Assembly: GCF_021347895.1 (NCBI RefSeq)
Contig: NC_067124.1
Span: forward strand, 15,242,521 to 15,306,520
Direction: 5' to 3'
DNA length: 64,000 nt
DNA from: Acanthochromis polyacanthus
Lineage: Eukaryota > Chordata > Actinopteri > Pomacentridae
Below the pieces are notes generated by a model. It had not been told where the DNA came from and searched no databases. It saw only the letters and a program-made list of their open reading frames with translations. A program made the position numbers and the translations under genes. Below, piece after piece: positions 1-64,000 of this stretch (position 1 is the first letter of the stretch; every line of letters starts with the position of its first letter).

Positions 1-1374
1 ACTGCACGCTGTCCTTTTTCAAATAAACTTGAAACTGAAACTGAACTGAAGCTTTACTTTTCAAACCTGACAGGGGTTTTTCTTCATCCAAACCGCCCTT
101 TCCCCGACTCCTCGGCCTTAAAACCTAATGATGCCGGCTCTATACTGAGTGTGTTTGGATCAGGCATGTGTGTGAGAGACAGAGAGAAGGAATAGAGGAG
201 ATGGTCCAGACATCTCTCAGTGAGGGCCAGAGGCTGGACCACACAGATAAGCCCTTCACCCCATCAGCAAACAGAAAGGGCTTTGTGGAGAGAGGATAAG
301 CATCCAACTGATTATAGGTTTGAAAATGGAAAGTGTACTCCATACAAACTGACCCTGAAGGAGTAGGGAGGGTGAGCACAGCAGCACTGAGGGGATATTT
401 GGTGCATCCACACCTCAGTGCTTCTTTACCTGACAGAACTGACTGTTGAGTTTATAATCTAACTACCTCTTGTTTTCCTACTGCGTCTCTCTGAGAATGT
501 CAACACAAAAAGTAGTTATTTTCCGACAGCCAACCGTGTTCCTTAGGTGGAAATGTTTCCTCGTGCTACTGGAGTAAAAAATGGCAGCATAATTGGAAAA
601 TCAACTGGTGCTCGAGCAGAAATACAGCAGAAAGATATCAGCGTGTGAGTGACACCTGCACCAAAACCCTGTTATTAACTACATTGAAGAGGTTCATTTA
701 TCTAGGGTATTTGTAGAAACTGATGTCTACTGACATAAATAGAAAAAATGGGCAAAAGGTATACTTCCAGAAGAATGGTGCTGCAGTGTAATTAGATTTT
801 GTCATAAGTAAAAGCTGATTGCTGTCCACTGTTTGTTTTCAGCCACAGTTTCCATGCCTTCTACAGAATGCAACAACAGCTTTTCTGCAAAAACCACTCC
901 AGTGCTTTTGCAATGGCAACCAACAACATAAAGTATATTCAAGCACATCCATAAAGAATGCACATTAGCCTGTCAGACATGATCAATTTCAGTGTTTTTT
1001 TTTATGGAGGAAGTAAAAGGGCGGTAGAGTTTATGATAATACAGAGGCTCCACATCACAGATCTCAGTTTACCTTTTCCTCACAGCCATGAAAGTCCCAT
1101 AACATTAGATTCAACTTCAGAAGATTTTAAATAACTTGAGTTGTTACAGTTTCTAAAATTTTACAAGTTATTTATTTTAGTTTCAGTTTCAATTTTTGTT
1201 CTTGATTTCAGTTTAGTTTTAGGGAGTTTTAAGTGTATGAGTATGTCATTTTTGAAGAATTGACTAGTTTTAGTTAAGTATTTATTTAGTTTTGCAAAAA
1301 TTATATTTTTTTCTAATATTGAAAGCATTGATTTGTAAATGCAGGATGGAAAAAAAATGACATCAAATATTACA

Positions 1375-1440
1375 CACAATACAATAGAATAGAATCACTT
1401 AATTCATCCTCAAAGGGAAATTCAATATTCAAATTGAATT
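1375..1440 (-). repeat. LINE-type 3' tail relic
   Basis: Read on the minus strand this stretch gives a GAATTTCCCTTTGAGGATGAA-like motif followed by a degenerate TTCTAT repeat. That layout is common at the 3' ends of fish L2/Rex-type non-LTR retrotransposons. No coding part remains. The assignment rests on motif memory only. Confidence 0.35.
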
Positions 1441-2789
1441 ATATTACAATATTCAAAATTCAATTCAAATTCAACTGCTATTAATTTAAAAGGTAACATG
1501 TTGTGATATGCCATTTCATTCGGTATTCAATAAATAAATCATTGGCACCCAAAATAAAATCAAAACCAAAACACTGAAGGACCAGCATATAGGATTCACT
1601 GACATCCTGCAACTAAATATCCCTGAACATGTTCTGTTAATCTGATGGCATCTGACAACAAGTTTTAACAATCTCAACGCTTTTTCTAACACTGTTCTGA
1701 TATGATCATGCCTTCACACACTTCACACAATAATCTTACATTATACTCCTGCTAGTTTGGCAGAAATGGTTCATCTGAAGAACCCCTCAAGGACATCTAA
1801 ACAAAGATTTTACAGGATTTTCAGAACTACATCATCAACAGTGGGACAATTAAGGTTTAAATGTGAAATCAAATAAAGGATGCTGCAATGAAGCGTTCAG
1901 TCTCAACTTTAATTAGATCAGGTTTATGTCAATCTGTTGAAACGTTTCAAGGAGATACAGCTACCCTTTCATACAACCTAAAGCAGCTTGTGCAGACTGA
2001 AATCAGGTGATTTGCACAACCAGTCAGAGGTATTCCACCTCTGTACCATGAAAAAGTGCTTGGTTGCTTTGTGTTTAAGGTTGTTGTCCCGTTGTAAAGT
2101 CTCACTAAATGTCATCCATTGAGTTTTGATGGATTTGGCAGACTATAGACAAACCCAAAGCTTGTTTAATTCTCTAAATTCATCCTGTTGCTTCGAATCA
2201 TCACTAGCTTCCAGCGTGCTGATTCAGTTGTCACCATTTTACTGCATGAATAATGTTGCAATGACAGGAGCAGCTGTACAGGAAACATTTAATATCCGAG
2301 TGTTCAATTAGCTTTGAACCATTGCAGTTAGGGCACTTAGCGTTAAAAGCACTAAGTCTAACACACAGCACCTTTAGTTTTGAAGTAAACCTACTCAAAT
2401 TCAAGCTGAGACTTGGCACTTAAATGAAAAGTCCATTACTTCATTCCAAATTAAATATAATAAAGCTCAGAGACTGAAGAACAAAAAAATGTCCAATGGT
2501 CCAGATACCAAAACTTAGCACCTAGTTCTGTCTTACAACAGACTTTAAACTTAACATCATCTTTTTGAATCATAAAATAAAATGAGCTATTATGGCAGAT
2601 TTGATATCAATGCATGCTCCATTTTGAAGTTCCCATTTCAAGACAGTTTACTAGTATGACTGGGCAGCAGCACAAATATACTCTATAAAGATAGTGGGAC
2701 TCTCCGCGAATCCAGAATTTCCTTCGGAATAAACAAGAGTTTCATCTTTTTACAACACCAAGGAACACGCCAGAGTTATGTGATGATCG

Positions 2790-3160
2790 GCATACATTTG
2801 TTCGTCTGTTAGTCTTTCTGTGTGCAACATTACTCAAAAACGGAATAATGGATTTGGGTGAAATTTTCAGGGAAGGTCAGAAATGACACAAGGACCACCT
2901 GATTAGAATTTGGAAGTGATGTGCATTATAGTCTGGATCCACTGATTTGTTAAAGATTTCAGTATCATTGCGAAGTAGCGGCACAGCGTCACTGTAACCA
3001 TGACAACAAGTGAATGCTATGTCAGCTGCCTGCTGACGATTACATGATTATGATCCTGCTACAAATCCACCAGTGCAGACTTATTGGGACTTCTCCATTG
3101 GACATCATACAACTCTGCAGCCTTGCCGGAGTACTGTGCTCTCTGAGTGCTTTTCTTGTC
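2790..3160 (+). repeat. Dispersed repeat shared with 7,611-8,090
   Basis: The segment holds 'gcaacattactcaaaaacgg' and 'gaaattttcagg' near 2,825-2,875 and ends near 3,140-3,160 with 'ctctgagtgcttttc'. The repeat at 7,611-8,090 has the same order: an 'actcaaaaacg' motif, a 'gaaattttgagg' motif, then 'ctctgagtgcttttctagt'. Both look like copies of one fish interspersed family. No ORF is visible and the superfamily is unknown. Confidence 0.45.
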
Positions 3161-3715
3161 TTACCTTACTGACTGATCTTTGTTGTGTTAAAACAATGTT
3201 TTAGTATTCCACGTATATGTCTATTGGCATACAAAATTCAAACAGGAGGCAAAAACAAACTTGAGGGCAGGAAGGTTCATATTTTTGCATTAAATTACAT
3301 AAAAATGATTTACTACAACTGTATCACAAACATCGCTGCATGTCTCTATGGAAGCACGAAGACAGAAAACGTCAAAGGGATCTTCATTTATGGATTTCTG
3401 CTGGAATTACTCTCCAAAGATTTTCAAAATGATTGCCCTTTTTGGGCTGTGGAGCTGTTTCTAGATAAACTCTAGTACCCACCGCTGCAAAGGTGTGGCT
3501 CAGTGATGTGATTTCAAATAATAAGCTAAAAGTATGCTAAAATAATCCCTGTGAGAAAACAGTTCAGGCTTCACTGACACTGGGTTTCCAGTGGTTTCAT
3601 CTACTTTCATGCCAAATTGAGGTTAGCTCATCACGGATTTCTTTTTAAGGTCATCGGCCGCAGGCACAATATTGCCATGAAGACAAACTACTGTCTTCTT
3701 TTTAAATGTATGTTG

Positions 3716-3760
3716 ACTACTCAAGTAGACTGTTTTTGCAAAACAGTCTACCTGAGTAGT
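3716..3760. repeat. Near-perfect 45-base palindrome (hairpin)
   Basis: The left arm begins ACTACTCAAGTAGACTG and the right arm ends CAGTCTACCTGAGTAGT. They pair almost perfectly around a TGCA centre, with one A/C mismatch and one extra T. A transcript would form a stem of about 21 bp with almost no loop. It is shorter and tighter than a typical pre-miRNA hairpin. It could be a tiny foldback element or a replication-slippage product. Confidence 0.8.
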
Positions 3761-4935
3761 ATTAGAGACATTCAATATATTTCAACTAACTACAGTATAT
3801 TGTAATGCAAGGAGACACTAGCAGAATAACATCTAGCAGAATAACATCTGACTGGATGTTAACTTATTTTATGACAACAGACATTTAAAACTCCTGCATT
3901 TTTACAAATGTCCTACATATACACCTATTAGCAGTGTCATATATTTTTAAAAAAATGCTGCATATAGCTGGAAACTGGAAGACTAAATCCCCTGTAAAGT
4001 CACAACACACCAATGCCGTCCTGCTGTAACCTTTGTTGGTACAGATGTTGCTGCTGCCAGCTCTCATATTCCTAATAAGAATGACAAATACGGATTTATT
4101 TTTAACTGTGAATCATGCAAATCTATTCTAGTGAAGTCCCACTATAAAAAAATAGAGCCAGAAATTACACTAATAGATCCCGTTTAATAGTTCTTAGACA
4201 ACAATGGAGCTCTTTGGCACAGAGGAAAAAACTAAATTATGCTTTAGACACTGTCAATACTTGTTAGTTGGACAAATTCAATGTTGGTTTTAGGTTTGTC
4301 ATGAGATTGATTGACAAAAGAAAATTACAGAAAACCAACAATGGTGGAACTGAATATTACAAAATGAAGTTGATCAATGAAAACACATCACTGTGCACTC
4401 TGGTAACTTAGAAACCTGTAAACACTGTATTCACATTTAACTTATTTTTCTTATTTTTTGCTCTTTCTACATATTGATTTACAAAATGTGACTATGGATA
4501 GCAACACTTTCATCTGCAGACTAACAGCAAACATTGCATGAAAGACAAGGGAAAAAGCCATCACTGCTAATGAGCTTAGGACTATACATGACAGGTGAGG
4601 CGACGAGCCGTCTCTCTAATCACGGTTGCATTCCCCTGCTCCTCATGCCTATCTTCTCGCTACACAACAGAATGCATTTAATTAACTCTGACTTTTACTT
4701 TGAATCACTTAGTTTATTTTCTGCAGCAGATATCCTCTTAGCAACAGCACAGTAACACCAGGGTGACCACAGATTCAAAAACGGGTTATTAATATAATTG
4801 GCTGAGGAGCAATTGCACAGCAGGCTGAAAATCCAGAGTTTAAAGAAGAACTTAAACAGCAAGAAAGGAGAGTAACGCATATGCAGCAGTAACCTCTATC
4901 TTAAAGATCGCCTCTAGATATTTTTGAAGATATAC

Positions 4936-5575
4936 TCACTGTGCACTTTATTAGGCTCACCTAAGCACTGCAATGCATAAAATCACACAGGTAGAGGTCA
5001 GAAGCTCCGGTTTATGTTCATATTAAACATCCGAATAGACAACAATGTGATCTCAGAGACTCTGTTGGTGCCAGACAGACTGGCGACTGATCTCCTGGGA
5101 TTTTCACACAACAGTTTCTAGACTTCACTCAGAATGGTGCAAAAACCTATTTAAATAAAAAAGCACCCAGTGAGCAGCATATCTGCAAATGGAAATGCCT
5201 GACTGAAGAATGGTCAGAGAAAAGATACATAGATAACCACTCCTTACAACCATTCTGAACAGACAAGCTTCTCCGAATGCACAACATGTTGAACCTTAAG
5301 GGCAGATGGGCTTCAGCTGCAAAAGCCCATGTTAAGTTCCAGTGCTGTCAGCCAAGAACAGAAATCAATGAGCACAGACTCACAAAAAACAGACAGTTTA
5401 AGACTAAATTTGGCTTCAACAACAGGAATCCATGAACCCAACCTGCCTCATGCCAACAGTTCAGACTGGTGTTGGGGTAATTGCGTGGGGAGTGTTTTCT
5501 TGGCACACTTTGAGCCTCTTAATACCAATTAATCATTGTTTGAATGCCACAGTCTATCTGATTCAGAATCCCAAT
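4936..5575 (+). mobile_element. Decayed Tc1-like DNA transposon
   Basis: The left end carries 'cactttattaggctcacct', the terminal repeat of a common fish Tc1-like family. Downstream sequence follows that family's transposase in order. One fragment at 5,475-5,560 reads GVIAWGVFSWHTLSLL followed by an INHCLNATVYL-like stretch, matching the block after the GGGGV motif. Frameshifts and missing blocks break the frame and the right terminal repeat is not seen. It is an old inactive copy inside adcy2 intron 2. Confidence 0.6.
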
Positions 5576-7610
5576 TATCTCCCTACTATCTTCTACTGGC
5601 CAGTTTTAGTATGATTATGCACTGTGTCACAAAATAATCTAGAAGTGTTTTAATAAACAGAACAATGACTGCATTGATATTCAAAGTGTTGTGACTGAAT
5701 CTGAATCCATATATATGAGTGGATGTGGTGCAATGGCTGGCAAAGCAATGCTAAATCTGCATTAACTATGTAATGGCAACATGGGCCAGAATCTCAAAGG
5801 AATCTTTCCATTATCTTGTGGAACCCATATTATGATGAACTGAGGCTACTGTGAGAGCATCCAGCATCAGCTCCTTATGAAGTGTTCAGTGACAATATAG
5901 AATATAGTAAATACAGTACAGTTCACAGCAAACAGAATCTGATTTTGGTCTTGCTAAGATATAGAAAATGAAAGGATTGTTGCTGTTTCTTTTTTAGGGA
6001 ATTATTTAGAAGGCACCTCAATGCAGGCTCTAATACTTGCACTCTTCTTTCCTGTCTAGCTTGATTGAAGCATCAAATGCAGCCGACATGCACAAACTCT
6101 TGTTAACACTGACAGTACCAGTAAAGATGGCAGTAAGGGACTCATTTTTGCAAATTTACCATAGACTTAAACTATCCTTTCTTCATTTTTGTCTCTGCCA
6201 ATTCACAACTATAATGCAGTGTGATCTTTTACTGCAATAATCATAAAAGATTATAGTGATATCACATTATCCAACACTCAAAATATTTGACGTGTCATTG
6301 TCAACTCTGTCCACTCCCAGGGATTACTGCCAAGTACCAGCTTTTCATCACATTCATACCTTTTTCCAAAGGTACAAATCTTCACGAGTAGGATGGTCAG
6401 CTATTATACTGTATGACTGAGACTCTTAGAACGGCATTGTTTTAATTCATAACATCAATTTGTTCCTTGGGTGAAATAAGGGAACAGATTTACTCCGCCT
6501 AATGGCAAAAAATAAAGAAATGATTATGTGAGTCTGTATAATTGGGTTATAAGTGGGAAAAAAATGCTAAATGCCAATGGAATTTCATCAAGGAAATTCA
6601 ATTATCAGGTATGTTGATCGGCTCTGTGCTCTTAGAGGGATATAAAGAATGCTGCTTTCATTATGCTGACTAGTATGTTGCAGGGGAAACCTAAAAATTA
6701 GTCTGGGTTATTGGCAAACAGTGCACATGTGTTATTTAAAGTTTCACATGACTGACCGCATGAAGAGGTGTGACTCACTCTGATTTCAATGACATATGAA
6801 GTAAGTTTTCCTTTCTCCTGCTCGTAAATGAGTACCGTGAAGACTGTCTCCTGAGATGGAGCACTGTAAGAATGCTAATGAGTCATTTCCTTAATCTATA
6901 AAATGGCAGCAAGCCCCTAAAATTGCAGACTTCAGTGGCTGCCAACAACAGTGTCTCTACAAATAAGTGTTAATTAACATGGTTAGATGCAGCAGTCAGA
7001 GAGCAGTAATGGCATAATGGCCTGACATTTTCAGTGAACACAAGAAAGGAATGAATGGAGAGGTGTGTGTGAATCAGAGCATCTTCAGCTTCCTTTTTGT
7101 GACAGACAGATCCACACTAGATATCTGTCTCGCCTTGCAGTGCTGAATGAGTACAGCTTTCAGTGATGCAGACCTAATGTACCAGGCAGTTTCTATAGAG
7201 CTCTGTTACAGGATGCACATGTTGGTAGCAATGAAGAAATGGAAACTGCTGTTTGTCCGTCTTGACACAATTTCACTGCACATGTGGCTACACAGTGTAG
7301 ACAGTGGATATGTACAAAGTACGAATTAAACAGAAATGGAAACTTTGACCCATACGGTGGATCCGTTATGCTGTTGCTGACATGGTTTAGATCCATGGAT
7401 GGCTTCTTAGGAAGAAGGTATGCTTAGATTTGGAGTAAACCGATGTCTTTTTTAATGAAAAATGTTCTATAAGTCAGTTTAGCTCAGGACTGTGTCTGGG
7501 AAGCTGGTACCACATGTAGGTTTTTCCTTTAGTCAGTCATCCACCTGTATATGGTACACAGCTCCTGGAAACAAGCTTTAATCTAGTCAAAAGACTAAAA
7601 GTTTATTATT
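5576..7610. other. adcy2 intron 2: nothing recognised
   Basis: AT-rich sequence with only short chance ORFs and no splice-bounded conserved segment. No RNA gene or transposon end was recognised. Confidence 0.5.
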
Positions 7611-8090
7611 CATTCATTTATTACTTCCGCCAAGGAGGTTATGTGACACCCGGCGTTTGTGTGAGTGTGTGTGTCTGTCTGTCTGTCTGTCTGTTAGCAA
7701 GATAACTCAAAAACGCCTTGCCAGATTCACATGAAATTTTGAGGGGATGTAGACGATGATAAGAGGAAGAGCTGATTTAATTTTGGTGGCAATCCGGAAA
7801 GGATCCTGGATTCTGGATCACTTTGAATTTTTTAGTATGTTTTATTTATTTATATTTAGTATGTGGTCCAAAATATGACAAAAACATCATAGGTTACTAT
7901 GTCGTCCAACAAATTGGAGCAAGGTGTCCAGATAGCTCATCTGGTTAAGAAGGTGATCCGTAAACAGAACTGTGTCAGAGACGCAGGTTCGATTCCAGCT
8001 CATGATCCTTTACTGCATGGGTTTCCTGTTTTCCTCTCTATCCTTGGCAGAGGTCTGCACTCTCTGAGTGCTTTTCTAGTTTATCATGTC
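7611..8090 (+). repeat. Interspersed repeat with a tRNA-like insertion
   Basis: It starts with 'cttccgccaaggaggttatg', followed by a (GTCT)n run at 7,672-7,694 and 'caaaaacgccttgccagatt'. It ends with 'ggcagaggtctgcactctct' and 'gagtgcttttctagt'. These are the two ends of a frequent fish interspersed repeat, also partly present at 2,790-3,160. A tRNA-like SINE appears to sit inside it at 7,921-8,043. No protein is encoded. Confidence 0.5.
7921..8043 (+). repeat. tRNA-derived SINE-like sequence
   Basis: An A-box-like 'tagctcatctggttaaga' is followed about 50 bases later by a B-box 'ggttcgattcc', the internal RNA polymerase III promoter layout of a tRNA. The body after the B box matches the SINE at 21,600-21,783 in the words 'tttactgcatgggtttcctg' and 'tttcctctct'. 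No anticodon arm or acceptor stem of a functional tRNA is evident. Confidence 0.55.
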
Positions 8091-10525
8091 ACCTGTGCTA
8101 CTGCTGCATCACACAAAAACAGTCCATACAAATGGAATTGCTCTCAGATAAACACTATTTGAATGCATTCTGACTGCTATGAGACTGTATGGTATTCAGA
8201 GGACTCCATGAGATGCAGTCAGCATGCCTGCAGACTGGTGCCTGATAAACGAAATAATAAAAATTATGTATTGATTTAGACAAGTTAATTTCCTGTAAGA
8301 TCATATAGCCTCCAGGTTTTCTTTACACTAGCTGACTGTGTTGTTTTATTTTTTTATTTTTTTACTGCAATGTGACACTGATACATGATCTACTGTGTCT
8401 AGTTCCAGTCAAACACTAGGTAATATTCCTGGTGGCTGCAAATAAAGCAATTGTGGTGACTGTGTAAGTAACGCTTGCAACAACAATTAATTATTCTTTT
8501 TAATTTGATAAATAAATTATTCAGCAAAGTCCACGCCAATCAGTGTTCTTAGTGGGGGAGGATCAGAGACAACTACTCTGATTCTATTGTGTTTTTAGTA
8601 ACAGGTGGCCAGACCTCAAGAATACACATTTTATTATTACTTATCTGATGTCATTTCCAGGGCTTTTCAGGCAGACAAATTTTTTTCTGCCATTAATTGA
8701 GCTTCAGTGAGACATAAAGTAAAAATAGTGGCAACATGTCATTGAGCAATCAAGGACTAAAGGCAGCCTGTTGAAGAATTTAGGTCAGAAATCACAAGAG
8801 ATGACATAAAAGCTTAAGAAGATTTTTTATTTTTTATCCAGGCCAACTGAAGCCCCACAATTATTCAGTCTCATTCTAATTAAGGAGAGAAGATAGTCTA
8901 CTCATCACACTCTCAGATCATAGACATAAATGTCGTATTTAGACTGGAAAGAAGCTGTAAATGTTTAGGTATCAGGTCGAGGCCATGTGAAGCAGAGGAG
9001 AAGTAAGTAAACAAAAGCCAAGTCAAATCTCTCGGGATTTCAGCTATCAGATTCTGCGCTGTTTTCTGGCAATCAGGGAAAATGTCTGACAGGTAAAAAT
9101 AACCAAGTGTAGCTATATGTTAGCTTGTACCTATACACACCGAACTGCACAAAATCACCACAAACATCATCATTCACCACAGGAGAACACTGCTTTTAAT
9201 GGAACCAAGGAAAAAACAGGATTCAGCAACATCAAGAATCAACTGTCCCAGATTTCCGTCTTTGGCAACAACCATGCATTGTACTTTACATTCAAGGTTT
9301 ATCTTTTACGATCAAATAGCAACTGTCTGTAAGTAACAAGAGAAAAAAAACTTTAACCCTTCAGAATTATCTGCTTTTGTGTATAAATTTATCTTTAACA
9401 GGGACAGGTGTTTATCTATATTACAAAATATGGTCAAAAACAATCTACTTCAAATAAAAACGCACACATTTTTAGATTTTTCTGGTCCATATTGAATATT
9501 TCATTCACACATTCACAGAGTGAGTTGCAAACAGCGTGTGAAGCCCCAGGCTAGTGACATCAACAACAGCTAATTGGAGTCTGGAATTGGCGCACCTGGC
9601 GTCCAATCAGTGCAACATAAATCAATTATTTTGAGTTGACTATTCTCAAGAAGCATCTGCTGATGTGAACCTCAGAAAAAAAGAGAGCTCAAAAAAAGCA
9701 GCGTGAGCAGCACATTGTTGGAGCAGCAGCTGCACCTCCGTCTGTCTCCTCAAGATGCATTCAGGCACAGCACTGAACTGCAGGTCACATGCATTTTGGA
9801 AGCACTCAGAGCTCAATCAGAGAACAATTACTGTAGCAAAATAGCAGAGAACAGACAGTAAGCATCCCACGGAGATAAGACCAAAGCACAATGAAGAACG
9901 ATCAGAGATTTTCAGAGAACACACGACGTGTGCATGTCAAAAGGGACAATAACATGGAAACTTTGGCTCAAAGTGAATCACAGTGCAAAAAACAAACCCA
10001 TCAGAAATGCTTTAGAGTAAGCTTTAAAAACTCATTCACAGCAGAAAACCCCAGACTGAGCTTCAGCAGTTCTGTGAGAAACAATAGACCAAAATTTCAC
10101 CTGAATGTTCTGAAAGTTTGATCAGCGCTGTTGAAGACACTTGGTTCTTGTTGCAAAACTGGGTTTAACCTGTTGCAAGTGTTCACTATTTCACAAGTTG
10201 AATGTTTGGATGGTTGTGTTCAACAAAGACATGAAATATTACAACTAATAATGTGTTCTTAGCTTAAGCAAACTCTTTGTGTTGTCTATACGAGAGATCA
10301 AAACACACTTTATGAGCAGCTATAGCAAGAAGGCAGATTTCAAAGAGATTCCAAAGGGTTAAAACACTTTTTTCATGTCAGTTTATTATCTTTTTCCCAA
10401 GCCAATAAATCTCCAATGAAACTGCCAATAAAACACGAGGTACATATCAAATAAATCACTCACAGTGCATCTCGTATTCTTCTAAAACAAATAAATTCAC
10501 CACAGAATTCATCTCAATGTCTTAC
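8091..10525. other. adcy2 intron 2, right part: no gene seen
   Basis: AT-rich intronic sequence between the repeat at 8,090 and the donor of adcy2 exon 2. No conserved coding frame, RNA gene or transposon terminus was recognised. Confidence 0.55.
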
Positions 10526-10723
10526 CTGATCCCATGGGCAGACGATCCCGCCAGAAAACATAAAAAGGTAACCCATGGCAACCAAGCAAGCCCAGATGAC
10601 GAGGGAGAAAACACGTAAAAGCTTCTTGAAGATGGACTCAATGCAGACTAGTACAAACACAGCCAGGAATATAGCCAGTGCCGTGGGTACAGTGATTACA
10701 AAGGCCACATGGTCTGCAACGTT
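10526..10723 (-). CDS. adcy2: Adenylyl cyclase type 2, coding exon 2
   Basis: A 198-base phase-0 exon coding 66 residues. It begins NVADHVAFVITVPTALAIF, runs through CIESIFKKLLRVFSLVIW and ends GGIVCPWDQ. This is the end of transmembrane helix 1 plus the following helices of the first six-helix bundle of ADCY2. It joins exon 1 in frame: exon 1 ends FFASGL and vertebrate ADCY2 continues with E/NVxDHVAF. The acceptor (tttttcag) and donor (CAG/GTAAG) are both good. ADCY2 makes cAMP from ATP at the plasma membrane and is stimulated by Gs and by G-beta-gamma. The cytoplasmic catalytic domains lie beyond the left edge. Whether this is the teleost a or b copy cannot be told here. Confidence 0.95.
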
Positions 10724-11381
10724 CTGAAAAACAGACAGGAAAGAAGATAAAAGCATATGAGACAGACAGAAAGACATGTGGAGAGAATTTAAGACAGACG
10801 TGATTTGTCACAGAAATGAGAATTAATTAGAGAAAACTAGGTTTTAGCCTACGAGAGCTAATTAAAGTTAAGAAGCAAATTTAGAGCGCAGACTTTGTGA
10901 GAAGGCACAGCAAAAGCTCCTCCAGCTCTGTCCTCTTTACATTTATGAAATGTAAAAATATCACTACAACGAAATTAAATGAGTCGTAAAATGGACAAAG
11001 TAGTGGATGAAAATGTAACACAAACATGACACTAAATCTAAACAGTAAAAGCACTATTCCCATTGATTATCTGTTCTAATCTGTAATTACTCTGCTTGCT
11101 GTTCTGTGTTGTCTTCTTTAAAAACGTATTTAGTATACTTTTAAAAAATGAAGCTGCCAGTTATAATTTGTACATATTAAACTAATCATTTCCATAAAAT
11201 TATGTTTTGGCAGGCGTAGGATCGAGGAAACAGACAAACTAAGCAATAAAAAGGTAAAAGGATAAAAAAGAATGTAAAGAACAACTATATTTAATGACCT
11301 GCATCATTTTTTCTATTTTAGACAAATCAGATAGCAAATTCATGAAATATATATTCTGTAAGCTGTGTAGTCCTTCTTTAT

Positions 11382-13366
11382 CTTCTTCTTTTCGGCTTTT
11401 CCCTTCAGGGGTCGCCACAGCGAATCAATTGCCTCCATCTAACCCTGTCTTCTGCATCCTCTTCTCTCACACTAACTACCTTCATGTCCTCTTTAACCAC
11501 ATCCATAAACTTCCTCTTTGGTTTTTCTCTAGGCCTCCTGCCTGGCAGTGGGAAACTCAGCATCCTTCTACCAATATATTCAATCTCTCTGCTCTGTACA
11601 TGTCCAAACCATCTCAGTCTGGCCTCTGACTTTATCTCCAAAGCCTCTAACATGTGCTTTCCCTCTGATGTACTCATTCCTGATCCTTTCCATCCTGGTC
11701 ACTCCCAAAGAGAACCTCAGCATCTTCAGTTCTGCTACCTCCAGCTCTGCCTCTTGTACTCTTTCTTGGCATGAAACGATACTGCTGCTCACAGATGTTC
11801 ACCTCTGCCCTTAGTCTAGCTTCAACTACTCTTTCCCATAGCTTCATCGTGTGGCTCATCGGCTTTATTCTTCTGTAGTTGCCACAACTCTGCACATCTC
11901 CCTTGCCCTTAAAGATGGGCACCAGCACACTTCTCCTCCATTCCTCGGGCATCTTCTCACTGTCTAAGATCCTGTTGAACAACCCAGTCAGAAACTCGAC
12001 TGCTACCTCTCCGAGACACTTCCATACCTCCACAGGTATATCATCAGGACCAAGTGCCTTTCCACTCTTCATCCTCTTCAATGCCCTCCTCACTTCATCC
12101 TTACTAATCTTTGCTACTTCCTGGTCCACAAAAGTCACCTCTTCTACTCTTCGTTCTCTCTCATTTTCCTCATTCATCAACTCTTCAAAGTACTCTTTCC
12201 ATCTCTCCATCACACTATTGGCACCTATCAATACACTTCCATCCTTATCCTTTATCACCCTAACCTGCTGTACGTCCTTCCCATCTCTGTCTCTCTGCCT
12301 TGCCAACCTGTACAGATCAGTCTCTCCCTCCTTACTGTCCAACCTAGCATACAAGTCATCGTAAGCCCCTTGTTTGGCCTTTGCCACCTCTACTTTCACC
12401 TTACGCTGCATCTCCCTGTACTCCTGTCTACTCTCTTCAGTCCTCTCAGTGTCCCACTTCTTCTTAGCTAACCTCTTTCTCTGGATCCACTCCTGCACCT
12501 CCTCATTCCACCACCAGGTCTCCTTATCTCCTTTCCTTCCAGATGACTCACCAAGTACTCTCCGACCTGTCACCCTGATCACATTTGCTGTAGTTGTCCA
12601 GTCATCTGGAAGCACCTCCTGACCATCCAAAGCCTGTCTCAACTCTTTCTTGAAAGTCATACAACACGCTTCCTTTTTCAGCTTCCACCATTTGGTCCTC
12701 ACTTCATCAAGGTCCAACCAGAATTTCTGCTTCTCCTCCAGCTCACATCCTACCTGTGGAGCATACCCACTAACAACATTGAACATCATACCTTCGATTT
12801 CTAGTTTCAGGCTCATCACTCGATCTGACACTCTTTTTACCTCCAGGACATTCCTAACAAACTTCTCCTTCAAGATAACTCCTACTCCATTTCTCTTCCT
12901 ATCTACACCACGGTAGAACAACTTGAACCCTGCTCCTAAACTTCTAGCTTTACTACCTTTCCACCTGGTCTCCTGGACACACAGTATGTCCACCTTCCTC
13001 CTCTGCATCATGTCAACCAGCTCTCTACCTTTTCCTGTCATAGTTCCAACATTCAAAGTCCCTACTCTCAGTCCTAGACTCTTGGTGTTCCTCTTCTCTC
13101 TCTTCCTACGAACACACCTTCCTCCCCTCCTTCGACCAACAGTAGTCCATTTTCCACCGGCACCCTGTAGGTCGACAGCACCGATGGCGGTCGTTGTTAA
13201 CCCGGGCCTCGAATGATCCAGTATGGAAGTCATACATTTGATTGGCATGTTTGATTTGGCCAAAGTTTTACATCGGATGCCCTTTCTGACACAACCCTCT
13301 GTATTTATCCGGGCTTGGGACTGGCACAATAAGACACTGGCTTGTGTCCCCTTGCAGCTACATTTA
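11382..13366 (-). mobile_element. Deleted RTE-type non-LTR retrotransposon
   Basis: A 1,985-base insertion in adcy2 intron 1. It is flanked by a perfect 14-base target duplication, TAGTCCTTCTTTAT, at 11,368-11,381 and 13,367-13,380, so both ends are fixed. The element runs on the minus strand. Its 3' tail reads as a short GAA-rich repeat next to the left duplication, as usual for RTE elements. Coding remnants are described in the next entry. The perfect duplication suggests a fairly young insertion, so the internal deletions may predate or accompany insertion. Confidence 0.9.
11405..13200 (-). pseudogene. RTE endonuclease/reverse transcriptase with two internal deletions
   Basis: The long frame (11,674-13,401) opens with an APE-type endonuclease: LRVGTLNVGTMTGKGREL, then CVQETRWKG with the catalytic Glu, then NVVSGYAPQVG. 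It jumps near 12,697 from FWLDLDEV straight to RTKWWKLKKE, losing the rest of the endonuclease. The linker and the start of the reverse transcriptase follow (KSGKALGPDDIPVEVWK, SVLVPIFKGKGDVQSCGNYR). Near 11,760 a second deletion removes the catalytic core with the F/YADD box. The C-terminal tail resumes in another frame (VAELKMLRFSLGVTR, then LRWFGHVQSREIEYIGRRM) and ends at 11,405. It cannot encode an active enzyme. Such copies are often misnamed craniofacial development protein 2-like. Confidence 0.9.
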
Positions 13367-13380
13367 TAGTCCTTCTTTAT

Positions 13381-16300
13381 ACAGCTGTAAAAAATCTTCA
13401 TACTGAGTGAACTACTGATGAAGTGAGGAAAAAAATAAATAAAAAGACCCCAGTCTTAACCAGTAGTAAGTTCAAGTCACATCCATAATAGATTTGCTGC
13501 TGCTGCCGTACTGAAACACACTTAGATATGAAAGTTCGAATAAAAATTTCAAGAGTTTCTTCAAGGTGCACGTAGGAGGCTGGCGAAAGGAAATGAGATG
13601 TTTGTGCTGCCTGCCTTTGCCAGATTTCATCCCATCAATGCTTTTCACAGTGGTGTGATGGGGGATGGAAAAGTAGTGGAGACAGGGCCACGGAGACAGA
13701 TGTGTCACATCTTCAACGCCACATTCAGCTGTGCAGGCAAGCAAATCTGTAAAAACACCGACATCTACTAATCAAGCATTCATGTAACTACTGCTGCTGG
13801 GTTCACACTGGCTCCAACAGCTAATTTAGTTTAACATCAGGGTGAGTTATTTAATGACTCTTGCTCATTAAAAAGACCTCAGTGCTCAGTAGCGCAGCTT
13901 CCCCATCCATGGAGACTACTTGGTCATTTCTGATCTTCTAAAAAAACAAACTGTGAATCATACCACATTATCTAAATTAATGGACAGATGCATTTCAGTT
14001 CTGGTTTTGACTAGATTCAAAATAGTGATGCATCTTGATGCTGTGTTTGCTTTTTTTTAACTAACATCTCAACGCATATTCCATCATGTCTTTGTGTATC
14101 AATGTGTTTTTATGCCAACCCAACGTTCAACATCTCTTTATGCACTTGACATCTTTCTAGCTCTCATTCTCCGCCTTTATCCCCCCGCCCCCACCTATCC
14201 TCTGTCTTTTCCTCGTGCACAGCCGATGCACTGGGACAGGGGAGGATGTGTGTGCCTGCAGAGAGCCACAGAGAGTTTGTCTCGCCCAGAGCAGAGCTCC
14301 AAAACAGCTCAGGATTTAGGTCAGCCAGCCAGCCAGCCAGCAGGATGGAGGGATGATGGGATACAAATGAAAGAGAGGCAGAAATGTGAAGAGGTGAGCG
14401 ATGGCACGAGAACAGGAAGAAATAGAGAATGACGGAGACAAAAAAAAAACAAGAGACACAGAGTCTGAGCAGTGGCCCAGCAGAGAAAGATGGTCTGACA
14501 TTCTGGTTCATTATGTGCCCATAAAAACACTGTAAACAGAAATTATAGTTTTTCCTGTCTGATTGTAGAAAAATATTATCCTCAAAACAAAACACTTTAA
14601 AGGCCATCTGCTTGATTCTGGATCACCCGAGTGTATAACTCTAGATTCATTCTCATTTTTTGTGCTGATTCTTTACTTGATCTCAGCTTTTAACACAAAT
14701 TCTGTCAGATAGATCAAATTCATTATGTTGTAATTGGAGTAATGATGGATGATGATTAACCACTAAAGCATATCCTCGTCTGCACTACCACACTAGGAAT
14801 AATTTCCTTCAAAATTCATTAAAAATTCAAAATAATTCTTGACTGAATAAAAAGAACAGCAGACGTCAAAGCTCTGACCTCTGTTCTTATGCTGTGTGGA
14901 AAAAATAGTAATATTGCTTTTTATATTTTTTTTAAATTGTAAAAACAATAGTTAGTGTTTGCACTGGAGCAAACAGGGAAAAAACAGAGTGCTTCATTGT
15001 TGTTGTTAATGTTCTATCTCCAGCAGTGGATATTAGCCTCTCTGTTGCAACACTCACACCGGAAAAACCAGAACTCTGCATGGGCGCAAGTCTTTTGAAA
15101 CAAAATACATTATAGGTAGAGTTAACATCTTTTCCCCTCCAGTTTTATGAAGTGTCTCAGCTAATGGAGCCTGGTGATCTGTTCCTGTTCTGCCTGGTAG
15201 AAGGTCTCAGATATTCACAGAACACTTCACCTTCATCTCAAAATCATTTAATCTAAAATGAAAACTGTCCAAACATATTTTTCTAAAATCATCGATACAC
15301 TAATTCCAGTATGTGAGCCCTGCACACCATCATTTTTTTAAAATTCTGCCTTCTTAGTTAAGTGCCAAACATTATTACAAAAATAATTGCTACGCAAACC
15401 TGAATATAACAATTATTGCACAAGTGTGGCAGTGTCGGGGATAGAAGCATAATCAGCAATCAGGAAAGATGCTAAATTGAAAATGACTTGATCAAAAGAC
15501 TCTTCCAGTCATTTTCAATAACAATGATTGAATGATGCTGTTTTGACTTGACTGCTTGTCCTGATTGCATATATTGAAGGACACACCGTAAAATTACCAG
15601 AGCACAGCTGATCAATGGGAGCTCTTATGCAATGTGCCTACACATACAAAACTGAATGAAAACAGAATAGAAACTTTCCTTGCATGGTAAAGTTGTTGCT
15701 TTACATCTTTAACAGCAGAGTTAGCAGACACAGGAATGGGAAAATAACTTCCTCTAACGCAAAAATATGAGCTTGTATTATTAGTAGATGCACTATAAAT
15801 TTATCATTCAACTGTGGCGATATATCAGATTGTTGTAAAAATCTATACAATCGGGTTTTTAAAAAAAAAAAAAAAAGCAGTTAAAGCAGAGCCAATCAAA
15901 CTGCACACCTAAAAATCCTGTTTTTCTTTGCCTCGCCTTCCGTGCTTTGAATTTTTCAGGTTTTCAGGGAAAAGATAACATAGTGGCAGAGGGAAACAGA
16001 TCTCCTTTTTGTAGTTTAGTCAACCGTGAGCACAGACAATAACTAAGCCCCTTATCCCCCCCCCCCCCACACACACACACACACTTTTATCTCACCCTTC
16101 TCTTCACATTAGTGCTGCAACGAAGACCACATACTGGGAGAGTCTACATGTGCATGCATATATGTATTGCACAAGCGTGTGTGTGCGTCTGTGTACATAT
16201 GCAAGTTTGTGCGATGCTATTTCTATGCGTGCTTGCAGAATAAACAGTATGGGCAATCCAGACACGACTGTCCACAGCATCTAAAGAGCTTAAGCTTGAT

Positions 16301-16436
16301 AGGAATTTTCTACGCGTCTGTATAATCTCATCCATATGATTGCATAATCCTGGATTTTTGCTTCTTTGTACATTTTGTAATTTGCGGAGTTCATGCCTTT
16401 GTGTGAGTTTATCTTTGTTGTGAATGAGCATCTTAC
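13381..16436. other. adcy2 intron 1, right part
   Basis: No coding exon is recognised. Visible items are a (CCAG)5-type tetranucleotide run at 14,321-14,342, an A-run near 15,859-15,876 and a C-run followed by (CA)n at 16,057-16,084. Together with the RTE insertion this makes up the 5.7-kb intron between adcy2 exons 1 and 2. Confidence 0.6.
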
Positions 16437-16667
16437 CAGTCCCGAAGCAAAGAACACAGTCAGCAGCGCCAGGCAGGCTCCCATCACTATGAGGAGCAAA
16501 AACACAATCAGGGGATGCTGCTGGCTCATACAGTAGTAGGATTCATATAACCAGTCCGGGGACCTGTTCCTCTTCTCCTGACCACCACCTCCTCCTCCTT
16601 TATCCACTTTCCCAGACTCTCCTGCCCCAAGGAGATAGCGCTTCCTCCTTATTGCCTCTTGCCACAT
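16437..16667 (-). CDS. adcy2: Adenylyl cyclase type 2, coding exon 1 (N-terminus)
   Basis: The exon codes 77 residues from the conserved start MWQEAIRRKRYL. It continues through DWLYESYYCMSQQHPL and the first membrane helix (IVFLLLIVMGACLALLTVFF) to a phase-0 donor CTG/GTAAGA. The start, the SPDWLYESYYCMSQQHP block and the exon end match vertebrate ADCY2. A glycine-rich insert (GKVDKGGGGGGQEK) sits where mammals have a shorter variable stretch. The frame stays open upstream for 97 more codons to an ATG at 16,958, rich in Ser, Glu and Arg. A longer N-terminus is possible, but the downstream ATG is chosen because the family starts there. Exon 2 follows at 10,526-10,723. Confidence 0.92.
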
Positions 16668-17200
16668 GGATCTTGGAGCCGAGAGGGAGGAAAAGGAGTG
16701 AGGGAAGCCGGAGGAGGAGGAGGTGCTCACTGCTGAGGTATTAGTAGTTTCCACCACAGATTCTGTTCTCCTGCTGTTGTTGTTCCTGTTGAGGACCCTG
16801 GAGCGAGAACTCCTAAGCTCCAGCTTATTCTTCGGATCCTCCTCCACCTCCTCTTTTAAGTCCTTCAGGCGGAGACAACTGAGAGCCGAGTCTGATTCAG
16901 AGGCAGCGAGCGCCGGCTGGAGAGGTGGCAAGAACGCACCAAGGGTAGAGCGCAGCATCCTCCTCTTTCTCCCCCTGCCAACATGTTGGGGTGGAAAATG
17001 AAGGGAAGCGCAGACACTGAGTCCTCTTTAGAGTGAGAGAGGAAAGTGGGAGGGAAGTGAAGGGTGAAGGGAGAGGGGAGGGAGAGAGGGCTAAGGGGGA
17101 GGGGAGGAAGAAAAAGAAGGTGCAGCAGCAGGGAGAAGTCAGCGAGTGAAAGGGAGAGAGGAACAAGCCAGGAGAAATTCTGATGTTGACATTTATGGAG
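16668..17200 (-). other. adcy2: adcy2 5' flank/5' UTR with possible N-terminal extension and GA-rich tract
   Basis: 16,668-16,958 is an open in-frame extension of adcy2 exon 1 (97 codons, then an ATG at 16,958; the first upstream stop is near 17,028). Beyond it, 17,036-17,165 is strongly purine-biased on the plus strand (GGGA/GAGA blocks), a tract often seen near vertebrate 5' UTRs. No TATA box is obvious. The real transcription start cannot be fixed from sequence alone. Confidence 0.5.
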
Positions 17201-17283
17201 AATACATTATGAGTAATAATGCGTAATAATTTGACCTTAGAGGGCAGGGAAGAGGTTTGAGCTTGACACCGGAGCTCTGTTTT

Positions 17284-17461
17284 TTTTTTTTTTTTAATCA
17301 ATTTTATTTGCAATTTTACACAAAAATACAACAAAGAGGAAAATGCCAGGGATATTCTACTTTACATCACACAAGAGGGGGAGATAAAGTGAACAATTAA
17401 ATGACACTCAAAGAAACAAAACAATTAGGAGGAGTCAGGTATAAGTTTGAATTTTTTAACT
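17284..17461 (-). mobile_element. 5'-truncated LINE-like 3' tail with poly(A)
   Basis: On the minus strand the insert ends in a polyadenylation signal (AAATAAAATTGATT) followed by an A-run, seen on the plus strand as the T-run starting near 17,281. It is bracketed by GGAGCTCTGTTT at 17,271-17,282 and 17,462-17,473, a target-site duplication. The body resembles the 3' UTR of a fish L1-type LINE. It could also be the retrocopied 3' end of another transcript. It lies about 0.6 kb upstream of the adcy2 start codon. Confidence 0.7.
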
Positions 17462-17630
17462 GGAGCTCTGTTTAACAGCTCAGCCCCACAAGCGATGACG
17501 ACTTTCATCTTATTTCATTCAGTCTTTGCCTTCTCTCTCTCCTGCACTCTGACCCTTACAGACAAACAGCAATTTGGCTAGATGTGATTATACGGCTTGC
17601 TTTTCCAACATAACACCTGACTGATATATA

Positions 17631-17632
<2 letters not shown>

Positions 17633-17721
<89 letters not shown>

Positions 17722-17732
17722 GTGTATATATA
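17633..17732. repeat. (TG)n-(TA)n microsatellite
   Basis: About 35 TG units are followed by about nine TA units and a short TG/TA mix. It directly abuts the left end of the foldback element at 17,733, which could have used a TA of this repeat as its target. Confidence 0.95.
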
Positions 17733-18307
17733 CCGGGCTTTGCAAAAGTTCTGTTACACTCGGTTTCATGATCTTTAGAGATGTTTACATGTCGGAGTGA
17801 AAAATTCCATTAAATAAACTGAAAGTTCTACCTTATAGGCAGGTGTCCTTAATACACATTTTTTTCTCCAGTGAAGTTGTATCAAGATGGAAGTCAGAAG
17901 AGTTGAGATATCTGCTCTCCTTTGTGCTGAACATCAGCCGGATGACCGTCAACAGAGTCGCAGAGAGGCTAAAGAATGGTGAAGATCTTTCAGGTCTTCA
18001 CCATTCTTGAAAAATCACTGAAAGATCTTCACCATTCTTCAGCCTCTCCGTGACTCTGTGGACGGTCATCCGGCTGATGTTCAGCTGCTTGGCTCTGTCA
18101 GACTTGTTGTGGCCAGCATGAAGGAGAGCAGATATCTCAACTCTTTTGACTTCCATCTTGATACAACTTCACCGGAGACAAAAATTGTATTAAGGACACC
18201 TGCCTATAAGGTAGAACTTTCAGTTTATTTAATGGAATTTTTCACTCCGACATGTAAACGTCTCTAAAGATCATGAAACCGTGTAACAGAACTTTTGCAA
18301 AGCCCGG
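17733..18307. mobile_element. Foldback mariner/Tc1-type element carrying two inverted transposase starts
   Basis: A 575-base near-complete inverted repeat flanked by TA (17,731-17,732 and 18,308-18,309). The ends read CCGGGCTTTGCAAAAGTTCT and its reverse complement, and the two arms of about 270 bases stay similar up to a short centre near 18,000. Each arm contains the start of a transposase. The right arm (minus strand, ATG near 18,154) reads MEVKRVEISALLHAGHNKSD then LNISRMTVHRVTERLKNGED, a helix-turn-helix DNA-binding start. The left arm (plus strand, ATG near 17,887) has the same start with about 42 bases deleted. No catalytic domain remains. It is a non-autonomous element built from two inverted copies of the 5' end of a mariner-like transposon. 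Confidence 0.85.
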
Positions 18308-18309
18308 TA

Positions 18310-19742
18310 CATAGAGCTCTGTCTGTATGGGTCAAAAGCAGCTTTGCCAGGCTCTGTAGCTCTTTTAGATTGGGTGCCGTGATAAAGGAAAGACCGTTGA
18401 GCAGATTTGGCCCAGGGAAAGAGTCGGATCAACCCCATTTCTGTCTCTACTCCTCTACAGCCAAACAGCAATTTGTTTAAATGCCACATTTGTCAAAATA
18501 GCTCTTACTAGTCAATTGTGAACTGGCACAAGAAGAACAATAATATAGAGTAAAAATGAATTAATTACCAGAAGCATCAAAAAAAGGCAGTTGACATGAA
18601 AGTATACTACAACATCTCATAATCTTCAAGAACTATAACAAGAACTAAATTAACTGATTTTAGGCGTAACTTCTGACAGATCACTCTTTGCTCGCATTTA
18701 GTTTAGCTTTTTCACACAATTGCAAACAAACACACACAGTCTGCACAAACAGGAAACAGCCCAAATCTGATGAAAGTGCTGCTGACCAAAGTGCAGGTTC
18801 TATAACAATGAATAAATGATGACTTCCAGATTTATCTAATCATTCACACAACATAAAATATCTCATTTGTGTGCTGAGCTTCAATTGCAGAACTCACAGT
18901 ACAAAACAAATAACAATTATCATTAATACTATTTGTCAAGACAAATAAAAATATCTTTAAAGCATTTAGCATGTGACTGCACTGTTTTTCTATTGCAACC
19001 TACATAACAATGAAAGCATTTGGACATGGAGAAGAGTTTAACGACGTGTCTTTAATATTTCGGCTTGTGTTTGTCTTAAGTACAGATCAGAGCCACTAAA
19101 GCGCACGCCTTAATTTGTGAATTTTACAGTGAATGAACAAAAAACTACAAGACTGATATTTGGAAATTTGCTGAATATCGCACCCAAAAATCTGACAGGT
19201 TGATAATCACTCAACACATTTGAGATGTAATGTGTCACAAAATACCATCACAAAAGAAGAATTATGATGCTACAGAGAAGCTTCAGCCTACATATCACAT
19301 TCATGACTGCAGCCAAAGTCATGTCATTGCTGGTATGTTTTATTCAGGAGGGGAAAAAATGGAAAAAGACCATTTGTATTAAAATCATATCTTTTAAAAA
19401 AATCCCATTGCATATTGTTCAGTGTGACTTTTTAGGTCAGTCACTGGACTTCAGCAATAGCACAAACTGAGGGGTAAAAGTAGTTTAGGTGAATGTAATT
19501 AACTAAAGCAGCTGATTGAAAAGTAATAATGCACAGTGTCTTTGCGGGAACAGTGTCATCAGGTATTTGTTCACTCAACCAGTAATAAACATGTACTTTG
19601 AATGCTAGGTAGAGTTATTTTAAAACTCTGTGGTGTCAGTTGGTTACACGTCAAGCTAGCAAGATTCAAGAAAAGATGTTGAAAAGTCCTCTCGTAAAAA
19701 AAAACAACAAAAACTTAAAACCCATTAAAATTCACCGGCCTG
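18310..19742. other. Intergenic: nothing recognised
   Basis: AT-rich sequence between the foldback element and the Ginger-like transposon. The open frames are short and show no family resemblance. The last 100 bases should be pre-insertion flank of the transposon. Confidence 0.5.
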
Positions 19743-19771
19743 TGTTGAAGATTAACTGGTGATCCGATCAA
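19743..19771 (+). repeat. Left terminal inverted repeat of the Ginger-like element
   Basis: A 29-base terminal repeat starting TGTTGAAGATTAACTGG. It matches the reverse complement of 24,658-24,686 except for one G/C difference at position 5. Confidence 0.8.
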
Positions 19772-20381
19772 AGGGTGATTCTAGCGTTTCTGAGACAGAT
19801 GTTTCGTAGGCGTGGCTTTTCAGGACCCCTTACCAACTAACCAGGAAATAAACAATGGAACAACTTCGCTTCTAAAAATGAGATTTCTGCTGTTTTATTC
19901 ATTTTGGTCCTGACAAAATATCTGGAAATAAGTCGCGTTCTCATCGTAGGAGTCATGCGCTGTCAGGCAACAAGAAAGAAAACTACGTAACTGCGGTTGG
20001 AACTAGTGCAGCTGTGATCACTGTTTACTGTCAAAACCCGTTAAAGCAGCAGACAGGAGACCAGGACACGGTGTGCGTGTCTTTTAATAAGATCAAACCC
20101 TGTGGTAGAATGCCAAAATTTTGTAGTTTAACGATGTATTGCTACCGTATTGGCAGATTTAGATCATATTGTCGCTACACTGACTTATTTAAATACACAA
20201 ACGTCAAAATATTACCAAAACAGTCCAGCAATATTTAACGTATTGAACTGGAAATGCAGCAATATAGGAGAAAAAAAAAAATCACAGGACATTCATGTTC
20301 TAATCAGCAATAGAAGTTCGTTGTGTCATACTCAAAACTGATGTCATTGACAAAAGACTGCATTTCCTTTTGATAAAACAT

Positions 20382-23300
20382 TTATTGGCAGCTATTGCAG
20401 TTGTACTCCCCATCTGTGGGTGGATGCCCCACACAGGACATATGGTACCACCTCCCACAGGCGGTACACTCAATCTGAAAGGAGATTTGAAAATAGACAT
20501 TAGAATACTAACCGGTGTTTGTCATGTTCATATCACTCACTGACACTTAAAATGTGCCATTAAAGGTAAAACTAAATGCAGCAATTTAAAAAATTAAGTA
20601 TAATGTTGCAGATCTCAGTGCTGAAGTCTGAACTGCAGAATGGAATCAGAATGCTCATACCCATTTATCCACTTTTGCGCCTGAGCTGGCCTCCCCACAA
20701 GCCCGACACATTTGAGATAGGTCCTCTGGAAAAAATAGGAAAAAAAAAAATGAAAACATGCAAGGTAGTTAAATGCAGATACATAATCACCTGCCTCCTC
20801 AAGTTTACCTGAATCTTTCAGCAGTGACATTGCTATGTCGAGCCTTAGCCTGGCCACACCCTCCTGGTCCACAGGATACTGGATGTGTTTTTTTATTTAG
20901 AATTTGTTCTGCAAGCTAAGAAATTAATGATAAATATGAATTGGAATACTTATTGTGCTAGGTGTGCACATAATCACACTCACCTTGCACACAAATACAC
21001 CATGATGTTGAGTCCTGCTGTTTTGGATGGGGCAGTGTTGCGCATGTCCACTTTGTAATTGCAGGATATACTGTGCGGACCAGTGCTCTGCAGACAACAC
21101 ATTAACCATTAATTTTAGTCCAAATAAGGCCTTTTTAAAATCAGAAGTTTTGGTTGGACTTCAGAGGGACAAGGCAATATAAAAAGAAAAACATGGAAAA
21201 AAAAAAATTGCCATCTTGCTCCCAAATACTATCCACATTATGTGTAAACATGCAATTAATCAAATGCAACCATCATTTTGTTTCATGTTCATGCCATGTT
21301 ACCTTGTTACATCTCTGCACTTCTTGATCTGCCCCTCCGTTGCCCCGAATGGATCCAGGTGCAGTGCCCTCCTCTCCTTCAGATACATGATCTTCAAAAA
21401 TGCAATGAAGTCTCATGACAAAAAAATAAATAAATCTTATTGGTGTGTCTAAATATGTTGAGATTACTTACAATAAGTGTCCAGTGTCCGTTATCACAGA
21501 CTGCTCCAGCTGCCACATCATGCTGTAGTAGCTTTAACTACAAAATATCAGATAGAAACCTTAAACATTTTATTTTGAATACACTCACCTCTTTTTTGCT
21601 TTTTTTTTTTTTTTTTTTTTAAGTTATTGTGGCTTTAGGCAGGTTAGTAGAGGCAGACAGGAAAATAGGGAAAAGACCTGCAGCAAATGGCTGTGAGCTG
21701 GAATCAAATCCAGGCTACTGCATCGGGGACTACTGCCCCTGTTTATAAGTTACCTGCTCAGCCAGCTGAGCCATCTGTCTACCAATTGAACTCACCTTTC
21801 TGAAGCCTTTTGTAGATCCTTGCCAGGCTGAGGTCATCAGATAAGAATCTAAAATCAGAGCTCCTGTCCTTTTGCCCACACTTGTCAGGTAGCCATTCAT
21901 CACCTATGAATACAGAAGTGAATTGTCATCCATTTTACCTCCACTACTCAGCAGATAATCATGACAATGGTAACATACCTCACTCTCCAGCTCCTTCCCT
22001 AGGGCCAAGTCCATGAAGTTCTCCGAAAAGATCTTATATGGCCCTATTTTGGCCCAGAGGGTGTTTTTTTGTTTTCCAGCCCATATCACTCTGATCACTG
22101 AAAAGACACAAATGCTAACCATCTGAAACATTTATGTTTTAAGGTACAATTTGTTAGTGTACTTACAGTTTTCTGCATCTTCGTGCTGATCTAGGGTCTG
22201 GATCCTTGTTGCCTTCAATGTAGACTCCACTGATTAGGGTCCAGCCAGAGAAGCTGCCAAGATTTTCTGCAACTTTGCAGGTATCCTCTCCTCTGGCTGG
22301 AAATAGTGGGTAAGGTGATCAATATTCATCTTCCGCTTTATTTTCCCTCCATCTGATAAAAGGTCGGCACATTTTCCGATGAGGTTTATGATTTTAAAAG
22401 GTCCAAGCACGTCAGGGTCCAATTTCCCCCCTTTCCTCTGCTCCTGCCTAATATTTTTAGTAATACTAGATCCCCCACTTTGAAGTAATCTTCAGTACCA
22501 TGTTTGGCCCTCCTTTTACGTACTGCATCTTGGCTTTTTTTTTTATGTTTGCTTTGACCTCCTTATAGGTCGTTGCCTGCCTTTTCAAGCCATCACACAC
22601 TTCTTCATGTTGAACTAAGGAAGATACATGTTCTTCTGTCACCTGCCAAACAAAGCAGAATAATTAGTAATGGAATGCCAGGAGCGTCATCTCAACATTT
22701 TCACAAAATGTTTATGTTGAGAATATTAAGATTTCTTACTTTGTATTCCTTAGGTACTTCTGATGGATACCTGGCTTCCCTCCCAAACATCAAGAAGTAC
22801 AGGCTGTATTTTGTGGTCAGTTGTTTTTTTGTGTGAAGACCAAACATGGTAGCTTGAAGAAACTTGTCCCAAGTTGTGGGGTGTTCCGCTACAAGTTTAT
22901 TCAGTGACCTTCAAATGGAAAATTGAACAACAGAAGAAAGTACGATAAAATTTGGGTTAAGTATGATAAAGCAGAATATTTGCAAAATCTAATTTCCACA
23001 AAAGTTGCATGATCAAATAGTTAAACAACTTACCTTTGGATTGTGCCATTTAGCTTTTCCACGAGACCATTTGTCTGGGGATGATATGGCGAGCAGAGGC
23101 TTCTTTCAATGCCCAGCTTTTCACATATGCCGTAGTTCAGCTTCAAAAGGGTTGTAGGACAAACCAAAAAATAAGTCAGCAGTCACTTTTATATTTTTGG
23201 CAGCAATTATGTATCAGTGCTGTACTTTGTTGCGAAACTCTGAGCCCTGATCTGTTAGCAGTCTTTTAGGTGCACCAAATTTGTAAAACCAATCAAGGAT

Positions 23301-24254
23301 GCAATTAGTGACCTCATCTGCTGTTTTACTTTTTAGTGGGTAGGCCTCTGCCCATTTGGTGAAGTAATCAACCATGACACATATGTACTGATTGCCACTG
23401 TCTGAGTGAGTTTACCCACAAGATCCATTCCAACGAGCTCTAGAGGCTCGGTTACCTATTTGAGAAAAGAAAGGTGTATTAAATAATTGTTGTTATGTTG
23501 AGAACCAACAGAAAATTCAATCTTTACCTCTATCGGACTGTATTCTTTTTTTCTTTGATAGAGGCCCGCTTGGACCGGCATGGTGGACATTGAGCAATCT
23601 AAGTAGACAAAGCCCAATATCATTTCCAAATTACAAACTGTACAAATAAATTGTAATGTTGAAAATTAAAAGTACAACTTTGAGAATCACCAAGACTGAG
23701 AAGTAAAATAAGTCATTACACCTGCAGAGCATTAGTTAGTATTCAAACCTTAGATTGGCATTCCATTTAGATACAAATATACACTAACAGAACTTACATG
23801 TGCATTTTAAAAGTCATTATGAAGATATCAACTTACCCACTTCTTAATGTCACTCTCCATGCCAGGCCAGTAATAGCGGCTGATTATAGCGCTGTGTGTT
23901 TTCTCCCAGCCACAATGACCCCCAAAATGGCTTTCATGAAATTCATGAAAGATATCATCTGCCTCTTTGGCAGAGCAAACAACTTTTGCCAGGTGCTCAG
24001 GCTGAGTTTTCTTCCGCCTACATATGTAGTACAGTTCACCATCTAGTGTGTGAATGTGAAGCACATTTAACATGAAATTACAGAGTTTAGAAAGTGTAGT
24101 TGACTAACTACAAATCCCTATTATACACCTTACCCTTTACCATGAAGGTTTCAGCTCTTCTTTTGATCACATATTTTTGTTTTGGAGTGATGCCTTCAGG
24201 GTAACGGTTACTAATTTTCAGGTCAAGGACCTCTTGAGCCATTTTGGGGTCCAT
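20382..24254 (-). pseudogene. Ginger-like transposase: DD35E integrase + C48 protease + PHD, frameshifted
   Basis: Fifteen exons with GT-AG introns, in coding order: 24134-24254, 23837-24042, 23528-23598, 23226-23455, 23034-23140, 22740-22908, 22167-22642, 21979-22097, 21796-21903, 21472-21537, 21303-21391, 20984-21087, 20809-20878, 20661-20725, 20382-20474. Start is MDPKMAQEVLDLK. Exons 2-3 give an HHCC zinc finger (HESHFGGHCG, CPPC). Exons 4-5 give the integrase core: GMDLVGK, LLTDQGSEF and GLVEKLN, with exactly 35 residues between the second Asp and Glu. Exon 7 has the GPF motif (VLGPFKIINLIG). Exons 8-13 are a Ulp1/SENP-like domain: catalytic His in GHWTLI, Asp in HLDPFG. Exons 14-15 are a PHD finger (CRAC, CTACGRWYHMSC, CNSC). 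Exons 3 and 4 are each one base short, exon 7 two, and exon 12 loses two bases at the expected catalytic Cys. Exon 7 also has an in-frame TAA after LAGP. An AATAAA overlaps the stop codon. Confidence 0.85.
21600..21783 (-). repeat. tRNA-derived SINE with poly(A), inside an intron of the Ginger-like gene
   Basis: On the minus strand an A-box-like 'tggctcagctggctgagca' is followed by a B-box-like 'ggatttgattcc', a short body and an A21 tail (plus-strand T-run 21,600-21,620). Flanks are similar: TTGAATACACTCACCT on the left and TTGAACTCACCT on the right, an imperfect target duplication. It lies between the protease exons at 21,472-21,537 and 21,796-21,903, so it inserted after or with the transposon. 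Confidence 0.7.
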
Positions 24255-24657
24255 TTTTTAAAGACAGATTTCCCTGTGTTGCCCTTTCTTACCACTGGCT
24301 ACACTAACACCTAACTAACCTAAACTAACCTAAATCCTACGCTTACCTATCTGCTAACTTATCTAACTTCAGACTTAACTATGAAATCTGGTGTAGATCG
24401 TCACACTCTGCCGCAGCGAAGCGATATTTCCATTCCGTTTGGTGGAAGTCCTCATAAAACCGCGTATTTTATTGGTAGACTGAACAGCCGTGAGTAAAAA
24501 AAGAACAATAACGATTTTTGGAGCCAATGTTAAAGCTGACAAAAAGAGCATTTCGGAACAGTTTATTGACACTGTGTGTTTTCAACAGGCATCAACACAG
24601 TCACCTATGCTATGTATTGCCGTTGTAACGTCTGTCTCGCTCGCTGAAAATCACCAG

Positions 24658-24686
24658 TTGATCGGATCACCAGTTAATCTTGAACA
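24658..24686 (-). repeat. Right terminal inverted repeat of the Ginger-like element
   Basis: Reverse complement of the left terminal repeat with one mismatch over 29 bases; the outermost bases read ACA on the plus strand. Confidence 0.8.
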
Positions 24687-25397
24687 CCCACGGGCGGGCC
24701 GTTTTGATATCTGCATAAGCATTTTTCGAAATAGAACGGCACTGCCAACACAATGATTCAAACACTATACACCGATAGAAAGCTTAGATTCCCATGAATC
24801 CGCAGGTATAAACCACTTTCAGATGTGATTACCACAGCGGGTAATATAACCACATTTCTCCAACAAACAACAAAAATTTAAAGGGACACATAAAGGGCGT
24901 AACTCACCTTTGGACGCTCTTTTACTGGTCAACGATGAAAATAAGCCACAAAAACCGGCCAGAATCCAAGCTTCGGCATCCAGACAATACTAGCAAGTAT
25001 AATATTTTGTCCAAAACATGTCTTGAATTAAGTAACTAATCCACAAATAGCTCGGCTCCGTGCGCGCACACGCAGCGCTGCGCATTTCATAATCACTGCA
25101 TTTATGCCCATATTTCTATTCACGGTGCAGAAATCCATGTGGTCTAGGACTCAAAATGGCGACTGAAGTCTTTCCTTTATGTTTACACTGCGTTCAACCA
25201 ATCAAGTGACTCTGGCCTGCCTACGAGCCCTAAACGGCCAACCGTGGCCGAGACTGACTGATCTGGATCTACCTCATCAGTCAGCAAATTCTGAGCAAAT
25301 CACGTCGGAGGAAACGTTTGACTGACAGGGCTGATAGCCAATGCGCCTGATGAATACCAGGAAATAAATACAGCCTCTGCCAGCGGGGTTGTGTGAC
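24687..25397. other. Short CpG-rich stretch, no gene recognised
   Basis: CpG-containing sequence (for example around 25,050-25,085 and 25,200-25,310) sits upstream of the Ginger-like gene. A splice-donor-like 'AAAG/GTGAGTTACG' on the minus strand near 24,910 could mark an untranslated first exon driven from here. No protein is evident. It could be the promoter captured by the transposon or plain host sequence. Confidence 0.35.
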
Positions 25398-25405
25398 ATT
25401 TCACA

Positions 25406-26349
25406 CAGGGCCGTAGCCAGGATTTTGGAATAGGTGAGGTCCATGATGTGCGCGCATCAAGTTGTTCTAGGTTTTAAAAAAAATATTTATTTTTATATAT
25501 ATTTTTTTAGGCTACATGTCACACAAGATGTTGTTTAAATATCTTTTAATGATGTGAAATCAGCATTTTCCAAACAAAAATGTATATTTTTTCAAAAAAA
25601 CAAATCAACTTTTTACATCAAAGGCTAGCTGAATCCTCCTGTGACCAGAGGCATCCCACCGTCGAAGGATATTCTCCCGGTTCACCTCCACTTTCTGATG
25701 CACATGCATCATCGCCAGGCCTGTCAGTCTGTCATTGGACATGGTAGATCTAAGCCATGTCTTAAGTCTTCGCATGGCTGAGAATGACCTCTCACAGACA
25801 GAAGTCGTCACTGGCAAGGTTAGAAATATCTTCAACATACATTGTATGTTGTCTGATGAGCCAGGCGCTCATCAAAAAAAAAAAAAAAAAAAAAAAAGCG
25901 CCGGACGCGCTCTCCGCTGTGGATAAAAGTAATTAAATTCTTTGATCAGATGATCTGACAGGCCGAACTAGTGCCGAATTATCTAAAATAATATATTGTG
26001 GTCACCTTGGTGTAGATGGGCGGGGATGTGGTCTACAAAGTGCTAACAATAAAAACACTAGTTTTTGAACGGGGTTTGGCCCGCTGCCAAGCGCGTCACA
26101 TGGCGCATTTGCGGGTACGTGCATCAGCTGATCAAACAGCTTTTCACCGCAACACGCACACAGGCACAAACAGAACACAAAGCCCATGGATGTTTACCAC
26201 AATTTACAATTTACAAGCACGTTTCACAGAGAGGTTTCAAGTTTTTATGAGTTTGTTTTATTCAGTTGGGCATATTTGGCGAAAAAAAAAACTCGGAAAA
26301 AATAGGTGAGGTCTGGACCTCGCTGACCTCATACCTGGCTACGGCCATG
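25406..26349 (-). mobile_element. Internally deleted hAT transposon with 8-bp target duplication
   Basis: A 944-base element flanked by a perfect ATTTCACA duplication at 25,398-25,405 and 26,350-26,357. The terminal repeats are CAGGGCCGTAGCCAGG on the left and the inverse of CATGGCCGTAGCCAGG on the right, one mismatch in 16. Inside are the C-terminal end of a hAT transposase (next entry) and an A24 run at 25,874-25,897. The central transposase is missing, so it could move only with help from a full-length relative. Confidence 0.92.
25605..25838 (-). pseudogene. hAT transposase C-terminal dimerisation domain
   Basis: The 77-residue frame holds the signature of the hAT C-terminal dimerisation region: LTLPVTTSVCERSFSAMRRL, KTWLRSTM, then NDRLTGLAMMHVH. 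This is the most conserved segment of hAT transposases and of ZMYM/52-kDa-repressor-like relatives. The RNase H-like catalytic core that should precede it is absent. Confidence 0.9.
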
Positions 26350-26357
26350 ATTTCACA

Positions 26358-28641
26358 CCTTGGCTGTGGCTGCAGAAGGAGCCTCTCTGTCTCCCTCTCA
26401 GTATCTGCGTCTGATCCACACAGAAGTGCTTTTTTTGAGTTCTTCATGAGTTTTTGGAGTGAAAATAATGTGAAAGCGGGCTATAAAACGAACATATACC
26501 ATTTTTGCCCAGGGTGTGCAGAGGATGTACAGAGGGTGTCCAAATTTGACAGCGCCAGGCCATAACAGTACAAATACTTGTGTGAAACACTCATTTCTTG
26601 TAGTATTGCTCTGAAATTTTGACCTGAACTATGTAAGACCCCAGGCTGTTGCCTTTTTGTGTTTTCAAGCTGTCACAGAGCTGCCACACTTATTTTCAGG
26701 TGTTTTATTAGGGAAAAAATTTAGGCGAGAATAAAAGTCATCCCAGTTCAGTGTGTTCCAACATAAAATACTCTGTGCCAGTAGCACCTAGAGTAATTCT
26801 GACTGCACTGGGTGAAAATTCAGGTTGTCAACTGTCAAAGGAGACCCCAACCATGCCTGTATTCCAAACAGTTCAAGAACAGCATTCAATTTACTTTCTG
26901 TACATCTTCAGTAGAAATTTCAGATGGAAATTGACTGAATTTTATGGGGTTAAAAACATTTGAAAATATGTAAAACAAATGTTGGAGTTGGTGGCAAACT
27001 CAAGTTCAACACCAAGATTTGCAATTTTACTGCAAATGTAGCAGCTCAAACTATCAGCTACAAAAAATCATATCAGCTGATAACGAATATCAGTTGCCAT
27101 ATTGCGATTTTGATATTTTGAATAACTGTTCAGCTCTATTGTAAACCTCAGTAGTTAAAACAAACTCAAACTGACACACAAGCAGAGACATAAGATAGAC
27201 CAATCTATAAAAAAAAATACTGCAACTCCTGACTGGCTAGAAAGTCACAATGTCTTATGACACAGTGACTTGTAGGTCAAACACAACGAAGACGAGGATA
27301 ATCGACCTGAAGTAAAATATAATTTAGAGTTTCCAGTAAGTAAAATGAGAGCTGTTACGTGACTGTCAGATGTGCAAGACAGTTCTCAGAGAAACACCAG
27401 TGAAATGTCTCCTGTGCAGTCGCCCTAATAACACCTTTGGCATGAGTGGAAAAAATGTTCTGTTCACAGAAAATGAAAAAAAAAACTTAAATCTAGCTGT
27501 AATAAACACATCGTCAATCAATTGCTATCGCCGTGTGTTCTCTTGTAATTATTCTGTTATCTTTTATACTCTGCATTGACTTTGGTCTTATCTATATTAT
27601 TTTCTTTGCTACTACAAAGACCCAATTTCCCCACGGGGTTCATTACAGCTTTATCGAATCGATTTAATTAGTATGCTTATCTATTTTGTGGATTTTATTA
27701 CCAATTTGGAAGTGCGGCCAAATGTTTTCTAAAATTAAAGCTCTGTATCATCTATTCAACAGAGCAAAAAGTTAAAGCAAGATAATATCAATTCCTTCCA
27801 AGTGCAGTTGATAATGATAATGGCAGCAATGATGGTTTCATTTATCTACATTTGTAGGCAGCAGTTAAAACATGCATCTATTCTTTCCTGCACCATTTTT
27901 TCTCATCCTCGTCCCTTTCTGGACATCATCGCACCCTTTCCTTCACCTCCTCTCTCTTATCTTTGATCTTTTTCTTCTACTCTTCTTTCATCCTGTGATT
28001 TTCCACCAGTTCCTGTCTGATCCTTTCTCCTAATTCTGTCCCCATTTTCCCCAAACCCCATCATACGAAATTTTCTCTCTTCTAAATTCCTCTCCTGCAC
28101 TCAGACCTTCAACATCTGCATCCATTCCTTGGACCTCAAATACTGTGCCTCTTACCTCATCCGATATTTTCCTCTTACACCATTTTCCACCCCAGGTCAT
28201 GAGGTTCCCTTTTCACGTGCCTTTTATTTTCCCTTCCTCCCCCTCTAATGCATCCTATTGGTGAGCTCATTCCATCTCGACCTACTTCCTTTGCTCCACC
28301 GTCTTACACCCCTTCTCTTCTTTCTCCTGTGTCTCATTACAATAATAAGGTTTGATGTGGTCGTGGATGGCAGCTGATGCTCACAGCTTCAAGGTGGAGT
28401 CCGTGATTCTGGAGAAAATTTGCTGATATGTAGCTAGTTAGCATATTAAATAGCTAAACTGTGCCCGATGTACCATCTCTCTCACTCCCACTGCCCACTT
28501 ATCTTACTTACCCCTGATGTTCAAACTGTCCCGTGCACAAGCATTAATATGTATGAACAGAAATGTGCACAGAAGACTGTGGAATAGTGCTGGCTTGGAT
28601 CAGCTTCATGTGGAAAAATGTGGAATATTTTTTCGTATAAC
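26358..28641. other. Intergenic: repeat tail and pyrimidine-rich tract only
   Basis: No gene is recognised. At about 27,610-27,660 'caatttccccacggggttca' resembles the 3' tail of fish L2/Rex-type LINEs. From about 27,880 to 28,330 the plus strand is strongly C+T-rich. Neither has coding potential. Confidence 0.5.
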
Positions 28642-28655
28642 ATTACTTGGAAACA

Positions 28656-29003
28656 GTGGTTAGCACTTTCGCCTTGCAGCAAGAAGATCCCCGGTTCGAA
28701 TCCCGGGGTGGGCCCGGGATCTTTCTGCATGGAGTTTGCATGTTCTCCCTGTGTATGCGTGGGTTTTGTCCGGGCACTCCGGCTTCCTCCCACAGTCCAA
28801 AAATATGCTGAGGTTAATTGACTATTCTAAATTGCCCGTAGGTGTGAATGCGAGAGTGATTGTTTGTCTGTATATGTAGCCCTGCGTCAGACTGTCGACC
28901 TGTCCAGGGTGTCCCCTGCCTTCGCCCGAGTCAGCTGAGATAGGCTCCAGCCCTCCGCGACTCTAGTGAGGATAAAGCGGTGTATAGAGAATGGATGGGA
29001 TGA
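28656..29003 (+). repeat. tRNA-derived SINE with perfect 14-bp target duplication
   Basis: ATTACTTGGAAACA occurs at 28,642-28,655 and again at 29,004-29,017 and brackets the element exactly. The 5' part has A-box-like 'tggttagcactttcgcc' and B-box 'ggttcgaatcc'. The body carries the familiar fish words 'ggagtttgcatgttctccct', 'cttcctcccacagtccaaaa', 'ctaaattgcccgtaggtgtg' and 'ctgagataggctccagc'. The 3' end is a short GGAT repeat. It is a retroposed copy of a fish SINE; the perfect duplication suggests recent insertion. Confidence 0.88.
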
Positions 29004-29017
29004 ATTACTTGGAAACA

Positions 29018-30944
29018 ATTCGTCTAATCTACCAATCCACAACGATGCATAGATAAGCTTGAAAAACTAAGTGTCTTGGTTTTTTAATCTTGGTATTTGC
29101 ACATTTTCCTGGCATTCCATTAATTTATGCAATAAATACAGCAAAAATTAAGTTAAGCGGAAAGTGATGCTGACGCTGATACTGTGACACTCTTAACTAA
29201 AGTACAGTATAACCAGATGTGACTGCAGTTATGGCTGTGTAGTTTAACTATAGAAACTACCATTTCCTTGCACAGACTCCAATCCATCTTACATCTGTTC
29301 TGCTGTCTTGTGTGAACACATTCAGGCTGATTAGACTCCGTGTTTTGGAAAATGATCTTCATGTCTTAGGTTTTAGGCACATGACATATTCTTCTTCTTA
29401 TTCATCATCAGTCCAGCTTGAGGGGATTGTGAGAAGCACCAAATTCATTCGGCAGCATGAGATTGACCCCAAGCATACATCTAAAGGGATAAAGAACCAT
29501 CTTCAGTGGCAAAAACGATTGGAGATCTGTAACACATTACAGCCACCAAAGAACCGTAATCCCAACATCAAGTAACACCAAATCTTGATTTGATTTTGTT
29601 TTCTACTGTTTGCTACACTTTGTATTAAATTCATTTATGACAATATTTTTAAAAGCACAATGACAGCACTTGCGTATTATTTGCACTAAAGCATTTCCAT
29701 TTCACTGTCCATTTAAAAACTCATTCAGAAATGATTAATTAATAAGTTTTACAAATACCAATATATTTGCTCATACTGGCTTTTTGAAGCAAATAAAACC
29801 AACAGTACATTCAAATGGCCACAGAGAATTAAATCCTCATGCATCTTGGCCATAGTTAGGTTAGATATGTCACCTTCATTGTACATTATGATCTACAGTA
29901 AATGCAGAGTTTGACACAAGAAAAACACTTTTAAAGCACATACGCTGCAGTTTTAACTCTAGGTAACATATCAGTCTTTGTCAAAGAAGCCATTTGGACG
30001 TGTTGCAGTAGACAATGGGTGTAAATAAGAAAATTGATGATAACTGAATTCCTTTTAACTGCATATCAACAGAGTTATTGGTCATGTTATTTATTAAGAT
30101 GTCTGTATTTTCTTAAACAAGAAATCCAGGTGTCTTCTGTAAAATGTCTACTGCCATTTAAAAAAGGAATTCCTTTATTAATAAGCTGATTTTTTTAATC
30201 ATCAACACCCAACTAAATAATTAGTAAAGCCTGATCGTCTTCATGCTGAAACAAGTTCTGATCAGGATTGGAATCATTGAACTACTTTTTTTTTGACAGG
30301 TATATATAAGTGCCAGTACTCAGGGTGGAGTTTTCATATGAGCTGCATCTCCAGATAATTGCACTGATTGTAGTTTTATGCTGCATGTTGGTGCCTTTGG
30401 AAGCTTTTGTTTCACAAGGCACTTTACAAAGTCTGTCACCAAATTAGTGAACATCTGCTTCTGTCATGAAAAGAGACACACCACCTGACACTGTGGAACT
30501 TCACCTGATGGTAACCGTACACACCAGCTGGATGGGCCTTTTTTAGTTGATGTTACTATGTCCTTTAAAATGAAATTAATGACAAACGAAATAGATCAGC
30601 TGTTTGTTTTGAATATTTTCTTATTTTAAGTTTGCAAGAATATTTTCAGAATCCTGACTTTCAGTCCAAGTTTAATTCTGCACATGATGGCTCCAATGGA
30701 TTAATGATGAAGCAAAATCAAAAATGTTATAAAGCTAGCTCCAAAGTTCAGCCAAATTGCCAGACACATCAGTCTGCTGCAACAGTACCACCTGACAAAC
30801 CTTGTGGTGTCCAGTGGTGTCTGGCAGTTTATCTTTTTGTTCTTGTGGGTTGCAGGGACTAGCATATACAACAAGCATGCTGCTCTGTTTCTAATTACCC
30901 TGCTGTGTTTAAAGAGGTAACAGAACTGGAAAAAAACTGGACAG
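29018..30944. other. Intergenic: mostly unrecognised
   Basis: AT-rich. The only hint is near 29,455-29,490, where the plus strand reads HEIDPKHTSKGIKNHL, like the NDPKHTSK block of Tc1-like transposases. The surrounding frame is too degraded to define an element. Confidence 0.4.
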
Positions 30945-31172
30945 AGACCTCAGAAGTTGTATCTGTAATCTCCTAAAATATTTCTTTCAGTTTGAGGGCT
31001 ACATCCTCTGATACTCCTATTACCACTGGGACCACTTGACCCTCCACATCTGTTCCAGTTGTTCCTTCAGCCCTGGTACTTTTCGATCTTCTCATGCTCC
31101 TTCTTCCTGGTGTTACTGTCATCTGGGATTGCCACATCTATCAGAAGTGCCCTCATCTGCTCCTTGTGGACA
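30945..31172 (-). pseudogene. Non-LTR retrotransposon C-terminal fragment
   Basis: On the minus strand the frame reads RALLIDVAIPDDSNTRKKEH, EKIEKYQGLKEQLEQMWRV, then (after a shift) VVPVVIGVSEDVALKLKEIF. This is the region after the reverse transcriptase in a group of fish non-LTR elements. It has at least one frameshift and a stop, with no upstream domains. It ends abruptly at the start of the hAT-like end at 31,177. Confidence 0.6.
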
Positions 31173-31176
31173 CCAC

Positions 31177-31602
31177 CAGGCCCGGGGTGGCTAATCGGGA
31201 GCACCGGGACAATTCCCGGTTGGCCGGTCTAATGTTTGGGCCGTGAGGACCGGTGTACAGTCACTGCACTGGGTTGATCATTATGCTGCTACAGCTGTTC
31301 CTGGGCCGCCTCCACTGACAGCTCTGTTTGTTATTTTGTTGTTGTTTGTTTTTTTTGCAGATGCACCGTGACGCAGCACGTTCATGCACATGGTCAGAGG
31401 TGTTTGAAAGATGGAAAACAGGAAATGCAAGGGTGGTGCGGAGAAGGCAAGAATTAAAAAGAGGAAAGTTCTGGAAACAGACGCAGCGAAATGTGCAGAA
31501 ATTGGCAACTTTTTCACTAAAGCTCGCGGTTTGAAACGACAAATGAGGACGAGGAAACGGATATGGACTTTGTTGAACTTTGCAAACCACTGTTCAAGTT
31601 AA
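31177..31602 (+). mobile_element. 5' end of a hAT-like element (N-terminal fragment)
   Basis: It starts CAGGCCCGGGGTGGCTAAT, a GC-rich palindromic terminus typical of a fish hAT family. After an acceptor-like 'ttttttgcag' near 31,360 a short frame at 31,411-31,602 reads MENRKCKGGAEKARIKKRKV then AKCAEIGNFF, like the basic N-terminus of ZMYM/hAT transposases. No zinc finger, catalytic core or right end follows. It is a truncated copy. Confidence 0.5.
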
Positions 31603-33094
31603 TTATCAAATCAATTAACTGTGTGCTATTGTGGTATAAAACATAATGTTATATAATTTAAATAATAGTATGACGTGACCACATAACTGGGAAACTTTGT
31701 CCTGTAGCTCCTCAGAGTCAGAAGAAAGATCCAGCACCAAGCAGCAGCCAAAAGTCACAAGACCAGAGTGGGAGGTAGGATTGTTCATTGAGTGAATATT
31801 ATTAGAATGAATATAATGAAGAGTCTGGTGTAGACCTGCTCTATATGAGAAGTGCCCTGAGATGTGAGATGATTCAGCTCTACATTCATGAAACTGACCT
31901 GACAGCTTTGTAAAAAGTGGAGATTTGTGCTGAGAATTATGACCATTTTTAAAATGTGATTTAGTGTCAGAGGCAGATCCAGTAGTGGTGAGGGGATTAC
32001 TGCTGTCAGTATGGAAGGAACAGGTGAGCTGTTGGAACAGAGTGAACAAGCAAGTATTAGTTCCAAGACTTTCTATGCCCAAACGATAGCAGTGACCCAT
32101 TTTATTTATATCATTAAAAGATAGTAAATACACAAAGCCCACAATTGAAAGGGAATAGGATTAGATAAAAACATCTACTTTCATTTTTGATGTTGTCCAG
32201 TTTTACTAAAGTTCATGCTACTTTTATAATATGATGAAAGTGAATAAAATATAATTCTGTGATCTTTGGAAGTCTCACATCTCCTCATTTAATTACACTG
32301 TTTATTCACCAACACTTTATTTAATAAAAGTCCCATCTAGTTTTTGAGGAATGTGATGTTTTAATTTCTCTGTGAATAACTGCAGTCTAATGGAACAGTA
32401 CAAATGAGGCTCAGATAGAGCATAATGATGTTTGGGTTTCTGTTCAACATTTCACCTCCAACAGAGTTTTCAAAGTCAATAATACAGACACAGCTTCAGC
32501 ACTTAAGATCCCTTCCAAGCATCCTCTGAGATATATTCCAATATGGAGCTTGGAATACTGATCTGGGTGTTAAATAATTAAAATAATAATAATAATAAAA
32601 ACTCCAACATCTGAAGTGACATACACCTGCTTGGTTTTTTTGAAAATTAAAGTATTTTTTTATTCTACCAATGGTATTATTGAGATACAAGATGTTTCAT
32701 ACCTCTCTAAGATGTACTTCAGATTTTAATGGTCTTCTAGTGTCAAACTCTGCAGATAGTTTGTCATTCTGCACAGTGATGCACTGCACAAATGATCAAA
32801 GCAGGCACACATAAGAGAATTTAAATTTAGATTTGTAGTAATTAACTAAGACTAAAATAAGTTTAAGCTGTTATATACGAGCTAGAAATCTTTTGGAAAA
32901 TTTAAAGATTTTCAGGACCCAAATTCAGAAGCATGCTTCAAGCTCAAAATCAGTTTCATCACTCACAGGTGGAAACAATTCCAATAATTAGGTGTAGTCG
33001 TTCAGTCAGTCTGGGCAAAGATTAAAATAATATTTCCTTCACGCTAAAACCAAACCTCACACCTCGGACTGTTCAGCCAGGAAACAGGTAAGAT
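31603..33094. other. Intergenic: no gene recognised
   Basis: AT-rich. A 175-codon minus-strand frame at 31,615-32,142 has no recognisable domain, no family resemblance and no codon pattern that would support a gene. An (AAT)n run lies at 32,578-32,598. Confidence 0.5.
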
Positions 33095-33098
33095 TTAA

Positions 33099-33859
33099 AG
33101 GGGAACTTCGTTTTTTTTCAACCTGGGGTCTGTTTTCATATGTCATTTCATACATGTGAGTGATGGAGAAATGAATTTTTGACATAGCTCCAGTATTTAG
33201 CCAGGCAGGCAGCTTAGCAGCTTAGCTAGCAGCTCAGCTCGTGAAAAGTATGGGGCAAATACCCCCCCACCCCCCGCGCCTCAAAGTCCGCCCTAACGTG
33301 CTTTTTTCCCCACACTGACCGGCTCGGATAGTCTCAACGAGTGTCCCACAACATACTAGAGATGAAAAGTGAACGACAACCTCCACATTACCTGGCGTTC
33401 GCTCTTTGTTGTGGTCTGAATCCAAAGCTCAGGATGCTAGAAAGCAAATCTCGTTCCGAAATCCCGCGAGAAACACCGGTTTTGCCGCGAGCTCTCGTGC
33501 GATTTCGGAACGAGATTTGCTTTCTAGCATCCTGAGATTTGGATTCAGACCACAACAAAGAGCGAACGCCAGGTAATGTGGAGGTTTTCGTTCACTTCTC
33601 ATCTCTAGTATGTTGTGGGACACTCGTTGAGACTATCTGAGCCGGTCAGTGTGGGGAAAAAAGCACGTTGGGGCGGACTTTGACACGTGGGGGTAATTGC
33701 CCCATACGTTTTGCTAGCTGAGCTGCTAGCTGAACAGCTAAGCTGCCTGCCTGACTAAATACTGGAGCTATGTCGAAAATGTATTTCTCCATCACTCACA
33801 TGTATGAAATGACAAATGAAAACAGACCCCAGGTAGAAAAAAAAAAACGAAGTTCCCCT
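33099..33859. mobile_element. 761-bp near-palindromic MITE between TTAA sites
   Basis: The whole element folds back on itself. Its ends read AGGGGAACTTCG and CGAAGTTCCCCT, and the two arms of about 370 bases match nearly throughout, meeting near 33,480-33,495. TTAA flanks it at 33,095-33,098 and 33,860-33,863, the target of piggyBac-type transposases. Two 64-residue frames on opposite strands (33,341-33,535 and 33,429-33,623) are mirror products of the arms, not genes. The small arm differences show some age. Confidence 0.85.
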
Positions 33860-33863
33860 TTAA

Positions 33864-34536
33864 GCAGTTTCTTGTTTACATTAAGTGTTATTTGTTTATA
33901 ATCTTACCTGATGAAGGTGCCAAAATCGACCACATGTGGTTTCCTCCATTCTGACCTCTTCCTGTTTTTCCACAACGGTCCAACAGAGGGCGCATGCTCT
34001 GAACAAAGCCAGTGATTGGTTGACCTTTGAGCTACAGCTTTTACACCAAAAAAATTAATTAAATTAAATTAAATTGGGATCCAGATTTAGGGATTAATTA
34101 ATTAGGACACAAAAAGAGGTAATGATATTCCTTATAAGGCATAAAATCAAAATAATTTACTAGTATATTTCTGACGATGGGACTACAATTTCAATATACA
34201 TTTTAAATGACCTAAAGAACAACATATTATGATGTTGTTAATGCTTCCTATAAAGTCTGGTTGATTTCAGATTTTTCTCACTAGAAAATAATTTTTAAAA
34301 AAAAACATATCCAGCAGAGACATTATTATTCAAAGCAGAATTTTTTAGTACACCTTGGAGCATGCCCAGAGGGGATCTTAATCTTTTATTGATCGTTTTG
34401 AGAACACTGTTGAATAGAAACCCTAACAGCGTCTTTGTTTTCTCTGAGCATTTTTCATAAGCATGATCTGTCTTTATAATGGACTTTTAAATGCAATTTT
34501 AATTTATGCCAGCATCTTAATAGCTTTTTATGCACG
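33864..34536. other. Intergenic: nothing recognised
   Basis: AT-rich sequence with short homopolymer and TAAAT-like runs. No gene, RNA or transposon end is evident. Confidence 0.5.
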
Positions 34537-34620
34537 CAGTGCCCTCCAAAAGTGTGTTGACATCAGAGTGAAACTGATGTTTTTGCTACTTTACGCATGT
34601 AAGATCAAAACAAAACAGTG
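34537..34620 (+). repeat. Tc1/mariner-type terminal repeat fragment
   Basis: Begins CAGTGCCCTCCAAAAGTGTG, a typical start of fish Tc1/mariner terminal repeats. It may be the left end of the transposon whose transposase remnant lies at 35,302-35,817. No matching inverted right end was found. Confidence 0.45.
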
Positions 34621-35301
34621 AGAAAAAAGTAAAGACTGACTTAAGTTTCTATTTTATGAATGTTAAATGCACATAAGGTATTTATGTGTATATGTGTAAC
34701 AGGTAGCCTAGAAACAGTGAAAATATGTTTTATGGCACCATGAGTAGATAAATCCACACAGTTTAATCCCTCTAATTTCAAAGAATCTCTCTTCAAATGG
34801 TGGCCAGAAGTTGACAAGCCTGCCATGCACGTGTACACACATCACAGAATAAATTTTCTTTCTCTAGTCGTAATTTCTGTAGTCTAAATATTCAACACAC
34901 CATCTGTGAACCATCTCAAAAGATGTCCATTGAATATGCCATTAACAAGCGAGAGAACGGTGGAAGAACTACACATCACACAGGTTTTTTTTAATTAAAA
35001 GTGGGATTTACCAACTTTTATTGGTTAAGCAAACTCTTATATGTCTGCTATTGTTATTCCGTCTGCATCACATTTTTGGCCTTTTCCTTGGAATCCGCAG
35101 CACAAGTGCAATAAAAAGGCATTTTGAAGAGAAAAACTAATAATAATTTTCACCTTCTGTTTCTCCTTCTGGCTGCCTCCAGTTCTTATCCGTCTTAAAG
35201 AAGAATTGGATGTTTTCAGGCAGTGTATAATTCTAACTCTTATTATCAATGTAAAGCGATGCGCTGTCTGACCCATCAATATGTCTCACTGAGAACTGCA
35301 C

Positions 35302-35817
35302 AGGAAGTTTTGTTTCCCGCTGTGAAGCATGGAGGAGGAGGTGTGATGGTGTAGGGGTGCTTTGCTGGTGACATTGTTGGGGATTTATTCAAAACTGAAA
35401 TCCCACTGAACCAGCATGGCTACCACAGCTTCCTGCAGCGACATGCCATCCCATCCGGTTTGTATTTAGTTGGACCATCATTTATTTTTCAACAGGATAA
35501 TGACCCCAAACACACCTCCAGGCTGTGTAAGGGCTATTAGACTAAGAAGGAGAGTGATGGAGTGCTGTGTCAGATGACCTGGCCTCCACAGTCACCTGAC
35601 CTAAACCCAATCCAGATGGTTTGGGATGAGATGGACCACAGAGTGAAGGAAAAAGGGCCAAGATGTGCTCAACATCTCTGGGAACTCTTTCAAGATTGTT
35701 GGAAAACCATTTCAGGTGACTACCTCATGAAGCTCAGGGAGAGAATGCCAAGAGAGTGCAAAGCAGTAACCAAAGCAAATGATGGCTGTTTTGAAGAATC
35801 TATTCCATATGTGTTCA
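35302..35817 (+). pseudogene. Tc1-like transposase remnant, C-terminal half
   Basis: The reading starts in the VKHGGGGVMV block (with a TAG) and continues through LNQHGYHSFLQRHAIPSG, FIFQQDNDPKHTSRLC (second catalytic Asp) and WPPQSPDLNPIQMVWDEMDH. The E of the DD34E triad is replaced by Q in PIQMVWDE. The frame runs on to KANDGCFEE. Stop codons split it and the DNA-binding half is missing. It is inactive. Confidence 0.85.
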
Positions 35818-35856
35818 TTCATAGTTTTGATGTCTTCAGTGAGAATCGACAATATA

Positions 35857-36376
35857 CAACCCCTGTCAAAAGTTTTAGGACACTTTCACATTCAAATAAA
35901 GTAGAACCTGTCCTACAACTTTTGACACGGGGTGTATCTACCAAATTTGGTACACATACAGTATGCAGCACATCAGGCTGAACAAAAAGTCAGTGACAGC
36001 CACATTCCAAACCCAACAGGAAGTGAGCTATTTTGCGTTGAATGTCAGATTTTGGCCATTTTTAATTTTTTTCTAGACCGAACTCCTCCTAGGGGGAAAT
36101 TCCAATTCACCTCAAATTCGGCCCTAATGATCCAAAGTTATTAAATCTTTTTCCAAAGTCAAAGGGCATGTCCGTGGCGGCCTCTGGAATTTTGATCCTT
36201 CGCCATGAAATTTCAAATGCTGTGTAAATGCCCTGAACATGCTCCAATCTGCCTGAAACTCTACATGTATGATCAGAGTCCTGCCCTGATCACATCCATA
36301 TGATGAAATAAAAGTTGTAGGACAGATTCTACTTTATTTGAATGAGACAGTGTCCTAAAACTTTTGACAGGGGGTG
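35857..36376. mobile_element. Tc1/mariner-type MITE with about 75-bp inverted ends
   Basis: Left end CAACCCCTGTCAAAAGTTTT, right end the inverse of CACCCCCTGTCAAAAGTTTT. Similarity continues for about 75 bases (GGACACT.TC.CATTCAAATA, then AAGTAGAA.CTGTCCTACAAC). TA lies on both sides. The 520-base element has no transposase and sits just downstream of the Tc1 transposase remnant, so it is probably nested in the older transposon's 3' region. Confidence 0.85.
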
Positions 36377-37739
36377 TATATAGACATGAAAATAAAGAAA
36401 AAAATGAGAAGGTGTGTCCAGACTTTCAACTGGTATTGTATATACTTGCTCTTATGTGCATTCTTAAATGTCCCAATTTTTAAAAACAAAAACCAAAAAA
36501 ACCCCTCATCCATCCTAATTCTTAGTCTAAATGCTTGTAATTAAAGGAGAGCACAGACCACTATCATGCAACAACATTCACAGCACTGACTTATCTACTA
36601 AACCTGTGAAACAAACAGCCAATAAAGTTGGTCAGTCTTTCATTGTAATTTGATTAGATTTTAAATCACTTACCTGTTGACCTTCATAAACTTCAGACCA
36701 CCGAGTTATTGGTTTCCTAATAGAATCAAACCGGCTTCTTGTTTTGTCTCGAAGACAAGAGAAGAACTTCAGTCTGAAAAAGATATGCAAGGTGCAAGCA
36801 TTTCAATTCAGACCAAGAGGAAGAAAGACTCAAAGAAAAAGCTCACATGAAGGGTGAAGGTTTTTAATTTTTTTTCTGTTGCCATAATTTTTAACACAAC
36901 TTCTGTTTGAAAAAGGCTTCAATTATTCACAGATTTTCATGGCTTCAGGAGCGAAAACATCCTTCATTCCAAGTTCATAACGTGTGATATATTCCGATCC
37001 ACTTTTTATTCTGAAATTTACCCTTAACGCTGATCACAGGCTCTATTTTCCTCCTTTCAGTCCAGTTCATCACTGTTTGCTGAGTTACCACTGACAATAA
37101 TTGCAAAATGGTGACATTTAAATGAAAACAAAGCATAAATATGTGAAATATGATGGATGGGAGTCCTTTATAGTCGCTGTCACTCTTTGAGATGAAGCTG
37201 ACATGACAGACTACATTTGAGTGTGACAACAGCTGGAGTGGGATCATGAGGCTTTCTCTGTCACTCACATCCTCTCCTGTTATGTTGCAAAAAAAAGAGA
37301 GAGAGAGGAACCAATGACACTTTAACACTACAGAATTTACCAGCTAAACCACTATTTTGTAGTAGTCATCTTCTTCCTTTATTGTCAACAGTAATTTAAC
37401 TTCTAGTATCCGTCCTCATTCTGCCTCTTCATCCCTCTTCTCACCTTTTTTTTCTTGCTGCCTTTCAGTTTAATTATTCTCCTGCTCTTCTCTTTTTCTA
37501 ATTTTCACTTAAGTGGCCTCCTTTGGTCCCATCCTGATGGCTGATGCAGGTGTTGCCCAGAAATGAAAAAGACCACATGAAACACCTGGATTGGTTTTGG
37601 TGTTAGGACATTTTTAGACAAGACTGACTACTTAAATAGAACCAGACTCCTTTCATACTACGTATTTTTGCAGAATGTATAAGTTGAATCACTCAAAAAT
37701 ACTGATATTGTTTTGCCTAAAGTACATTTTGAAGCCTTC
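36377..37739. other. Tc1-type end fragment, then unrecognised sequence
   Basis: At 36,411-36,442 'ggtgtgtccagactttcaac' followed by 'tggtattgtata' matches the outer end of a common fish Tc1 family. It may close the element that contains the transposase at 35,302-35,817. The rest is AT-rich with no recognised gene. Confidence 0.45.
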
Positions 37740-38400
37740 GTATGTTTCAGAATACCACTGTCTCGTTCGAGGCTCTGTTGTGGCCTAAATCAAGTTTTTT
37801 TTGTTTGTTTTTTTTAGCAGGATGCCTGGTGTTTTCATCCAGAATCCTAATGTTATCTTCTTTTCTTATGGTGCCCTTTACTTTTACTGCATACTTGACT
37901 GTGGGGATGGTTTTCTTTCAGTTAAATTCTTCTCTTTTCTCTTACCAAACAAAACTCACGTCCTTGAGTTCAAACAACTCCATCTCATCCAACATCAGAA
38001 TTGTCCAAAAGCTCTGTCAAGGGGAGCTTTTACAAATACTAGCTGAGCTTTTGTGTGCCTCTCTTGAAAAAGTAGTCCAGCCTCATATTCATCAGGATGC
38101 TCTTGGCAGTGATCCTTGGATTGTTCTTGGCCTCTGACACTATTATTGCCGGTGCAGGATCCACAGCCCTTGAAATATTCACAGTGTGGAATTCTTTGTA
38201 CTTTGCACTGTGGCCTTTGGCACTTGAATCAGCATTTAAATATGGTTTGAACCTTCTCGCCATCTTGTAAGCACCCACGACGTGCTTCTGTCTCTCTAGG
38301 TGAATCACCCTATTAGTATAATTAGTAATCAATTTATATATTATTAGCAAGTTCACTGAGTAAGGTGGTTTAAGCCATGATTTGGAATGAACTGGTGAAT
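37740..38400 (-). pseudogene. Decayed Tc1-like transposase
   Basis: Minus-strand fragments appear in family order. Near 38,110-38,150 SEAKNNPRITAKSIL resembles the second helix-turn-helix. Near 37,900-38,000 DEMELFELKDVSFVW resembles the first catalytic Asp block. Near 37,830-37,880 KGTIRKEDNIRILDENTRHP resembles the block before the second Asp. Several frameshifts and stops separate them, and terminal repeats were not found. Confidence 0.5.
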
Positions 38401-38852
38401 GGTTAGACAACTACAGCATGAGCTGTTCTGATTTATATTGCATAATACACCTCACTGTCCTTTGTGACTTGTTACTGCCATTTCCAGCCGGAAGACACCT
38501 ATTGATCCATGTCTAAACAGCAAAACTCATAATTAATTGAAATTTGGCATGGATATACTTAGTTTTGGGCTTAATTGTAGCTATCTTTTCTGAGAGATGC
38601 TCCTCTGAACTGCTCTTCTTTTCCCATAAATATGTTTTTTTTAGTATATTTTCTTGTGATTCTGCACATATCTTATTATATTCTGCACAACAGAATATAT
38701 CGTAGAAATCCAGTATGTTGCTGTTTCATGCACAGATTTTTGGAAAAAATGGAGAATTGGATGTTACTGAAATTGTCTACATCCATAAAGGCTTCCCAAC
38801 ATACATTCTGATTATGATTTATTTTGAATACGGACATAAAACTAAATACAAA

Positions 38853-39107
38853 TGAAGAGTTTATTTGCAAAAACACACAACTCCATTTTTATAAATTTTT
38901 AGAAAACTTATTTTTTATTGTTTACTTGAGATAACAATAATAATAGTAATAATAATTTATTTTTCTCTATTTTTTCATGTATTTTCTACTGAGTCAAATC
39001 CACTCAACTTCAGTTTGATTGATATTATCTCAAGTAAACAATACAAAAAGCAGTTTTCAGAAAATTTATGAAAATGGAATTATCTGTTTTTGTAAATAAA
39101 CTCTTCA
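38853..39107. repeat. 255-bp inverted-repeat MITE
   Basis: Arms of about 85 bases: TGAAGAGTTTATTTGCAAAA at the left and its near-perfect inverse at the right end. Similarity continues through TCCATTTTTATAAATTTT and ATTGTTTACTTGAGATAA. The AT-rich centre of about 80 bases contains an AATAAT run. No target duplication is clear. Confidence 0.8.
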
Positions 39108-40265
39108 GATGTGAGAAAAGCTTCCCCGAGCAATCAGGAACGCTGCAGGCACAGGTGTATTCAATTAAGCAACTAATTACAGTGATGTTATCTGCATTTA
39201 AAGTTTATAGACTGAAAACAACAATGGACCATTAAGCTGTGCAAAAATTAGCAGCTCAATTACAGACACCTGCGTTTGTACATTAACTGCACCGTTTGAT
39301 GTAATTTAGAACCTGACCTCGTCTGTGAACACAAAGTGGGCATTCTGTTTTACAAGAACTGGAAGAATTCTGTTGTTATTTCTGTCAGCAATTTTTGATC
39401 AAGGAACACATGTTGGATTTCTTAGAGTCTTTTGAAATATGTGACTAAACTTCACCGTATATTCTCTACAATATTCTGCAGTGAACCTGAGACCATGCAA
39501 AGCTCTCTCACTGACTTACACCCATGTTTGAATTGAAAATCAGTTTCAACTTAAAAACCATTGCGGTGCATAATCAGGCTTCCATTAGTAATATTTTCCT
39601 CACTGAAGGTTAAACAAAGTATTAATGTATTTTACTAAATTAATGACATGCAAATTAATACATTTTTAACATTTGTTTTTGAACAAAAAGTCTGAATGCA
39701 ACACTGACTGTCATAACCTCCTAAAGTTGAAGTGACTGACCTGTTGACCATTAACATACCTGACAGGTGGGGAGCAACATTTGCAACATTAGCATTCATT
39801 TATTAGTTGCTGCAACATTCCCTCTCCTTTAAACTCTCTTCTGGTCTCCACCAGCTCCTCGTGGATTAATCTCTCTGCCACATAAATATGTTTTCATTTT
39901 AAAATAAAGCTTTAAAATATCTATGAACCATAATCATTCATTTTGAAGCTAAAACAGCAGGACTTCACAATGTTTAGTGGTCCTTAAACACTTTCTGTGC
40001 TTATTAAAATGAAAATGTGTTAGTGTGGATGTAGCCCAGAGGTTCCACTATGCTCACCCGCTAACATTTCACTTATTTGTCCATCTGATTTTGGTGCACA
40101 TAGCACAAGTGGGGGTTATGAGAGCTTTTTTGGAACAACAATGACAAATAAACACGCTCCGCTTAAAACATCCCCCGCCTTATATATAGTACCTGTAAGT
40201 GCAAGAAATAATAATATATACTGGACGATACACCTACAAAATGATATATCTTCACTACAATAAAA
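39108..40265. other. Intergenic: nothing recognised
   Basis: No coding frame, RNA gene or transposon end is apparent. Confidence 0.45.
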
Positions 40266-40590
40266 AAAAACAGTCAGGTCAAGGTCATAAACCCCAAAAG
40301 GCACATCTACATTACCAACAGGCTTAGTGTGCGCAATATGAATGAAATCCCTCAAGTAGTTTCTAAGATATGCTCCGGAAACGAAAAAGTATTTGGAGTG
40401 CCTCACTATGACCTTGAAAATCAGGTCAAGGTCATACACCCCAAAAGGCACATCTATACTACATAGAGATGGCCTGGGTGCAATATGAATGAAATCCCTC
40501 AAGTAGTTTCAGAGATATGCTCCGGAAAGGAAATGCGGACAGACGTACGGACCTGCCCACGCCAATACCCCCTCCGTGCCTACGACCGGC
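40266..40590. repeat. Two tandem copies of a dispersed fish repeat
   Basis: Unit 1 (from about 40,277) and unit 2 (from about 40,424) share AGGTCAAGGTCATA, CCCCAAAAGGCACATCTA, GCAATATGAATGAAATCCCT and GATATGCTCCGGAAA, spaced about 147 bases apart. The second unit continues into 'cggacagacgtacggacctg' and 'accggcgggggataa', a common end of this family. The open minus-strand frame at 40,116-40,502 comes from the repeat and is probably not a gene. Confidence 0.8.
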
Positions 40591-43500
40591 GGGGGATAAA
40601 AATCCACCAGATTGTTATGGGTGAAAACACTAAGATCTAAGAAGAACTGCAGAGACAGGTGATTTTCTGTGGGTTCCTTACTATCCATAATCCCTTTTTT
40701 TTCCGTTGCATAAACTCATTTGATCCATTAGAAATACATTGATTAGTGTTGCTTTAAAGGCACGATATCTTAAAACATGATAATATGATTAGAAGCTCTC
40801 AATTTATGCATCACCTGCAATAGCAAAACGCCAGGAAGGACTAAGATCTATTAATATTTCCCAGGAATGTAACAATAGAATTTTACAGTATTGTATAAGA
40901 CAACAGAAAATAATAGATCATTTTTTTGCACACAGTTGTAGCACAACAGCAGCATAGTTTTCCTATAATCACCTCACCATCATAATATTGATGAAAATTA
41001 GACCTGAAGAACTAGAAGTGCCTTTTAGAAGAATCCAACGAGGTGTATTCACTTCTTTATCATTAGTAAGTATTTTGAATTCCTCTTGATGTTGTCTTTA
41101 TAGCATTGAATTGTTTGGAGTCAGGAGCTGACTTTTGCAGACCAAAGTAAGTTAATTTGTAGAGCAGCTTTTGAACTAAATATTCTTAGCATGGCACAAA
41201 AAAATCGATTAAAAATTTTCAAAAGGAGTTAAACTGGGTGAAACAGCACACTTGGATCGCATCGATAAAGAGTTTGACAGGGCACTGACACACACAAACA
41301 CACACACACACACAACTTGACGTGTCCTAAAATACCGCGCACAGCTGACTGGCTAGCATGCCAAGCTGGATGTGTTAATGAACAGAGTCAGTAATTAAAG
41401 CCTTGTCACCATTAAAGGAGCCCAGCTGCTGGTGAGACACATGACAACCAGGCTGAGATGTCAGACAGCGAAAAAAAGAGAGGGAAAAAAAGCCTTCAAC
41501 CTTCATGACAGCTTGTAACTGGAGTGAAGTGGGAGAAAAGTTGAGTTTAGGTGAAACTGGAGTCATCTAACTTTTCATGCTTCCATCCATCAAATCTCGC
41601 AGTTCAAAAATACTCTGAGAACTCTTTTTTAACAGTCACATTCATTGCAATCACTATGTGCCTACAACTCATTCAAAGAATCAAAGAATCACTAGTAATG
41701 GAAAATATATCAGATTTTGCAGTTGCAATAACCTTGGTGACACAGTCAGTCCTCTTATTAAATTGCAACTATTGTACCGGAAAACTTAAAAGTGAAGTTT
41801 TGCAAAAGGTGATGGAAGTGTGGAGGAAGTTTTGATACATTTTAAATCAATGGCAGCAGCGTGAAACTTCCATTTTAACTTTACTTCCATGCCCAGTCAC
41901 AGAAATAAACAGTTCTCAATTTATTTAATTATGATTTTATGAATAAAATGTTTTACCTAATTGCAGTGAACGATGACACTGCTGCTCTGCACACTGTTGA
42001 CTGAAAAAAAAAGTAAGAATAAATAGCAAAAACAGAAAAAATGAAGCTTTGTGGCAACACATGCAGAAAGGATTAATAACTTTTCTATCAGCCAGATATT
42101 AACAGCTGCCCTCTCTTATCATCCACAGTCAGAAGTTTGATGAGCATTTCCATATATTAGCTTTATCTGTTAATCTTCTGCCTCATGGTGAGCTGGGCAG
42201 AGATGAAAATTAAGCAATTAAAAGACATTAACTGCTGACATAAAGATTGAGGGGTTTTTTTTTTGTTTTGTTTTTTTGCAGTGACACTTGAGGAAGATCT
42301 GGATCTTTACCAGGAAAAATTAATCATCCCACAGACAATTTACCTGTCACTCTCCTCTGCTACCCCAACACTGCAGGCTATTTTCAACCCAGTTGTCAAA
42401 CTGAAATATTGTCTCAGAAATTCTATTTCACACTATGATGCCTTTAATTTCATCCAAGACCTTGTGTTTAGATCAAGTTGGAGATAGATGCAGTAAACAA
42501 ATTATCGTCCACTGTATATACACATTTACTGCTGTTGTATGCAGCTCTTGTGTTGGCCTATACAATCATTATTGTTCCTGTACATCACTGGAATACACTG
42601 CATATGAAGTGTTTCCCCTCAGTATAGGAATCCTTACTGCTCATTGAACCTGAATTTGTTCATTTGGTGCCAACACATGACATCATTTCATTGCATTGTA
42701 TGGTAATGTTGAGATAAATCCTATTTATTGTGACATAATCTAAAGCAATGTTAATAGATTTTTGAATCAAGTCAAAGGCTGTAAACACAACACTGGCACT
42801 TATGGGCTGCACAGATCATCGTTAACATTTGGTGTCTCATATCGGGCTGCATAAAAATCTAAATTTTGCTTTTTTATATACTTTCAATCTGCCCTAACTC
42901 CTAAAGAAAATGTGTGGCTGTTTAGTTGTGAACTCTCAGCTGTTTGGTGCTGCAGATGAAATGTTTTGTTTTTTCAAGAGTTGAATAAAATTGGATCAAA
43001 ACATTAATGTTGGAAGCCTTAACAAGAACAGTAAGTTCTAGTGACCCCATTCATATATACATGACAGAACTCAACCAAAACTGCATTTTGGTGTCAATGC
43101 CAATGAGCTTTGGTAGTAAAAAAATCTATATTATTTGGGTCAAATATATATATATATACACACATATACACATATATAAATTGACGTACAACAATTTGCT
43201 ACTGCAGAGGAAGACATCAACAGCGCATCTGCTATAAAGATTCTAAATTTTCAATTTTATCTTTAGCCTTTCAATCTGCTAGATACTGACTTTAATGACA
43301 AACTGTTGACGGCTAGCATAGCAAACTGATGCCATTTAAACATGAGTGGCATGATAGTTATCCGGGACAGTTTTCAAAGAGATGTAATCAAAAGAGATAT
43401 TGATCGGATTGTTCATTCTTACTGTATTTTAAAAACTAGTTTGATAAAAGCTGTTTTGTGTCTAAAGGATCAGTTTGAAATTGTTTAACTTTTGTGTAAT

Positions 43501-44771
43501 TTTGACCTAATATGCTGATGCTTCAGTGTCACTAATACGAATGAAAGGAGACAGACAAGGTGAGTGTGAGTGGAAGTCTGTTCCAGAGTCACAGTTAAAG
43601 GTTTGTTTCTTAAAAAAAAACACTGACGACCGCCACAAGAAGCACGTCCCTGCATCACCTGATTGATGTCAGATGTCTGACTTTAGCGGATCTGATGGCT
43701 CCAATGTTTTAATCATGAACACTGAGCAGCATTTTAAGTCACTCCAGAACAGAGTATCTGCCATGTGTTGTCAGTGTGAGCTGTCACTCGGCTGATGCCA
43801 GTTGACGTATGTCTGCCAATTCAAAACAGTGTGCTCGGTTTTGTGCGTTTGTGTATCTGTGCACTTGCTAATCTGCTACAATCCCATTTCTGTGGTTATA
43901 TGGTTTGTTTGTTTTTTCTCACTTCTGGCTCATGAAAGCTTTATTTGTGTAGCACATTTCATTCCACCAAAAATACGTGTTTGGGAGAAGAGTAAAGTGT
44001 CCTGTAAGCAGATTCACAAACACACGTTTACATGGAGGGGACGCAACAAGGCTTTTGATCAAGTTCCTTTCTGCTGCACTTTTTTCAAGCAGCACTTCAG
44101 ACCCTGCTGAGAGTTGTGAAGAGATCTGAGAGAAGCAATCGGCAGAATTGCAGAGGGGGAAATTGCTAACTCAGCGCTCATGGATGCTGCCGTCATTGAG
44201 GCAATTACATTTATTGCTTCTGTTTGCAAAAGGTCAACTGAAAGATTCGATTTTCTATACAGAAAATGAATAATAGAGAATTGGAAAGTTGAATTTAATT
44301 TAAAAAAAATTGTATTTATCATCATTTCATTTATACATTATGTGCCCAAACACAGACATACATCTCACTACTGTGTGTGGTGCATTTCACATTATGTCTG
44401 ATGCATTTGCAGTTTTTAGTATGAAGTGAAATACACTTGAAATGCTAAATTATTGCATGTTCTGGCACCAGAACAAGACAGAACAACCTCCAGTCCAGAC
44501 AATTAGCCCATCACTTTATATAAAACTGATTATCTTCCACTAAAGCCTATTACAGGAGTGTGCAACCCTCAACCCACTCACACTCAGACACACATCTGGT
44601 TGAATGTAGCTGCATAAATGCTGCAGCAGCTGAGGTGTGAGCTTCGCTTTTAAATTCTTATCTCTCTTTGACCCTTTGACATCTCCTGTGTTGCTCCTTG
44701 CAAATCCACATTTTCAAGCTTGTCTTATTTGACAATGTTGTGACAAACAGCGAGCCACGTCGGTAGAGACA
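40591..44771. other. Intergenic: microsatellites only
   Basis: A (CA)n run lies at 41,288-41,313 and a TA/CA run at 43,145-43,178. No convincing exon or transposon was recognised on either strand. Confidence 0.45.
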
Positions 44772-44773
44772 TA

Positions 44774-45079
44774 CACACGTGGACAAAATTGTTGGTACCC
44801 CTCAGTTAAAGAAGGAAAAACCATATCATGTCACTCTGGTCAAATAGTTTTCAATCTTTTATAGAGGTACCATCATTTTTGTCCAGGCCTGTTTCATTAG
44901 TTTGTTTTTTTTAAATAATTATGTTAATCAACAATTCAAAAGTAATGGCTGTTTTTGATTATTTAATTTTCAATAAATTTTTATTTATTGTTACTTTTGT
45001 GAGTTTCAAGTGATTTCAGTGAGAATTGTGGGTTTTTCCTTCTTTAACTGAGGGGTACCAACAATTTTGTCCATGTGTG
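44774..45079. mobile_element. 306-bp Tc1/mariner MITE
   Basis: Left end CACACGTGGACAAAATTGTT, right end the inverse of CACACATGGACAAAATTGTT. Similarity continues through GGTACCCCTCAGTTAAAG and AAGGAAAAAC. TA flanks both sides (44,772-44,773 and 45,080-45,081). The centre is AT-rich and non-coding. Confidence 0.88.
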
Positions 45080-45081
45080 TA

Positions 45082-47224
45082 CATGAAACAGGCATGAGCG
45101 TGTTGTAGTTCGATCTTTGGTCCTTTTGTTACACTTATTTTTAAGTGTGGCTGTCATTGAAAACAGTTGCAGTTGAAGGACTACGTTGATCACTTCAAAT
45201 ATGACTGCATCCAACAAACTGCAGTGTTAGTGTAAGATGTAAACTTTGGTGTTTGTTTGTTTTATGCACGTAGTTCAATTCCAGAAGTGCAGCTGTGCTT
45301 TGCTTTTTCATTTATCTGCATATAACATTGTATGAACAGAAAAAATAAAAACCCGCTTTTCTAATTTTCCTTTTTTATTTCACTTTAGAGAGTAGCTCTA
45401 AATGTTTTAAATAATAACGATATTAAATAACAAATTTCTTAATTTGAAATTAATTGATAAAATAATCTATTATTAGCTATTAATATTAATATTGGGTATG
45501 TACATTTTAAGGGAATATTTTTAGAGATGTGCACACAGGAGAACTGTAAAGAGTGCCTACTACAAAGACCAGAACAAATCAAAAACCCATGCAATAATCT
45601 TACCTTTGGCAATAATTACCAGAGTTGCCAATTTCATTTTCAGTCCCCTCTAATGTCTGAGCCAAAGGAAAAAGTAATACATTTCAGACTGCTGCATTAT
45701 TCTTTGACCTATTTTCTGTTTGATTTCACATACGCATTAAAAAGGCAAAGTTGAAACTGAAGTGAACAGAATTACTTCCTACTCTGCTCTGCTGTACAAA
45801 GCTGAGCAGGCGAGGCATCTCTGTGTGAAGAAACACATGCAGTCACCGGCTGAGTCATCCAGATGATCTGATAATGATTTTGGAGAATCAACAGCACTAA
45901 TCCAGAGTGTTGAGTGTAGACAGTGTTTGAAGGTTTTGTAAGTCTGCGCTGCTGTTTAGGTGCAGCCTTTAAATGAAATATACTGAGCACAAGAAGGATG
46001 CACTTAGCAGTTCATCTTTTCTGAAACATGCACTTTCTCTCTAATTTTTCTCTCAGCGTTCACTTTAAAAGAACCCCACTTTGAGAAAGCACATCTTTCT
46101 GAGTGAATGAGAAACGAAAAATCAATAAAGGTTCAGACGCACAAACGGAACCCCTGCAGTTTTGTCAAGCCCTGCAGGCTGTTTGTGCGTGAGACATTCT
46201 GAAGTGAACAGAGAGCGACACTGCATATGAAATACCTGCACGCCACAAGTTGGCCTAAGCAGCAGTTCGTGTGATGCATACTGATGGCAAAAGCATCACA
46301 TGAAGTGAGGAAAAAAAGAGACAGCTGGGATGCACTAATGGAAAACAGCATCTTATGTTCCAAAGCCGACATAAGCACACAAAACAGGAGAATCAGAAAC
46401 TTGTGTGAAGAAACCTTTCTTTCAAAAACTACAGATCAAATTGGCATGTGTGATGTGAAATGATCATCTTGCAGTGATAAGCTCACACTGCAAGCATCTT
46501 TCACCTCTTTGTTTTGCTTTTCCAAACACAGTTTGGATTCTGTCTCTCTTCAATCCATTTCTCAACAAAACATCTCTGATTTGTCATGAAGACGGTGGAA
46601 CATTCAGAGACTAAAGTGTTCAAGGTTTCTCTGTGTGTGACTAATTTATTGTGTGTAATATAAGATAGAAAAATTCTTTTGTGCAACTGAGCAATTAGAA
46701 ATATCTTGAAAATAAAATATGTGACCCCCAACTGATGCTTGAAACGGAATAAATGTCACCTTTTAATGCCACAAACACCTTTGGAAATGTTCTGGTTGGT
46801 TGATAAAGATCACGGCTGTTAATGTTCATTCATTATTTGTCGAAACTTCACCGCAAAACATGAAAACTGAAGACAAGCTATTGGAAGAAGCTCCAAACAT
46901 GGAAGCAATGATCTGCAACTACATATGCAGCCAGGCTCTCTTTCTTCCTGCTGTGAGGTGCTTTAGATGAAAGTAGGTATCTTAAAGCAGCAGAAAAAAG
47001 GTCCGCTATTCACAGAAAATGTTTTTTTTTTTTTTGTGAAGTACCTGAATGCTGGTGTCTATGGGTCATTAGTGATCTTTATACCAGAGAGAGGCTGAAT
47101 GGATATATTTTACCAGCAAGAATGCAGAATCCATCAGGCCTCTTTGAGCCGGAGAAGAAAGGATATCTCAAGTGTGCACACTGGACTGGACTGTAAACAA
47201 GCACAAAATCAATGTTAGCGAATC
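45082..47224. other. Intergenic: nothing recognised
   Basis: No gene, RNA or repeat family was identified between the MITE and the Tc1-like element. Confidence 0.45.
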
Positions 47225-47226
47225 TA

Positions 47227-48600
47227 CACTCACCAAAAATATAAACACAACACTTTTGTTTTTGCTCCCATTTTTTATGAGATGAACTCAATGATCTAAA
47301 ACTTTTTCCAAATACACAATATCACCATTTCTTTCAAATACTGTTCACAAATCTGTCTAAATCTGTGACAGTGAGCACTTCTCCTTTGCTGAGATAATCC
47401 ATCCCACCTCACAGGTGTGCCATATCAAGATGCTGATTAGACACCATGATTAGTGCACAGGTGTGCCTTAGACTGCCCACAATAAAAGGCCACTCTGAAA
47501 GGTGCGGTTTTATCACACAGCACAATGCCACAGATGTGGCAAGATTTGAGGGAGCGTGCAATTGGCATGCTGACAGCAGGAATGTCAACCAGAGCTGTTG
47601 CTCGTGTATTGAATGTTCATTTCTCTACCATAAGCCGTCTCCAAAGGCGTTTCAGAGAATTTGGCAGTACATCCAACCAGCCTCACAACCACAGACCACG
47701 TGTAACCACACCAGCCCAGAACCTCCACATCCAGCATGTTCACCTCCAAGATGGTCTGAGACCAGCCACTCGGACAGCTGCTGAAACAATGGGTTTGCAT
47801 AACCAAAGAATTTCTGCACAAACTGTCAGAAACCTACTCAGGGAAGCTCATCTGCATGCTTGTCGTCCTCATCAGGGTCTCGACCTGACTCCAGTTCGTT
47901 GTCGTAACCGACTTGAGTGGGCAAATGCTCACATTGGATGGCGTCTGGCATGTTGGAGAGGTGTTCTCTTCACGGATGAATCCCGGTTTACACTGTTCAG
48001 GGCAGATGGCAGACAGCGTGTGTGGCGTCGTGTGGGTGAGCGGTTTTCTGATGTCAATGTTGTGGATGGAGTGGCCCATGGTGGCGGTGGGGTTATGGTA
48101 TGGGCAGGCGTCTGTTATGGACCAAGAACACAGGTGCATTTTATTGATGGCATTTTGAATGCACAGAGATACCGAGATGAGATCCTGAGGCCCATTGTTG
48201 TGCCATACATCCAAGAACATCACCTCATGTTGCAGCAGGATCATGCACGGCCCCATGCTGCAAGGATCTGTACACAATTCTTGGAAGCTGAAAACGTCCC
48301 AGTTCTTGCATGGCCAGCATACTCACCGGACATGTCACCCATTGAGCATGTTTGGGATGCTCTGGATCGGCGTATACAACAGCGTGTACCAGTTCCCACC
48401 AATATCCAGCAACTTCACACAGCCATTGAAGAGAAGTGGACCAACATTCCACAGGCCACAATCGACAACCTGATCAACTCAATGCGAAGGAGGTGTGTTG
48501 CACTGCATAAGGCAAATGGTGGTCACACCAGATACTGACTGGTTTTCTGAGTCCCTATCTATCATCTTTTTTTTCTCTTTGTTCCTTTGAAATAGCTGTA
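47227..48600 (+). mobile_element. Tc1-like transposon with intact ORF but no visible right end
   Basis: A TA at 47,225-47,226 is followed by CACTCACCAAAAATATAAAC, the start of a long terminal repeat of a fish Tc1-like family. A leader of about 300 bases precedes the transposase ORF. After the stop codon the sequence follows the family for a few dozen bases ('tgactggttttctgag') and then diverges. No inverted copy of the left end appears in the next kilobase. The right end given is approximate. The copy appears truncated and not mobile by itself. Confidence 0.75.
47525..48538 (+). CDS. Tc1-like transposase (intact, 337 aa)
   Basis: An uninterrupted 337-codon ORF, the usual length for the family. 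Residues 1-110 hold the two helix-turn-helix DNA-binding motifs (MLTAGMSTRAVARVLNVHFS, and HNQRISAQTVRNLLREA). The catalytic triad is complete: first Asp in VLFTDESRFTLF, second in LMLQQDHARPHAAR, Glu in YSPDMSPIEHVWD, with 34 residues between the second Asp and the Glu (DD34E). The GGGGVMVWAGV block lies between the first two. The C-terminus (MRRRCVALHKANGGHTRY) is family-typical. The protein would cut and rejoin transposon ends at TA sites in the nucleus. The start follows the family N-terminus (MPQMWQDLRERAIG). Confidence 0.95.
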   Translation: MPQMWQDLRERAIGMLTAGMSTRAVARVLNVHFSTISRLQRRFREFGSTSNQPHNHRPRVTTPAQNLHIQHVHLQDGLRPATRTAAETMGLHNQRISAQTVRNLLREAHLHACRPHQGLDLTPVRCRNRLEWANAHIGWRLACWRGVLFTDESRFTLFRADGRQRVWRRVGERFSDVNVVDGVAHGGGGVMVWAGVCYGPRTQVHFIDGILNAQRYRDEILRPIVVPYIQEHHLMLQQDHARPHAARICTQFLEAENVPVLAWPAYSPDMSPIEHVWDALDRRIQQRVPVPTNIQQLHTAIEEKWTNIPQATIDNLINSMRRRCVALHKANGGHTRY

Positions 48601-51576
48601 GGTCTTTTAATTTTCCTCATTTCGTACACTTTCTGGTCTCATCATCTAGGTGGTTTCATGCTGCAGATGGCATAAAGTGTCTCAAGGATGCACATTATAC
48701 ATACATAATGTGTATCCTGAGAGCTCAGCAAACAACCCGTTAGCAGTTAAAGGCTGAGGCTTTGATCACATTTCTCTCTGTATTCAAGAAAGATTCAAAG
48801 GAGCCTGAAAGATGGGCAGACCTGAAGAATAACTGGTGGAAAAACAGAGGAAAAGCCTGCCAATGACACTTTCCAAAAACTTCCGAAGTTAGTGACTTAA
48901 AGGGGAAATAAATTATGCAAAAACTTATATAGCAAATGTGCTACATGATAAAATGGGGAAAATCACAAACTGACATATGTTTGACAGACTTATCTTTAAA
49001 TGCAGGAAAGCTTGTCTGCACACGTACATGTAGAATGGGAGGTGTACTTGAAACTACCTGATTTGGCGTCCACATAAGTAGCCTGACCTTGAACTCATTT
49101 TTATCTGCTCTTGGCTTGGACTTCATTTTTAATGGCTCATGATCAATAGAGTCTTTCAGGATCATGGTTTGGTCCTCCGGAAGAATGTCAGACATGTTGT
49201 CAGGGCTCATTAACCTGCTCGTGTAATTCCTCGCTGTTGTCATGGCAGCACAACCTCCTTTGAGATGTGATATTTGCTGAGTCATGACTGCACATACTAT
49301 ACGATGTGAATGAGGTGATTAGTAATGACAAACCTGCAGTGACGTATCACTCCACTCAGCAGTTCTCTTAATATTTTTTTGCTTTTATTTTACAATGTTT
49401 TAGCATCTTTCAGCCCCTTGTTTTGTTTTTTTTGTCCGTCATCTTACTGTTTTAGCTAATTTTACATTTTGAGGTGACTTTCTTTAGTTGCAAAGAAAGC
49501 AGTAAGCATTAGCAGATGTGAACATAAGTGGGTCTACCTGCTATAACATTTCATTTTTCACTCGGGAGTTAGAAGAGACTCAAACAGAGCTAACATTAGA
49601 GAGAATAAACATGTCTGTGCAATGCATTGTATAAATGATACAGTATGGATTTGCTTCAACAGAACACAATAGAGAAATAAAGTGCTTGGGTAATTTAGAA
49701 ATGGTATTGTTTATTACATAGTTTATCCAGCAGAGCAGCCCTGACTACATAGTTTATATCCTCTTAATCCTGCCTGCAGCACATGTAGCAGAGACACACT
49801 GAAGCTGAGCAGTTGGCATTGCGGTGTCAAACTGTGTCTTCATGTAAACTGCTAATGAGTTTGTAAAATCCATAAGCAATGACCTCATTTTCCTTTTTAA
49901 CTCATACATATATCATAATATAAAAACAGGAAAAAGGTGAGTGCATCAGTGGATAAAAAGAAGTATAACGGGTGCTCTTCAGGATCTAGTGGAAAAAATC
50001 CATTCAAACAGCAAAAAGAAGAGAGGTCCGAGGCTGTTTGAATATATCACAATATATTGAAATTTAATACAATGTAGCTTATGTACTAATATATACAAAA
50101 ACATTACTCTGGTTGATAAATCAATCGAGAGCTTGTTGGGTATCTCTAAACTGGCAAAAACTAAACTCCACTTCTGAGATTTACTGAGCTGGTGATTTCG
50201 TACAGTCTTGTGTTGTACATCAACATTTCAAAAACATCTTTAACTGTGATGAAATGATGATTGTTGTGCACACTTGGAACATCCGACTTTGATCTGATCA
50301 CCAAGTTAAAAGTTCTGATATTTTCACTGGACTACATATATGTCCAGAAATACCTGGATATAAGTTACCGCAGGATAAAATCTTCTGACATTCATTTACA
50401 AGAGTTTCTGTCAGCTTGAATACACTAGTGGAATTTCTTGACAACATAACACTCCAGATTTAACTGGCATCTCCTTTGTCCTGCATTCACTGTCATCTGA
50501 ACAATGTTGTTTGCAAACACTAATTACATCCACGTACCGATTCCCATCACATTGTGGAGGGCCTCTGTGTGGGACTTGAATACAGAGAGATGCAGATTCT
50601 CTGTCAAGACACTGAAAGCCACAAATAGCCTGAAGGTATAACTACTGACCTTTCCTTAGAGGAACTTCGTTTTTAATGCCAGAGGGATTTGGAAGACGAG
50701 TCTAAGAAAGAACTTTCACAGCTTATTTATGTACATCTGGCTTCATACTGTATTGATTTGCATGGGAAGGAAGTCTGTAAAAGCTTGTCTGGTCTCTGTG
50801 AAGCAAGGTCAGGAGAAAAGTCAGCTGGAGAGAACTTCCCTGACTTGTTCAGGAGGACGTACTTCACCACACAGTAAAGCTCTGATTTTTAACACTTGGT
50901 TTCACTCTCTCTTCTTAAACAGCCAGTCTTTCTCTGTGATTTTGTGCTCCTGTGAAGTGCCAACTCTGCCCTCTTGTAAGCGTTTTGTGCGGACAAGCGT
51001 CCTCTTTAGGAATGCAGATCTCAGCAGAAGTATGCTTACTGGATGCTGCTTCTTTCTCCCCCGAGGACTCCGTGTGCTTCATCCTTAGAGGTGAACATGC
51101 ATTTAAATACACAGACGCTAATTGCACGTACAACTACTGTGTGCAACGGCGACTCAATTTCTCATCAGCACACCGATAAGATTGACCCCCACGTCGGTGT
51201 GTGCAGATTACCAACACACGATCGATGCCATCATCTAATCTGGTTAATAAATCCATGAGGAACAAAGAGCCAGCTTTGAACTATATCATGAACTACAGTA
51301 AAGCTGTGTCAGAGTATCACCACTTTGTAATCATCAATGAAATCAGCTCTGAGAAAGTGGATGACGACATGGATTTAGGGTTGAATTTCTGAGAGTCTGA
51401 GTCAGCTAGGCCAAGTGGAGAAAAAAAAAGGGGGGGGGGTAAAAGGGGTCTCAGGGCAGATGCTCTTTTTCATTTCTCTTAATTGAAATAAAATGGCCGC
51501 AGTTTAAGTTACTAACCCTCCAGCGATTAAACTATCAGTAGTGATTTTTATTGAAGCCCTTCCCTCGTCATACAGT
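48601..51576. other. Intergenic: nothing recognised
   Basis: Overlapping short frames at 50,689-51,260 share no domain or splice logic. A run of nine A followed by ten G lies at 51,421-51,439. No transposon ends were seen before the hAT-like element. Confidence 0.45.
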
Positions 51577-51584
51577 ATTCTGCC

Positions 51585-53078
51585 CATAGATATATACAAA
51601 CACTAGATGTCTCAAGACGGAGTCTGCGGCGTCGTCACTTGGCGGCCATCTTAGGACAGGGGACTGCTCTGTCGCGCTGTACTGTAGTCAATGGTAAGGT
51701 GGATGATTTCCTCACTTTAACACTCATAACTCGCTCAATTCTTGATTGATTTACGAACGGTTTAGTTTATTACAAACCTTATTAACGTGGCTATGATTCA
51801 GGCTCAATTCCGAAATCGTAGCTTTTCGTTTTGAAAAATGCGGCATAGTTGTGTGTCTTTTCTGCCTGGCTACTCACATTGAAGACGGTGTTACTCACAA
51901 TCTGATTTTCAATTATTAGGTTTTCCTGAGACCAACGTTTTTTGAGAACCGAATCTTTAGGTGAAATTACATTCTTTGTGGTTGTGGTTGTATTTATTTG
52001 CTTGTTAAGAGACTTTGATTGAGACCTTAGACTTATTGTTTGTATACATCTATGCCTGGATTAGTTAGCCTGCAGCCGAAATGCATTGTGGGTAATGTAG
52101 GCACCAGGTTCATGAAAAGAAAAGACAACATCTCTCTTTGTTGTGCTTTGATTTTGGTTGAGCTTTGTTTTTATCTGTGCATTAGAAAGCTGATAGTAAT
52201 AAAGAAGTGCAATGCTAAATAATAAAATTACATTTACATCCATTTACGCTGAAAAAAAGATATGTGTTCATTTTTAATTTTTTTGCAGTGGCAGCCTGAA
52301 GTTTAGAGAAGTGGAAGGTCCTCGCTGCAGTCCTCAAACCAGCAGGATAAAATTGTGAAGATTACAATATAAGTATAAACCATAAATTAAGAATAGTAAG
52401 ACACTAAATAACCTTTGACTAAAAAGACAGCCAGCAGACAATTTTCATGCCCGAGATTTAGAAATAAATTCAAAAGCTTAACATGATACTGTGCAGCTAC
52501 TTAGAGATATTGGTCATCAACCGTTAATCTTGTTTTTTTTAAGAAGGCGAGATTAACTTAAAAATTGCCCACTCCATTGTTGTAACTTCAGTTGGTTATG
52601 GGACACTGCAAAAATCCTGGAAAATGATTTATTGAAAAGAGTGGGAACCTTTTCATTATTTATTTTTTGTTCAAATGTCATTGTTTTTTCATTTTAGCAT
52701 TACTTTTTTGTTCATCATTTATTTATTTAGTCTATTTGAATATTGTAAATATTAAAGATTGACAGTATATCTGTGTGTGTGTATAGCTATTTCTTTATTA
52801 CCTATCTACTTAATATAATTTTTATATGAATTCAATGGTTTTAATTATTCTTAAGTAAGCAGTAAAAGAAGTACATCTCTGACGTTTATAACAAACCAAG
52901 CTGTTCTAAAATCAGCTGAAAATTGAGCAATCTACAGTGATTTTAAAATCCATGCTCCATTGACTTTAATGTTATGAGTGATCGAGCAGCCCTGTCCCAA
53001 GATGGCCGCCATGTGGCGACGTTGCTCCCCATAGGCTGACAGCGCTCATGAGACATCTAGTGTTTGTATTCATCTATG
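51585..53078. mobile_element. 1.49-kb hAT-like non-autonomous element with 8-bp target duplication
   Basis: A perfect ATTCTGCC duplication flanks it at 51,577-51,584 and 53,079-53,086. The terminal repeats read CATAGATATATACAAACACT and the inverse of CATAGATGAATACAAACACT, then both continue AGATGTCTCA. After a gap, a second inverted block shares GGCGGCCATCTT and GACAGGG. An 8-bp duplication fits hAT insertion. No transposase is recognised in the interior, so it is a non-autonomous or deleted copy. Confidence 0.85.
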
Positions 53079-53086
53079 ATTCTGCC

Positions 53087-53504
53087 TCCCTGCACCCTGC
53101 TGACAGTCTGAAAGCTAACGGATGCGACACAACTGAGCCAAGCCATGATCCAGCAGCGCCCCCATCAGAGACCAGGAGGGATTACAGTATAGTGAAGAAG
53201 CTCCTCAGTATCTCTGAATTTGTTCAACTAAAAGTACAGACTCAGAAAAATGCAGAGGGGGTTTATGCTCAGTATGTGGGCATCCATGCGCTGCAACTCC
53301 ACAACACATGGCAGTACAAAAACAGAGACAACCAACTGGAAACCACGTGAATAAAACCTTCAAACACTTCAGCCAAGATCAGGCAATGTGCAAACCTCAT
53401 GGAGATACGGAAAGACAGGTAGCTGAATAAGAACTTACGAAGTCACATTAACTTGCCAGCACAAGAACAAAAAGACAAAATATAAAATGTACACACTCAA
53501 TTGG
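53087..53504. other. Short intergenic stretch
   Basis: A 100-codon plus-strand frame at 53,048-53,350 begins inside the transposon end and has no recognised domain; it is not called as a gene. Confidence 0.45.
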
Positions 53505-55552
53505 AAATGGAGTTTTAAAATGTTTATTAAAAAAATAGAAAACTTACATAAAAAACAAGGTATGCATCTATTTGTCAGTCGTTTACACATTACAACCCAT
53601 CCTTAACTACAGGGAAGTGAGCTGGGGATTTGGTTCATGGCAGCAGGATAACGACCTGCTGATTATCCTCAAGAAAACTTGCTGAAAAGCTGCACTTAAA
53701 ACGAAGGGGTAACGCCAACAGCACGATGTTGAGTCCAATAGTGTGACTCACAAGGTGTTACAGTTCATCAGACTGTCCTTTTGGCTCAACCATAACTCCT
53801 ATGATGGTGCATCTATGGGGTAACAAGCTCAAGTCCTCTCATGGATTGCTGTGTAAACTCTAGCTTTGAAACCTTGTCATACAAATGCTGACTTTAAATA
53901 TGGCAGAAGAAAAACCTCTGTGGAATATAAGGACCTCTCAACTGATCTCTATTCTCACTGAATTTAAAAAAAAAAAAAAGTTTTTTAAAGAAAAAAATAA
54001 TCAAAACAATGTCCACAAAATGGCTAAAAAAAAAAAGTTAAAAAAGAAAAGCTGTGACATGATGCTAACAATCATCATTTGGAGTCTGCTCCTGGAGCTG
54101 ACACTCAGAAGCTGTATGTAAAAATAAAAGCCAAGTGACCCTGGCAGTGCTTACTGGATCAAATATGGAAAGCTCTGGCTACAGGAAAAAGGGAAGATTT
54201 GGTCATTTAAGAAGGCAGTCAACCTGTTGCTTCAACAGAATCAAAGGAGATATAAGGCAGAAAACAAGCGCTTTGCTGGTAATAAGTAGCACCAACTATT
54301 TTTGAAAAGACAAAAAGCAACCACAGCTGAAGGTGCATTTCCCCCAAATACAGCGTACAGGCTCTTGGAAATACACCCAAATTAAACGACTAAATACCAG
54401 ATGATATGTTTCAAATGAGAACTAGTGGTGGAGAAGTATTTGGACAATCAGTTGACAAAATTTCAAGTGACCACAACACGATGGTAAACGAAACATGAGT
54501 AAAATGTTGGCATCATGGAATTTTTGGCACATTTCTCATGTTGTTATACCACAGCTCCCCCTTCTGCTGGAAAGCTGTACAGACACACACACACTCACAG
54601 ACACACACACATTCCTTCTAGGCCCTTAAATCCATCTATTGCACAGATCAATATAGTCTAGAAATAAAACAAAAAAGCAAACCTATAGTCGAGAGAACCC
54701 CTAAAACGAAACTAAAATGTGAAATAAATTAAATAAAAGCAAGTCATTATTGCACATGAATGCAACAAACTAAAATAAGGTGGCAATGTTTACAGTACGG
54801 AACAAAACATAGTAGTGCCAATGTGAAATAAAACAAACAAAATCCCTCTGTGACGAAAAGAACAGAACAACAGACAATAACCAACGATAAGGAACGATTG
54901 ATACATTCAAACAAGTCATCACAGTTTACGCTCTTAAGACAAGGTCCATTTGTGCCGTCACACCAAAAACATTGTCAGCGTTGCGCTGCATAGGTAGAAA
55001 GGTAGTGCTTCGCTTCAGTTCAGACTACAATTTGTAGATGATAGTTCAGGGTTAGAGCTCCGGATCAAGAGTAATAGTGAGTTGCATTCAGAAGACCGAC
55101 GAGCCCAAATCCTGATAAGGCCCAGTACGAGTCACAACTTCAAGAGATGAGGTTGATGAACCAGTTCAGTACTATGGCACATGATGTTCAAGTTGCATGG
55201 AAACACTTGACTGCCAACAAACCAGGAAATAGCACTGCTGAGGAGACCTAGTCTGGGAATCAGTGATTCCTCAGTCCAGTCAAGTCTGTGCTGGTGTGCA
55301 TCAAACTCTGAGGAAAAGCTTCCGACTTCAGACTGATGGAATTAAATATGCACAGTTAAGACTTCAGATGTTCACAAATCTCCAAGAAAATGGGAGAGAA
55401 CTTGAACTGACCTGTGAATTGAAGCACAACATGGGTGCATCTGATCTGAGAGCCTCAAAAAGATGGCAAAAAAAACCTCACCATCATAATCCCTCATGAC
55501 GGACAGAGAGGTCTTCAACAATCAGCGCAAGCTATTCTGCAGTTTCCTTCTT
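53505..55552 (-). other. tent4a: Probable tent4a 3' UTR
   Basis: Downstream of the tent4a stop codon. An AATAAA signal on the minus strand (plus-strand TTTATT at 53,522-53,527) would place cleavage near 53,505, giving a 3' UTR of about 2 kb. The region is AT-rich with A-runs and no ORF. The end point is inferred from this one signal. Confidence 0.5.
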
Positions 55553-63680
<8,128 letters not shown>

Positions 63681-64000
63681 CGAACGGATAAAGCGGAAGT
63701 TGAGCTATTTAATTTAAAAAAAATTATGAACACTCCAATTCCAAATTTATGAAGCAGATATTTATTTCTACAAATAAGAAAATACACAAATATTAAAACT
63801 TTGTTGGGTATTTTCTGTCCTTGTGTCTTAATTAATGCATTTTAAAAGACTTCCTTATTAATTACAAAAATACAAATTTCAATTGAATGCTGTATGATTT
63901 AATGCAAACATCCATGTAAACCTCTTTTGCATAATCACAGTTAAGTAAACATATCTGAGAAGTGTCACTAGAAAGTATTTCCAATATACACCCCTTGAAA
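63681..64000. other. tent4a upstream flank: nothing recognised
   Basis: AT-rich sequence upstream of the promoter with no coding signal before the window edge. Confidence 0.5.

Follow-up and report, generated by a model that had tools for sequence, protein, structure and literature searches.

What kind of locus joins a Gypsy-type integrase, a C48 protease and a PHD finger in one spliced gene, and could that gene still make its protein? The question is raised by a stretch of 64,000 nucleotides from Acanthochromis polyacanthus (NCBI RefSeq assembly GCF_021347895.1, contig NC_067124.1, positions 15,242,521 to 15,306,520), here called the window and numbered from its first letter. An original prediction, made from the sequence alone, had described there a Ginger-type DNA transposon with the three domains spread over 15 exons, and had called the architecture unusual. 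Our analyses indicate that the locus is very probably a fish Ginger1 DNA transposon that has degenerated; this copy is dead and incapable of yielding the full protein.

Table 1. Features of the element and its broken gene in the window
Feature	Positions	Strand	Basis or remark
Whole element, Ginger1-type DNA transposon copy	19743..24686	-	4944 bp; inverted repeats at the ends; host repeat uninterrupted elsewhere; other copies of the family
Target site duplication, low side, decayed	19739..19742	.	single 4-mer in three uninterrupted host-repeat copies
Target site duplication, high side, decayed	24687..24690	.	single 4-mer in three uninterrupted host-repeat copies
Terminal inverted repeat, low end (3' of gene)	19743..19780	+	92% repeat match; genome matches
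Terminal inverted repeat, high end (5' of gene)	24649..24686	-	pairs with low end; family alignments
Broken transposase gene	20382..24254	-	15 exons with 14 GT-AG introns; frame broken six times, one stop
Exon 1, start of N-terminal (YPYY-type) region	24134..24254	-	aligned with five relatives
Exon 2, H2C2 finger, two His	23837..24042	-	Pfam PF17921
Exon 3, H2C2 finger CxxC; frame break	23528..23598	-	Pfam match; relatives; exon model
Exon 4, integrase core, catalytic D 1 and 2; frame break	23226..23455	-	PF00665; relatives
Exon 5, catalytic E, 35 residues past second D	23034..23140	-	relatives alignment; exon model
Exon 6, C-terminal part of integrase	22740..22908	-	relatives alignment; exon model
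Exon 7, LGPF module of GPY/F type with a short linker; frame broken twice, one in-frame stop	22167..22642	-	exon model
Exons 8-12, C48/Ulp1 protease	20984..22097 (22097-21979, 21903-21796, 21537-21472, 21391-21303, 21087-20984)	-	PF02902; exon 12 lacks the codon of the catalytic Cys
Exon 13, protease domain C-terminal end; frame break	20809..20915	-	exon model
Exons 14-15, PHD finger and stop codon	20382..20725 (20725-20661, 20474-20382)	-	PF00628

A fifteen-exon gene and its decay

Rebuilt from the sequence, the gene has 14 introns of 68–258 nt, all with GT–AG borders, and the frame is carried across the joins. Strand, outer ends, exons and introns all agree with the prediction; what failed is the intact, phase-consistent frame, which is broken six times inside exons. 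Most of the joins are backed by relatives and by sister copies in the genome: 9 of the 14 are ungapped in at least eight of ten relatives (or in five of five), joins 7/8 and 14/15 in 6/10 and 5/8, and joins 6/7, 9/10 and 11/12 in only 2/10, 1/10 and 0/10, the last owing to an X typed into the query. The splice dinucleotides are mostly kept in the other genome copies, with some lost or unaligned.

With exon pieces joined by hand and an X placed at each frame break as the query, the four Pfam profiles named in the prediction all match above cut-off, C48 and PHD included: Integrase_H2C2 (PF17921) at 69.3 bits, rve (PF00665) at 57.5, PHD (PF00628) at 30.7 against a cut-off of 24 and, weakly, Peptidase_C48 (PF02902) at 21.9 against 20.7. 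The predicted motifs are likewise present, from the HHCC pattern of the H2C2 finger and the D, D and E, with exactly 35 residues between the last two, to the LGPF motif, the protease His (GHW) and Asp (LDPFG) and the C4HC3 pattern of the PHD finger. LGP followed by F or Y recurs in ten of ten aligned relatives. Exons 1–2 read YP...YY, which may correspond to the YPYY motif that precedes the finger in Ginger1; all five relatives that cover the region read YP...YY or YP...FY. Of the 28 open reading frames of at least 60 amino acids that overlap the element, the eight exon-bearing ones were scanned as the joined pieces and the other 20 alone; these 20 gave no match, and neither they nor the exon pieces contain an OTU domain, a reverse transcriptase or a gag match in Pfam. 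A search of Rfam at gathering scores gave no match.

The spliced sequence is 2131 nt long, not a multiple of three, and is read in frames 0-2-1-0-2-0-1, with an in-frame stop in addition to the six frame changes. Several of the shifts were seen again by tblastn with three relatives, and the one in exon 12 in comparison with other genome copies; frame breaks as tiny introns were considered and rejected, the breaks lying inside exons and several being frame changes against relatives. The exon 12 change deletes the codon of the catalytic Cys, leaving the His-Asp-Cys triad of the protease incomplete, with only His and Asp in place. The Cys is found in ten of ten aligned relatives and in five of the six other genome copies that cover the site, the sixth having Arg. 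The original prediction overlooked this decay; the intact gene that it implied is contradicted by six frame changes, a stop and a lost catalytic codon.

Could these defects be errors of sequencing or assembly in a copy that is really intact? Three of the six breaks do fall at runs of at least seven A, but the other three do not, an in-frame stop is present as well, and six other copies in the genome each carry stops or differences in exon length that are not multiples of three. The exon 4 break also recurs in another copy elsewhere in the genome (C5), and we regard an explanation by errors as very unlikely. At the exon 3 break, C5 is ungapped against the window and probably has this break, too; copies C2 and C18 differ from the window at both sites and C7 at that in exon 4. 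Judging from these alignments, the lineage of the window copy was probably already broken at one site or more at the time of its last move, and because C5 has the same exon 4 break, an intact relative probably mobilised this lineage in trans; gene conversion could explain the shared break instead.

Element ends, target site and sister copies

The gene is bounded by a 39-nt inverted repeat at 92% identity (19742-19780 with 24649-24687), and the terminal inverted repeats of about 38 bp at each end agree with the Ginger1 range of about 40–270 bp at its short end. Searched against the genome, the low-end repeat gave 40 scored matches, the window counted, among 159 candidates, and the high end of the window copy matches the low ends of the family in 13 of 19 fetched loci over 62–64 nt at 84–87%. 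Of the 19 regions fetched, 18 yielded ends, 31 in total; CCGG adjoins 23 of the 31, with CCGT at one more and ACGG at another, and among 20 more ends that were fetched, CCGG adjoins 10 of the 14 that could be read. Among the 13 copies with both ends, eight carry identical 4-mers at their two ends (CCGG in seven, CCCT in one), although two of the 13, L030 and L031, have common flanks and are apparently a single copy that was duplicated. The family termini are mostly TGTTC, and the low terminus of the window copy is TGTTG. Ginger1 termini have been published as TGTNR (PMC2836005); most family ends agree with its TGT and depart at the fifth base, and we treated this consensus as a soft rule.

The window copy's own flanking 4-mers, CCTG and CCCA, are unequal and form no exact CCGG pair, each being one CpG transition away from CCCG. 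When the two flanks were joined and compared with the genome, 40 scored matches were obtained among 636 candidates; the window accounts for two of them, and all the remaining 38 cross the junction, reaching 12–43 bases to the left of it. Three of these uninterrupted loci were read, and at the junction each has one 4-mer (CCCA twice, CCCG once), compared with two in the window. Because the uninterrupted copies show a single 4-mer, the insertion near the edge of this dispersed repeat can be given a 4-bp duplication and the bounds 19743-24686, the empty sites here being other copies of the repeat, as opposed to the orthologous position in a different fish. With its inverted repeats, CCGG-type target, uninterrupted host-repeat copies and sister copies, the predicted Ginger-type transposon carrying C48 and PHD domains is well founded. 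The inverted repeats, the duplication and the sister copies had escaped the original prediction.

The host repeat, seen in the window at 24687 and onward, is abundant and dispersed and contains a GC-rich palindromic stretch. Of the 12 other family flanks compared, five (L019, L023, L027, L029 and L069) also lie in it, at 87–89% over 182–191 nt and near the same point as in the window copy. The shared position may mark a site preferred for insertion, or some copies may have spread along with the repeat. In L019, L023 and L029, the first bases of the other flank are also common to all three.

Coding exons are repeated elsewhere in the genome. The integrase-core exon has ten matches, half of them at 91% or above and the other half at 69–80%, and exon 13 has seven, the window counted in both. 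Pooled over six copies, differences from the window amount to 311 of 2845 at third codon positions, 160 of 2866 at first and 146 of 2868 at second, the six comparisons all sharing the window copy and not being independent; third positions are about twice as variable, as expected if the copies descend from coding ancestors. Seven further members (L019, L020, L022, L023, L026, L027 and L028) are about 3 kb long and retain both ends and the stretch of exons 1–2 with most of the gene missing; they carry near the 5' end about 1.2 kb absent in the window copy. From their layout, these are likely non-autonomous derivatives. Another locus, L033 (copy C18), looks mosaic, with the protease His region just 41% identical to the window family versus 83–90% for exons 1–6.

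Ginger1 membership and rival origins

Ginger1 was defined by Bao, Kapitonov and Jurka in 2010 by an integrase-like transposase, terminal inverted repeats, a CCGG/CCGT target and a C-terminal OTU or Ulp1 domain (PMC2836005). The element has terminal inverted repeats, a 4-bp CCGG/CCGT/ACGG duplication at the family level, H2C2 and DDE domains, a GPY/F module, Ulp1 without OTU, and no reverse transcriptase or gag; by these features and domains, we file it as a member. The same text lists Ginger1-9_HM of Hydra magnipapillata with integrase, Ulp1 and PHD, and "unusual" was thus an overstatement: the combination has been known since 2010. That element resembles ours in the order of its domains, with Ulp1 and PHD after an integrase-like transposase, in its inverted repeats and introns and in the CCGG/CCGT-type target of its group; as described, the two are set apart by host (hydra versus fish), number of introns (2 versus 14; 0–4 in the 2010 Ginger table), inverted repeats (120 bp versus about 38) and length (3,758 versus 4,944 bp) (PMC2836005). 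Teleost Ginger elements are counted in PMC4746887, and in the literature searched, which left Repbase and most subscription papers outside, we found no fish Ginger1 element with a PHD finger. What is new here is a fish member with 14 introns.

Proteins of other fish have the same make-up. A search of 5.8 billion sequences gave 477 matches at E <= 0.001 among 7559 candidates, and among the 120 listed, ten have PF00628 and five combine rve, C48 and PHD, all from fish: P0010 (Triplophysa dalaica), P0011 (Metynnis hypsauchen), P0022 (Oreochromis niloticus) and P0039 (Danio rerio), at 45–48% identity, and P0058 (Hoplias malabaricus) at 39%. All five are predicted proteins, named "uncharacterized", "hypothetical" or sentrin-specific protease; P0010, P0022 and P0039 have a long linker rich in Pro, Ser and Thr, whereas that of the window copy is short. 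In a protein from a scallop (P0070), an integrase is combined with C48, and the C-terminal finger gives only a weak C1 match. The relative P0003 is one uninterrupted reading frame on a contig of 2452 bases, as expected of a spliced or intronless copy; its finger is C4HC3 by eye, without a Pfam PHD match at 0.01.

Could the locus be a piece of a Gypsy LTR retrotransposon in which a protease and a PHD finger had been captured by the integrase part? The integrase does match Gypsy-type integrases, and proteins bearing reverse transcriptase appear among the lower-ranked of the listed matches; the best-ranked ones, however, come mostly from fish and carry C48 and/or PHD, the element's ends are inverted repeats and not LTRs, and the scans described above found no reverse transcriptase or gag. 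We see next to no chance of this origin. A domesticated gene, derived from Ginger1 and kept for a host function, would recall Gin-1 and Gin-2, which are described as host genes descended from Ginger1 and which resemble the window gene in having a Ginger1-derived integrase with introns; their 6–8 introns agree with its many exons (PMC2836005). The window gene, however, lies between inverted repeats in a host repeat that is uninterrupted elsewhere, has other copies in the genome and is disabled by its frame breaks and stop; domestication is just as improbable as the Gypsy origin. The degenerate transposon copy that we prefer adds a fish family, with ends, target, intron map and copies, to a group whose Ulp1 and PHD form had been shown in hydra, and extends the same make-up to proteins of five other fish. 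A single dead copy changes no picture, but the family offers material for testing whether a transposon's PHD finger steers its insertion.

Protease, PHD finger and the surroundings of insertions

In the intact ancestor of this Ginger1 copy, one spliced transposase would have combined the H2C2 finger, DD35E core, LGPF module, Ulp1/SENP-like protease and PHD finger. Following what is known of retroviral integrases and Ginger1, the integrase would bind the inverted repeats and join the element to a CCGG-type target. With less assurance, the protease may take SUMO or a SUMO-like tag off host proteins or the element's own, and the PHD finger may bind H3K4-methylated tails near the target. A structure model, made for the relative P0003 and not for the window copy, has a mean pLDDT of 71.7 and a pTM of 0.44, high in the protease and low in the linker and parts of the integrase; it matches a foamy-virus integrase and, in its protease part, human SENP2 and SENP1 and yeast Ulp1 (TM by target 0.75-0.82), and a PDB search with the P0003 sequence likewise gave foamy-virus integrase and SENP1/2.

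Among the 88 PDB matches of the PHD profile, of which 60 were shown, the best are Alfin-like 3 and 1, another PHD finger family protein, KDM5B, BPTF and KDM5A; several of these we take to be H3K4me3 readers. DPF3, KAT6A and UHRF1, also among the matches, are presumably not. One Trp position is conserved in eight of nine aligned rows and another in all nine, and the window copy has both; we assume that they form the aromatic cage of the finger.

The original prediction had suggested that the PHD finger could steer insertion to histone marks and that the protease could remove SUMO-based silencing or process the protein; both the steering and the deSUMOylation are putative roles. In its fuller form, the PHD finger of intact relatives would read H3K4 methylation or CpG-rich surroundings, the element would settle in unmethylated CpG stretches with CCGG, and the SENP-like domain would strip SUMO silencing; this we consider unlikely. 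Hints of it lie in the presumed H3K4me3 readers among the PHD matches and in the CpG of the insertion flanks, whereas the presumed non-readers among the matches speak against it. Removal of SUMO-based silencing may be set as an alternative beside the suggestion of Bao et al. that repair in the wake of transposition may be aided by the Ulp1 and OTU domains (PMC2836005).

The insertion flanks provide a hint of a CpG preference on which the controls disagree. After reduction from 51 flanks to 44, with one kept per repeat-sharing group, their mean CpG ratio is 0.70, compared with 0.52 at 186 other CCGG-site flanks (p = 0.001) and 0.51 at the 61 of these that lie outside the window (p = 0.002), with the reservation that flanks belonging to the same copy do not count as independent and that 20 flanks were taken at fixed offsets, six of them beside unreadable ends. 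At 29 control flanks within 1.5 kb of insertions, however, the ratio is 0.91, which argues against a sharp preference, and the insertion flanks are not GC-rich, which speaks against steering by PHD and CpG; nesting in young repeats could be the source of the high flank CpG.

The window holds other repeats besides the Ginger1 copy and its host repeat. A remnant of the C-terminal dimerisation region of a hAT transposase lies at 25605-25868 on the minus strand (PF05699, 38.3 bits), and a long imperfect palindrome with a helix-turn-helix reading frame at 17727-18313 is probably a Tc1/mariner-like remnant, the name being a guess. Farther along, at 33111-33844, nested inverted repeats with arms of 201 and 156 nt, matching at 95% and 91%, form a hairpin-like repeat.
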